NCBI GenBank assembly: GCA_947630775.1
Contig: CANRIY010000002.1
Location: 1 to 35,855, forward strand
DNA from: an uncultured Clostridia bacterium
GTDB lineage: Bacteria > Bacillota > Clostridia > Christensenellales > Borkfalkiaceae
Reading direction: 5' to 3'
Length of the DNA stretch: 35,855 nt
Shown here: piece by piece, positions 1 to 35,855 of the stretch
Numbering within the stretch: the first letter of the stretch is position 1
How the letters are laid out: the number at the start of each line of letters is the position of its first letter
The notes under the pieces: model-generated
The model's database searches: none
Seen by the model: only the letters and a program-made list of their open reading frames with translations
Told to the model about the DNA's origin: nothing
Made by a program: the position numbers and the translations under genes

Positions 1-1
1 G

Positions 2-871
2 GAAGATATTGCCGACGAGACGGAAGAGGAGCTTTCTTCCTTCGATATGGACGAGCGGGAAGCCGCGCGCGTCGAATTCCGCCTCGACGAGATCAAGTCC
101 CTCAAAAAGAAATACGGCGGGAGCGTGGAGGCGGCGATCGCATATCTCGCCCGCGCAAAGGAAGAATTTTCCGCACTGGAAGACAGCGGGGAGCGTTTCG
201 AAAAACTTTCCGATGAACTCACCCACACCGAGGACGCGCTCTATAGCGCATGCCTTGCGCTCACGGCGGCAAGGAAAGAGACTGCGAAAGGATTTACGGA
301 GCGGGTCGCCGCGGAGCTCAAAACGCTTGCGATCGGCGCGGCGCGGTTTGAGATCGAATTCGGGGAGTATTCGCGCGGGGATGTCCCGAAAGCGACTTCC
401 GAGGGCCTCGGAGAGGTGAGATTTCTCTTTTCCGCAAACCGCGGGGAGCCCTTGAAACCGCTCGACAAGATCATCAGCGGCGGCGAAATGAGCAGATTTA
501 TGCTCGCCGTCAAGGCGCAAATGTCCGCTGTCGGCGAGATCGGGACGTATATCTTCGACGAGATCGACGCGGGGATCGGCGGCGAAACAGCCAAGGCGGT
601 CGGAGAAAAATTCTGCACGATCTCGAGAAATACGCAGATCGTTGCGGTATCCCATCTTGCGCGCATCGCCGCATTTGCCGACAGGAATTTCCTCATAGAA
701 AAACAGGAAGAAGGGGGAAGGACGTTCACGCGGATCCGAAGCCTTGAACGGGAGGAACTGCTTCGCGAGATCGCACGGCTCATCGGCGGAGACACCGGGC
801 AGATCGCAACGGAACATGCGCGTCTCCTGTTGTCGGAAGCCGAACTTTACAAAAACTCCCTTTCTGCATAG
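2..871 (+). CDS. recN: DNA repair protein RecN, C-terminal part (5' end lies outside the window)
   Basis: Frame open from window start; motifs ISGGEMSRFMLAVKAQ, YIFDEIDAGIGGETA, TQIVAVSHLARIAAFAD typical of the RecN ATPase C-terminus. Confidence 0.93.
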   Translation, partial: EDIADETEEELSSFDMDEREAARVEFRLDEIKSLKKKYGGSVEAAIAYLARAKEEFSALEDSGERFEKLSDELTHTEDALYSACLALTAARKETAKGFTERVAAELKTLAIGAARFEIEFGEYSRGDVPKATSEGLGEVRFLFSANRGEPLKPLDKIISGGEMSRFMLAVKAQMSAVGEIGTYIFDEIDAGIGGETAKAVGEKFCTISRNTQIVAVSHLARIAAFADRNFLIEKQEEGGRTFTRIRSLEREELLREIARLIGGDTGQIATEHARLLLSEAELYKNSLSA

Positions 872-931
872 AGCCGAACGAAGAATAGAAACACGCAGCT
901 TGCGCAAAGTAATCTCCAAACGGAGGTTTTC

Positions 932-1939
932 ATGCGTAAGCTGAATTTTTTTCTTGCGGCTTTTGCAACGCTCTTCGCCGTATGCCTCACGGGCACGGGG
1001 ATCGATGCAAATGCCGCTTCCAATGAATATTATTTGGGCGGAATGACGGCAGGATTTTCCCTCTCCGCGGGAGGGGCGGAGGTGATCGGGCTCTCCGAGG
1101 TCTCGTCCGACGACGGGATCCACCGCCCGGCGGAAGAGGTCGGGATCAAGGTCGGCGATCTCATCTGCGCGGCGGACAGTATCAGGATCAAGAGCATTTC
1201 CGACCTCAATGCCGCGCTCGAACGCAGCGGCGGGAAGGAAATCGTCCTCACGGTCAAGCGGAACGGAGAGACTGCGGAAATCAAATTGAGACCCGCACTC
1301 GACAAAAAGACGGGAAAATATAAGATCGGCGTGCTCATCCGCGACACTTTGACGGGTATCGGCACCGTAACCTACATCAAAAAGGACACTCTTCGCTTCG
1401 GATCTTTGGGACATGCCGTATGCGACGAAAGCAATCAATCACTTGAAATTTCCGACCCGAAAGTTTATCTTTGCAGTGTGATCGGCGTTAACAAGGGAAA
1501 ACGCGGGAAAGCGGGGGAGCTCAGAGGGCTCTTCCTCAACGATAAGGCGATCGGTAAGGCAGATTCCGTCTGTATGACGGGACTCTACGGAACATTCGAT
1601 AAAAATTATGATTTTTCGCATACCGAAACGGTCGAGATCGCACCGATTTCGGAAGCGACGATCGGAAAAGCCGTCATTTACTCCACGATCGACGGCGTTT
1701 GCCCGCAAAAATATGAGATCAGCATTGCGAAAGTAGACGAAAACAATAAGGATCATAAGAATTTTGTGATCAAGGTGACGGACGAAAAACTCATCAAAGA
1801 GACGGGCGGGATCGTGCAGGGGATGAGCGGGAGCCCGATCGTCCAGAACGGAAAATTGATCGGAGCAGTCACTCACGTCTTTTTGAACGATCCGACGCGC
1901 GGCTACGGCATCGGGATCGAACATATGATAGAAAAATAA
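932..1939 (+). CDS. spoIVB: SpoIVB-type S55 serine peptidase
   Basis: Signal peptide, PDZ-like region, GIVQGMSGSPIVQNGKLIGAVTHVF catalytic serine motif; follows recN as in other Firmicutes. Confidence 0.92.
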   Translation: MRKLNFFLAAFATLFAVCLTGTGIDANAASNEYYLGGMTAGFSLSAGGAEVIGLSEVSSDDGIHRPAEEVGIKVGDLICAADSIRIKSISDLNAALERSGGKEIVLTVKRNGETAEIKLRPALDKKTGKYKIGVLIRDTLTGIGTVTYIKKDTLRFGSLGHAVCDESNQSLEISDPKVYLCSVIGVNKGKRGKAGELRGLFLNDKAIGKADSVCMTGLYGTFDKNYDFSHTETVEIAPISEATIGKAVIYSTIDGVCPQKYEISIAKVDENNKDHKNFVIKVTDEKLIKETGGIVQGMSGSPIVQNGKLIGAVTHVFLNDPTRGYGIGIEHMIEK

Positions 1940-1976
1940 GTCGAATCATCGGAGAAATCGGTTCATATCATGGGAT

Positions 1977-2573
1977 ATGAACCTCTTTTTTGTCCGCGAC
2001 ACGCTCATGCGCGCCATAGAACGGAAAAAGACACTTTTGGCGCTCTCCGTTCTCTTCTTGTTTATGACGATCCTCGGGATCTCTCTCGTCTCGTCGCCCG
2101 CCGTCTATGAATACCAGCTTTCCGTCACAGATAAATTTATGACGGAGATCTGTTTTTCGGACGACAGCGTCTTTTTGATCTTTCTTTCGAGAACGGCGGG
2201 GTTTTCCCTGCTTCTTCTGCTCGTCCTTGCGGGAGGGATCCATCCCGTCGCGCTCCTTCTTCCGCTTGCCGTTCTCCTGTACCGTGCGTTTACGTTCGGC
2301 GGAAGTCTCTATGTCTTTTTCAGCTTTTACGGACTTTCGGGCGGGCTCGTCGTCTTTGTCCTCTATCTGCCCGTTCATCTCTGCGTAGACGTCTGCCTTT
2401 TGCTTGCTGCGTCCCTCTCCGTGGGGCGGGCGTTCGGGTTTTGCTTCTGCAAAAACGATTTTTTGGGGCTCCTTTGGGATTTTCTTGCACTTTTCCTCCT
2501 CATCGCCTTGGTCTGTTTCGTTGAAATGATCCTGCTTCTCGTCCTGTTTCACCCGATAGGAAATATTTTGTAA
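1977..2573 (+). CDS. Polytopic membrane protein, possibly SpoIIM-like
   Basis: 198 aa with several hydrophobic segments, between spoIVB and a dac gene; SpoIIM assignment is only suggestive. Confidence 0.6.
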   Translation: MNLFFVRDTLMRAIERKKTLLALSVLFLFMTILGISLVSSPAVYEYQLSVTDKFMTEICFSDDSVFLIFLSRTAGFSLLLLLVLAGGIHPVALLLPLAVLLYRAFTFGGSLYVFFSFYGLSGGLVVFVLYLPVHLCVDVCLLLAASLSVGRAFGFCFCKNDFLGLLWDFLALFLLIALVCFVEMILLLVLFHPIGNIL

Positions 2574-2607
2574 GTGTATTTTTCATCCGAAGCGGCAAAC
2601 TGACGGT

Positions 2608-3756
2608 ATGAAGAAAATCATTTGTGCGGTCATATCGGTACTATCGGCGCCCATGTTCTTATTCGGGGGCGCGAGCAGAGCCGTTGCGCTCGAAAAGGAA
2701 CCCGCCTGCAAGGCGGCATATTGCTGCGACTATGGCACGGGGACAACGATCTACGCAAAAGAGGAGACAAAACGGCTTCCCATTGCGAGCATGTGCAAGA
2801 TCATGACGCTGCTTCTGTCCTTTGAAGCGGTAGACAGGGGAGAGCTTTCCTACGGCGAAATGATCACCGTAAGCGAAAATGCGGCGGGAATGGGAGGTTC
2901 GCAGGTATTTTTGCAGGCGGGGCTCTCCTATTCGGCGGAAGAGCTCTTGAAGACGATCGCCGTCTGTTCCGCAAATGACTCCTGCGTTGCGATGGCGGAA
3001 CGCGTTGCGGGGAGCGAAAGCGCTTTCATCGAAAAAATGAACGCTCGCGCAAAGGAGCTCGGGGCAGAAAACACGCTCTTTGCGAACTGCACGGGGCTTC
3101 CGAAGGAACCGCAGTATTCCTGCGCCAAAGACGTTGCGGCAATGCTGCGGGAACTCTTAAAGCATGACAAATATTATTCATTGACGAAAATCTGGATGGA
3201 GGATTTTGCCCATCCCGACGGCAGAACGACCCAAATCAGCAATACAAACAAGCTGTTGCGCTATTATGACGGTTGCGACGGCGGAAAAACAGGATTTACG
3301 AGCGAAGCGGGATATTGTCTCGCCGCAACGGCCAAGCGGGGGGATACGCGCATCATTTCCGTCGTGATCGGCGCGGAGAGCTCGAAGATCAGAAATGCGG
3401 AAGTTTCCGCCTTGCTTGACGAAGCCTTTCAAAATTATGAGAATAAAGTTCTCCTGAACGCCGGGGAGACGGTCGGAGAACGGGCTGAGGTCAGAGGCAG
3501 CCGCGTGGAATCGGTTTCCGTCGCCGCAAAAGACGCCCTGACGGCGTTCGGGAAGAGGGGAGAGGACGGGAAATACCATGTGGAGATCCGCCTCGGTGAG
3601 CTTCGCGCGCCCGTCTCTTCGGGCGATGACGTCGGAGAAGCAATTCTTTACAGCGACGGTGTGGAGATCTCCCGCGTCGGGCTCGTCGCCACGGAGGATG
3701 CGCCCCCGTACACATGGTGGGACGCCCTCCGCGAAAGCGCCAAAAACTGGAATTAA
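2608..3756 (+). CDS. Serine-type D-Ala-D-Ala carboxypeptidase (DacF-like PBP5 family)
   Basis: SxxK (SMCK), SxN (SAND), KTG (GGKTGFT) motifs, signal peptide. Confidence 0.9.
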   Translation: MKKIICAVISVLSAPMFLFGGASRAVALEKEPACKAAYCCDYGTGTTIYAKEETKRLPIASMCKIMTLLLSFEAVDRGELSYGEMITVSENAAGMGGSQVFLQAGLSYSAEELLKTIAVCSANDSCVAMAERVAGSESAFIEKMNARAKELGAENTLFANCTGLPKEPQYSCAKDVAAMLRELLKHDKYYSLTKIWMEDFAHPDGRTTQISNTNKLLRYYDGCDGGKTGFTSEAGYCLAATAKRGDTRIISVVIGAESSKIRNAEVSALLDEAFQNYENKVLLNAGETVGERAEVRGSRVESVSVAAKDALTAFGKRGEDGKYHVEIRLGELRAPVSSGDDVGEAILYSDGVEISRVGLVATEDAPPYTWWDALRESAKNWN

Positions 3757-3780
3757 AGGATTTTGCATAGTACTATGTCA

Positions 3781-3810
3781 GACATAACATTCAGTTGTTA
3801 TGTCATTTTC
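3781..3810 (+). terminator. Hairpin downstream of the first dac gene
   Basis: GACATAACA (3781-3789) / TGTTATGTC (3796-3804), 6-nt loop, followed by ATTTTCTT. Confidence 0.5.
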
Positions 3811-3835
3811 TTATGACGTAATTTCACAAAATCTC

Positions 3836-3865
3836 TTGCCTTTTTCAATGCTCTTATGGTATAAT
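3836..3865 (+). promoter_or_regulatory. Predicted sigma-A promoter for M50 protease/scpAB
   Basis: TTGCCT (3836-3841), 18-nt spacer, TATAAT (3860-3865), 9 nt before the ATG at 3874. Confidence 0.6.
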
Positions 3866-3873
3866 ATACCTGT

Positions 3874-4602
3874 ATGTTTGATCCCGACAAAATCATCGAG
3901 CTATTTGCAAGTTTTCTTGCCGTGGTCGTCGTCCTGACGCTCCATGAGTTTGCGCATGCCTTTGTTGCTTACAAATGCGGGGATCCGACGCCGAAAATTT
4001 ACGGCCGTCTTTCCGTCAATCCGCTCAGGCACTTTGATCTTGTCGGGCTCATCTGCTTTACGCTCGTCGGATTCGGGTGGGCAAAACCCGTGCCGATCGA
4101 TCCCAATAACTTCAAACGGTACCGTTTGGGGCTCGGGCTTACGGCCTCTGCGGGCGTCGCCACGAATTACATCATGGCGTTCTTGTTTTACCCGCTTGCG
4201 CTCCTCGTGATCAATTTCATGCCCTCGATCGTCTTTTTGACGACCTTTCTCCGTCTTCTCTTCCTGTCGCTCTATGCGTACAGCCTCGGATTCTGCGTAT
4301 TCAACCTGTTGCCGTTTTATCCGCTCGACGGATTCCGCATTGTGGACGCGCTCAATAAGCGCCGCGGCCCTGTCTATCGCTTTTTAAGGCAATACGGGTA
4401 CTATATCCTGCTCTTTCTCATTGCGGAAAGTTTCATCTGCCGCATTTTTGTGAATTTCGGGATCTATCAGATGGATCAATTCAACATTCTCGGCTGGATC
4501 ATGCAATTCGCCGAAAAATATCTCGGTTTCCCCATCCTTGCCATCTGGGGACTTGCGTTCGGAATGCCCGTTGAGGCGCTGTGGGGGCTTTTACTATGGT
4601 AG
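3874..4602 (+). CDS. Site-2 protease family (M50) membrane metalloprotease
   Basis: HEFAHAFVAYKCGDPTPKIYGRLSVNPLRHFD and LLPFYPLDGFRI (NPDG-like) motifs. Confidence 0.88.
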   Translation: MFDPDKIIELFASFLAVVVVLTLHEFAHAFVAYKCGDPTPKIYGRLSVNPLRHFDLVGLICFTLVGFGWAKPVPIDPNNFKRYRLGLGLTASAGVATNYIMAFLFYPLALLVINFMPSIVFLTTFLRLLFLSLYAYSLGFCVFNLLPFYPLDGFRIVDALNKRRGPVYRFLRQYGYYILLFLIAESFICRIFVNFGIYQMDQFNILGWIMQFAEKYLGFPILAIWGLAFGMPVEALWGLLLW

Positions 4603-5393
4603 ATCGCGAAAAATTCGAATCGGTCGTCGATTATACGACCGTCCTGAAAGGATTTGAAGGTCCTTTGGATCTGCTCCTTTACCTTATCAACAAAGAGGAG
4701 ATCGAGATCAAAGACGTCTTTGTGTCTGAAGTCACGGAGCAATTCCTCGACTATATGAAGGGGCTTCCGTATTTGGACGTCGACAAGGTGAGCGAATACC
4801 TGAACATCGCGGCGACCATTCTCAAGATCAAGGCACAGTACCTCGTCCCCAATCTGGAAGAGGATCCCGAGATCGACGCCGAGATCGAAGAGGACAAGGC
4901 GAGCCTGATCCGTGCGCTCGAAGAGTACAAGCTCATCAAAGAGGAGATGGCGAAGCTCAAGGAGCTCGAGACGATCGGCTACTTCTTCAAGGAGCCGGAC
5001 AGGGATGTTGGGGAGACAAAGACGGTATTCAACCTCGACAATCTCACGCTTGAAGGCCTTGTGAACGCCTTTTCGGCGCTGATGCTCAAACGCGAGAGCG
5101 TCAAGGGCGACGCCGAAGTGCGTGAGATCCCGCGCGACGAGTTTACGGTCGAACAGAAGGTCGCCTTTATCCTCGAAAGCCTTGAAGAGGGGAAATCTTT
5201 GAAATTTGAGGAACTTTTCACGAAAAACTACTCAAAACCCGAGATCGTCACGACCTTTCAGGCGATGCTCGAGCTCTTGAAACTGCAATACCTGCGCGTC
5301 AGGCAGGAAAACGCATTCGGGGAGATCGTCATTTCCCTCAACCCTGACAGAAAGGAGGAAGAACCCCTTGGAACCATTGACGAATATCATTGA
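4596..5393 (+). CDS. scpA: Segregation and condensation protein A
   Basis: FEGPLDLLLYLINKEEIEIKDVFVSEVTEQFLDY...LNIAATILKIKAQYLVP; likely ATG at 4596 inside the longer ORF; adjacent scpB. Confidence 0.93.
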   Translation: MVDREKFESVVDYTTVLKGFEGPLDLLLYLINKEEIEIKDVFVSEVTEQFLDYMKGLPYLDVDKVSEYLNIAATILKIKAQYLVPNLEEDPEIDAEIEEDKASLIRALEEYKLIKEEMAKLKELETIGYFFKEPDRDVGETKTVFNLDNLTLEGLVNAFSALMLKRESVKGDAEVREIPRDEFTVEQKVAFILESLEEGKSLKFEELFTKNYSKPEIVTTFQAMLELLKLQYLRVRQENAFGEIVISLNPDRKEEEPLGTIDEYH

Positions 5394-6084
5394 GGCAGTG
5401 CTCTTTGCTTCGGGCAAGCCCGTTGCGATCGCCGACATGGCGGAAAAACTCGAAGTTACAGAGTCGGAGATCAAGACCGCGCTCAAAGAGCTGGGGGAAA
5501 AATACGGCGAAAACGCGGGTATCAGGCTTCTTGAATTCAACAAGAAGGCACAGCTCGCCACCAATCCCAATTATAAAGAGCAGGTCGCGGCCGTCCTCAA
5601 TCCCATCCGCGAAAAGGAACTTACCCGCACCGTGCTCGAAACAGCGGCGATCATTGCCTATAAACAGCCCGTGACGCGTACGGAGATCGAGATCCTGCGG
5701 GGGCTCAACAGCGACTATGCCGTCAATGTCCTGCTCGATCTCAAACTCATCTATCCCTGCGGCAGAAAAGACGCCATCGGGCATCCCGTTTTATTTGCGA
5801 CGACGGACGAGTTTTTGAAGCGCTTCAAACTCAACACGCTTGCGGACCTTCCCGATTACGAAGAGCTGATGAGCGCGATCCGCCGCACGGAGGATATCGA
5901 CAGCTATCTCTATGCCCGCGAGGAATATGTTGAGACGCCAGAGGCGCCGTCCGAGGACGAAAACGCGCAAGCCGATCCTCCCGAAAAGCCGCGCGGGCAG
6001 GGGAGAGAGGAAGTCAAAGACGGCTACGAGATCCCCGACTTTTTGAGGGGGCTCGACGACAGCGACCTTGTAAAAATCGGCTGA
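5368..6084 (+). CDS. scpB: Segregation and condensation protein B (TTG start)
   Basis: IIEAVLFASGKPV...ETAAIIAYKQPVTRTEIEILRGLNSDYAVNVLLDLKLI; directly after scpA. Confidence 0.93.
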   Translation: MEPLTNIIEAVLFASGKPVAIADMAEKLEVTESEIKTALKELGEKYGENAGIRLLEFNKKAQLATNPNYKEQVAAVLNPIREKELTRTVLETAAIIAYKQPVTRTEIEILRGLNSDYAVNVLLDLKLIYPCGRKDAIGHPVLFATTDEFLKRFKLNTLADLPDYEELMSAIRRTEDIDSYLYAREEYVETPEAPSEDENAQADPPEKPRGQGREEVKDGYEIPDFLRGLDDSDLVKIG

Positions 6085-6135
6085 CTTTCTTTTCCGTAAA
6101 CAAATATTTTTTAACGATTCGCCCATATTACGGTT

Positions 6136-6717
6136 ATGGGCGAATTTTTTGTGTACTCCACGTTCGCGGGATTTGTTCTGACCTTTTTTCCCGTCTTTCT
6201 GTGGCTGGACGCCTATGTGGACGCAAGGGGAAACCGCGCGTGGTTTTCCTTTTCCGCCTATCGCTTCATGAAGATCTTCGGCGGCTACGGACAGCTCGAC
6301 AAAGAGGGGATCGCCGTTCATATCACGAAGAAAACGGCACTTTTTTTGCCCTTCGATAAATTAGGCGATATGCGCAAAAAATTCGAGATCACAAAGGGGT
6401 TCCAGCTCTGGAAATTTCACCAGACGGTGGAGATCGGCGGCGCGGAGAACGTCTACGGCGTCCTCGTTGCAGCGGGGATCCAGTCGTTTGCGGGCGGCGC
6501 ATTTGCGTATCTGAGGACAAAACATCCCTTTGTGTCCCTCAAAAACTGTACCCTGCTCGCAGAGGACCCCTGCCTGAAACTTTCCTTCGAAAATGCGGTC
6601 ATCTTTAACGGATTTGTTTTAGGCATGGCAATCACAAAAAAATTATTGGAGGCATTGATAAATTGGATAAGAAAAAAAAGATTGACAGCATCATGGAAAA
6701 AACAGCGGAGCAGCTGA
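6136..6717 (+). CDS. Membrane-anchored protein, YtfI/DUF2953-like
   Basis: N-terminal TM segment; position directly before a ytfJ-like gene. Confidence 0.6.
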   Translation: MGEFFVYSTFAGFVLTFFPVFLWLDAYVDARGNRAWFSFSAYRFMKIFGGYGQLDKEGIAVHITKKTALFLPFDKLGDMRKKFEITKGFQLWKFHQTVEIGGAENVYGVLVAAGIQSFAGGAFAYLRTKHPFVSLKNCTLLAEDPCLKLSFENAVIFNGFVLGMAITKKLLEALINWIRKKRLTASWKKQRSS

Positions 6718-7052
6718 CAAGTCTCGTTGACGTAAATACCGTCATCGGAAAGCCCGTGTTTACAGCGAGCGGCGCGCAGATCATCCCGTTTACAAAGGTC
6801 ACGATGGGTTACCTTTCGGGCGGGGGCGAATACGGGGAAGTGAAAGCGATCAAAGAAGATGAATGCTTTCCCTTTGCGGGCGGCGCAGGCACCGTCATCA
6901 ACCTCAAACCGGCGGGATTCCTCATCGACGACGGGAAGGCCTGCCGCGTCGTCCGTCTTACGAACGACCCCATCGACGGGCTCATCGAGAAAGCGAGCGA
7001 GATTGTCGAAAAACTGGTCGATAAGGCGGGCAATGGAGAAGATGAAGGGTAA
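6663..7052 (+). CDS. ytfJ: GerW/YtfJ family sporulation protein (TTG start)
   Basis: VIGKPVFTASGAQIIPFTKVTMGYLSGGGEYGE...FAGGAGTVINLKPAGFLI is characteristic of the YtfJ family. Confidence 0.88.
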   Translation: MDKKKKIDSIMEKTAEQLTSLVDVNTVIGKPVFTASGAQIIPFTKVTMGYLSGGGEYGEVKAIKEDECFPFAGGAGTVINLKPAGFLIDDGKACRVVRLTNDPIDGLIEKASEIVEKLVDKAGNGEDEG

Positions 7053-8049
7053 ATCGGTATTTTTTGCACTGATGTTCGCCCTGACGGCGTTTCTCGCGCT
7101 CTTTGTCACCGCTTCGCCTGCCCAAAAGACAGATGCGGCGACGGCGGCAAGGGGGGAATGCGTGGTGGAGATCTCCTCGCGGCGGATCCTGCATGAAAAG
7201 GACGCCGGGACATTCCTGCCCATGGCGAGCACGACAAAGGTCCTCACGGCGATCCTCATTCTCGACGACTGCGATCCCGACGAGACCGTTGTGGTGCCGA
7301 AAGCGGCCGAGGGCGTCGAGGGATCGAGCGTTTATCTTCGCGCGGGCGACAGTTACACCGTCAAAGATCTGTTGTACGGACTCATGCTGCGCTCGGGGAA
7401 CGATTGCGCTGTCACGCTCGCCCTTCATCACAGCGGAAGTATCGAGAAGTTTTCGGAAAAAATGAATGAAAAAGCGGCGCTCCTCGGCGCAGAAGGCAGT
7501 TTTTTTGTTAATCCGCACGGACTTCCCGATTCCCGCCATCATACGACGGCGCGCGACCTCGCCCTGATCTCCGCCTATGCAATGGAGAATGAGACCTTCC
7601 GCGAGATCGTCTCCTGCAAGTTCTACGAGCCGCGCGGCTGGCAGAATAAGAACAAGATGCTCTTCACCTACGAGGGCGCAGTCGGCGTCAAGACGGGCTT
7701 TACAGTCGCGGCGGGACGCTGCCTTGTCACCTGTGCGGAGCGCAATGGGATGAAAGTTTTGAGCGTTGTTCTGAACTGTCCCGAGATGTATGAGCGGACG
7801 GCGGAACTTCTCGATCATGCCTTTGAAAATTATGCCTTGTACGACCTCTGCGACAGCTCCGAGCCGTGGGAGGGCTATGAGATCAAGTGCGGCTTTTCCT
7901 ATCCGCTCAAAAAAACAGAACTCCGCTCGCTGCGCTTTTCGAGCGACCTTCTCGACCCTCTCCCGCAGAAAAAGGGGGAAGTCGCGGGACAAATGAAGAT
8001 ATATCTTGAAAACAGCTTGCTTTTTTCGCAGAATTTGTATATCATATAG
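7033..8049 (+). CDS. Second D-Ala-D-Ala carboxypeptidase (DacB-like)
   Basis: STTK, SGN and KTG (VKTGFT) motifs; ATG at 7033 with signal peptide; longer ORF from 6859 is an over-extension. Confidence 0.9.
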   Translation: MEKMKGKSVFFALMFALTAFLALFVTASPAQKTDAATAARGECVVEISSRRILHEKDAGTFLPMASTTKVLTAILILDDCDPDETVVVPKAAEGVEGSSVYLRAGDSYTVKDLLYGLMLRSGNDCAVTLALHHSGSIEKFSEKMNEKAALLGAEGSFFVNPHGLPDSRHHTTARDLALISAYAMENETFREIVSCKFYEPRGWQNKNKMLFTYEGAVGVKTGFTVAAGRCLVTCAERNGMKVLSVVLNCPEMYERTAELLDHAFENYALYDLCDSSEPWEGYEIKCGFSYPLKKTELRSLRFSSDLLDPLPQKKGEVAGQMKIYLENSLLFSQNLYII

Positions 8050-8086
8050 GAAGTACAAAAGGAGCGCAGAGAAATCTGCACACGAT

Positions 8087-8800
8087 ATGAGGATCAACAA
8101 ATTTCTTGCGGAGCAGGGGTTCGCCTCGCGCCGCGGGGCGGATGAGATCGTTGCGGAAGGAAGGGTCACGATCAACGGCAAAACGGCAAAAGCGGGGGAC
8201 GACGTTTCGCCCGACGATACCGTCATGCTCGACGGAAAGATCCTTTCCCACAAGGTCAAGTACGAATATTATCTATTGAATAAGCCCAAGGGGTGTGTTT
8301 GCACTGCAAACGACGAAAAAACAGAGCGGCCGAGAAAGACGGTCATGGATTTTCTGCCTGCGGGCGCGGGAAGAGTGTTCCCGGTGGGGCGGCTCGACTA
8401 CGACAGCGAGGGGCTTCTGATCTTGACGAACGACGGTGAACTCGCATACCGCCTGACTGCGCCGCAGAGCGAGATCCCAAAAACCTATCTCGTCAAAGTC
8501 GAGGGAACAGTGACGCCCGTTCAGCTCAACCGTTTGAGAAGCGGCGTGGAGATCGAAAAAGGGGTCGTCACGAAGAAGTGCCGCGTCAACGTTGTCGAAA
8601 CCGACAAGAGCTATACCAAGCTCCATGTCGTTCTGACAGAGGGGAAAAACAGGGAGATCCGCCGCATGTTCGAGACCGTCGGAAAGCACGTAGCCTTTTT
8701 GAAGCGCATCAAGGTCGGCGAATTGACCCTTTCGGGACTCAATCGAGGGGAATGCAGAAGACTTTCCCAGGAAGAAGTGTTTTATCTGAAAAATCTGTAA
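8087..8800 (+). CDS. rluB: 23S rRNA pseudouridine synthase RluB family
   Basis: S4 domain MRINKFLAEQGFASRRGADEIV and VGRLDYDSEGLLILTNDGELAYRL; start at 8087 preferred over 8006. Confidence 0.9.
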   Translation: MRINKFLAEQGFASRRGADEIVAEGRVTINGKTAKAGDDVSPDDTVMLDGKILSHKVKYEYYLLNKPKGCVCTANDEKTERPRKTVMDFLPAGAGRVFPVGRLDYDSEGLLILTNDGELAYRLTAPQSEIPKTYLVKVEGTVTPVQLNRLRSGVEIEKGVVTKKCRVNVVETDKSYTKLHVVLTEGKNREIRRMFETVGKHVAFLKRIKVGELTLSGLNRGECRRLSQEEVFYLKNL

Positions 8801-8813
8801 TTTTGATCAAAAA

Positions 8814-8847
8814 CAGCCCGCATAAACGCGGGCTGCCGTCATTTTTT
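8814..8847. terminator. Hairpin between convergent rluB and lexA
   Basis: CAGCCCGC (8814-8821) / GCGGGCTG (8828-8835), then T-rich tract. Confidence 0.65.
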
Positions 8848-8854
8848 GGGAAAA

Positions 8855-9463
8855 TCAGCGGAAACTTCTCATGAGTCCGATCACCTTGCCGAGGATCTGA
8901 ATGCTCGACTGATTTTCGGGAATGATATCGTCCATAGAGGAATTTTCGGGGTGAAGAATAATTTTTCCGTCCTTTTTGAAAAAGCGCTTCACGGTCGCGC
9001 CGTTCTCCGTACCGTCGTCGAACATCGCAACGACGATCTCGCCGTTTTCGGCGGTCTGCTGGCGCTTGACGATGATCTTGTCGCCGTCGCAAATGCCCGC
9101 TTCGATCATGCTCTCCCCGTGGACGCGCAGAAGGAAGAGATCCTCGCCCTTAAACTCCGCCTCGGGGATGGAATAATAGCCCTCGTTCTGCTCGACGGCG
9201 AGAATGGGCTGCCCTGCGTTGACGACGCCGAGAAGAGGAACGCGGACAGAACCGTTTCCGCGCACAACGACGGCGCGCTTCTTATTTTCCGCCTTTTCGA
9301 GCAGTCCCTTTTCTTTGAGGCGGTTGACGTAATCGTACGCGGTCGCCGTGGACTTGATCTTGAGATCTCGGCACATGTCCCTGACTGTCGGCGGGAAGCC
9401 GTTTTCATCGTTGAAACGGCGGATATAGTCGAGCACTTCCATGAGCTTTTCCTGACGGATCAT
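8855..9463 (-). CDS. lexA: SOS repressor LexA
   Basis: N-terminal wHTH, GxVxAGQPI cleavage region (LGVVNAGQPILA), S24 catalytic Ser/Lys region (VHGESMIEAGICDGD). Confidence 0.95.
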   Translation of the reverse strand: MIRQEKLMEVLDYIRRFNDENGFPPTVRDMCRDLKIKSTATAYDYVNRLKEKGLLEKAENKKRAVVVRGNGSVRVPLLGVVNAGQPILAVEQNEGYYSIPEAEFKGEDLFLLRVHGESMIEAGICDGDKIIVKRQQTAENGEIVVAMFDDGTENGATVKRFFKKDGKIILHPENSSMDDIIPENQSSIQILGKVIGLMRSFR

Positions 9464-9481
9464 TTTTCACCTCTTATCGGC

Positions 9482-9520
9482 ATTATAGCACATCCGAAAG
9501 AATATTGCAAACATTTGTTC
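9482..9520 (-). promoter_or_regulatory. lexA promoter with adjoining SOS box
   Basis: Minus strand TTGCAA (9505-9510), 17 nt, TATAAT (9482-9487); GAACAAATGTTT (9509-9520) resembles the Firmicutes LexA box core GAACN4GTTC with one mismatch. Confidence 0.7.
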
Positions 9521-9541
9521 TATGTTTTTCAAAAATTTTTC

Positions 9542-9570
9542 TTGTAATTTTTATGAGAATACGCTATAAT
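9542..9570 (+). promoter_or_regulatory. Divergent promoter for the Cys-rich miniprotein
   Basis: TTGTAA (9542-9547), 17 nt, TATAAT (9565-9570), RBS GAGGTGG before ATG 9588. Confidence 0.7.
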
Positions 9571-9587
9571 AGGGGAAGAGGTGGAAC

Positions 9588-9773
9588 ATGGAGACGAAAA
9601 TGTGCGTCCTCGACGACGAAAAAGAGTGCGACGGGTGTCTCGAATGCATGGTTTGCGATCTGGATCCCCGAAAAATCTGCGATAACTGCGGCAAATGTCT
9701 CGACATCAAGGAATTTGCGACCATCAAGATCGACAAGATCATCACAGATCCCGATTACGGTAAAAAGGTCTGA
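9588..9773 (+). CDS. 61-aa cysteine-rich protein (probable metal or Fe-S binding)
   Basis: CDGCLECMVC and CDNCGKC clusters (8 Cys in 61 aa), good promoter and RBS. Confidence 0.75.
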   Translation: METKMCVLDDEKECDGCLECMVCDLDPRKICDNCGKCLDIKEFATIKIDKIITDPDYGKKV

Positions 9774-10968
9774 ATGACCCCGCATAGACGGATGAAACGA
9801 TCCCTTCGACTTCCATTCCATCGTCGGAATACGAAACGTTGCGCTCCGTGATGAGCGGGCGGACGGCGCCGTAGGAAGCCATCTTTTCATAGGGAATGAA
9901 GAGCTTTACGCGGATAAATTCATCTTTAAGGGCGTCGAAGATGTGTTTTTTGAGCTTTTCGAGCCCCAAACCCGCCTGTGCGGAGATGCAAACGACGTCA
10001 CGGGGGAAGCGGTCGGTGTCCTTCACAAGGTCGCATTTGTTCATGACGACGAGGTAGGGGGCCGAAAATCCGAGGTCTTGCAGCGTCGAAAGCGTTGTTT
10101 TCAGCTGCATCTCGTACTCACCCGCGGCATCGCAGACGATGAGGGCAAGATCGCAATTCAAGGCGCTCTCCAGCGTAGATTTGAAAGCTTTGATCAGGTG
10201 ATGGGGAAGGCTCTGCAAAAATCCGACGGTATCGACGAGCAAAAAGGGAACGCCTTCGATCTCGAATCCCCGCGCGGTTGGATCGAGCGTCGCAAAGAGC
10301 GCGTTTTTCACAAAGACATCCGCGCCCGTAAGGGCATTCAAGAGCGTGGATTTCCCGGTATTCGTATATCCCACGAGCGCGATCGTTTTGACGCGTTCTT
10401 TTTTTCTGCGCTCGACCTGCAGCGCACGCCTTTGTTCGGTCTCCTTGAGCTTTTCCTCGAGCGCACGGATGCGCTCACGGATATGCCGCCTGTCTGTCTC
10501 GAGTTTCGTTTCACCGGGGCCGCGCGTCCCGATCCCGCCTCCGAGACGGGAAAGCGCCTCGCCCTTGCCTTTGAGACGCGGATAAATGTATTTGAGCTGG
10601 GCGAGTTCCACTTGGATCTTTCCCTCGCTGCTCTGGGCGCGAAGAGCAAAAATGTCGAGGATGAGCGTCGTCCTGTCGATGACTTTGCGGTGGTCGAGCG
10701 CCTTCGAGATATTCAGAGTCTGGGAAGGGGAGAGCTCCCCGTTGAAGAGGACGGTGAGTTCCAGCCCTTCAAGCCGCTCTTTGAGCTCTAAAAGTTTTCC
10801 CTCCCCGATATAAGTCGCGGGATTGACTTCTCGGATATTCTGGTAGATCGTACCCGCATATTCCGCGCCCGCGCTCTCGATCAAAGAGAGGATCTCCGCA
10901 TGCAGAACATCCGAATTCGGCCCTTCGACGGGTTGGATCACATAGATGATCTCGGGTTTTTCCGTCAC
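9742..10968 (-). CDS. hflX: GTPase HflX (GTG start)
   Basis: RLGGGIGTRGPGETKLETDRRHIRERI, GYTNTGKSTLLNALTGADV, DTVGFLQSLPHHLIKAFKSTLE. Confidence 0.95.
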   Translation of the reverse strand: MTEKPEIIYVIQPVEGPNSDVLHAEILSLIESAGAEYAGTIYQNIREVNPATYIGEGKLLELKERLEGLELTVLFNGELSPSQTLNISKALDHRKVIDRTTLILDIFALRAQSSEGKIQVELAQLKYIYPRLKGKGEALSRLGGGIGTRGPGETKLETDRRHIRERIRALEEKLKETEQRRALQVERRKKERVKTIALVGYTNTGKSTLLNALTGADVFVKNALFATLDPTARGFEIEGVPFLLVDTVGFLQSLPHHLIKAFKSTLESALNCDLALIVCDAAGEYEMQLKTTLSTLQDLGFSAPYLVVMNKCDLVKDTDRFPRDVVCISAQAGLGLEKLKKHIFDALKDEFIRVKLFIPYEKMASYGAVRPLITERNVSYSDDGMEVEGIVSSVYAGSFRPFYRNRDL

Positions 10969-12029
10969 GTTTCGTCCTCCGTCCTGTGCAGTTTCACTTT
11001 CCCCGCAACGGAGCGGCGGTTGTCCTCCGTGATCGCGGCATAGTGCTTCCGCGTCGTATTCACGTCCTTGTGCCCCAAAACGTCGGCCACAATATAAATA
11101 TCGCCCGTTTCACGGTAGAGCGCCGTGCCGTAGGTGGAGCGCAACTTATGCGGCGTGATCTTTTTGAGCGGCGAGACGATCTTCGCATATTTTTTGACAA
11201 GATTTTCGACCGCACGGACGGTGATCCTGCGGTATTGCATCGATAAAAAGAGGGGTGAAGGGGTCTCCTTCGGGACGCGCGGATCTCCTTTTTTCTGTTC
11301 TAAATAGGCGAGAAGGGCATCCGCGACTTCATCCGAAAAGTATAAAATTGCATGACTGCCGCCCTTGCGGGTCACGACAAACGAGTTATTCGAAAAATCA
11401 AGATTCTCGTTATTGAGGCCGACAAGCTCGGAAATACGGATCCCTGTGCCCAAAAACAGAGTTAAAATCGCCGTATCACGCACCTTTGTGCGTTCATGGT
11501 AGCCGCTCGCATGGGGCGGAAGGCCCGATCCGAGCTCCGCAGTATCCAAAAGGTCGGAGATCTCATCGTTTTCAAGGCGGATGATCTCCTTTTCGTGTAG
11601 CTTGGGCGTGGCGACCTTGGAGGGGTTATTGACGCCGATGAGCCCCTTGTTGAAGAAAAACTTGAAGAGGGAACGGACGGTACAGAGCTTGCGCGCCTTG
11701 GCGCGTTCATCGCAGGAGAGATGTTTTTCCCCAAACGAATAGTGGGAGAGATAGGAGAGGAAGATCTCAATGTCGGTATCCGTGACCGTTTCAAGGTCCT
11801 CGAGATTGATCTCGCGGACCGCTTTCCCGTGAAATTTCTTTTTGGAGAGAAAATCAAAAAAGATCCTGAGGTCGTAGGCGTAGTTGAGACGGGTAAGCGT
11901 GCTCGTGCGCGGTTCGATGCCGCGGAAAAAATCCTCGCAAAAATCGGGAAGATCGGAGAGGAGTTCATCGATCTTGTCGAGATTCCTTAAATTGCGTTCC
12001 TGATAGTAATTCGCATTTTTGACTGCCAT
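10965..12029 (-). CDS. Tyrosine recombinase, XerS-like
   Basis: RDTAILTLFLGTGIRISELVGLNNENLDF, ITPHKLRSTYGTAL, VLGHKDVNTTRKHYA give the R-H-R-H-Y set; long N-terminal SAM-like domain like the single-recombinase XerS type. Overlaps the hflX start by 4 nt. Confidence 0.88.
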   Translation of the reverse strand: MAVKNANYYQERNLRNLDKIDELLSDLPDFCEDFFRGIEPRTSTLTRLNYAYDLRIFFDFLSKKKFHGKAVREINLEDLETVTDTDIEIFLSYLSHYSFGEKHLSCDERAKARKLCTVRSLFKFFFNKGLIGVNNPSKVATPKLHEKEIIRLENDEISDLLDTAELGSGLPPHASGYHERTKVRDTAILTLFLGTGIRISELVGLNNENLDFSNNSFVVTRKGGSHAILYFSDEVADALLAYLEQKKGDPRVPKETPSPLFLSMQYRRITVRAVENLVKKYAKIVSPLKKITPHKLRSTYGTALYRETGDIYIVADVLGHKDVNTTRKHYAAITEDNRRSVAGKVKLHRTEDET

Positions 12030-12035
12030 GGAAAG

Positions 12036-12064
12036 AGTATAGCACGAACAAGGGAAAAAGTCAA
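12036..12064 (-). promoter_or_regulatory. Recombinase promoter, predicted leaderless
   Basis: Minus strand TTGACT (12059-12064), 17 nt, TATACT (12036-12041); ATG begins at 12029, about where the transcription start is expected. Confidence 0.65.
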
Positions 12065-12135
12065 TTTTGCGAATAGTTAAATGGGGGAATTTTCGAAAAA
12101 TTTTCGGATGTAAAACCCGAAAGGGGAGTTTTTAC

Positions 12136-12164
12136 TTGACAAGCGTATCGTTTTTTGATAAAGT
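12136..12164 (+). promoter_or_regulatory. Promoter of a putative small structured RNA
   Basis: TTGACA (12136-12141), 17 nt, TAAAGT (12159-12164). Confidence 0.55.
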
Positions 12165-12165
12165 A

Positions 12166-12254
12166 AAGACGAGAACCGAGGTAGGTTGTTAGGTTCCCGT
12201 CTTGGTGAGCCGTTGCGTGGTTGTGAGCCTTTGTGCAACGGCTCCGTCTTTTTG
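12166..12254 (+). ncRNA. Putative small RNA with two strong hairpins
   Basis: Hairpin 1 12166-12177/12192-12203 (11 pairs, one mismatch, 14-nt loop); hairpin 2 12207-12216/12235-12244 (10 perfect pairs) followed by CGTCTTTTTG; own promoter; no ORF. Confidence 0.6.
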
Positions 12255-12266
12255 TCCGCTTTTCGC

Positions 12267-12377
12267 TTACGCTGTCATTTCAAGCAAGACTTTCACGATT
12301 TCCTCAGCCGTGAGACCCTGCTTTTGAAGTGACAAAATGAGCTTCCTGAGTTCAGATGTTGCCATTTCTTCGTCCAT
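12267..12377 (-). CDS. Unannotated 36-aa micro-ORF MDEEMATSELRKLILSLQKQGLTAEEIVKVLLEMTA
   Basis: Own promoter and SD-like AGGTAGGTAAAGG before the ATG; translated by hand; absent from the supplied ORF track (below its length cut-off). Confidence 0.6.
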   Translation of the reverse strand: MDEEMATSELRKLILSLQKQGLTAEEIVKVLLEMTA

Positions 12378-12403
12378 GTCCTTTACCTACCTTTAATAAT
12401 TTC

Positions 12404-12430
12404 AAGTGTAAGGCTCTGCGCCTTACACTT
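12404..12430 (-). promoter_or_regulatory. 5'-UTR hairpin of the micro-ORF transcript
   Basis: AAGTGTAAGGC / GCCTTACACTT, perfect 11-bp arms, 5-nt loop. Confidence 0.6.
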
Positions 12431-12439
12431 CTTAATTGA

Positions 12440-12468
12440 AGCATATCACAGCACGAGAGAAAAGTCAA
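12440..12468 (-). promoter_or_regulatory. Promoter of the 36-aa micro-ORF
   Basis: Minus strand TTGACT (12463-12468), 17 nt, TATGCT (12440-12445). Confidence 0.65.
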
Positions 12469-12554
12469 GTGCCGCGGCTGCGCGGTGGAGATTTTCGGAG
12501 CGTAGCGAAGAAAATACAACCGCTTGGCACTTTACTTTTCGGTAGGGCTGTGAT
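12445..12554. repeat. 110-bp imperfect palindrome
   Basis: Arms 12445-12473 and 12526-12554: ATCACAGC/GCTGTGAT 8/8, a 6-nt unpaired block, then GAAAAGTCAAGTGCC vs GAAAAGTAAAGTGCC 14/15; inner GCGGT/ACCGC and ATTTTC/GAAAAT pairs. Confidence 0.75.
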
Positions 12555-12644
12555 AATTGGTTCTCCGTTCATCTGCAAATAGTGCTTTATTTTATCTAAA
12601 TTTACCTAAATTATAAAATTCCTAAAAAATTTTTCTTAAAACTC

Positions 12645-12673
12645 TTGACATGCATAGGGGAATGTGATACACT
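12645..12673 (+). promoter_or_regulatory. Predicted sigma-A promoter with no assigned product
   Basis: TTGACA (12645-12650), 17 nt, TACACT (12668-12673), AT-rich upstream. Confidence 0.55.
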
Positions 12674-12677
12674 TAGA

Positions 12678-12709
12678 ACTATTCGCAAAATGCTTCTTTT
12701 ACGAATAGT
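12678..12709. other. Candidate tyrosine-recombinase (dif-like) site or operator
   Basis: ACTATTCGCAAAA - TGCTTC - TTTTACGAATAGT: 13-bp arms (12/13), 6-bp centre; 14-bp arm repeated exactly at 12065-12078. Confidence 0.45.
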
Positions 12710-12991
12710 AATGGGGTAAAAAGGGGTATTTTGGACGTTTTTTTCGATAATTTATTGAATTTGCTTCTAAAATGCGATTTTCGCAAAAATACCGACGGAC
12801 GATTGATTGATTTTTTTATCTGCTTTTGTGACGCCGTATTTTGCAAAATTGCGCCGACGATTCCTGTAGCACTTTTTCCGAAATTGTATCAAAAAAATCC
12901 GCGTGGTTTTGCAGGAATCATTTGCGGATCTTTTTTTATAATGTTTTGCCATATTATTTTTGCGTTTCGGTCGATGCATTTATCAACCAAA

Positions 12992-13028
12992 TACTATGTC
13001 AGACATACTAATTATGTCAGACATAGTA
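12992..13028. repeat. Paired TACTATGTCAGACATA quasi-palindromes
   Basis: TACTATGTCAGACATA (12992-13007) and TATGTCAGACATAGTA (13013-13028); related copy at 3771-3789. Confidence 0.6.
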
Positions 13029-14849
13029 CTTGGAGACGATCCCGTAGGAATGCGGCTTGATCTGATATTCCGACGAAAAAATCTCGCCTGAGATGTGCTC
13101 TTTCCATGTTCCGCTGCATTTCAGGCCGTAGGAACAGGTGCCGCAGTTCACAAAAATATATGCGCTTTCCGTTTTCGTCCTGCGGGAAAAGACAATGAGC
13201 CCCGTATCCGCATAGACTTCCGCATATTCGCCTTCGGCAAAGACATGTTTCAATTCTTCTGTGCGGATCTTGCCGAGTTTTGCGTAAAAGTCATGCAGAT
13301 CGGCGTCGATTTTGTCCCACGGAAAGCATGTGCGGCAGAACGGATCCCTGTATCCTTCCATTCCCGCTTCGTCGCCGTAATAGATACACGGCACCCCGGG
13401 GAGCGTAAATTGCAGTACCGCCGCGGTTTTCAGCATTTCTTTTGCCTTTTGAAGCGTTTCATTGTCCATGCGGAGCCGCGCCATTTCCTCCTTGTCCGAA
13501 CACTCCGTTCCGCCGAATACGGTCAGAATGCGGGGTGTATCGTGCGATCCGAGGATGTTCATGAGCGAGTCGAGCGTCTGCTTCGGATAATTGTCGACGA
13601 GCATCGCGATCGTCTCCCGTAGCATGTAAGTCATTCCCGTCTGTACGAAATTGATGATCGCGTCCTTCAGGGGATAATTCATGACGCTGTCGAGCTCAAA
13701 TCCCTGCAAATATTGCCTGCGGACGTCGTAAGAGATCTTGTTGGACGCGTCCTCCCAGACTTCGCCGATGATCACGGCGTCGGGATCTTCGGATTTGACG
13801 GTCTCCCGTACCGATTTCAGGAAAAAATCGGGAAGTTCATCCGCAACGTCGAGGCGGTATCCGCCGATCCCGTGCCGCAGCCAGTGGCGGATGACGCCGT
13901 TTTCGCCCAAAATAAAGTTTTGGTAGGAGGGTGAGCTTTCGTTGATCTCGGGAAGAATTTGGATCCCCCACCAGCAGTCGTAATCATAGGGAAACTCCCG
14001 AAAACGGTACCAATCCGCATACGGAGAATTTTTGGACTGAAAGGCGCCGACGCTGTCGTAGGTTCCATATTTGTTGAAATAGCGGCTGTTGTCCCCCGTA
14101 TGGTTGAACACGCCGTCTAAAATCACGCGGATGCCGAGCGCTTTCGCCTCTTCCACGAGACGGTCGAAGTCCTCCTCCGTACCGAGAAGCGGATCGACGC
14201 GCAGATAGTCGCCCGTATCGTAGCGGTGGTTGGAATACGCCTCGAAGATGGGGTTGAAATAGATCGCCGTGACGCCGAGATCTTTGAGATACGGCAGTTT
14301 CTCACGTACGCCGTTGAAATTTCCGCCGAAAAAATCGTTGTTGAGGATCTTTCCCGCCTCGTTCGGGCGAAAAGAAGGAAGTCCGCCCCAGTCCTCGCGC
14401 AGGATCTTTCCGTCGGACACGGGATAATTCCCCTCGCCGCGGCAGAAACGGTCGGGGAAGATCTGATACATCACCCCGCCCTTGAACCAGTCGGGCGTTG
14501 CATAATCTTCGTCGAAGACCGTGATCTGCCAGTCGGTCCCGTTCCCGTCCGTCGTTCCCGATCTCAGATTTCCGCATTTGAAAGGGATCCCATCCAGAAG
14601 AAAGTAATAAAAATACAGCCCGACCTCATGAAAAACAAGGCGGATAGAAAAATCTTCCTCCCTTTTTTTCATGGAAAGCTCTACGGGTGGCTCCTCGTTC
14701 CGCCATAGGATCAGCGTACAAGTTTGAGCGGAGAATGTAGATTCTCCGCTTTCCCTGTGATATATGTTGAGGGTGAGTTCGCTTTCCCGTGCGATCGCCC
14801 CCCGAATGCTCTTGCATGCTCTATTGAGCGGGTCGTAATAGTAGCTCAT
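13017..14849 (-). CDS. Glycoside hydrolase family 13 (alpha-amylase/neopullulanase type)
   Basis: GGVMYQIFPDRF, VILDGVFNHTG, GYRLDVADELP, IIGEVWED, GSHDTPRI motifs. Confidence 0.9.
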   Translation of the reverse strand: MSYYYDPLNRACKSIRGAIARESELTLNIYHRESGESTFSAQTCTLILWRNEEPPVELSMKKREEDFSIRLVFHEVGLYFYYFLLDGIPFKCGNLRSGTTDGNGTDWQITVFDEDYATPDWFKGGVMYQIFPDRFCRGEGNYPVSDGKILREDWGGLPSFRPNEAGKILNNDFFGGNFNGVREKLPYLKDLGVTAIYFNPIFEAYSNHRYDTGDYLRVDPLLGTEEDFDRLVEEAKALGIRVILDGVFNHTGDNSRYFNKYGTYDSVGAFQSKNSPYADWYRFREFPYDYDCWWGIQILPEINESSPSYQNFILGENGVIRHWLRHGIGGYRLDVADELPDFFLKSVRETVKSEDPDAVIIGEVWEDASNKISYDVRRQYLQGFELDSVMNYPLKDAIINFVQTGMTYMLRETIAMLVDNYPKQTLDSLMNILGSHDTPRILTVFGGTECSDKEEMARLRMDNETLQKAKEMLKTAAVLQFTLPGVPCIYYGDEAGMEGYRDPFCRTCFPWDKIDADLHDFYAKLGKIRTEELKHVFAEGEYAEVYADTGLIVFSRRTKTESAYIFVNCGTCSYGLKCSGTWKEHISGEIFSSEYQIKPHSYGIVSKYYV

Positions 14850-14852
14850 TCC

Positions 14853-17276
14853 TTATTTCAGAGGTTTCAGATCCCAGATCCTCGTCGCATAATCCCTTAC
14901 GCTTCTGTCTGCGGAGAAATAGCCCGCGCCCGCGATGTTATTGAGGGATTTTCTGTTCCATGAGACAGGATCGTTGCGGTAAAGTTTCGTCATGCTGTTT
15001 TGCGTCTGCACATAAGAATCATAATCGGCGAGGCACATATAGGGATCCGCAACGGGCGAGTTGCGCAAGAGATAGTTGGCGATATCCGCAAAGGAACAGC
15101 CGTTGAACCCGACAATGAGCGATTCAATGATCTGCCGCATGGCGTAATTTTGGTTGTAATAAGCGCTGGAATTGTATCCCCCGCTCCAGATCTGTTTGAC
15201 TTCATCCGATTTGAGGCCGAAAATGAAGATGTTATCGGGCCCGACGCGCTCCGCCATTTCCACATTCGCGCCGTCCAGCGTGCCGATCGTGAGCGCACCG
15301 TTGATCATGAACTTCATGTTGCCCGTACCGCTCGCTTCCTTTCCCGCAAGAGAGATCTGTTCGGAGATCTCGGATGCGGGCATCAGTTTTTCGGACATCG
15401 TGACATTGTAGTTTTCCATGTAGACGACATTGAGCTTTTCGTTGATCTTGGGATGTTTTGCGATATCCGCCGCGAGGTAGCAGATGAGCTTGATGATCTG
15501 CTTCGCCATATCGTACCCCGCAGCCGCCTTTGCGCCGAAAATATACGTCTTGGGCTGGACGTCGAGGTCGGGATCTTCCCGCAAAGCGTTGTATTCGCTG
15601 ATGATATGGAGAACATTCAGAAGCTGCCGCTTATATTCGTGCATCCGCTTCGCCTGAACGTCAAAGAGCGTGTTCGGGTCGATGACAGCGCCCTGATAAT
15701 TCCTCGCGTAGGCGGCGAACTGCTCCTTTTTGATGCGCTTGATCTCGCCGAGACGTTTCAGAACGCTCTCGTCATTTTCAAATTTCTTGAGATCCGCAAG
15801 TTTTGCCGCATCTTTTACATACCCCTCCCCGATACAGTCGTTGAGGAGCGCGCAGAGCTCGGGATTGGACTGGTTGAGCCACCTTCTGTGCGCGATGCCG
15901 TTCGTCACGTTGCAGAACTTTTCGGGGGTATATTCGTAGAAATCGTGGAAAATGCTGTCTTTGATGATCTGGCTGTGCAGTTCCGATACGCCGTTGACGC
16001 TGTGCGAGCCGACAACGCAGAGATTTGCCATGCGTACGGTATTATGCGAAAGGATCGCCATACGGGAGATCCTGTTCCAGTCCCCCGGGAATCTGTGCCA
16101 GAGGTCATCGCAGAAGCGGCGGTTGATCTCTTTCAGGATCCCGTAAATACGGGGCAAGCGGCGGGCGATCAGATCTTCTGCCCACGTTTCGAGCGCTTCC
16201 GCCATGACCGTATGGTTTGTGTAGGCACAGGTCGCCGTCGTGATATTCCATGCGTCGTCCCAGCCGTAATAATTTTCATCGACAAGAATGCGCATGAGCT
16301 CGGGGATGGCAAGCGCGGGATGGGTATCGTTGATATGGATCGCCGCCATCGACGGAAGCAAATTCAGAGACCCGTAACGGCGTTTGTGATCTGCAACGAT
16401 GCATTGCAAAGACGCCGAAACGAGGAAATATTGCTGTTTCAGGCGCAGAGACTTTCCCTCGTAGTGATTATCGGAGGGATAGAGAACTTTGGAGATGAGC
16501 TGTGCGTCGCTGTCGTCGCGCATGACGGCTTCGTAGTTCCCCTGCGAGAACAGCTGCATATCGAATTTCTGGACGGCACGGGAACGCCACAGGCGGAGAA
16601 TGCTCACCGCTTCGGAGTCCTTCCCCGAGACCATCATATCGCATGCGATCGCCTCCACTTCCCTCGCGTTGTGGTATACCGTCTCCATGCCGTGATCCGT
16701 CCATTTTTCTTCGAGTTCTCCGTCGAAGCGGACGATAAACTGCTTATCCGAACGTTGCGTCAGCCATGCCTCGCCGCCGGGGAGCCAAACGTCGGGCAGT
16801 TCCATCTGCCAGCCGTCCACGATCTTCTGCTTGAAAAGCCCGTACTGATAGCAGATCGAAAAGCCCATCGCGGGATAGTTCTGCGTTGCAAGCCCGTCGA
16901 GGAAGCATGCGGCAAGCCTGCCGAGCCCCCCGTTTCCGAGCCCCGCGTCCGGTTCCTCTTCATAGAGATCGTCTAAACTAAGATTGAAATGCTTGAGCGC
17001 ACCCTCGAGCGGCTTTCCGATCCCGAGATTATAGATGCTGTTTTTGAGCGAGCGGCCCAAAAGAAATTCCATGCAGAGATAATAGACGCGTTTCGCCTTC
17101 GCCGCCTTGATCTTCAGATGAAATTTCTGGCGCTTTTCGAGCATGATATCCCGCACGCTCATCACGACAGCTTTATAGATCTGCTCTCTTGTCGCCTCCT
17201 GCGGGCCCACGCCGAAATAGCGTGTGAGCTTGCCCGCGATCAGGCGTTCCGCTTCCTGTTCGGTTAATTTCGCCAT
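14853..17276 (-). CDS. glgP: Glycogen/starch phosphorylase
   Basis: YYLCMEFLLGRSLKN, GLGNGGLGRLAACFLDGLAT, EASGTGNMKFMINGALTIGTLDGANVEM. Confidence 0.96.
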   Translation of the reverse strand: MAKLTEQEAERLIAGKLTRYFGVGPQEATREQIYKAVVMSVRDIMLEKRQKFHLKIKAAKAKRVYYLCMEFLLGRSLKNSIYNLGIGKPLEGALKHFNLSLDDLYEEEPDAGLGNGGLGRLAACFLDGLATQNYPAMGFSICYQYGLFKQKIVDGWQMELPDVWLPGGEAWLTQRSDKQFIVRFDGELEEKWTDHGMETVYHNAREVEAIACDMMVSGKDSEAVSILRLWRSRAVQKFDMQLFSQGNYEAVMRDDSDAQLISKVLYPSDNHYEGKSLRLKQQYFLVSASLQCIVADHKRRYGSLNLLPSMAAIHINDTHPALAIPELMRILVDENYYGWDDAWNITTATCAYTNHTVMAEALETWAEDLIARRLPRIYGILKEINRRFCDDLWHRFPGDWNRISRMAILSHNTVRMANLCVVGSHSVNGVSELHSQIIKDSIFHDFYEYTPEKFCNVTNGIAHRRWLNQSNPELCALLNDCIGEGYVKDAAKLADLKKFENDESVLKRLGEIKRIKKEQFAAYARNYQGAVIDPNTLFDVQAKRMHEYKRQLLNVLHIISEYNALREDPDLDVQPKTYIFGAKAAAGYDMAKQIIKLICYLAADIAKHPKINEKLNVVYMENYNVTMSEKLMPASEISEQISLAGKEASGTGNMKFMINGALTIGTLDGANVEMAERVGPDNIFIFGLKSDEVKQIWSGGYNSSAYYNQNYAMRQIIESLIVGFNGCSFADIANYLLRNSPVADPYMCLADYDSYVQTQNSMTKLYRNDPVSWNRKSLNNIAGAGYFSADRSVRDYATRIWDLKPLK

Positions 17277-17306
17277 AGTTTGTGTGTTGTCTCCTGCTGA
17301 AAAAAG

Positions 17307-18836
17307 TTATTTTAAGAGATCTAAATACATCTCTTCATAGCAATGTGCGGAGGACGCCCAGCTGAAATCCGTCGTCATCGCACGGTGGACGAGCTTGTTC
17401 CATTCCTCCTTGTTGTGATAGACGCCGATCGCCTCGTTGATGACGTAGAGCATATCGTACGCGTTGTAATCGCGGAAGGTAAAGCCGTTTCCGCCCGCGC
17501 CGTAGGGCGTGATGCTGTCGCGGAGCCCCCCCGTCTCGCGCACGATCGCGACCGTGCCGTAGCGGGAAGCGATCATCTGCGAAAGTCCGCAGGGTTCGCT
17601 CTTGGAGGGCATCAGGAACAGATCCGCCCCCGAATAGATCTTCCGCGACAGGTCGGAATTGAACGAGATGATCGAGACGACTTTCCCGGGGTATCTCCTC
17701 GCAAGATCCGAAAAATAGTTCTCATAAGAGGAGTCGCCCGTTCCGAGCAGGATAAATTGCATATCCTGCCTGAGCGCCTGTTCGATGACTTCCTTGACGA
17801 GATCGAGTCCCTTGTGCGTGACAAGGCGGGTGATCATCGCAAGGATGGGCGTATTCGGTTTGATGGGAAGATTGAGCATACACTGCAATTCTTCCTTACA
17901 GGTCGCCTTCCCCTTTCTGTTATCCGCGCTGTAATTTTCGAAGAGCGCAAGATCGGTCGAGGGATCGTAATAATCGGGATCGATCCCGTTCAGAATGCCG
18001 CGGAGCTTGAATTCGTTGCGGCGGATAATGGGGTCGAGACCGTGGGAATAATAGGGATCCTTGATCTCGTTTGCATACGTCGGAGAGACGGTCGAGAAGC
18101 ACTCGCAGCACTCGATCGCCCCCTTCATCAGGTTGATGCAACGGTCGTATTCGACGAGATTTTTGAAACGGTAGGAGATCCCGAAGAGATCTTCGAGAAT
18201 ATCGAGGGAATATTTGCCTTGATATTCTATGTTGTGGATGGTAAACACGGCGCGGATGAACTGGTACTCGGGACGGAAACAATAGATCGTCTTGAGATAG
18301 AGCGCCGCAAGCGCCGCCTGCCAGTCATGGCAATGGAGAATATCGGGATAGAAGCCGACAAATCCCAAAAGCTCCATGACGCCGCGGCAGAAGAACGCAA
18401 AACGCTCGCCGTCGTCGTAATAGCCGTAGCACCCGGGACGCTTGAAGTAGTACTCATTATCGAGGAAATAGTAGGTCACATTGTCGCGGCAGTACTCGAA
18501 AATGCCGCAATACTGGTTCCGCCACGAGAGCGCGACATAAGTATTTCCGATGAACTTAAAATCCTTACGGAACTCCTTTTTGATGTCCTGATAGAGCGGG
18601 ATCACGACGCGGACGTCGTATTTATCCTCCCGCGCAAGCGCCTTCGAGAGAGAGCCGATGACTTCCGCAAGCCCTCCCGTCGCGATAAACGGCGCCGCCT
18701 CGGAGGCAACGAAAAGAATTTTCTTTTTCGGCTCTATGCGGATCTCCGCAGGCGCCTCCATAGCGGTTTCCGCTGCGGTCTCCACAACTTCGACCGCCGC
18801 ACGTTCCTTTGCCTTCTTTTTTGTCGTTTCGCTCAT
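17307..18836 (-). CDS. glgA: Glycogen synthase
   Basis: KKILFVASEAAPFIATGGLAEVIGSLSKAL, HCHDWQAALAALYL, SEPCGLSQMIASRYGTVAIVRETGGL. Confidence 0.95.
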   Translation of the reverse strand: MSETTKKKAKERAAVEVVETAAETAMEAPAEIRIEPKKKILFVASEAAPFIATGGLAEVIGSLSKALAREDKYDVRVVIPLYQDIKKEFRKDFKFIGNTYVALSWRNQYCGIFEYCRDNVTYYFLDNEYYFKRPGCYGYYDDGERFAFFCRGVMELLGFVGFYPDILHCHDWQAALAALYLKTIYCFRPEYQFIRAVFTIHNIEYQGKYSLDILEDLFGISYRFKNLVEYDRCINLMKGAIECCECFSTVSPTYANEIKDPYYSHGLDPIIRRNEFKLRGILNGIDPDYYDPSTDLALFENYSADNRKGKATCKEELQCMLNLPIKPNTPILAMITRLVTHKGLDLVKEVIEQALRQDMQFILLGTGDSSYENYFSDLARRYPGKVVSIISFNSDLSRKIYSGADLFLMPSKSEPCGLSQMIASRYGTVAIVRETGGLRDSITPYGAGGNGFTFRDYNAYDMLYVINEAIGVYHNKEEWNKLVHRAMTTDFSWASSAHCYEEMYLDLLK

Positions 18837-18882
18837 GATCCGATCCCCCCGCTTTTTTTATTTTACAGTGTTTTGTGTATTT

Positions 18883-19998
18883 TTACAGCATTCTGCCCTT
18901 TCCGATGAAATAAGGCAGCGCTTCGCACCCCGCGAGATGTCTCCCGTCGCGGATGACGACGTTTTTATCCGTAATGACGCAATCGAGCTCGACGTTGGCG
19001 CCGATGACGGTGTCCTGCATGATGATGGAATTTTTGACGACGCTCCCCTTTTCGACCTTAACGCCGCGGAAGAGGATGGAGTTTTCGACCGTCCCCTCGA
19101 TCACGCAGCCGTCCGAGATCAGGGCATTTTTCACAACCGCACCTGCGGCATACTTGCTCGGCGCGGAATCGCGGATCTTCGTGTAAACGTCGCGTGCGCC
19201 GAACAGCTCGTCCCGCACCTCGCGGCTCAAAAGCTCCATGCTGTGGGAATAGTAATTTTGCAGCGAACTGATCGTCGCACAATACCCGTTGAATTTGTAG
19301 CCGAAGATCCTGAGCGTATCCACATTCTTTGCCAAAATGTCCCTTCCGAAACTGGAAAGTCCCCTCGTCACGGCATCCTGAATGGTATTGATGAGGAATT
19401 CCCTGCTCATGACCATGATGTTGACGTAGAGATTGTATTTTTCCTTTTTCAGCTTCGGGTTGATCTTGAGCCCCTTGATCCTGCCCGTCTCGTCGGGCTG
19501 GAGGGTGATGTAATAGGAGGACTGTGCGGCTTCCGTCTCCTCATGGTAGACCATGGTGATATCCGCCTGCTTTTCTTCATGAAAATGAAGGATCTCCTGC
19601 AAATTTACGCGGGCGATGCCATCGCAGTCGGTAATGACGACATAATCCTCGTTACGGCGGTTCAAAAAGCCCGTGATGCCCATGAGCGCCTCGAGACGGG
19701 TCGTATAAGGCGCGTCCGTCTCGTTGGAATAAGGCGGAAGCAGGATGATCCCGCCGTCTTTCCTCGCAAGATCCCAGTCCTTCCCGCTGCCGAGATGGTC
19801 GATGAGCGACTGGTAGTTGTTCTTGGTGACGATCCCCACCGTCGTGATCCCCGAATTTACGATATTGGAGAGCGTAAAATCGATGAGACGGTATCTTCCG
19901 CCATAGGGAACGGACGCCATCGTTCTGTGACGGGAGAGTTCGGGAAGATTGTCGTCATGGATATTTGAAAAAATAACGCCTACTGCGGAATGTGCCAT
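18883..19998 (-). CDS. glgD: Glucose-1-phosphate adenylyltransferase-like regulatory subunit GlgD
   Basis: MAHSAVGVIFSNIHDDNLPELSRHRTMASVPYGGRYRLIDFTLSN; start at 19998 within the over-extended ORF. Confidence 0.92.
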   Translation of the reverse strand: MAHSAVGVIFSNIHDDNLPELSRHRTMASVPYGGRYRLIDFTLSNIVNSGITTVGIVTKNNYQSLIDHLGSGKDWDLARKDGGIILLPPYSNETDAPYTTRLEALMGITGFLNRRNEDYVVITDCDGIARVNLQEILHFHEEKQADITMVYHEETEAAQSSYYITLQPDETGRIKGLKINPKLKKEKYNLYVNIMVMSREFLINTIQDAVTRGLSSFGRDILAKNVDTLRIFGYKFNGYCATISSLQNYYSHSMELLSREVRDELFGARDVYTKIRDSAPSKYAAGAVVKNALISDGCVIEGTVENSILFRGVKVEKGSVVKNSIIMQDTVIGANVELDCVITDKNVVIRDGRHLAGCEALPYFIGKGRML

Positions 19999-20002
19999 AA
20001 GA

Positions 20003-21193
20003 TTATTCCCCCTTGTAATCCTTATCGATGATCTTGCCGCCTGCGACATTGCCTGCGACCGTGATATTTCTGCCAAGCACGGCAATGCCGTTTCCCGCTT
20101 CTTTCGGCTCGCCGACGGCGGCCCCCTCTTCCACGACGACGTTCTCGTCGATGATGGAATAGCACACCTTTGCGCCCTTTTTGACGACGGTCCCCGCCAT
20201 GATGACGCTGTCCTCGACGACAGCCCCCTCTTCGACGACGACGTTGGACGCAAGCACGGAATTTACGACCGTTCCGTCCACTTCACAGCCGAGGGCGATC
20301 ATGGAATTGCTCACCTGTGCATCGTCGCCGATGTGTTCGGGCGGGGCGAGCGGATTGCGGGAATGGATCTTCCAGTCCGAATCCCCCACGTCGAAGGCGG
20401 GATCTTCGCCGAGGAGATCCATATTGGACTCCCAGAGGGAAGAGATCGTCCCCACGTCCTTCCAGTAGCCCTTGAAACGGTAAGAGAACATCCTTTCGCC
20501 CGCATTCAGCATGGCGGGAAGGACGTCTTTTCCGAAATCTTTGGATGAAGACGGGTTTGCGTCGTCCTCTTCGAGATATTTGAAAAGTTTTTCGGCGGTA
20601 AAAATGTAGATGCCCATGGACGCGAGGTTGCTCTTGGGCTGTTTGGGCTTCTCCTCGAATTCGTAAATGGAGCCGTCCTCCTGCGTATTGAGGATCCCGA
20701 ATCGGGACGCTTCCTTTAAGGGAACTTCGATCGCGGCGATCGTGCAATCCGCCCCCGTCGCCTTGTGCGCACGGAGCATTTCCGCATAATTCATCTTATA
20801 GATGTGGTCGCCCGACAGAATGAGGATATAGTCAGGATTGTACTTCTTCATGAAGGACATGTTCTGATAGATCGCATTCGCCGTGCCCTCGAACCACGAC
20901 TGCTTTTTCTTCGCCTGATAGGGCGAAAGGATATGCACGCCGCCGAACGCACGGTCGAGATCCCACGGCTGTCCGTTGCCGATGTATTCGTTGAGCTCGA
21001 GCGGTTCGTACTGCGTGAGAACGCCCACCGTATCGATCCCCGAATTCACGCAGTTGGAGAGCGGGAAATCGATGATACGGTATTTCGCGCCGAACGCGAC
21101 TGCGGGTTTTGCGATGTTGTTGGTGAGGGCGTACAGCCTCGAGCCCTGTCCCCCCGCAAGGAGCATCGCAACGCATTCCTTCTTTCTAAGCAT
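20003..21193 (-). CDS. glgC: Glucose-1-phosphate adenylyltransferase
   Basis: [54 protein letters not shown]. Confidence 0.96.
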
Positions 21194-21214
21194 ATTGTTA
21201 CCCCCAAAGTTTGA

Positions 21215-23161
21215 TTATGAATTTTTGCCTTTTTTATCGCTCTTTGCCTTCGGCGCACGGGGCGCATCGGGCTCCCGCACGAGGTAGAGGCATGTGAGCT
21301 TCGGGACGGGAAGCTGCAGGGACCAATTTCTCCCGTGGCTCGGTTTTTTGACCGCGGAATACACTCTCTTCGTCAGTTTACCCGCTCCGCCGTATTTTTT
21401 ATCATCCGAATTGAAAATGACCCTGTATTTTCCCTTTTCATTGACCCCGAGAAGGTAATCCGCCGCGTCGACGCCCGAGTATGATGTCACGCATAGTACT
21501 TCGTTCCCCGCCCTATCTCTGCGGATAAAGGCGACGATGTTGCGGTCGGCGTCGTCGGGAGCAAGCCATTCGAACCCGTCCCAGCTGTCCTCGATCTCAT
21601 AGAGCGCGGGCGTATCGAGATAAAAATGATTGAGCTCTTTGACATACCCCGAAAGCGCCCTGTGCATGTCGTACGTATCGCGCAGGAAGAATTCGATCCC
21701 CTCCTGATAGTTCCATTCCTTGAACTGCCCGATCTCATAGCCCATAAAGTTGAGCTTTTTCCCGGGGTGCGCCGTCATATAGCCGAGGAAGGCGCGGACA
21801 CCCGCAAATTTTTCTTCGTAATCGCCGGGCATCTTATTGATGAGAGAGCATTTTCCGTGGACGACCTCGTCGTGCGAGATCGGAAGGACATAGTTCTCGG
21901 AAAACGCATACATCATGGAGAAGGTCAGTTTATTGTGGCAGCCCATGCGGAAATAGGGATTCTGGCAAAGATAGGAGAGCATATCGTTCATCCAGCCCAT
22001 ATTCCACTTGAAGTTGAATCCCAGTCCGCCGACAGACGCGGGTTTTGTGACGAGCCCCCACGCCGTGCTTTCCTCCGCGATCATCATCGCATACGGGAAA
22101 CGGCGGAAAACCGCTTCGTTCAGGCGGCGCAGGAAGGCGATCGCCTCCAAATTTTTATTTTCACCGTAGATATTGGGCACCCATTCGCCGGGGCGCTTGT
22201 CGTAATCGAGATAGAGCATGGAAGCGACGGCGTCCACGCGGAGCCCGTCCACATGAAATTTATCGAAGAAGAAGCATGCGCCCGAAATGAGGAAGGAGAG
22301 AACTTCTTCCCTGCCGTAATCGAACCTGCGGGTGCCCCAGCTCTTGTGCTCCATGCGGTCCCATTGGCTGCTCTCGTAGAGGGGCTGTCCGTCAAATTCG
22401 TAGAGCCCGTGCGCGTCCTTCGGGAAGTGCGCGGGCACCCAATCGAGAATGACGCCGATCCCCGCCTGATGGAAGCAGTCGACGAGATACATAAAGTCCT
22501 TCGGCGTGCCGAGGCGGGATGTGACAGCAAAATAGCCCGTGACCTGATACCCCCACGATCCGTCAAAGGGATACTCCGTAACGGGCATAAATTCGACGTG
22601 CGTGTAGCCCATCTCCTTCACATAGGAAACGAGTTCGGACGCGAGCTCGCGGTAAGAAAGGTAGTTCCCGTCCTCATGCTTCTTCCACGAAAGAAGGTTG
22701 ACTTCATAGATATTGACGGGGGAAGCGAAGATATTTCTATCCTTCAAACCGTCGAAATAGGTCTTGTCCCCCCATGCATAGCCGTCCGTATCGTAGAGTT
22801 TGGAAGCGGTCGCGGGGGGCGTTTCGGTGTGGAAGCCGACGGGATCCGCCTTGAGGATCTGCCTTCCGTCCGCCGTCGTGATAGAGTATTTATAGATGTC
22901 GTATTCCTTCAGACCTTCGATAAAGAGCTCCCACGTCTCCCCGTCCACCATGCGTTCCATCACGTTAGCATCGGAATTCCATCCGTTGAAATCCCCGACG
23001 ACGGAAACGGAGCGCGCATGGGGCGCCCAAACGCGGAACACATATCCCGCCTTGCTGCCTGATACCGCTTTATGCGCGCCGAGGATCTCGTAGATCCTGT
23101 CATTTTTCCCGTGATGATACAGATAGAGCGGAAAATCCGTCTCTTTTACCGTGTTGCCCAT
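21215..23161 (-). CDS. glgB: 1,4-alpha-glucan branching enzyme
   Basis: YTHVEFMPVTEYPFDGSWGYQVTGYFAVTSRLGTPKDFMYLVD, DGLRVDAVASMLYLDY, LPISHDEVVHGK. Confidence 0.96.
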   Translation of the reverse strand: MGNTVKETDFPLYLYHHGKNDRIYEILGAHKAVSGSKAGYVFRVWAPHARSVSVVGDFNGWNSDANVMERMVDGETWELFIEGLKEYDIYKYSITTADGRQILKADPVGFHTETPPATASKLYDTDGYAWGDKTYFDGLKDRNIFASPVNIYEVNLLSWKKHEDGNYLSYRELASELVSYVKEMGYTHVEFMPVTEYPFDGSWGYQVTGYFAVTSRLGTPKDFMYLVDCFHQAGIGVILDWVPAHFPKDAHGLYEFDGQPLYESSQWDRMEHKSWGTRRFDYGREEVLSFLISGACFFFDKFHVDGLRVDAVASMLYLDYDKRPGEWVPNIYGENKNLEAIAFLRRLNEAVFRRFPYAMMIAEESTAWGLVTKPASVGGLGFNFKWNMGWMNDMLSYLCQNPYFRMGCHNKLTFSMMYAFSENYVLPISHDEVVHGKCSLINKMPGDYEEKFAGVRAFLGYMTAHPGKKLNFMGYEIGQFKEWNYQEGIEFFLRDTYDMHRALSGYVKELNHFYLDTPALYEIEDSWDGFEWLAPDDADRNIVAFIRRDRAGNEVLCVTSYSGVDAADYLLGVNEKGKYRVIFNSDDKKYGGAGKLTKRVYSAVKKPSHGRNWSLQLPVPKLTCLYLVREPDAPRAPKAKSDKKGKNS

Positions 23162-23226
23162 ATTCCACCTTTACGTTTTGTCCATATCGGTCCGCTTGAA
23201 AGGGACATTTTCCCCAAACCTATCCT

Positions 23227-23255
23227 ATTATACTATATTTGCGCTTTACTTTCAA
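23227..23255 (-). promoter_or_regulatory. Promoter of the glycogen operon
   Basis: Minus strand TTGAAA (23250-23255), 17 nt, TATAAT (23227-23232), upstream of glgB. Confidence 0.65.
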
Positions 23256-23294
23256 TACCAAATTTTAATTTTTCTTCCCTTTTTCCAAAAAAAT

Positions 23295-23311
23295 CCTCCG
23301 CGTAGCGGAGG
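23295..23311 (-). terminator. murC terminator
   Basis: CCTCCGC-GTA-GCGGAGG followed on the minus strand by ATTTTTTT. Confidence 0.75.
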
Positions 23312-23316
23312 AAAAT

Positions 23317-24636
23317 TCACAGGATGCTCTTTGCAACGTCGTAGATGTCTCCCGCGCCGAGCACGAGGACCATATCCCCCTGCTTTACCCGCGAAAGAAG
23401 GGTCATGCGGAGCCTCTCGGGGGAAGAGATATAGGCGGCCGTCGGGAGATTGCCGGCAAGGCGGACGGCACTGCCTTCGAAGTCGAAGGCTTCGCGCGCC
23501 GCATACGTCTTGTAGATGATCGGAGACTCCGCTTTTGAGAGGACTTCCACAAATTCGTCCATAAGATCGCGCGTCCGCGTGTAAGTGTGCGGCTGAAAAA
23601 CCAAATGGACCTTCCCCTCCGTGATCCGCTGTGCCGTGACGAGCGTCGCTGCGATCTCCCGCGGATGATGGGCATAGTCGCAGACGAGGGGCGCGCCCTT
23701 CAGTTCCCCCACCTTTTCGAAACGCCTTCCGACGCCGCGGAAAGACGAGATCCCCGCCTTGATCTCCTCTGCGGAAAGCCCGAGAAGGCGGGCGCCCGCA
23801 TACGCCGCAAGCGCATTCATGACATGGACGATCCCAACGACGCGGAGTTTCATGCGGATCATCGGGATCCCGTTCTCCTCTACCGTGAAGGCATACCGTT
23901 CCCCGTCGCTTCTGAGGCAGGAAGCGCGGATCTCCCCGTTATGCAGTCCGAAGGAAAGCGCATGCGGGATGGAGCGGGCAAAGACGTCATCCGCGTTGAC
24001 GACCGCCTTTTCGGCTTTTGCCGCAAAGTCACGGTATGCGTCCTGCAACTCCTCTTTCGTCTTATAGCAATCCGTATGGTCGCGGTCGCAATTCAGAACA
24101 AGCCCGACTTCGCTGTCGAGATGAAGAAAACTGCGGCGGAATTCGCATGCTTCCGTGACGAAATACTCTCCCCCCGTGCTGTGAAAATTCCCGAGATCGA
24201 GGTCTTCTCCGCCGATATGGGAAGCAAACGGCTTTTTGCTCTCGGCAAAGATATGGGCGAGCATGGAGCTCGTCGTCGTCTTTCCGTGGCACCCCGCGAC
24301 GGAGACGACGTGCGGATAGTTTTTTGCGACGATCCCGAGCAGTTCCGCACGGGAAAGGATCCTTTTCCCTGCCTTTCGGGCACGGACGAGCTGCCTGTTC
24401 GTCGGAAGGATCGCTCCCGTTAAGATCACGGTGTTTTCGGTGATTTCTTCCTCTTCGCCGATAGAGACAGGGATCCCGCAGGCGCGGAGTTTCCGCGTGA
24501 AATGCCCCTCGGATGCGTCGCTTCCGCGGACGGCGACCCCCTTTTCTTTGAGAAGCTGTGCGAGTGCACTCATGCTCACGCCGCCTATTCCTATGAAATA
24601 ACAGCCCGTAATGACCTCGGAATCGATACAAAACAT
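23317..24636 (-). CDS. murC: UDP-N-acetylmuramate--L-alanine ligase
   Basis: YFIGIGGVSMSALAQLL, VAGCHGKTTTSSMLAHIF, VCDYAHHPREIAAT, LVFQPHTYTRTRDLMDEF. Confidence 0.95.
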   Translation of the reverse strand: MFCIDSEVITGCYFIGIGGVSMSALAQLLKEKGVAVRGSDASEGHFTRKLRACGIPVSIGEEEEITENTVILTGAILPTNRQLVRARKAGKRILSRAELLGIVAKNYPHVVSVAGCHGKTTTSSMLAHIFAESKKPFASHIGGEDLDLGNFHSTGGEYFVTEACEFRRSFLHLDSEVGLVLNCDRDHTDCYKTKEELQDAYRDFAAKAEKAVVNADDVFARSIPHALSFGLHNGEIRASCLRSDGERYAFTVEENGIPMIRMKLRVVGIVHVMNALAAYAGARLLGLSAEEIKAGISSFRGVGRRFEKVGELKGAPLVCDYAHHPREIAATLVTAQRITEGKVHLVFQPHTYTRTRDLMDEFVEVLSKAESPIIYKTYAAREAFDFEGSAVRLAGNLPTAAYISSPERLRMTLLSRVKQGDMVLVLGAGDIYDVAKSIL

Positions 24637-24716
24637 GCTTTATCCTATTCCGCAACATAAAAATTTGGTGAAATTTTCTCTAATTTAACTAAATTTTTTC
24701 GATAACTATTGAATTA

Positions 24717-24746
24717 TTCGGAAAAATGTGGTAACATTGTGAATAT
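24717..24746 (+). promoter_or_regulatory. Candidate sigma-H promoter of spoVG
   Basis: TTCGGAAAA, 12 nt, TGTGAATAT resembles RNAGGAWWW-N11/12-RNNGAATWW. Confidence 0.5.
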
Positions 24747-24770
24747 AAAAATACATTTGGAGGGATACCT

Positions 24771-25052
24771 ATGAAAGTTGGAGATGTGAGGATACGTCAG
24801 GTACGCCATTCGGATGGAAAACTTCGAGCCGTGGCGTCTATTACGATCGATGAATGCTTCGTCGTGCATGACATCAGAATTTTTGAGCGCGAGGGAACGC
24901 TCCTCGTCGCCATGCCGAGCAGAAAATCATCGGACGGCGGTTATAAAGATATCGCGCACCCCCTCAATACGGAGACGCGCGAATATATTCAGGGCGTGAT
25001 CCTTGACGCTTACAAAAAGTTCCTTGAAGAACAAACGACAGATGCGGAGTAA
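24771..25052 (+). CDS. spoVG: Septation regulator SpoVG
   Basis: VRIRQVRHSDGKLRAVASITIDECFVVHDIRIFE...LLVAMPSRKSSDGGYKDIAHPLN. Confidence 0.96.
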   Translation: MKVGDVRIRQVRHSDGKLRAVASITIDECFVVHDIRIFEREGTLLVAMPSRKSSDGGYKDIAHPLNTETREYIQGVILDAYKKFLEEQTTDAE

Positions 25053-25057
25053 AAGTC

Positions 25058-25087
25058 CCCGCCGGTGATACCGGCGGGGCTCAATTT
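25058..25087. terminator. Terminator between convergent spoVG and coaE
   Basis: CCCCGCCGGT (25058-25067) / ACCGGCGGGG (25071-25080), then CTCAATTTTTAT. Confidence 0.75.
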
Positions 25088-25666
25088 TTATAGGCCGAGC
25101 AAGGAGAGCGCTTTTTTTACGATGATACGGAGTTCTTCCTGCGAACCGTTGTTTTCGATGCGGATGACCCCTTTCTTCCGCCGTTCCTCATCGGGAAGCT
25201 GTGCGGAGATGCGGCGGGAAATTTCCGCCTCGGACAGCCCGTCCCGCGCCATCACCGAACTTATCCTCAGATCCTCGTCCCGTTCGACGGTAAGGATCCC
25301 GTCGAACAGATTTTCATATTTCCCTTCGAACAGGAGCGGAACTTCGGCAAAGGATACGGCATGCGCATTCATCTGCGCAAAGAGTTCTTCCATAATGCGC
25401 GGATGGGAAATCGCCTCAAGCCTGCGGCGGGCATTCATATCCACAAACACGAACGCGGCGATCAGTTTTTTAACGGGCTCCCCATCTTTGACACAGGTCG
25501 GAAACAGCTTCTTGACCGCCTCGAGATACTCCTTGTCTTTCCAGAGCGCCCTCGAGATCTCATCGCAGGAAAAAACGGGGTAGCCGAACTCTTTCAGGAT
25601 CCCGCAAACGGCGGTTTTCCCGCTTCCGATCCCGCCCGTCACGGCATATTTTTTACTTTGCATCAT
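25088..25666 (-). CDS. coaE: Dephospho-CoA kinase
   Basis: YAVTGGIGSGKTAVCGILKEFGYPVFSCDEISR; HPRIMEEL; VPLLFEGKYENLFD. Confidence 0.93.
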   Translation of the reverse strand: MMQSKKYAVTGGIGSGKTAVCGILKEFGYPVFSCDEISRALWKDKEYLEAVKKLFPTCVKDGEPVKKLIAAFVFVDMNARRRLEAISHPRIMEELFAQMNAHAVSFAEVPLLFEGKYENLFDGILTVERDEDLRISSVMARDGLSEAEISRRISAQLPDEERRKKGVIRIENNGSQEELRIIVKKALSLLGL

Positions 25667-28199
25667 ACCAACTCTTCCCGACGGAGACCTCGGCGATGAG
25701 CGGAACGTTCAGTTCCACCGCCTTCTCCATCTCCTCTTTTAAGATCTTCTTTGCCTGCTCCGTCTCTTCGATGGGAACGTCGAGGATCAATTCATCGTGT
25801 ACCTGAAGGACGAGCATCGCCCGCATCCCCTCCTGCTTCAACCGTTTACAGACCGATAGCATCGCGATCTTGATGATGTCCGCCGCGCTCCCCTGAAGGG
25901 GCATGTTCATGGCGGCGCGTTCCCCGAACGACCGCTGGTTGAAATTGGGGGATTTCAGCTCTGGAATATAACGTTTTCTGCCCAAAATGGTCTTGACGTA
26001 CCCGTTTTCTTTGGCAAAACGTACGTTCTCATCCATATATTGTTTGACTTCGGGATTCGCCTCGAAATATCGGTTGATGTAACTTTGCGCTTCCGTTTGC
26101 GTTGTCCCGATGTCCTTGGCGAGCCCGAACGCGCTCATTCCGTAAATGATCCCGAAATTCACGCTCTTGGCGCGTCTCCGCTGCAAGGGCGTCACTTCGG
26201 AAATGGGCACGCCGAAGACGAGGGAAGCCGTGGCGGCATGGATATCGTCCCCCCGCCTGTATGCTTCCATGAGTTTGCGGCAGCCCGAAAAATGCGCAAG
26301 GAGCCTGAGCTCGATCTGGGAATAATCCGCGTCCACAAAGACGTGCCCGGGGCGGGCGATAAAGAGTTTCCTCAGTTCCCTGCCCTCGTCCGTTTTAACG
26401 GGAATGTTCTGCAGGTTCGGGTTCGCGCTCGAAAGCCTTCCCGTCGTCGTCATCGTCTGGTTGTACGTCGTATGGATGACCCCTCCCGTGACGAGCGGAC
26501 GGATCCCGTCGATGTAAGTCGATTGAAGCTTTTGGATCTCGCGGTAACGGAGGATCAGGCGGACGATCTCGTGCTCTTCCGCAAGACGTTCCAAGACGTC
26601 CGCGCTTGTCGAATACCCGCCGCGCGAATTCCTCTTCGCCCCCTTCGGATCGTAACCGAGTTTGTCGAAGAGAACTTCGGAAAGCTGGAAAGGCGAATTG
26701 ATATTAAAATTCTCGACGCCCGCGAGCGTATAGATCTGTTCGGACAAAACGGCAAGCTCGCGCGTGAATTTTTCGGAAAATTCGGGGAATTTATCGGTAT
26801 CCACACACACGCCCGCCCGTTCCATGTCGAAAAGGACATTGATCAGCGGGAGTTCGATGTTGCGGTAGAGCTCCTCTTCCGCCGATCCCTTCGTCTTTTC
26901 GGCCGCCTCGCGGTAGGCGAGCATGAGTCCGTACGCACTGTTTTCATCCGAAAGATCGTAATCTTTGACAAACTGCGAAGGGCTCACGAGCCGAAGATTG
27001 GAGTCCGCGAGATAGCGAAGGAGCGAGACGTCTTCGACGCGGCATCCTATCCCGACGCCGATCTCCGCAAAACGGTGGAGAAGATATTTGAGATCGGGAA
27101 CGATCGCGAGCCGCCCGCCCGAGAACAGTTCTTCGATGACGGGGAGAAGCTCGCCGAAGAAAAAGCCGTTTTGCAAAAAATTCTCGCGCAATGGGAAAAT
27201 GTACTCGGTTTTTCCCGAAAATATGTGGCAGGCTCTCTCTTCAAGACAGAATGAAAACTCTTTGATCCCGGGGATCAGCGCCAAAAAACTCCCGATATCG
27301 GTGCAATTTACGGTATCGACGGATATTTTTTTCGTCTGTACGAAATATTCGTTATCCACGAGCGAGCGGAATTCGAGCCTCGAAAAATATTCGCGCGCCG
27401 CTTCGGGGAAGGGAAGGGTCAGCGTGCAGTCCTCCAAGGCCGTATCGAGCGGCACGTTCAGATCGATCGTCGCGAGCGTGTGCGAAAGATCCGCCATCGC
27501 CTTCCCCTCTTCGAGCCTCCTTTTCAGGGATGCGGAGAGTTCATCCAAATGGCGGTAGATCTCCTCTACGGTGCCGTAGCGGCGCAGAAGTTCCATGGCG
27601 CTCTTGGGCCCCACCCCCCTGACACCGGGAATGTTATCCGAAGTGTCGCCCATGAGTGCCTTCTCTTCGATGATCTGGAGAGGCGTAAGACCGACTTTCA
27701 CGTAAAAATTCTCGTTTGAGAGGAGATCGATCTCCGTTACGCCCCGCTTGGTAAAACAGACGCTCACATGCTCGTTGACGAGCTGGTAGGAGTCCCTGTC
27801 TCCCGTATAAATCAAAATATCGGTATCGGGGAACTTGCGGGAGAGCGTCCCGATCACGTCGTCCGCCTCGAATCCCTCTTTTTCAACGATGCAGATCCGC
27901 ATGGCGCGGAGCGCCTCTTTCAGCATAGGCACCTGTACGGCAAGTTCTTCAGGCATGGGCGAACGGGTCGCCTTGTATCCGTCGTACATCTTATGGCGGA
28001 ATGTGGGCGCATGAAGGTCGAACGCGACCGCAAAATATTCGGGCGAGACCGTATCGATGATCTTAAAAATGAGCTTTACAAACCCGAAAATGCCGTTTGT
28101 CGGGACACCGTCTTTGGTCGTGAAGATGTTCATCGCATAAAAAGCCCTGTTCAAAAGACTGTTGCCGTCCACAAGAACAAGTTTTTTTCTTTCGCCCAT
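25653..28199 (-). CDS. polA: DNA polymerase I
   Basis: FLAP-nuclease N-terminus (LVDGNSLLNRAFYAM), polymerase motifs DADYSQIELRLLAHFSG, RRAKSVNFGIIYGMSAFGLA, LQVHDELILDVP; ATG at 28199. Confidence 0.95.
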   Translation of the reverse strand: MGERKKLVLVDGNSLLNRAFYAMNIFTTKDGVPTNGIFGFVKLIFKIIDTVSPEYFAVAFDLHAPTFRHKMYDGYKATRSPMPEELAVQVPMLKEALRAMRICIVEKEGFEADDVIGTLSRKFPDTDILIYTGDRDSYQLVNEHVSVCFTKRGVTEIDLLSNENFYVKVGLTPLQIIEEKALMGDTSDNIPGVRGVGPKSAMELLRRYGTVEEIYRHLDELSASLKRRLEEGKAMADLSHTLATIDLNVPLDTALEDCTLTLPFPEAAREYFSRLEFRSLVDNEYFVQTKKISVDTVNCTDIGSFLALIPGIKEFSFCLEERACHIFSGKTEYIFPLRENFLQNGFFFGELLPVIEELFSGGRLAIVPDLKYLLHRFAEIGVGIGCRVEDVSLLRYLADSNLRLVSPSQFVKDYDLSDENSAYGLMLAYREAAEKTKGSAEEELYRNIELPLINVLFDMERAGVCVDTDKFPEFSEKFTRELAVLSEQIYTLAGVENFNINSPFQLSEVLFDKLGYDPKGAKRNSRGGYSTSADVLERLAEEHEIVRLILRYREIQKLQSTYIDGIRPLVTGGVIHTTYNQTMTTTGRLSSANPNLQNIPVKTDEGRELRKLFIARPGHVFVDADYSQIELRLLAHFSGCRKLMEAYRRGDDIHAATASLVFGVPISEVTPLQRRRAKSVNFGIIYGMSAFGLAKDIGTTQTEAQSYINRYFEANPEVKQYMDENVRFAKENGYVKTILGRKRYIPELKSPNFNQRSFGERAAMNMPLQGSAADIIKIAMLSVCKRLKQEGMRAMLVLQVHDELILDVPIEETEQAKKILKEEMEKAVELNVPLIAEVSVGKSWYDAK

Positions 28200-28307
28200 A
28201 TGATTCACCTCTTTTCGGATATTGTATCATGCTTTTGTTTTTTTTGCAAGAAAATCAGGGAAATCGCTTGCTTTTTTCCTGACTTTATTATATAATTCGG
28301 TTGTTGC

Positions 28308-28394
28308 GCCGGTGTGGTGGAATTGGCAGACGCGCTGGACTCAAAATCCTGTGGTAGTGATACCGTATCGGTTCGACCCCGATCACCGGCACCA
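28308..28394 (+). tRNA. tRNA-Leu(CAA), CCA encoded
   Basis: Acceptor GCCGGTG/CACCGGC, long variable arm GGTAGTGATACC, T arm ATCGGTTCGACCCCGAT, anticodon CAA at 28342-28344. Confidence 0.95.
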
Positions 28395-28399
28395 AAAAA

Positions 28400-28424
28400 G
28401 GCACCCCAAAAGGGTGCCTTTTTT
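28400..28424 (+). terminator. tRNA-Leu terminator
   Basis: GGCACCC / GGGTGCC then TTTTTT. Confidence 0.8.
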
Positions 28425-28550
28425 GGTGCCGTGAAGGGATCGGACAGTTCCGTTCAACCCAAATCGTAAAACTAACGTGAACTTTTCCAAAACGAATTTC
28501 TTGCTGTATCAAATTTATACCAAAACCCATTGCCGGTCACGCGAGAAGGC

Positions 28551-28958
28551 TCAGATCCTTTCGAGCAATTCTTCGGGCTTGATCGCCGTGACTTTGCTGC
28601 CATTGAAATCCTTGATGTTTCGTGTAACGATATAATCGGCGCGGATCCGTTTTGCGGCAACGCTCTGGAGAGCGTCCTCAAAATCCCCGAATCCAAGGGC
28701 GGCAGCCTTCTTTAAATCGTCCTTTTTCAGATCTGCGATCCCGAGGAGTAGCGAAATTTGCCCGATCACCTCTTTTACGCGCTCCGCATCGAGTTCCTTG
28801 CGCATGATATAGACGATGTTCGGGATAGAGAGCGCGGAGACATAGCCCTCGATCTTCCCGATCTCGCAGAGTTTCAAGATCTTGGCGGATGCGTCAACGT
28901 AGGGCGTGCGATTCGTGAGAACATCCAAAAGAACATTCGTATCAATCAAGATTTTCAT
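28551..28958 (-). CDS. PIN-domain toxin/ribonuclease
   Basis: MKILIDTNVLLDVL; GFGDFEDALQSVAAKRIRADYIVTRNIKDF. Confidence 0.88.
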   Translation of the reverse strand: MKILIDTNVLLDVLTNRTPYVDASAKILKLCEIGKIEGYVSALSIPNIVYIMRKELDAERVKEVIGQISLLLGIADLKKDDLKKAAALGFGDFEDALQSVAAKRIRADYIVTRNIKDFNGSKVTAIKPEELLERI

Positions 28959-29175
28959 ACTTCTTTCTCCGTTCCTCGCGCATTTCCTTATCGTTATAAG
29001 CGCCTCTCAGGATTCCTGTCAGCGAATCTGTGAGAAAAGAAACGGTTTTGTCGCGGGAAATCAGCCTTGCCACTTCCTTCCCGTTGCGAAGGATCACAAC
29101 ATCATTTCCCGCCTGAACATATTGAAGATATTTTCCGAAGTTGTTCTGGATCTCGGTAGCCGATACTGTCGTCAT
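28942..29175 (-). CDS. Phd/YefM family antitoxin
   Basis: VSATEIQNNFGKYLQYVQAGNDVVILRNGKEVARLIS; overlaps the PIN gene by 17 nt. Confidence 0.88.
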   Translation of the reverse strand: MTTVSATEIQNNFGKYLQYVQAGNDVVILRNGKEVARLISRDKTVSFLTDSLTGILRGAYNDKEMREERRKKYENLD

Positions 29176-29197
29176 CGTAGATCACCCCCTATATTAT

Positions 29198-29234
29198 CTA
29201 AAATCAGTATATCCGATTTTAGCAATTTCGTCAA
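29198..29234 (-). promoter_or_regulatory. Toxin-antitoxin promoter/operator
   Basis: CTAAAATC (29198-29205) / GATTTTAG (29215-29222); minus strand TTGACG (29229-29234), 17 nt, TATACT (29206-29211). Confidence 0.65.
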
Positions 29235-29291
29235 CTGTTTTTTGAAAATTTCTTTTCTGCCGCGGGACGGGAGAATTGCCCGCACATTATG

Positions 29292-29320
29292 TTGATATTT
29301 TTGTCACAATATGCTATAAT
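29292..29320 (+). promoter_or_regulatory. Promoter of the DUF1848 gene
   Basis: TTGATA (29292-29297), 17 nt, TATAAT (29315-29320). Confidence 0.65.
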
Positions 29321-29348
29321 GCTTCCTATAAAAATTGGGGGAAAACCG

Positions 29349-30293
29349 ATGATCTTGAACGTGGGACTCAGAACGGATATCGTTCATCACTATCATGAGT
29401 GGCTCTTCAACCGTTTCGACGAGGGATTCGTCTATGCGCGGAATCCCCTCTTCGGGAACCGCGTCAATATTTATGAACTTACGCCCGAAAAAATCGACGC
29501 GGTGATCTTCTGCTCCAAGAATTATACGCCCGTCCTCGATAAAATCGGGCGGATCACAGGCCGTTTCCGCACCTATTTTTTCTATACGGTAACGGGATAT
29601 GAGCAAGATCTCGAGCCCGCCTCTCCCCCTATACAGGAACGGGTCGAGTCGCTAAAAGAGCTCTCGAAGATCGTCGGGAAAGAAAAACTCGTCTGGCGGT
29701 ACGACCCTGTTCTGCTCACAAAAAAATATACAATAGCACGGCACATGGAGACATTTGCGGCGCTTTCCGAAGAGATCGCGCCATACGTGGGCGGCGCCGT
29801 ATTCTCCTTTGTGGAGATGTTCATCAAAATCGGGCAGCGCATTCCCGACGTGGAAATTATGACGAAGGTGCAAAAACATGAGATCGCAAAGGTTTTGGGG
29901 GGAATTGCGCAAAAAAACCGTCTCCCTTTACAAATCTGCTGCGCGGAGACGGGTTACGAGGAATACGGGATCAAGCGTACGGGCTGCGTCACCCTCGATG
30001 CGCTGGGACGGGCGAATAAATGCAGTTTCCGCTCGATGCCGCACCTCGGAAATAAAGCCGGTTGCCAGTGCATCGTCAGCCGCGACATCGGATGGTATGA
30101 TTCATGCCCGAGCGAATGCAAATATTGCAACGCGAACAGAGGGATCGAAAACGTCCGCGATAATTTTCTCCGCCATGATCCCGCCTCCCCCCTTCTCATC
30201 GGACACATCCATAAGAACGACCAACTGATGCACGGAGTCCAGAACAGTTTTCTGCTGCACGACGGCAGACAGATCTCCCTCTTCGATCTGTAA
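29349..30293 (+). CDS. DUF1848 family protein
   Basis: MILNVGLRTDIVHHYHEWLFNRFDEGFVYARNPLFGNRVNIYELTP; C-terminal cysteine cluster CPSECKYCNANRG. Confidence 0.82.
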   Translation: MILNVGLRTDIVHHYHEWLFNRFDEGFVYARNPLFGNRVNIYELTPEKIDAVIFCSKNYTPVLDKIGRITGRFRTYFFYTVTGYEQDLEPASPPIQERVESLKELSKIVGKEKLVWRYDPVLLTKKYTIARHMETFAALSEEIAPYVGGAVFSFVEMFIKIGQRIPDVEIMTKVQKHEIAKVLGGIAQKNRLPLQICCAETGYEEYGIKRTGCVTLDALGRANKCSFRSMPHLGNKAGCQCIVSRDIGWYDSCPSECKYCNANRGIENVRDNFLRHDPASPLLIGHIHKNDQLMHGVQNSFLLHDGRQISLFDL

Positions 30294-30310
30294 AAGATCC
30301 GCTGTACTGC

Positions 30311-30961
30311 TCACTCCTCCACGATCCGGACAGAGTACTTTTCGTCGAGACCACGCTCTTTCAAAAAGGCATTGAACTCGGTAGCAAGCTGCTCTGCGGA
30401 GTATTCGGCGGGTTTTGCGTTCGGTGTTACGCTGTGCGCACGGATGCTTGCTTGCGTCTTGGCGTGAAGTTCGTCAAGTTTTTTAGCGGTGTCCGCGTTT
30501 GCGTTCTTCGCGCCACGCTTGATGCTCTCGATCACAAAACGGCACTTTGCCTTGAAGCCTTTGGTGTGCAAAAACTCTTTGAACTCTCTGTTCTCTTCAG
30601 AGTTTTTCACGGCCTCGATATTCGCTTTGTCCTGCTCCTTTTGACGGCGGGCGTTTTCGCCCATTTGCTCGAACGCCACCTTGAATTTTGCGACGATGCC
30701 TTTGGTATGGCAAAATTCCTCGAATTGCTTCGTGATCTCTTCTTGACTGACCGCATAATCTGCATTGTAGTTTTCCATTTTCTTTTTTCTCCTTATTTCT
30801 ATAAATTTTTTATTTTTTTCGGAATGTTTTAAGAGAATTCCGAACTGCTCTTCATAGGTCGTTGCCGAAAGAAACTCCCGAAGATCGTCCGGTGTGAGCA
30901 CCGTATCTTCATCGGGTTCCGCTTCCGCCGATAACTTTATGATTTCGATTTTCTTTGCCAT
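30311..30961 (-). CDS. Hypothetical protein with internal ~55-aa repeats
   Basis: FEEFCHTKGIVAKFKV, FKEFLHTKGFKAKCRF, FNAFLKERGLDEKYSV repeated; start MAKKIEI at 30961 preferred. Confidence 0.65.
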   Translation of the reverse strand: MAKKIEIIKLSAEAEPDEDTVLTPDDLREFLSATTYEEQFGILLKHSEKNKKFIEIRRKKKMENYNADYAVSQEEITKQFEEFCHTKGIVAKFKVAFEQMGENARRQKEQDKANIEAVKNSEENREFKEFLHTKGFKAKCRFVIESIKRGAKNANADTAKKLDELHAKTQASIRAHSVTPNAKPAEYSAEQLATEFNAFLKERGLDEKYSVRIVEE

Positions 30962-30997
30962 TTTGCCACTCCGCATTCTCAATAAAAGTTTAACACC

Positions 30998-31013
30998 GTA
31001 TTGTGCAAAATAC
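30998..31013. promoter_or_regulatory. Candidate TetR-type operator
   Basis: GTATTGTGCAAAATAC near-palindrome in the divergent intergenic region. Confidence 0.35.
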
Positions 31014-31136
31014 CACAACATAAATCGCGAAAAGTGTTGGTTTCAAAGAAGAAAATCCGATTTAATTTCTCAAATGTCGTTTTACGGTTGTAACTTACGG
31101 AAAAATTTGATATAATGCGAAGAAAGGAGACCGCCA

Positions 31137-31727
31137 ATGAACAAATCCGAAGCCAAATTCCATAACACCGCCGTGAAAATGGACGACGCGCTCGTCGCCC
31201 TACTCGAACAAAAAGAGTTCAAGGATATTTCCATTATGGATGTATGCGAAAAGGCGGGCGTCAACCGCTCCACCTTCTACGCGCATTATGATAATTTGTA
31301 CGATTTATTAAAAGAAACGCAGGAGCGCGCCGTTTCGGATTTTCTTGTGGCCTTCGGCGGCGTCATCCAAACCGATTTTTCCAAAATGACGGCGGACGAA
31401 CTCATCTTCATCTCCCCGCAATACCTTGTGCCATACCTTACCTTTGTCAAGAAGAACAGGCGGCTGTATGAGGTCTACAATAATTCCAATGCCTTCCCCA
31501 TCGGAGAAATGGATAAACGGCTTATCGAGAACGTCTTTGTGCCGATCTATGCAAAGAACGGCGTGACGGACAAAAAAATCGTGGAATATATGTCGCACTA
31601 CTTTATCAGCGGGGTGACCGCGATCACAATGGAATGGGTGAAGCGCGGGTGCGAGGACGATATTCTGTTCATCTGCGAAATCATCTCCATTTGCGTACGC
31701 CCGCATCTGAAAGCGCAGATGATTTGA
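31137..31727 (+). CDS. TetR/AcrR family transcriptional regulator
   Basis: N-terminal HTH: ISIMDVCEKAGVNRSTFYAHYDNLYDLL. Confidence 0.9.
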   Translation: MNKSEAKFHNTAVKMDDALVALLEQKEFKDISIMDVCEKAGVNRSTFYAHYDNLYDLLKETQERAVSDFLVAFGGVIQTDFSKMTADELIFISPQYLVPYLTFVKKNRRLYEVYNNSNAFPIGEMDKRLIENVFVPIYAKNGVTDKKIVEYMSHYFISGVTAITMEWVKRGCEDDILFICEIISICVRPHLKAQMI

Positions 31728-31810
31728 AGATCGCATAGCTTCGGCCAGATAATAATTATCCACCCGCGGAGCGGATGGTATTTCATTTTCGGGCATAGCC
31801 CTAATCGTTA

Positions 31811-32450
31811 CAGGCAGCGCACAAGTGCGCAAATTTGCGACCTGCCAGTCACTGCATGTTTGTTACTTGCTACCCGTGAACGGGTCTTTATCCTTGCCCA
31901 CCCCTCGAGGGCACCCGAAGGGCGTGCCTTGTGCTGTGGGTGTCACGAGCAATGCGAGTGACGGAAGGGGTGTCGCTTAAATTGCGGTGATGTTTTGACT
32001 TCGCCACGCCGCGCCCGTGGCGCTCGTGCCGCCCTTGGGTGTAATCATAGTGCGGGCGGGGCACCTTGACGAATGGAATAACACCCCCTCAGTCACGGCA
32101 AGGGCAGCCGTGACAGCGTCTCATGCGGGTAGAGACCCGCGTAACTTCGCGCCTGTGGCGCTCGTGCCGCCCTTCGACGACAAAAGAGCGTGCGGGCGGG
32201 GCGGTCAGCATTTGCCCGAGCATATGGGCAAATGCCAAGAAAATTTTGCGCCAAAGATTATCAACCTTTGGCAGAATGCAAAATTTCCCCCTCGATGGGG
32301 AGCTAAGGATTTATTCGCCCCTTCATCGCTTTATTCCCCCCTTTCGATTTTTCTGTTCATCGGCAAAGCCTCTTTTGAACCACGCGACTATCGCGTGGTT
32401 TTCAGTTACCAAAAAACAGCGGGGAAACTTCCTCGCTGTTTTTTTAGACC
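31811..32450. repeat. Palindrome-dense non-coding region
   Basis: Many inverted repeats, e.g. GCGCACAAGTGCGC (31817-31830), GTCACGGC/GCCGTGAC (32092-32114), GCGGGT/ACCCGC (32125-32140), GCATTTGCCC/GGGCAAATGC (32208-32235), AACCACGCGA/TCGCGTGGTT (near 32380-32400). Confidence 0.7.
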
Positions 32451-32500
32451 CGCCCAAAGGCGTATTCTGATATGAAATTTCGTTTTTGCGGATCCGCCTT

Positions 32501-33406
32501 TTACGGGCGGACCTCATTTTTTTTCAGTTTTGCAAGGAAAAATCCTTCATATTGTGCTGTCGGCATGACGCAGAGCGTTCCCTCTACACTTGGAAGAAGG
32601 GGCACCCCCGCGGGCGATTCTACGGGTACGATCTCCGCCCCGCAACCTTCCAGAACTTTGCGGAGCACATCCTCATTCTCCCGTTTCAGGACGGAGCAAG
32701 TCGAATAGACCATCTCTCCCCCTTTTTTCAAAAGTTTTAATGCTTTTCGGAGCAATTTTTCCTGTAAGCGGGCACAGCGTTCGACGTAAGCGGCGTCGAT
32801 CCGCGCATTTTTTCGCGGGGAGACCGTCCCGCTTCCGCTGCAGGGAGCGTCGAGCAGGATCTTATCGAAACAAAAGAGGTCGTCGAGCGACGCGGCATCC
32901 GTACAGAGCGCCGTCACCCTCCCCGCGCCTTGCCGCCTGAGATTGAAGAGCAGCCGCTCATAGCGCAGTTTATCGCGTTCGCAGGCGGTGATGAGCGCTT
33001 CCCCGCAGGACAGCGCCGCAAGCTCCGTCGTCTTTCCGCCGGGCGCGGCAGTCATATCGAGAATGCTCTCCCCCCTCTTTGGCGAAAGATAGAGCGGCGG
33101 GAGCATGGAAGAGAGACTCTGCAAATAGATTTTCCCCTCTTCGTAGAGACTTGTGCGGCGGATGTCCTCTTCTGTATGACCGTTCAAAATGACGGCGGCG
33201 GGATACCAGCCGACCTCTTCAAATGAAAAATCCGCCTCTTTGAGGGCACGTTTTCCCTCTTCGGCGGTGATTTTCAATGTATTAAAGCGCAACGTCACGG
33301 GGCGGACAACTTCGTAGCCCGCCATGATTCTTTCCGAAAGCTCTCTGCCGTAATCGGCAAGGAGCATTTCAGGGAGCGATCCGCTCACTTGATGCCCTTG
33401 ATCCAT
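32501..33406 (-). CDS. RsmB/NOP-type RNA m5C methyltransferase
   Basis: ILDMTAAPGGKTTELAAL, DKILLDAPCSGSGTVSP, MVYSTCSVLKRENEDVL. Confidence 0.9.
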   Translation of the reverse strand: MDQGHQVSGSLPEMLLADYGRELSERIMAGYEVVRPVTLRFNTLKITAEEGKRALKEADFSFEEVGWYPAAVILNGHTEEDIRRTSLYEEGKIYLQSLSSMLPPLYLSPKRGESILDMTAAPGGKTTELAALSCGEALITACERDKLRYERLLFNLRRQGAGRVTALCTDAASLDDLFCFDKILLDAPCSGSGTVSPRKNARIDAAYVERCARLQEKLLRKALKLLKKGGEMVYSTCSVLKRENEDVLRKVLEGCGAEIVPVESPAGVPLLPSVEGTLCVMPTAQYEGFFLAKLKKNEVRP

Positions 33407-33858
33407 TCGTCGATCGCGCTCTCGGGCGTTACGAGTTTCTTATCCTCGAACTTGATGTTCAACGCGGGCTGGACAGCGGCGCCGCGCATTGCTTTCCTCA
33501 GATCGCTCGGCGTATGGCCGAGCCAGCCGCCGTTGGTGGCAAAGGGATAGACGGTCTTCCCCTTCCAGTCGACCGATTTCATGAAGGATTTTACGGCGGG
33601 CGCATATGTATACCACCAAACGGGCGTGCCAAGGATGACCGTATCGTACTCCTGCGCGTTGACGGGAAGCGGATAGAGCTGAGGCACATAGCCGCTCTCG
33701 ACCTCCCTCTTTCCGAGCCCGACGAGCACGTCGTAATCATCCGGATATACCTTGACGGTTCGGATCTCGGCAAGATCCGCGTCGAGCGCACGCGCGATCT
33801 TTCTTGCAACCGTGCGCGTATTTCCCCCGAAAGAGTAATAAATGACGAGTTTTTTCAT
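33385..33858 (-). CDS. Flavodoxin
   Basis: KLVIYYSFGGNTRTVARKIA; VILGTPVWWYTYAPAVKSFM. Confidence 0.9.
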   Translation of the reverse strand: MKKLVIYYSFGGNTRTVARKIARALDADLAEIRTVKVYPDDYDVLVGLGKREVESGYVPQLYPLPVNAQEYDTVILGTPVWWYTYAPAVKSFMKSVDWKGKTVYPFATNGGWLGHTPSDLRKAMRGAAVQPALNIKFEDKKLVTPESAIDEWIKGIK

Positions 33859-33880
33859 GCGTTACCTCCTTGTCTTCAAA

Positions 33881-34831
33881 TCAATAGAATGTGGCGATAT
33901 CCTCGCCCTCGGGAATCGGCTTCGTGCGTTCGGCTGTAAATACCTTCAGAACGGGTCCCTTTCCCCCATAGAGTTTATGATATTCAAAATCGATGCGGGC
34001 TGTGAGCGCGACCCATTCGCCCGTCTCGAACAAAACGGAGGGATCTGCCGAACAAATGAGTCCGCTGTATGCAATGTCTGCCGCACAGCAGGTCATAACG
34101 TATCTTCCTACCGCAAATGTTCCCGCCTTCATCTTCCTGTCACAGGCGACGATCCCGCGGAAAGATACCGTTTTTCCGTCGTATTTTTCGCCCTCTTCGC
34201 GGATATCCCTGTAAAAATAGGCATAATCTCTGTCCTCGATCGTGACGACCGGCGCGTCGATATCGTAAGGAAGCGGATCGGCGATCTCATCGTAAACGGC
34301 TTTGCCGCCGACGTACTCATAGACGATATCGGGGCGGCGGGAAACGGCGCGGACGATCTTGTGGAAATCCTCCTGCTTCATCTCCCCCTTGAAACGGTTG
34401 AAGACGACGAGATCGGCGTATTGGATCTTGTCGAAGACGAGCTGCCGCATGTTGGCGTTATAGTTTAAGAACGTATTTGCGTCGAAAAAGGTCATCACCT
34501 GTGCGATGAGCCACCCGTCAGGCATCGCATCGAAGAATTTATCGAGGGTGAGCATGCCGTTGAATTCGACGACGACACGCTCCGCACCGCACTCCCGCGC
34601 GATCCGCCCGAGATTTTGGACATTGAGCCCCTGTTCGTCGACGGTAGCAACGCTGAATTTTTTTACGGCGAACTTTGCGGGATCGTATTCCTCTTCCCCC
34701 TCTTCGGCGACGAGCAAAAGCGTTCTTTCGCCCGAATTGAAGCGGGGATCCTGAAAGGTCTCCTGAATGAATTTTGTCTTTCCCGCTTCCAAAAAGCCGA
34801 GAAAGAGATAGACGGGAATTTCCTTCGGCAT
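33881..34831 (-). CDS. COG0523-like GTPase with C-terminal TIGR03943/DUF1980-like domain
   Basis: N-term VYLFLGFLEAGKTKFIQETF; C-term KTVSFRGIVACDRKMKAGTFAVGRYVMTCCAADIAYSGLIC. Confidence 0.75.
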   Translation of the reverse strand: MPKEIPVYLFLGFLEAGKTKFIQETFQDPRFNSGERTLLLVAEEGEEEYDPAKFAVKKFSVATVDEQGLNVQNLGRIARECGAERVVVEFNGMLTLDKFFDAMPDGWLIAQVMTFFDANTFLNYNANMRQLVFDKIQYADLVVFNRFKGEMKQEDFHKIVRAVSRRPDIVYEYVGGKAVYDEIADPLPYDIDAPVVTIEDRDYAYFYRDIREEGEKYDGKTVSFRGIVACDRKMKAGTFAVGRYVMTCCAADIAYSGLICSADPSVLFETGEWVALTARIDFEYHKLYGGKGPVLKVFTAERTKPIPEGEDIATFY

Positions 34832-34834
34832 AGT

Positions 34835-35854
34835 TTACCCCAAAAACAGCTTTTCGAGCTTCTCCTCGTCGATCTTGCAGCCGATCACGCAGAGTCTGCC
34901 CGTGACGGCGGGCGAACCGACACGGATATCCGCCTCTTCGGGGACGTAATCGAAATACAGCCACTTGTCTCCGCCGTTCAAAATGCCTTTGGCGCGCAAA
35001 ATTTGCCCGTATTCGCCCGAATCGAGCGCGGAGAGCGCCTTTTTGAGGCTTCCCTCCGTGACGGGCTTCGCCGTCTCGACGCCCCAGCTCGTAAACACCT
35101 CATCCGCATGATGGTGGTGATGGTGATGATGGTGATGTTCATGCACATCGTCATCGTCGTCATCGTGATGATGATGGTGATGGCATTCGCAATCGGGATC
35201 GTCGCACTCGTCGTCATCGTCCTCGTCATTTGCCTCGGCGGCAAGTTTTTCAAGCTCCGCGGCGAGGCTGTCCGTCTTCTGCATGGCGAGAAGGATCTCT
35301 TTCCCGCCGAGCGCGTCCCAGTCCGTTGTGACGATCGTAACGGAGGTGTGTTCCTTCAAAAGCGCCGTCGCTTCCTCCGTTTTCTTGGGATCGGACGTAT
35401 GGGAGAGGACGATACAGCTTGCGTTTTCCACTTGGTCGAGGAAGAACTCGCCGAAGTTTTTCAGATACATCTTGCATTTCTTCGCGTCGACGACGGTGCA
35501 GAAGGCATTGAGCGCGCTGTCGGGAACGTCGGCACGTTGGACTGCCTTGATGACGTCGGAAAGTTTCCCCACGCCCGAGGGTTCGATGAGGATGCGGTCG
35601 GGATGGAACTCTTCGGCGACCTTTTTGAGCGCCGCCGCAAAATCCCCCACGAGGGAACAGCAGATACAGCCCGAGTTCATCTCGGTGATCTCGATCCCCG
35701 CGTCTCGTAAAAATCCGCCGTCCACGCCGATCTCACCGAATTCGTTTTCAATGAGAACGACCTTTTCGCCCGCATAGGCTTCCTTAATTAGCTTTTTGAT
35801 GAGCGTCGTCTTTCCCGCGCCCAAAAATCCCGAAAAAATATCGATTTTTATCAT
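34835..35854 (-). CDS. COG0523 (CobW/YciC-type) GTPase, His-rich
   Basis: FSGFLGAGKTTLIKKL, GCICCSL (CxCC metal motif), EPSGVGKLSDV, HHHHHHDDDDDDVHEHHHHHHHHHH. Confidence 0.92.
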   Translation of the reverse strand: MIKIDIFSGFLGAGKTTLIKKLIKEAYAGEKVVLIENEFGEIGVDGGFLRDAGIEITEMNSGCICCSLVGDFAAALKKVAEEFHPDRILIEPSGVGKLSDVIKAVQRADVPDSALNAFCTVVDAKKCKMYLKNFGEFFLDQVENASCIVLSHTSDPKKTEEATALLKEHTSVTIVTTDWDALGGKEILLAMQKTDSLAAELEKLAAEANDEDDDDECDDPDCECHHHHHHDDDDDDVHEHHHHHHHHHHADEVFTSWGVETAKPVTEGSLKKALSALDSGEYGQILRAKGILNGGDKWLYFDYVPEEADIRVGSPAVTGRLCVIGCKIDEEKLEKLFLG

Positions 35855-35855
35855 A

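Follow-up and report, generated by a model that had tools for sequence, protein, structure and literature searches.

For both Bacteroidetes and enterobacteria, microviruses that integrate at the dif site of the host have been described (PMC3091885, PMC7062461). Gokushoviruses make their carriers immune to superinfection (PMC7062461); when the text of that paper was searched, no mention of a repressor was found. Toxins of type I toxin-antitoxin systems are small hydrophobic proteins with a transmembrane segment and a charged C-terminus (PMC6563280), and their mRNA is overlapped by an antisense RNA that has its own promoter. The DNA analysed here, referred to as the window (35,855 nucleotides, on contig C2 of a draft genome totalling 1.64 Mb), comes from a gut bacterium and carries a micro-ORF and a small structured RNA, tail to tail, with a xer recombinase gene on one side and a dif-like chromosome-end site on the other. 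Both promoters described in the original prediction, along with the 36-aa ORF on the minus strand and the two-hairpin RNA, are present at the coordinates it gave; what it missed appears to be the decisive context, namely that dif-integrating ssDNA phages carry this pair as cargo close to att. Judged from its homologous loci, the pair looks like the last surviving control module of such tiny phages, and an antisense-controlled micro-gene in this position would be a small, concrete candidate for lysogeny control or immunity.

The xer gene (10968..12029, minus strand) encodes a XerS-like tyrosine recombinase, with NCBIfam XerS as the best match (6e-55, below its cut-off) and a match to Pfam Phage_integrase. 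The dif-like site, which corresponds to attR, reads ACTATTCGCAAAA-TGCTTC-TTTTACGAATAGT (12678..12709, plus strand), and the cumulative GC skew of the window turns near it. The pattern TTCGCAAAA-N6-TTTTACGAA was found in 95 of the 103 genomes of the genus, with constant arms and a 6-bp core which varies between genomes. It lies nearly always upstream of xer, usually at a distance of 100–650 bases and usually with a single XerS-like gene, a layout which fits the XerS/difSL arrangement (PMC5357621). A dif half-site, TTTTGCGAATAGT (12065..12077, plus strand), overlaps the xer promoter region; it is also present in the module-free relative G135 and is possibly an autoregulatory operator. Wherever a contig reaches both genes, the RNA/ORF pair is located between an alpha-amylase-type gene and xer. 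A role of the pair as leader peptide or attenuator for xer is unlikely, because xer is served by a promoter of its own and is separated from the pair by a terminator-like hairpin. An Acinetobacter-type dif (pdif) module was likewise rejected, as two inverted pdif sites are needed and no second full site is present. Elsewhere in the window, a 135-aa ORF which starts MKILIDTNVLLDVL and has a PIN-domain-like look (28551-28958, minus strand) adjoins a tRNA (28308-28391), and the ORF at 34835-35854 (minus strand) is that of a CobW-like GTPase with a long run rich in histidine and aspartate.

The micro-ORF, MDEEMATSELRKLILSLQKQGLTAEEIVKVLLEMTA, occupies 12267..12377 of the minus strand, stop codon included. 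Upstream of it on the same strand are an SD-like AGGTAGGT (12385..12392), a predicted leader hairpin of its mRNA (12404..12430) and the promoter TTGACT-17-TATGCT (12440..12468). The leader hairpin is also found in the relatives G008 and G020 and, with other sequence, in G068, while the promoter reads TAAACT in G008 and G020 and is not clear in G068. The reading frame is conserved in four genomes, and the homologues fall into two diverged types, within which dN/dS is 0.12 (window and G068, with 83% amino acid identity) and 0.25 (G008 and G020). On the strength of these substitution patterns the ORF is a genuine protein gene whose frame is under purifying selection. The peptides (36–38 aa) are acidic, with a pI of 4.3–4.7 and a charge of −3.5 to −4.5, and are predicted to be amphipathic with two helices; AlphaFold folds the peptide as a helical hairpin with a pLDDT of 91. 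No transmembrane or hydrophobic segment was found in any of them (maximum 19-residue KD of 0.5–0.8), and searches of Pfam and NCBIfam gave only sub-threshold matches and no known DNA-binding motif. The peptide thus falls outside the description of a type I toxin given above, and a classical toxin of this kind is not supported.

The small RNA (about 12165..12254, plus strand) is predicted to form two hairpins and to end at a T-tract terminator. Its promoter, TTGACA-17-TAAAGT with an extended −10 (12136..12164, plus strand), is kept in all full-length copies. The 90-nt RNA folds beyond chance, at −35.2 kcal/mol (z −3.6), with none of 200 shuffles equally good. Both sides have changed at 7 of the 26 stem pairs, giving a covariation score of 0.234 as against 0.147 after shuffling (0/500). 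Judged by its fold and covariation, this is a genuine structured RNA, and it has a promoter to itself. Nothing in the locus reached gathering level in Rfam, where the weak matches look like chance. Conservation of the ORF frame and of the hairpins had been put forward as one test of the original prediction, and both the dN/dS of 0.12 and the seven pairs changed on both sides are in its favour. A −10 box of TAAAGT would put the start of the RNA near 12171, in which case the lower, covarying stem of hairpin 1 may be of greater importance to the minus-strand mRNA.

The SD of the ORF (12392-12385, minus strand) and the apical loop of RNA hairpin 1 (12179..12186, plus strand) carry the identical 8-mer AGGTAGGT, and in G068 both have changed, to AGGCAGGT. 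Because loop and SD share this 8-mer, the complement of the loop in the ORF mRNA, ACCUACCU, constitutes an anti-SD. A trans-acting sRNA that blocks SD sequences is unlikely, since the hairpin-1 loop has the SD sense and not the anti-SD. Nested folding predicted masking of the SD in G008 and G020 but not in the minimum-energy fold of the window, and the plain duplex energies of RNA and mRNA were no better than those of shuffles; the case for SD masking is therefore carried mainly by the co-change. As far as can be read from sequence, the RNA is wholly antisense to the probable 3′ UTR of the ORF mRNA, with full overlap and from its own promoter. The pair matches the type I layout and, by prediction, its anti-SD logic (PMC6733600). 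The mRNA may end at hairpin 1 or at the terminator relic of a phage capsid gene at about 12102-12134 (12102..12134, no strand assigned), which overlaps a minus-strand terminator-like hairpin and of which AACTCCCCGAAAGGGGAGTTTTT is intact in one G008 locus (G008:C78). The complementarity proposed earlier is retained, now with the RNA inside the probable 3′ UTR, and the proposed hairpin-1 terminator becomes one of two candidates. A putative phage micro-gene under antisense control is well supported by these comparisons.

DNA and covariance searches detected RNA homologues in 7 of the 103 genomes of the genus, the window's own included, all of the genomes compared being MAGs (an 'uncultured Clostridia' MAG from rabbit gut is a close relative within the genus). 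RNA and ORF stand tail to tail in four of these (the window, G008:C78, G020 and G068), and the remaining three retain the RNA without an intact ORF, so that the check in relatives suggested with the original prediction recovered both partners. The leader AAGGYAGGTAAAGGANATGGANGA, with up to two mismatches allowed, occurs only at the four ORF loci among the 103 genomes. Among 396 genomes drawn across the order, the covariance model matched nothing except the window's own RNA. A second match in the window's genome (G000:C84) and a match in G014 look like chance repeats, and an RNA pattern match on a viral contig, inside a phage tail-gene-like ORF, was put down to chance. The module was not found in the INPHARED phages or IMG/VR contigs checked, among which no free phage carried it. 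Compared with G008, a MAG with 5% contamination and two versions of the locus, the window is 88% identical in the leader and 37% identical in the coding sequence; the coding sequence is 80% identical to that of G068. These values point to an allele-like swap, in which the coding body would have been exchanged within a constant leader.

The same distribution bears on the possibility of a phage-borne, type I-like toxin-antitoxin pair, in which a toxic ORF would be repressed by the antisense RNA and the prophage stabilised. Type I systems, among them those of C. difficile prophages and aapA/IsoA, are marked by convergent overlap and by an anti-SD in the 3′ UTR, and the RNA often looks decayed where the ORF is not intact, with a stem mismatch and a broken T-tract in G044 and the loss of part of the promoter and of hairpin 1 in the second G008 locus (G008:C83). 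However, the peptide is an amphipathic, two-helix prediction with a net charge of about −4 and no transmembrane segment, and the xer-dif interval holds the RNA alone in the close relative G144 (xer 98% identical) and is without the entire module in the near-identical G135 (xer 99% identical over the query). Such a pair is considered unlikely. The suggestion of a 'TA-like or antisense-regulated micro-gene' has accordingly gained in its second half, from the tail-to-tail arrangement and the SD/loop co-change; a TA-like pair is possible, with the features of a toxin lacking, and the doubt about a classical toxin voiced at the outset was justified.

Microviruses and filamentous phages use the dif-xer interval of this genus as a landing strip. 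It holds integrated microviruses with Phage_F capsid and Rep proteins in G147 and G123, and in G070 an inovirus-like prophage with Zot-like and Rep_OBD genes and, downstream of Rep, a minus-strand HTH_3 repressor. At loci L094, L095, L096 and L073, in other members of the genus, dif is occupied by integrated elements of the inovirus-like (Zot, Rep_OBD, HTH_3), microvirus and tandem ssDNA-phage kinds. A 6.9-kb contig of G008 (C78) has the RNA/ORF pair immediately flanked by dif and by the major capsid gene of a Microviridae phage (Phage_F, E 1.5e-95), in the order capsid gene, terminator, RNA, ORF, phage promoter, dif and amylase side. A decayed capsid 3′ end, short and spotted by eye with no tblastn match, precedes the RNA in G020 and G008:C83. 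G068 has the pair at the corresponding position of a different element, which carries a dif-like att and an ORF resembling replication proteins and is called inovirus-like from the look of its genes, with Pfam Rep_1 found only in the neighbouring element.

What remains in the window is the capsid terminator relic, the RNA, the ORF, an AT-rich phage-type block (12590..12644, plus strand), an orphan phage promoter TTGACA-17-TACACT beside dif (12645..12673, plus strand) and attR/dif. The block, which is common to the G147 microvirus prophage, and the promoter ('CTTGACA-17-TACACT') resemble the attR flank of that prophage, where the promoter is directly beside att. As homologous loci place the pair inside dif-integrated ssDNA phages, the window copy is read as a prophage remnant. 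The pair was found at dif beside xer, with phage genes or relics flanking it in homologous loci, as in the remnant of a Xer-dependent integrated ssDNA phage (IMEX); an intact IMEX does not fit, because two full dif-like sites should flank it and the window has one full site plus the xer-side half-site. Since rep in G147 starts directly after attL, at the opposite att end from the matching promoter, the circular form of the phage would have att between the two, and integration would uncouple rep from this promoter.

The G147 and G123 prophages carry no detectable homologue of the ORF, and G147 (L096), which lacks the module, has a different minus-strand ORF of 48 aa with no Pfam match between capsid gene and attR. 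Since both are integrated regardless, the ORF is not required for integration, which weighs against its being a Xer activation or directionality factor for integration or excision at dif whose synthesis the RNA would time. This role is judged quite improbable, although the ORF is always beside att, is small, acidic and helical, and is common to two unrelated ssDNA phage types that need the same Xer/dif. It is also conceivable, if very improbable, that the hairpins act as DNA, as a complementary-strand origin or packaging signal with the RNA incidental; stable, conserved hairpins in the capsid-rep intergenic region of an ssDNA phage would suit such a function, but a conserved sigma-70-type promoter with fixed 17-nt spacing, the T-tract and the SD/loop co-change would not, and the G147 phage is without the hairpins.

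The reading preferred here, held tentatively and at somewhat less than an even chance, is that temperate ssDNA phages (Microviridae and inovirus-like) which integrate at the XerS-like dif of this genus carry the pair as a module close to att, that the window copy is the remains of such a prophage, and that the ORF is an immunity factor repressed by the RNA. A lysogeny or superinfection-immunity micro-gene is the best guess for the ORF and is inferred from its minus-strand place by att, from the HTH_3 gene of G070, from a minus-strand XRE-type HTH gene in 8 of 40 sampled xer-dif intervals (L082-L085, L087-L089 and L100), which may be a domesticated phage immunity repressor, and from the exchange of the coding sequence behind a leader that stays constant. 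The ORF, opposite to the other phage genes, would be expressed in the lysogen, and its peptide would act by protein-protein contact. The plus-strand RNA would repress it through a duplex with the probable mRNA 3′ UTR, and the anti-SD loop of the mRNA could mask its own SD. After loss of the phage, the ORF may have been retained because it still protects against ssDNA phages that use dif. Against the preferred reading stand the acidic 36-aa peptide without a Pfam match or a known DNA-binding motif, the three genomes with the RNA only, the duplex energies and the window fold described above, the absence of the module from G147 and from the free phages checked, and the contamination of G008, whose key contig is only 6.9 kb long. 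Stated generally, the idea is doubtful: gut Clostridia would have temperate ssDNA phages with an att-proximal immunity micro-gene that is under antisense control and has swappable coding cassettes, and hosts would keep it, once the phage has decayed, as minimal protection from ssDNA phages that use dif.

With type I systems of convergent 3′ overlap (C. difficile CD2517.1-RCd8, txpA/RatA and bsrG/SR4) the locus shares a tail-to-tail micro-ORF and antisense RNA, separate promoters and a prophage link; unlike theirs, the peptide here is acidic, non-membrane, 36–38 aa long and without homology. With aapA/IsoA of Helicobacter and hok/Sok it shares a downstream anti-SD in the mRNA that is able to mask the SD, whereas masking here is predicted, is backed by one compensatory change and is absent from the nested fold of the window. 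RstR-like HTH immunity repressors of CTXphi-type, dif-integrating filamentous phages are encoded on the minus strand by att, opposite to the phage genes, and their coding cassettes swap in a constant frame, as appears to be the case here; in contrast to these repressors, the ORF has no HTH domain and is apparently under antisense-RNA control. Dif-integrated Microviridae proviruses, the BMVs of Bacteroidetes and the enterogokushoviruses, have in common with the present elements the capsid and Rep genes and integration at dif by way of the host Xer, from which the present case differs in a host with a single XerS-like recombinase and in the extra RNA/ORF module at att.

What the first reader, a model, noticed from the sequence alone, without database searches (positions are those of the whole stretch)
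12179..12392. SD of the micro-ORF is complementary to a loop in its own 3' UTR, and the small RNA loop mimics the SD
Seen: + strand AGGTAGGT at 12179-12186 (loop of hairpin 1) and ACCTACCT at 12385-12392. In the minus-strand mRNA these become a 5' SD-like AGGTAGGT (7 nt before the ATG) and a 3'-UTR hairpin loop ACCTACCT, an 8-nt perfect match. The plus-strand RNA carries the same AGGTAGGT as the SD. A rough estimate (about 90 8-mer pairings between a 14-nt loop and a ~20-nt leader, over 65536) makes chance unlikely. Established: several type I toxin mRNAs use long-range 5'-3' pairing to hide the SD. Inference: the full-length mRNA is translationally silent and the small RNA competes with or relieves that pairing.
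Basis: partly seen in the sequence, partly recalled or inferred. Interest (0 to 1): 0.72.

Follow-up and report, generated by a model that had tools for sequence, protein, structure and literature searches.

The report
Self-silencing phage micro-gene with antisense RNA
A tiny gene found in gut Clostridia and their phages makes an mRNA whose tail end is complementary to its own ribosome-binding site, a match kept by paired mutations across 23 relatives, and an antisense RNA with the same sequence as the ribosome-binding site overlaps that tail.

Summary
I found 23 intact copies of this two-gene module in six genera of one Clostridia order and in two phage contigs. In every one the sequence upstream of the micro-ORF (AGG-N-AGGT) is complementary to the loop of the mRNA's last hairpin. 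Positions 2-8 pair in 154 of 154 cells. Position 4 switches between T-A and C-G at least five times on the gene tree, always on both sides. One copy switches position 8 on both sides, and one has lost the same base from both partners. The H1 loop is the best partner of this box anywhere in the mRNA in 23 of 23. Each copy also has a promoter-like site just past that hairpin on the other strand, for an RNA overlapping the mRNA tail. Best reading: a 5'-3' pairing hides the Shine-Dalgarno (SD) sequence, and the antisense RNA, carrying the same 8-mer, competes for the same loop, most likely as a repressor. This works like B. subtilis bsrG/SR4 and H. pylori aapA. The 34-47 aa protein is not hydrophobic and matches no convincing known family, so I do not file it as a type I toxin. 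Nothing was tested experimentally.

The parts
12440..12468 (-). mRNA promoter TTGACT-17-TATGCT
   Evidence: 9 of 12 match with TG before the -10; conserved in L022/L023
12404..12430 (-). leader hairpin AAGTGTAAGGC-GCAGA-GCCTTACACTT
   Evidence: perfect 11-bp inverted repeat; conserved in G008 and G020
12385..12392 (-). SD box AGGTAGGT, partner 1 of the long-distance pairing, 7 nt before the ATG
   Evidence: covaries with the H1 loop in 22 homologs plus a matched deletion in L129
12267..12377 (-). micro-ORF, 36 aa, predicted helical hairpin
   Evidence: ORF coordinates (12270-12377 translated); dN/dS 0.12 against L025 and 0.04-0.23 in other pairs; AlphaFold2 pLDDT 91, helices 3-19 and 24-35
12166..12203 (-). 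hairpin H1', last hairpin of the mRNA and probably its transcription terminator, followed by a T-rich tail 12165-12155
   Evidence: stem non-Watson-Crick cells in homologs are G-U on the mRNA strand 16 times against A-C 2 times; T-rich tails in most homologs
12179..12186 (-). anti-SD ACCTACCT in the H1' loop, partner 2 of the long-distance pairing; the same bases on + are the SD-like AGGTAGGT of the small RNA
12136..12164 (+). promoter of the antisense small RNA, TTGACA-17-TAAAGT
   Evidence: 10 of 12; all 23 homologs have such a site, mean 10.0 of 12 against 6.9 in shuffles, spacer 17 in 21 of 23
12171..12254 (+). predicted small RNA (about 84 nt), complementary to the mRNA 3' end
   Evidence: from promoter position and terminator; transcript ends are inferred
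12207..12254 (+). hairpin H2 plus T-run, terminator of the small RNA
   Evidence: 10-bp perfect stem, tail CGTCTTTTTG; in homologs the interior C-A/A-C mismatches, read on the mRNA strand, would be G-U on the small-RNA strand (7, against 0 G-U on the mRNA strand)

Best explanation
The locus is a two-transcript module. A short mRNA (minus strand) encodes a 36-aa helical-hairpin protein. Its last hairpin, probably its own terminator, carries in its loop an anti-SD (ACCTACCT) that pairs with the SD (AGGTAGGT) about 200 nt upstream, so the finished mRNA closes on itself and translation initiation is blocked. A second RNA, started convergently just past that hairpin on the other strand, is antisense to the mRNA's 3' end and carries the same 8-mer as the SD. 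The SD and the small RNA therefore cannot pair with each other; they compete for one loop. Most likely the closed mRNA is inert and shielded from the small RNA, and an opened mRNA (loop free, SD free) is both translatable and open to the small RNA, which pairs over about 84 nt and sends the mRNA to degradation. That gives a double lock on the protein until the small RNA runs out or the mRNA is made in bursts (for example after prophage induction). Shown by sequence: anatomy, covariation, conserved promoter-like sites, purifying selection on the protein. Inferred: that pairing blocks translation, that the small RNA represses, and that the duplex is cleaved.
For: 23 of 23 homologs keep the pairing, with runs of 6-9. 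Positions 2-8 pair in 154/154 cells, with only G-U as non-Watson-Crick pairs; position 4 is T-A in 7 and C-G in 15; position 8 is C-G in L131. L129 shows a matched one-base deletion (SD GGAGGC, loop GCCTCC). Covariation score is 0.179 against 0.113 +/- 0.014 in shuffles (0 of 500), and at most 0.060 when slid. T-type leaders against C-type loops fall to 4.2 contiguous pairs from 6.8, and C-type against T-type to 4.6 from 7.5. At least 5 switches on the ORF tree, 2-3 of them on well-supported branches, all concordant. The H1 loop is the best site for the box in ORF plus 3' UTR in 23/23. Predicted duplex energy is -11.4 kcal/mol in the window, against -9.6 for leader:16S anti-SD, in which the position-4 base is bulged, so position 4 is free for the ribosome but fixed by the loop. 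Antisense promoter conserved. H1 and H2 look selected on opposite strands. Copies that lost the ORF but kept the small-RNA promoter and hairpins: G032, G044, G130, while no intact ORF was found without an antisense promoter-like site.
Against: No expression data and no mapped transcript ends. In the window the small RNA probably begins inside hairpin 1, and its predicted fold partly buries the AGGTAGG stretch. The direction of the small RNA's effect is not shown by any sequence evidence. The eighth pair (position 1) is lost in 9 of 22 homologs. Supported independent switches are too few (2-3) for a tree-based sign test. The host 16S 3' end was not found in this MAG, so the anti-SD used is the universal one.
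Confidence: 0.68

Rival explanations
1. Same 5'-3' lock, but the small RNA is an activator: by pairing with the H1' loop (and triggering cleavage in the 3' UTR, downstream of the stop codon) it frees the SD and turns translation on.
For: The small RNA carries the SD sequence itself, so binding the loop must release the SD (logic). All the antisense overlap lies downstream of the stop codon, so cleavage would leave SD and ORF intact.
Against: Known 3'-overlapping antisense RNAs of this layout (RatA, SR4, SR5, SR6) promote degradation of the sense mRNA (PMC6562991). ORF-less copies keep the small RNA, as expected for an antitoxin-like part.
Confidence: 0.2
2. The module is a true type I toxin-antitoxin pair and the micro-protein kills or arrests the host. 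(This concerns the protein's function and can hold together with the best explanation.)
For: Convergent 3'-overlapping antisense RNA, masked SD, presence in phages, stand-alone chromosomal copies and copies that lost only the ORF.
Against: The protein is acidic to neutral, has no hydrophobic 17-mer above 1.0 and is predicted to fold as a soluble-looking helical hairpin. It is the first gene of what looks like the early operon in a temperate phage, which also fits a regulator.
Confidence: 0.35
3. The two 8-mers are a DNA or RNA binding site repeated in inverted orientation for a regulator protein, and the pairing is incidental.
For: Two copies of one motif flank the ORF.
Against: The motif changes in step in both copies, including a matched deletion and G-U wobbles that make sense only for RNA pairing on the mRNA strand.
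Confidence: 0.03
4. The 8-nt match is a coincidence.
For: In the window alone chance is about 0.5%, small but not negligible in a long sequence.
Against: 23 of 23 homologs have it.
Confidence: 0.005

Closest known systems
bsrG/SR4, txpA/RatA, bsrE/SR5, yonT/SR6 type I systems of Bacillus subtilis (PMC6562991)
   Same: Short mRNA and antisense RNA converge and overlap at their 3' ends (100-140 bp there, about 84 nt here); in txpA, bsrE and bsrG the SD is masked by 4-5 bp within the mRNA (4 to 8 bp when SR4 binds bsrG); several lie in prophage regions.
   Different: Here the mask is the loop of the last hairpin, 7-8 bp, and the antisense RNA carries the SD sequence itself; the protein is not a hydrophobic membrane peptide and shows no convincing match to known families.
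aapA/IsoA of Helicobacter pylori, and hok/Sok (PMC6733600)
   Same: 5'-3' long-distance interaction hides the SD in the full-length mRNA.
   Different: As I know it (not re-read here), those antisense RNAs pair near the 5' end of the processed mRNA; here the antisense RNA pairs with the 3' end that holds the anti-SD.
icaR mRNA of Staphylococcus aureus (PMC3868564)
   Same: A 3'-UTR motif pairs with the SD of the same mRNA, blocking the initiation complex and making an RNase III substrate.
   Different: No overlapping antisense RNA is part of that abstract's mechanism; icaR is an ordinary regulator gene; not a mobile-element family with covarying partners.
Fst/par of pAD1 (PMC7472228)
   Same: Convergent toxin mRNA and small RNA, terminator loops as contact site, masked SD.
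   Different: par uses a shared bidirectional terminator and direct repeats that make the small RNA complementary to the initiation region; here the small RNA is identical to the SD, not complementary; each RNA seems to have its own terminator hairpin.
Type I systems of Clostridioides difficile (PMC6563280)
   Same: Clostridia, prophages, convergent overlapping antisense RNA, small protein.
   Different: [quoted passage not shown] neither is seen here, and I saw no SD/anti-SD pairing described in the passages read.

Membership tests
Type I toxin-antitoxin system | protein toxic when expressed without the RNA | not testable with these tools
   no expression experiments possible
Type I toxin-antitoxin system | antisense RNA encoded opposite the toxin mRNA and complementary to it | tested here: met
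   convergent promoter-like site in 23/23 and 84-nt predicted overlap; expression itself not tested
Type I toxin-antitoxin system | small hydrophobic protein with a transmembrane segment (usual, not universal) | tested here: not met
   GRAVY -0.88 to 0.32, best 17-residue window at most 0.99 in all 23
Type I toxin-antitoxin system | RNA lowers toxin translation or mRNA stability | not testable with these tools
   inferred from layout only
B. subtilis-type 3'-overlap type I systems (txpA, bsrG, bsrE, yonT) | masked SD in the mRNA | tested here: met
   conserved and covarying SD/loop pairing; masking itself inferred
B. subtilis-type 3'-overlap type I systems (txpA, bsrG, bsrE, yonT) | sequence relation of the protein to TxpA/BsrG/YonT | tested here: not met
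   no convincing match in Pfam, PHROGs or NCBIfam; no direct comparison with these toxins was run
5'-3' long-distance-interaction mRNAs (aapA, hok, icaR) | SD complementary to a 3'-UTR motif, kept by covariation | tested here: met
Fst/par | direct repeats that make the small RNA complementary to the SD region | tested here: not met
   the small RNA carries the SD sequence itself
Any Rfam family | match above gathering score | tested here: not met
   no match at the locus in the window and none in 9 homologous loci; permissive scan gave only sub-threshold noise

The most novel reading that the evidence does not exclude
A family of mobile-element micro-genes with a private ribosome-binding code. 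One extra base inside the SD (AGG-N-AGGT) is bulged out on the ribosome but base-paired in the mRNA's last-hairpin loop, and the antisense RNA mimics the SD, so that SD, loop and small RNA form a closed set largely insulated from the cell's ordinary SDs. In the strongest form the antisense RNA switches its overlapping mRNA on by out-competing the SD for the loop.
Probability: 0.2. Interest if true: 0.8.

Novelty: new variant of a known kind. Interest (0 to 1): 0.62.

Why it matters
It adds a well-supported natural case of an mRNA whose final hairpin holds the lock for its own ribosome-binding site, with an antisense RNA built from the same 8 letters. The covariation (including switches at a position that the ribosome does not read) gives ready-made compensatory variants, so the logic of lock, key and competitor can be tested directly in a reporter. 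It also points to a 34-47 aa protein family of unknown function that sits first in what looks like the early operon of temperate phages of gut Clostridia.

Tried and rejected
Rfam at gathering and permissive thresholds: nothing at this locus. Pfam, PHROGs and NCBIfam for the micro-protein: no convincing match; the Pex14_N hit of one phage copy is above its cut-off (25.7 against 23.2 bits) but I judged it a chance resemblance of a short helical hairpin, since the other three proteins do not support it. Foldseek against PDB with the predicted model: no match. Peptide-pattern scans of genome contigs and viral contigs with narrow alignments found nothing; tblastn of plasmids and phages found nothing convincing. 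A looser DNA pattern in viral contigs gave mostly unrelated coding hits. Class-level search: only fragments of long ORFs. Weak HMM hits L135 and L146 are longer proteins with repeats of the motif and were not counted as homologs; L127, L119, the first copy in L161 and L145 are broken, recombined or incomplete and were left out of the counts. Simple chance and a DNA-binding-site reading were rejected by the homologs.

Full report
What is there. The minus strand carries a promoter (TTGACT-17-TATGCT), a leader hairpin, AGGTAGGT, seven bases, and a 36-codon ORF. Its 3' UTR folds into two hairpins; the loop of the last one (12166-12203) is TAACAACCTACCTC, holding ACCTACCT. On the plus strand a strong promoter (TTGACA-17-TAAAGT) sits directly against that hairpin and would make an RNA of about 84 nt ending at the other hairpin plus a T-run. 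The window is from a 1.64-Mb MAG; matching records are titled uncultured Clostridia from samples named Lapin (rabbit), with Candidatus Gallimonas among the relatives.

Homologs. Nucleotide, RNA-model, protein-HMM and leader-pattern searches gave 23 intact copies: four in the window's genus, sixteen in four further genera of the same family, one in another family of the order and two in IMG/VR phage contigs. The module is patchy: 6 of 103 genomes of the genus hold the RNA part and 4 the ORF. A class-level sample gave no short-ORF relative.

Is the pairing real? In each of the 23, the last-hairpin loop complements the leader box over 6-9 contiguous pairs. Over the 22 copies that align without gaps, positions 2-8 pair in all 154 cells, four of them G-U wobbles; position 4 is T-A in 7 and C-G in 15, and L131 has C-G instead of T-A at position 8. 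L129 has lost position 4 in both partners, giving GGAGGC and GCCTCC. Leaders of one class against loops of the other fall from 6.8-7.5 to 4.2-4.6 contiguous Watson-Crick pairs. On a 20-sequence alignment the covariation score is 0.179, above all 500 shuffles (0.113 +/- 0.014), and at most 0.060 for slid structures. On a tree of the ORFs the T/C state changes at least five times, 2-3 of them forced by supported branches, and the loop follows each time; the number of supported changes is too small for a tree-based sign test. For every copy the H1 loop is the most stable partner of the box in the whole ORF and 3' UTR. The alignment windows were chosen around the box and the ACCT-like motif, so the raw paired percentage leans towards pairing; the covariation and the rank test do not depend on that.

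Why position 4. The leader pairs with the universal 16S anti-SD as AAAGG-(N)-AGGT with the fourth base bulged (-9.6 kcal/mol), while the own loop pairs through all eight (-11.4, or -13.4 for the C type). The base that covaries is thus one the ribosome does not read. Among 601 long ORFs in related loci only one had an AGGNAGG box without a canonical SD near an early Met, against 22 of 23 here (a rough count). I infer that the inserted base makes this SD and anti-SD recognise each other better than they recognise ordinary SDs. The host 16S end itself is missing from this MAG.

The antisense RNA. All 23 copies have a sigma-70-like site on the opposite strand just beyond H1, mean score 10.0 of 12 against 6.9 in shuffles, with a 17-nt spacer in 21. 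H1 stems keep G-U pairs when read on the mRNA strand (16 against 2 A-C), H2 stems show the reverse (0 G-U against 7 C-A/A-C), as if H1 serves the mRNA and H2 the small RNA as terminators. These counts come from related sequences and some H2 registers are uncertain, so they are supporting only. In the window itself the small RNA would start inside H1, and its predicted lone fold does not show the loop open; in most relatives the start lies outside H1.

The protein. dN/dS is 0.04-0.23 in the pairs that could be measured, so it is a real gene. It is 34-47 aa, net charge 0 to -4, without a membrane segment, predicted as two helices (residues 3-19 and 24-35, pLDDT 91), with no convincing match in Pfam, PHROGs, NCBIfam or PDB. 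In phage contig L118 it is the first gene rightward of a CI-like repressor and a second HTH regulator, before an excisionase-like HTH gene, Gp157/Gam-like, ERF, HNH and SSB genes. In L161 the promoter region contains repeats of ATCAAC/GTTGAT that look like operators. In other genomes it precedes a J-domain-like gene and lies near transposase-like ORFs.

Decay. In G032 and G044 the 5' part of the ORF is gone and in G130 the whole ORF, while the small-RNA promoter and both hairpins remain. In G008 a second copy has lost most of hairpin 1 as well. The closest relative of the window by the neighbouring recombinase, L032, lacks the module between the same flanks.

Mechanism. Since the small RNA carries the SD sequence, it cannot bind the SD; both bind the same loop. 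That gives three exclusive states: closed (SD on loop), open, and small-RNA-bound. By analogy with B. subtilis 3'-overlap systems, where the antisense RNA promotes decay of the mRNA and SR4 further masks the SD (PMC6562991), I favour repression; with aapA and icaR the 5'-3' SD masking is an experimentally shown device (PMC6733600, PMC3868564). An activating small RNA is not excluded. Steps shown: anatomy, conservation, covariation, purifying selection. Steps inferred: translational block, transcript ends, action of the small RNA, any toxicity.

Membership and novelty. It meets the RNA-layout criteria of 3'-overlap type I systems and of 5'-3' long-distance-interaction mRNAs, fails the usual hydrophobic-protein criterion, and toxicity is untested, so I call it a new variant of a known kind that works like bsrG/SR4 with an aapA-type lock, not a proven toxin-antitoxin system. 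My literature check covered open-access papers only.

Noticed in passing
window 12678-12709 and 12066-12079; loci L032-L111: A conserved dif-like palindrome ACTATTCG[CT]AAAA-N6-TTTT[AG]CGAATAGT lies roughly 100-600 bp upstream of a conserved tyrosine recombinase gene (window 10965-12029 -) in dozens of related genomes, with a half site in the recombinase promoter: possibly a single-recombinase Xer/dif system with its site beside the gene.
   Followed up: partly
interval between recombinase and dif-like site, e.g. L046, L057, L063, L078, L079, L081, L084, L089, L094: In other genomes the same interval carries a small ORF that reads like an Xre-type HTH protein (by eye, not searched), so it looks like a variable insertion spot; the window's module sits there too.
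   Followed up: partly
L032 (CANPYD010000006.1) against window 12089-12666: Near-identical flanks without the module: an almost clean empty site in a close relative.
   Followed up: partly
L161 11110-11300 and L119 5000-5180: Second, broken copies in phage contigs: leader and first 10-12 codons run into an antisense-oriented HTH repressor gene, as if the repressor region had been swapped by recombination inside the micro-ORF.
   Followed up: no
L135, L146: Longer proteins (about 100 aa) in genus g39 carry two or more tandem units of the same helix-hairpin motif (..LI..L..KGW[ST].EEI..L...T), suggesting the micro-protein is one unit of a repeat family.
   Followed up: no
window 12444-12473 and 12526-12555: A 30-nt, 83% inverted repeat makes a mirrored copy of the mRNA promoter region facing the other way; also visible in the G020 locus.
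   Followed up: no
L118 5936-6898 (-): Between the two phage repressors lies a DUF3644 / EC042_2821 restriction-endonuclease-like protein, a candidate defence gene carried by the phage.
   Followed up: no
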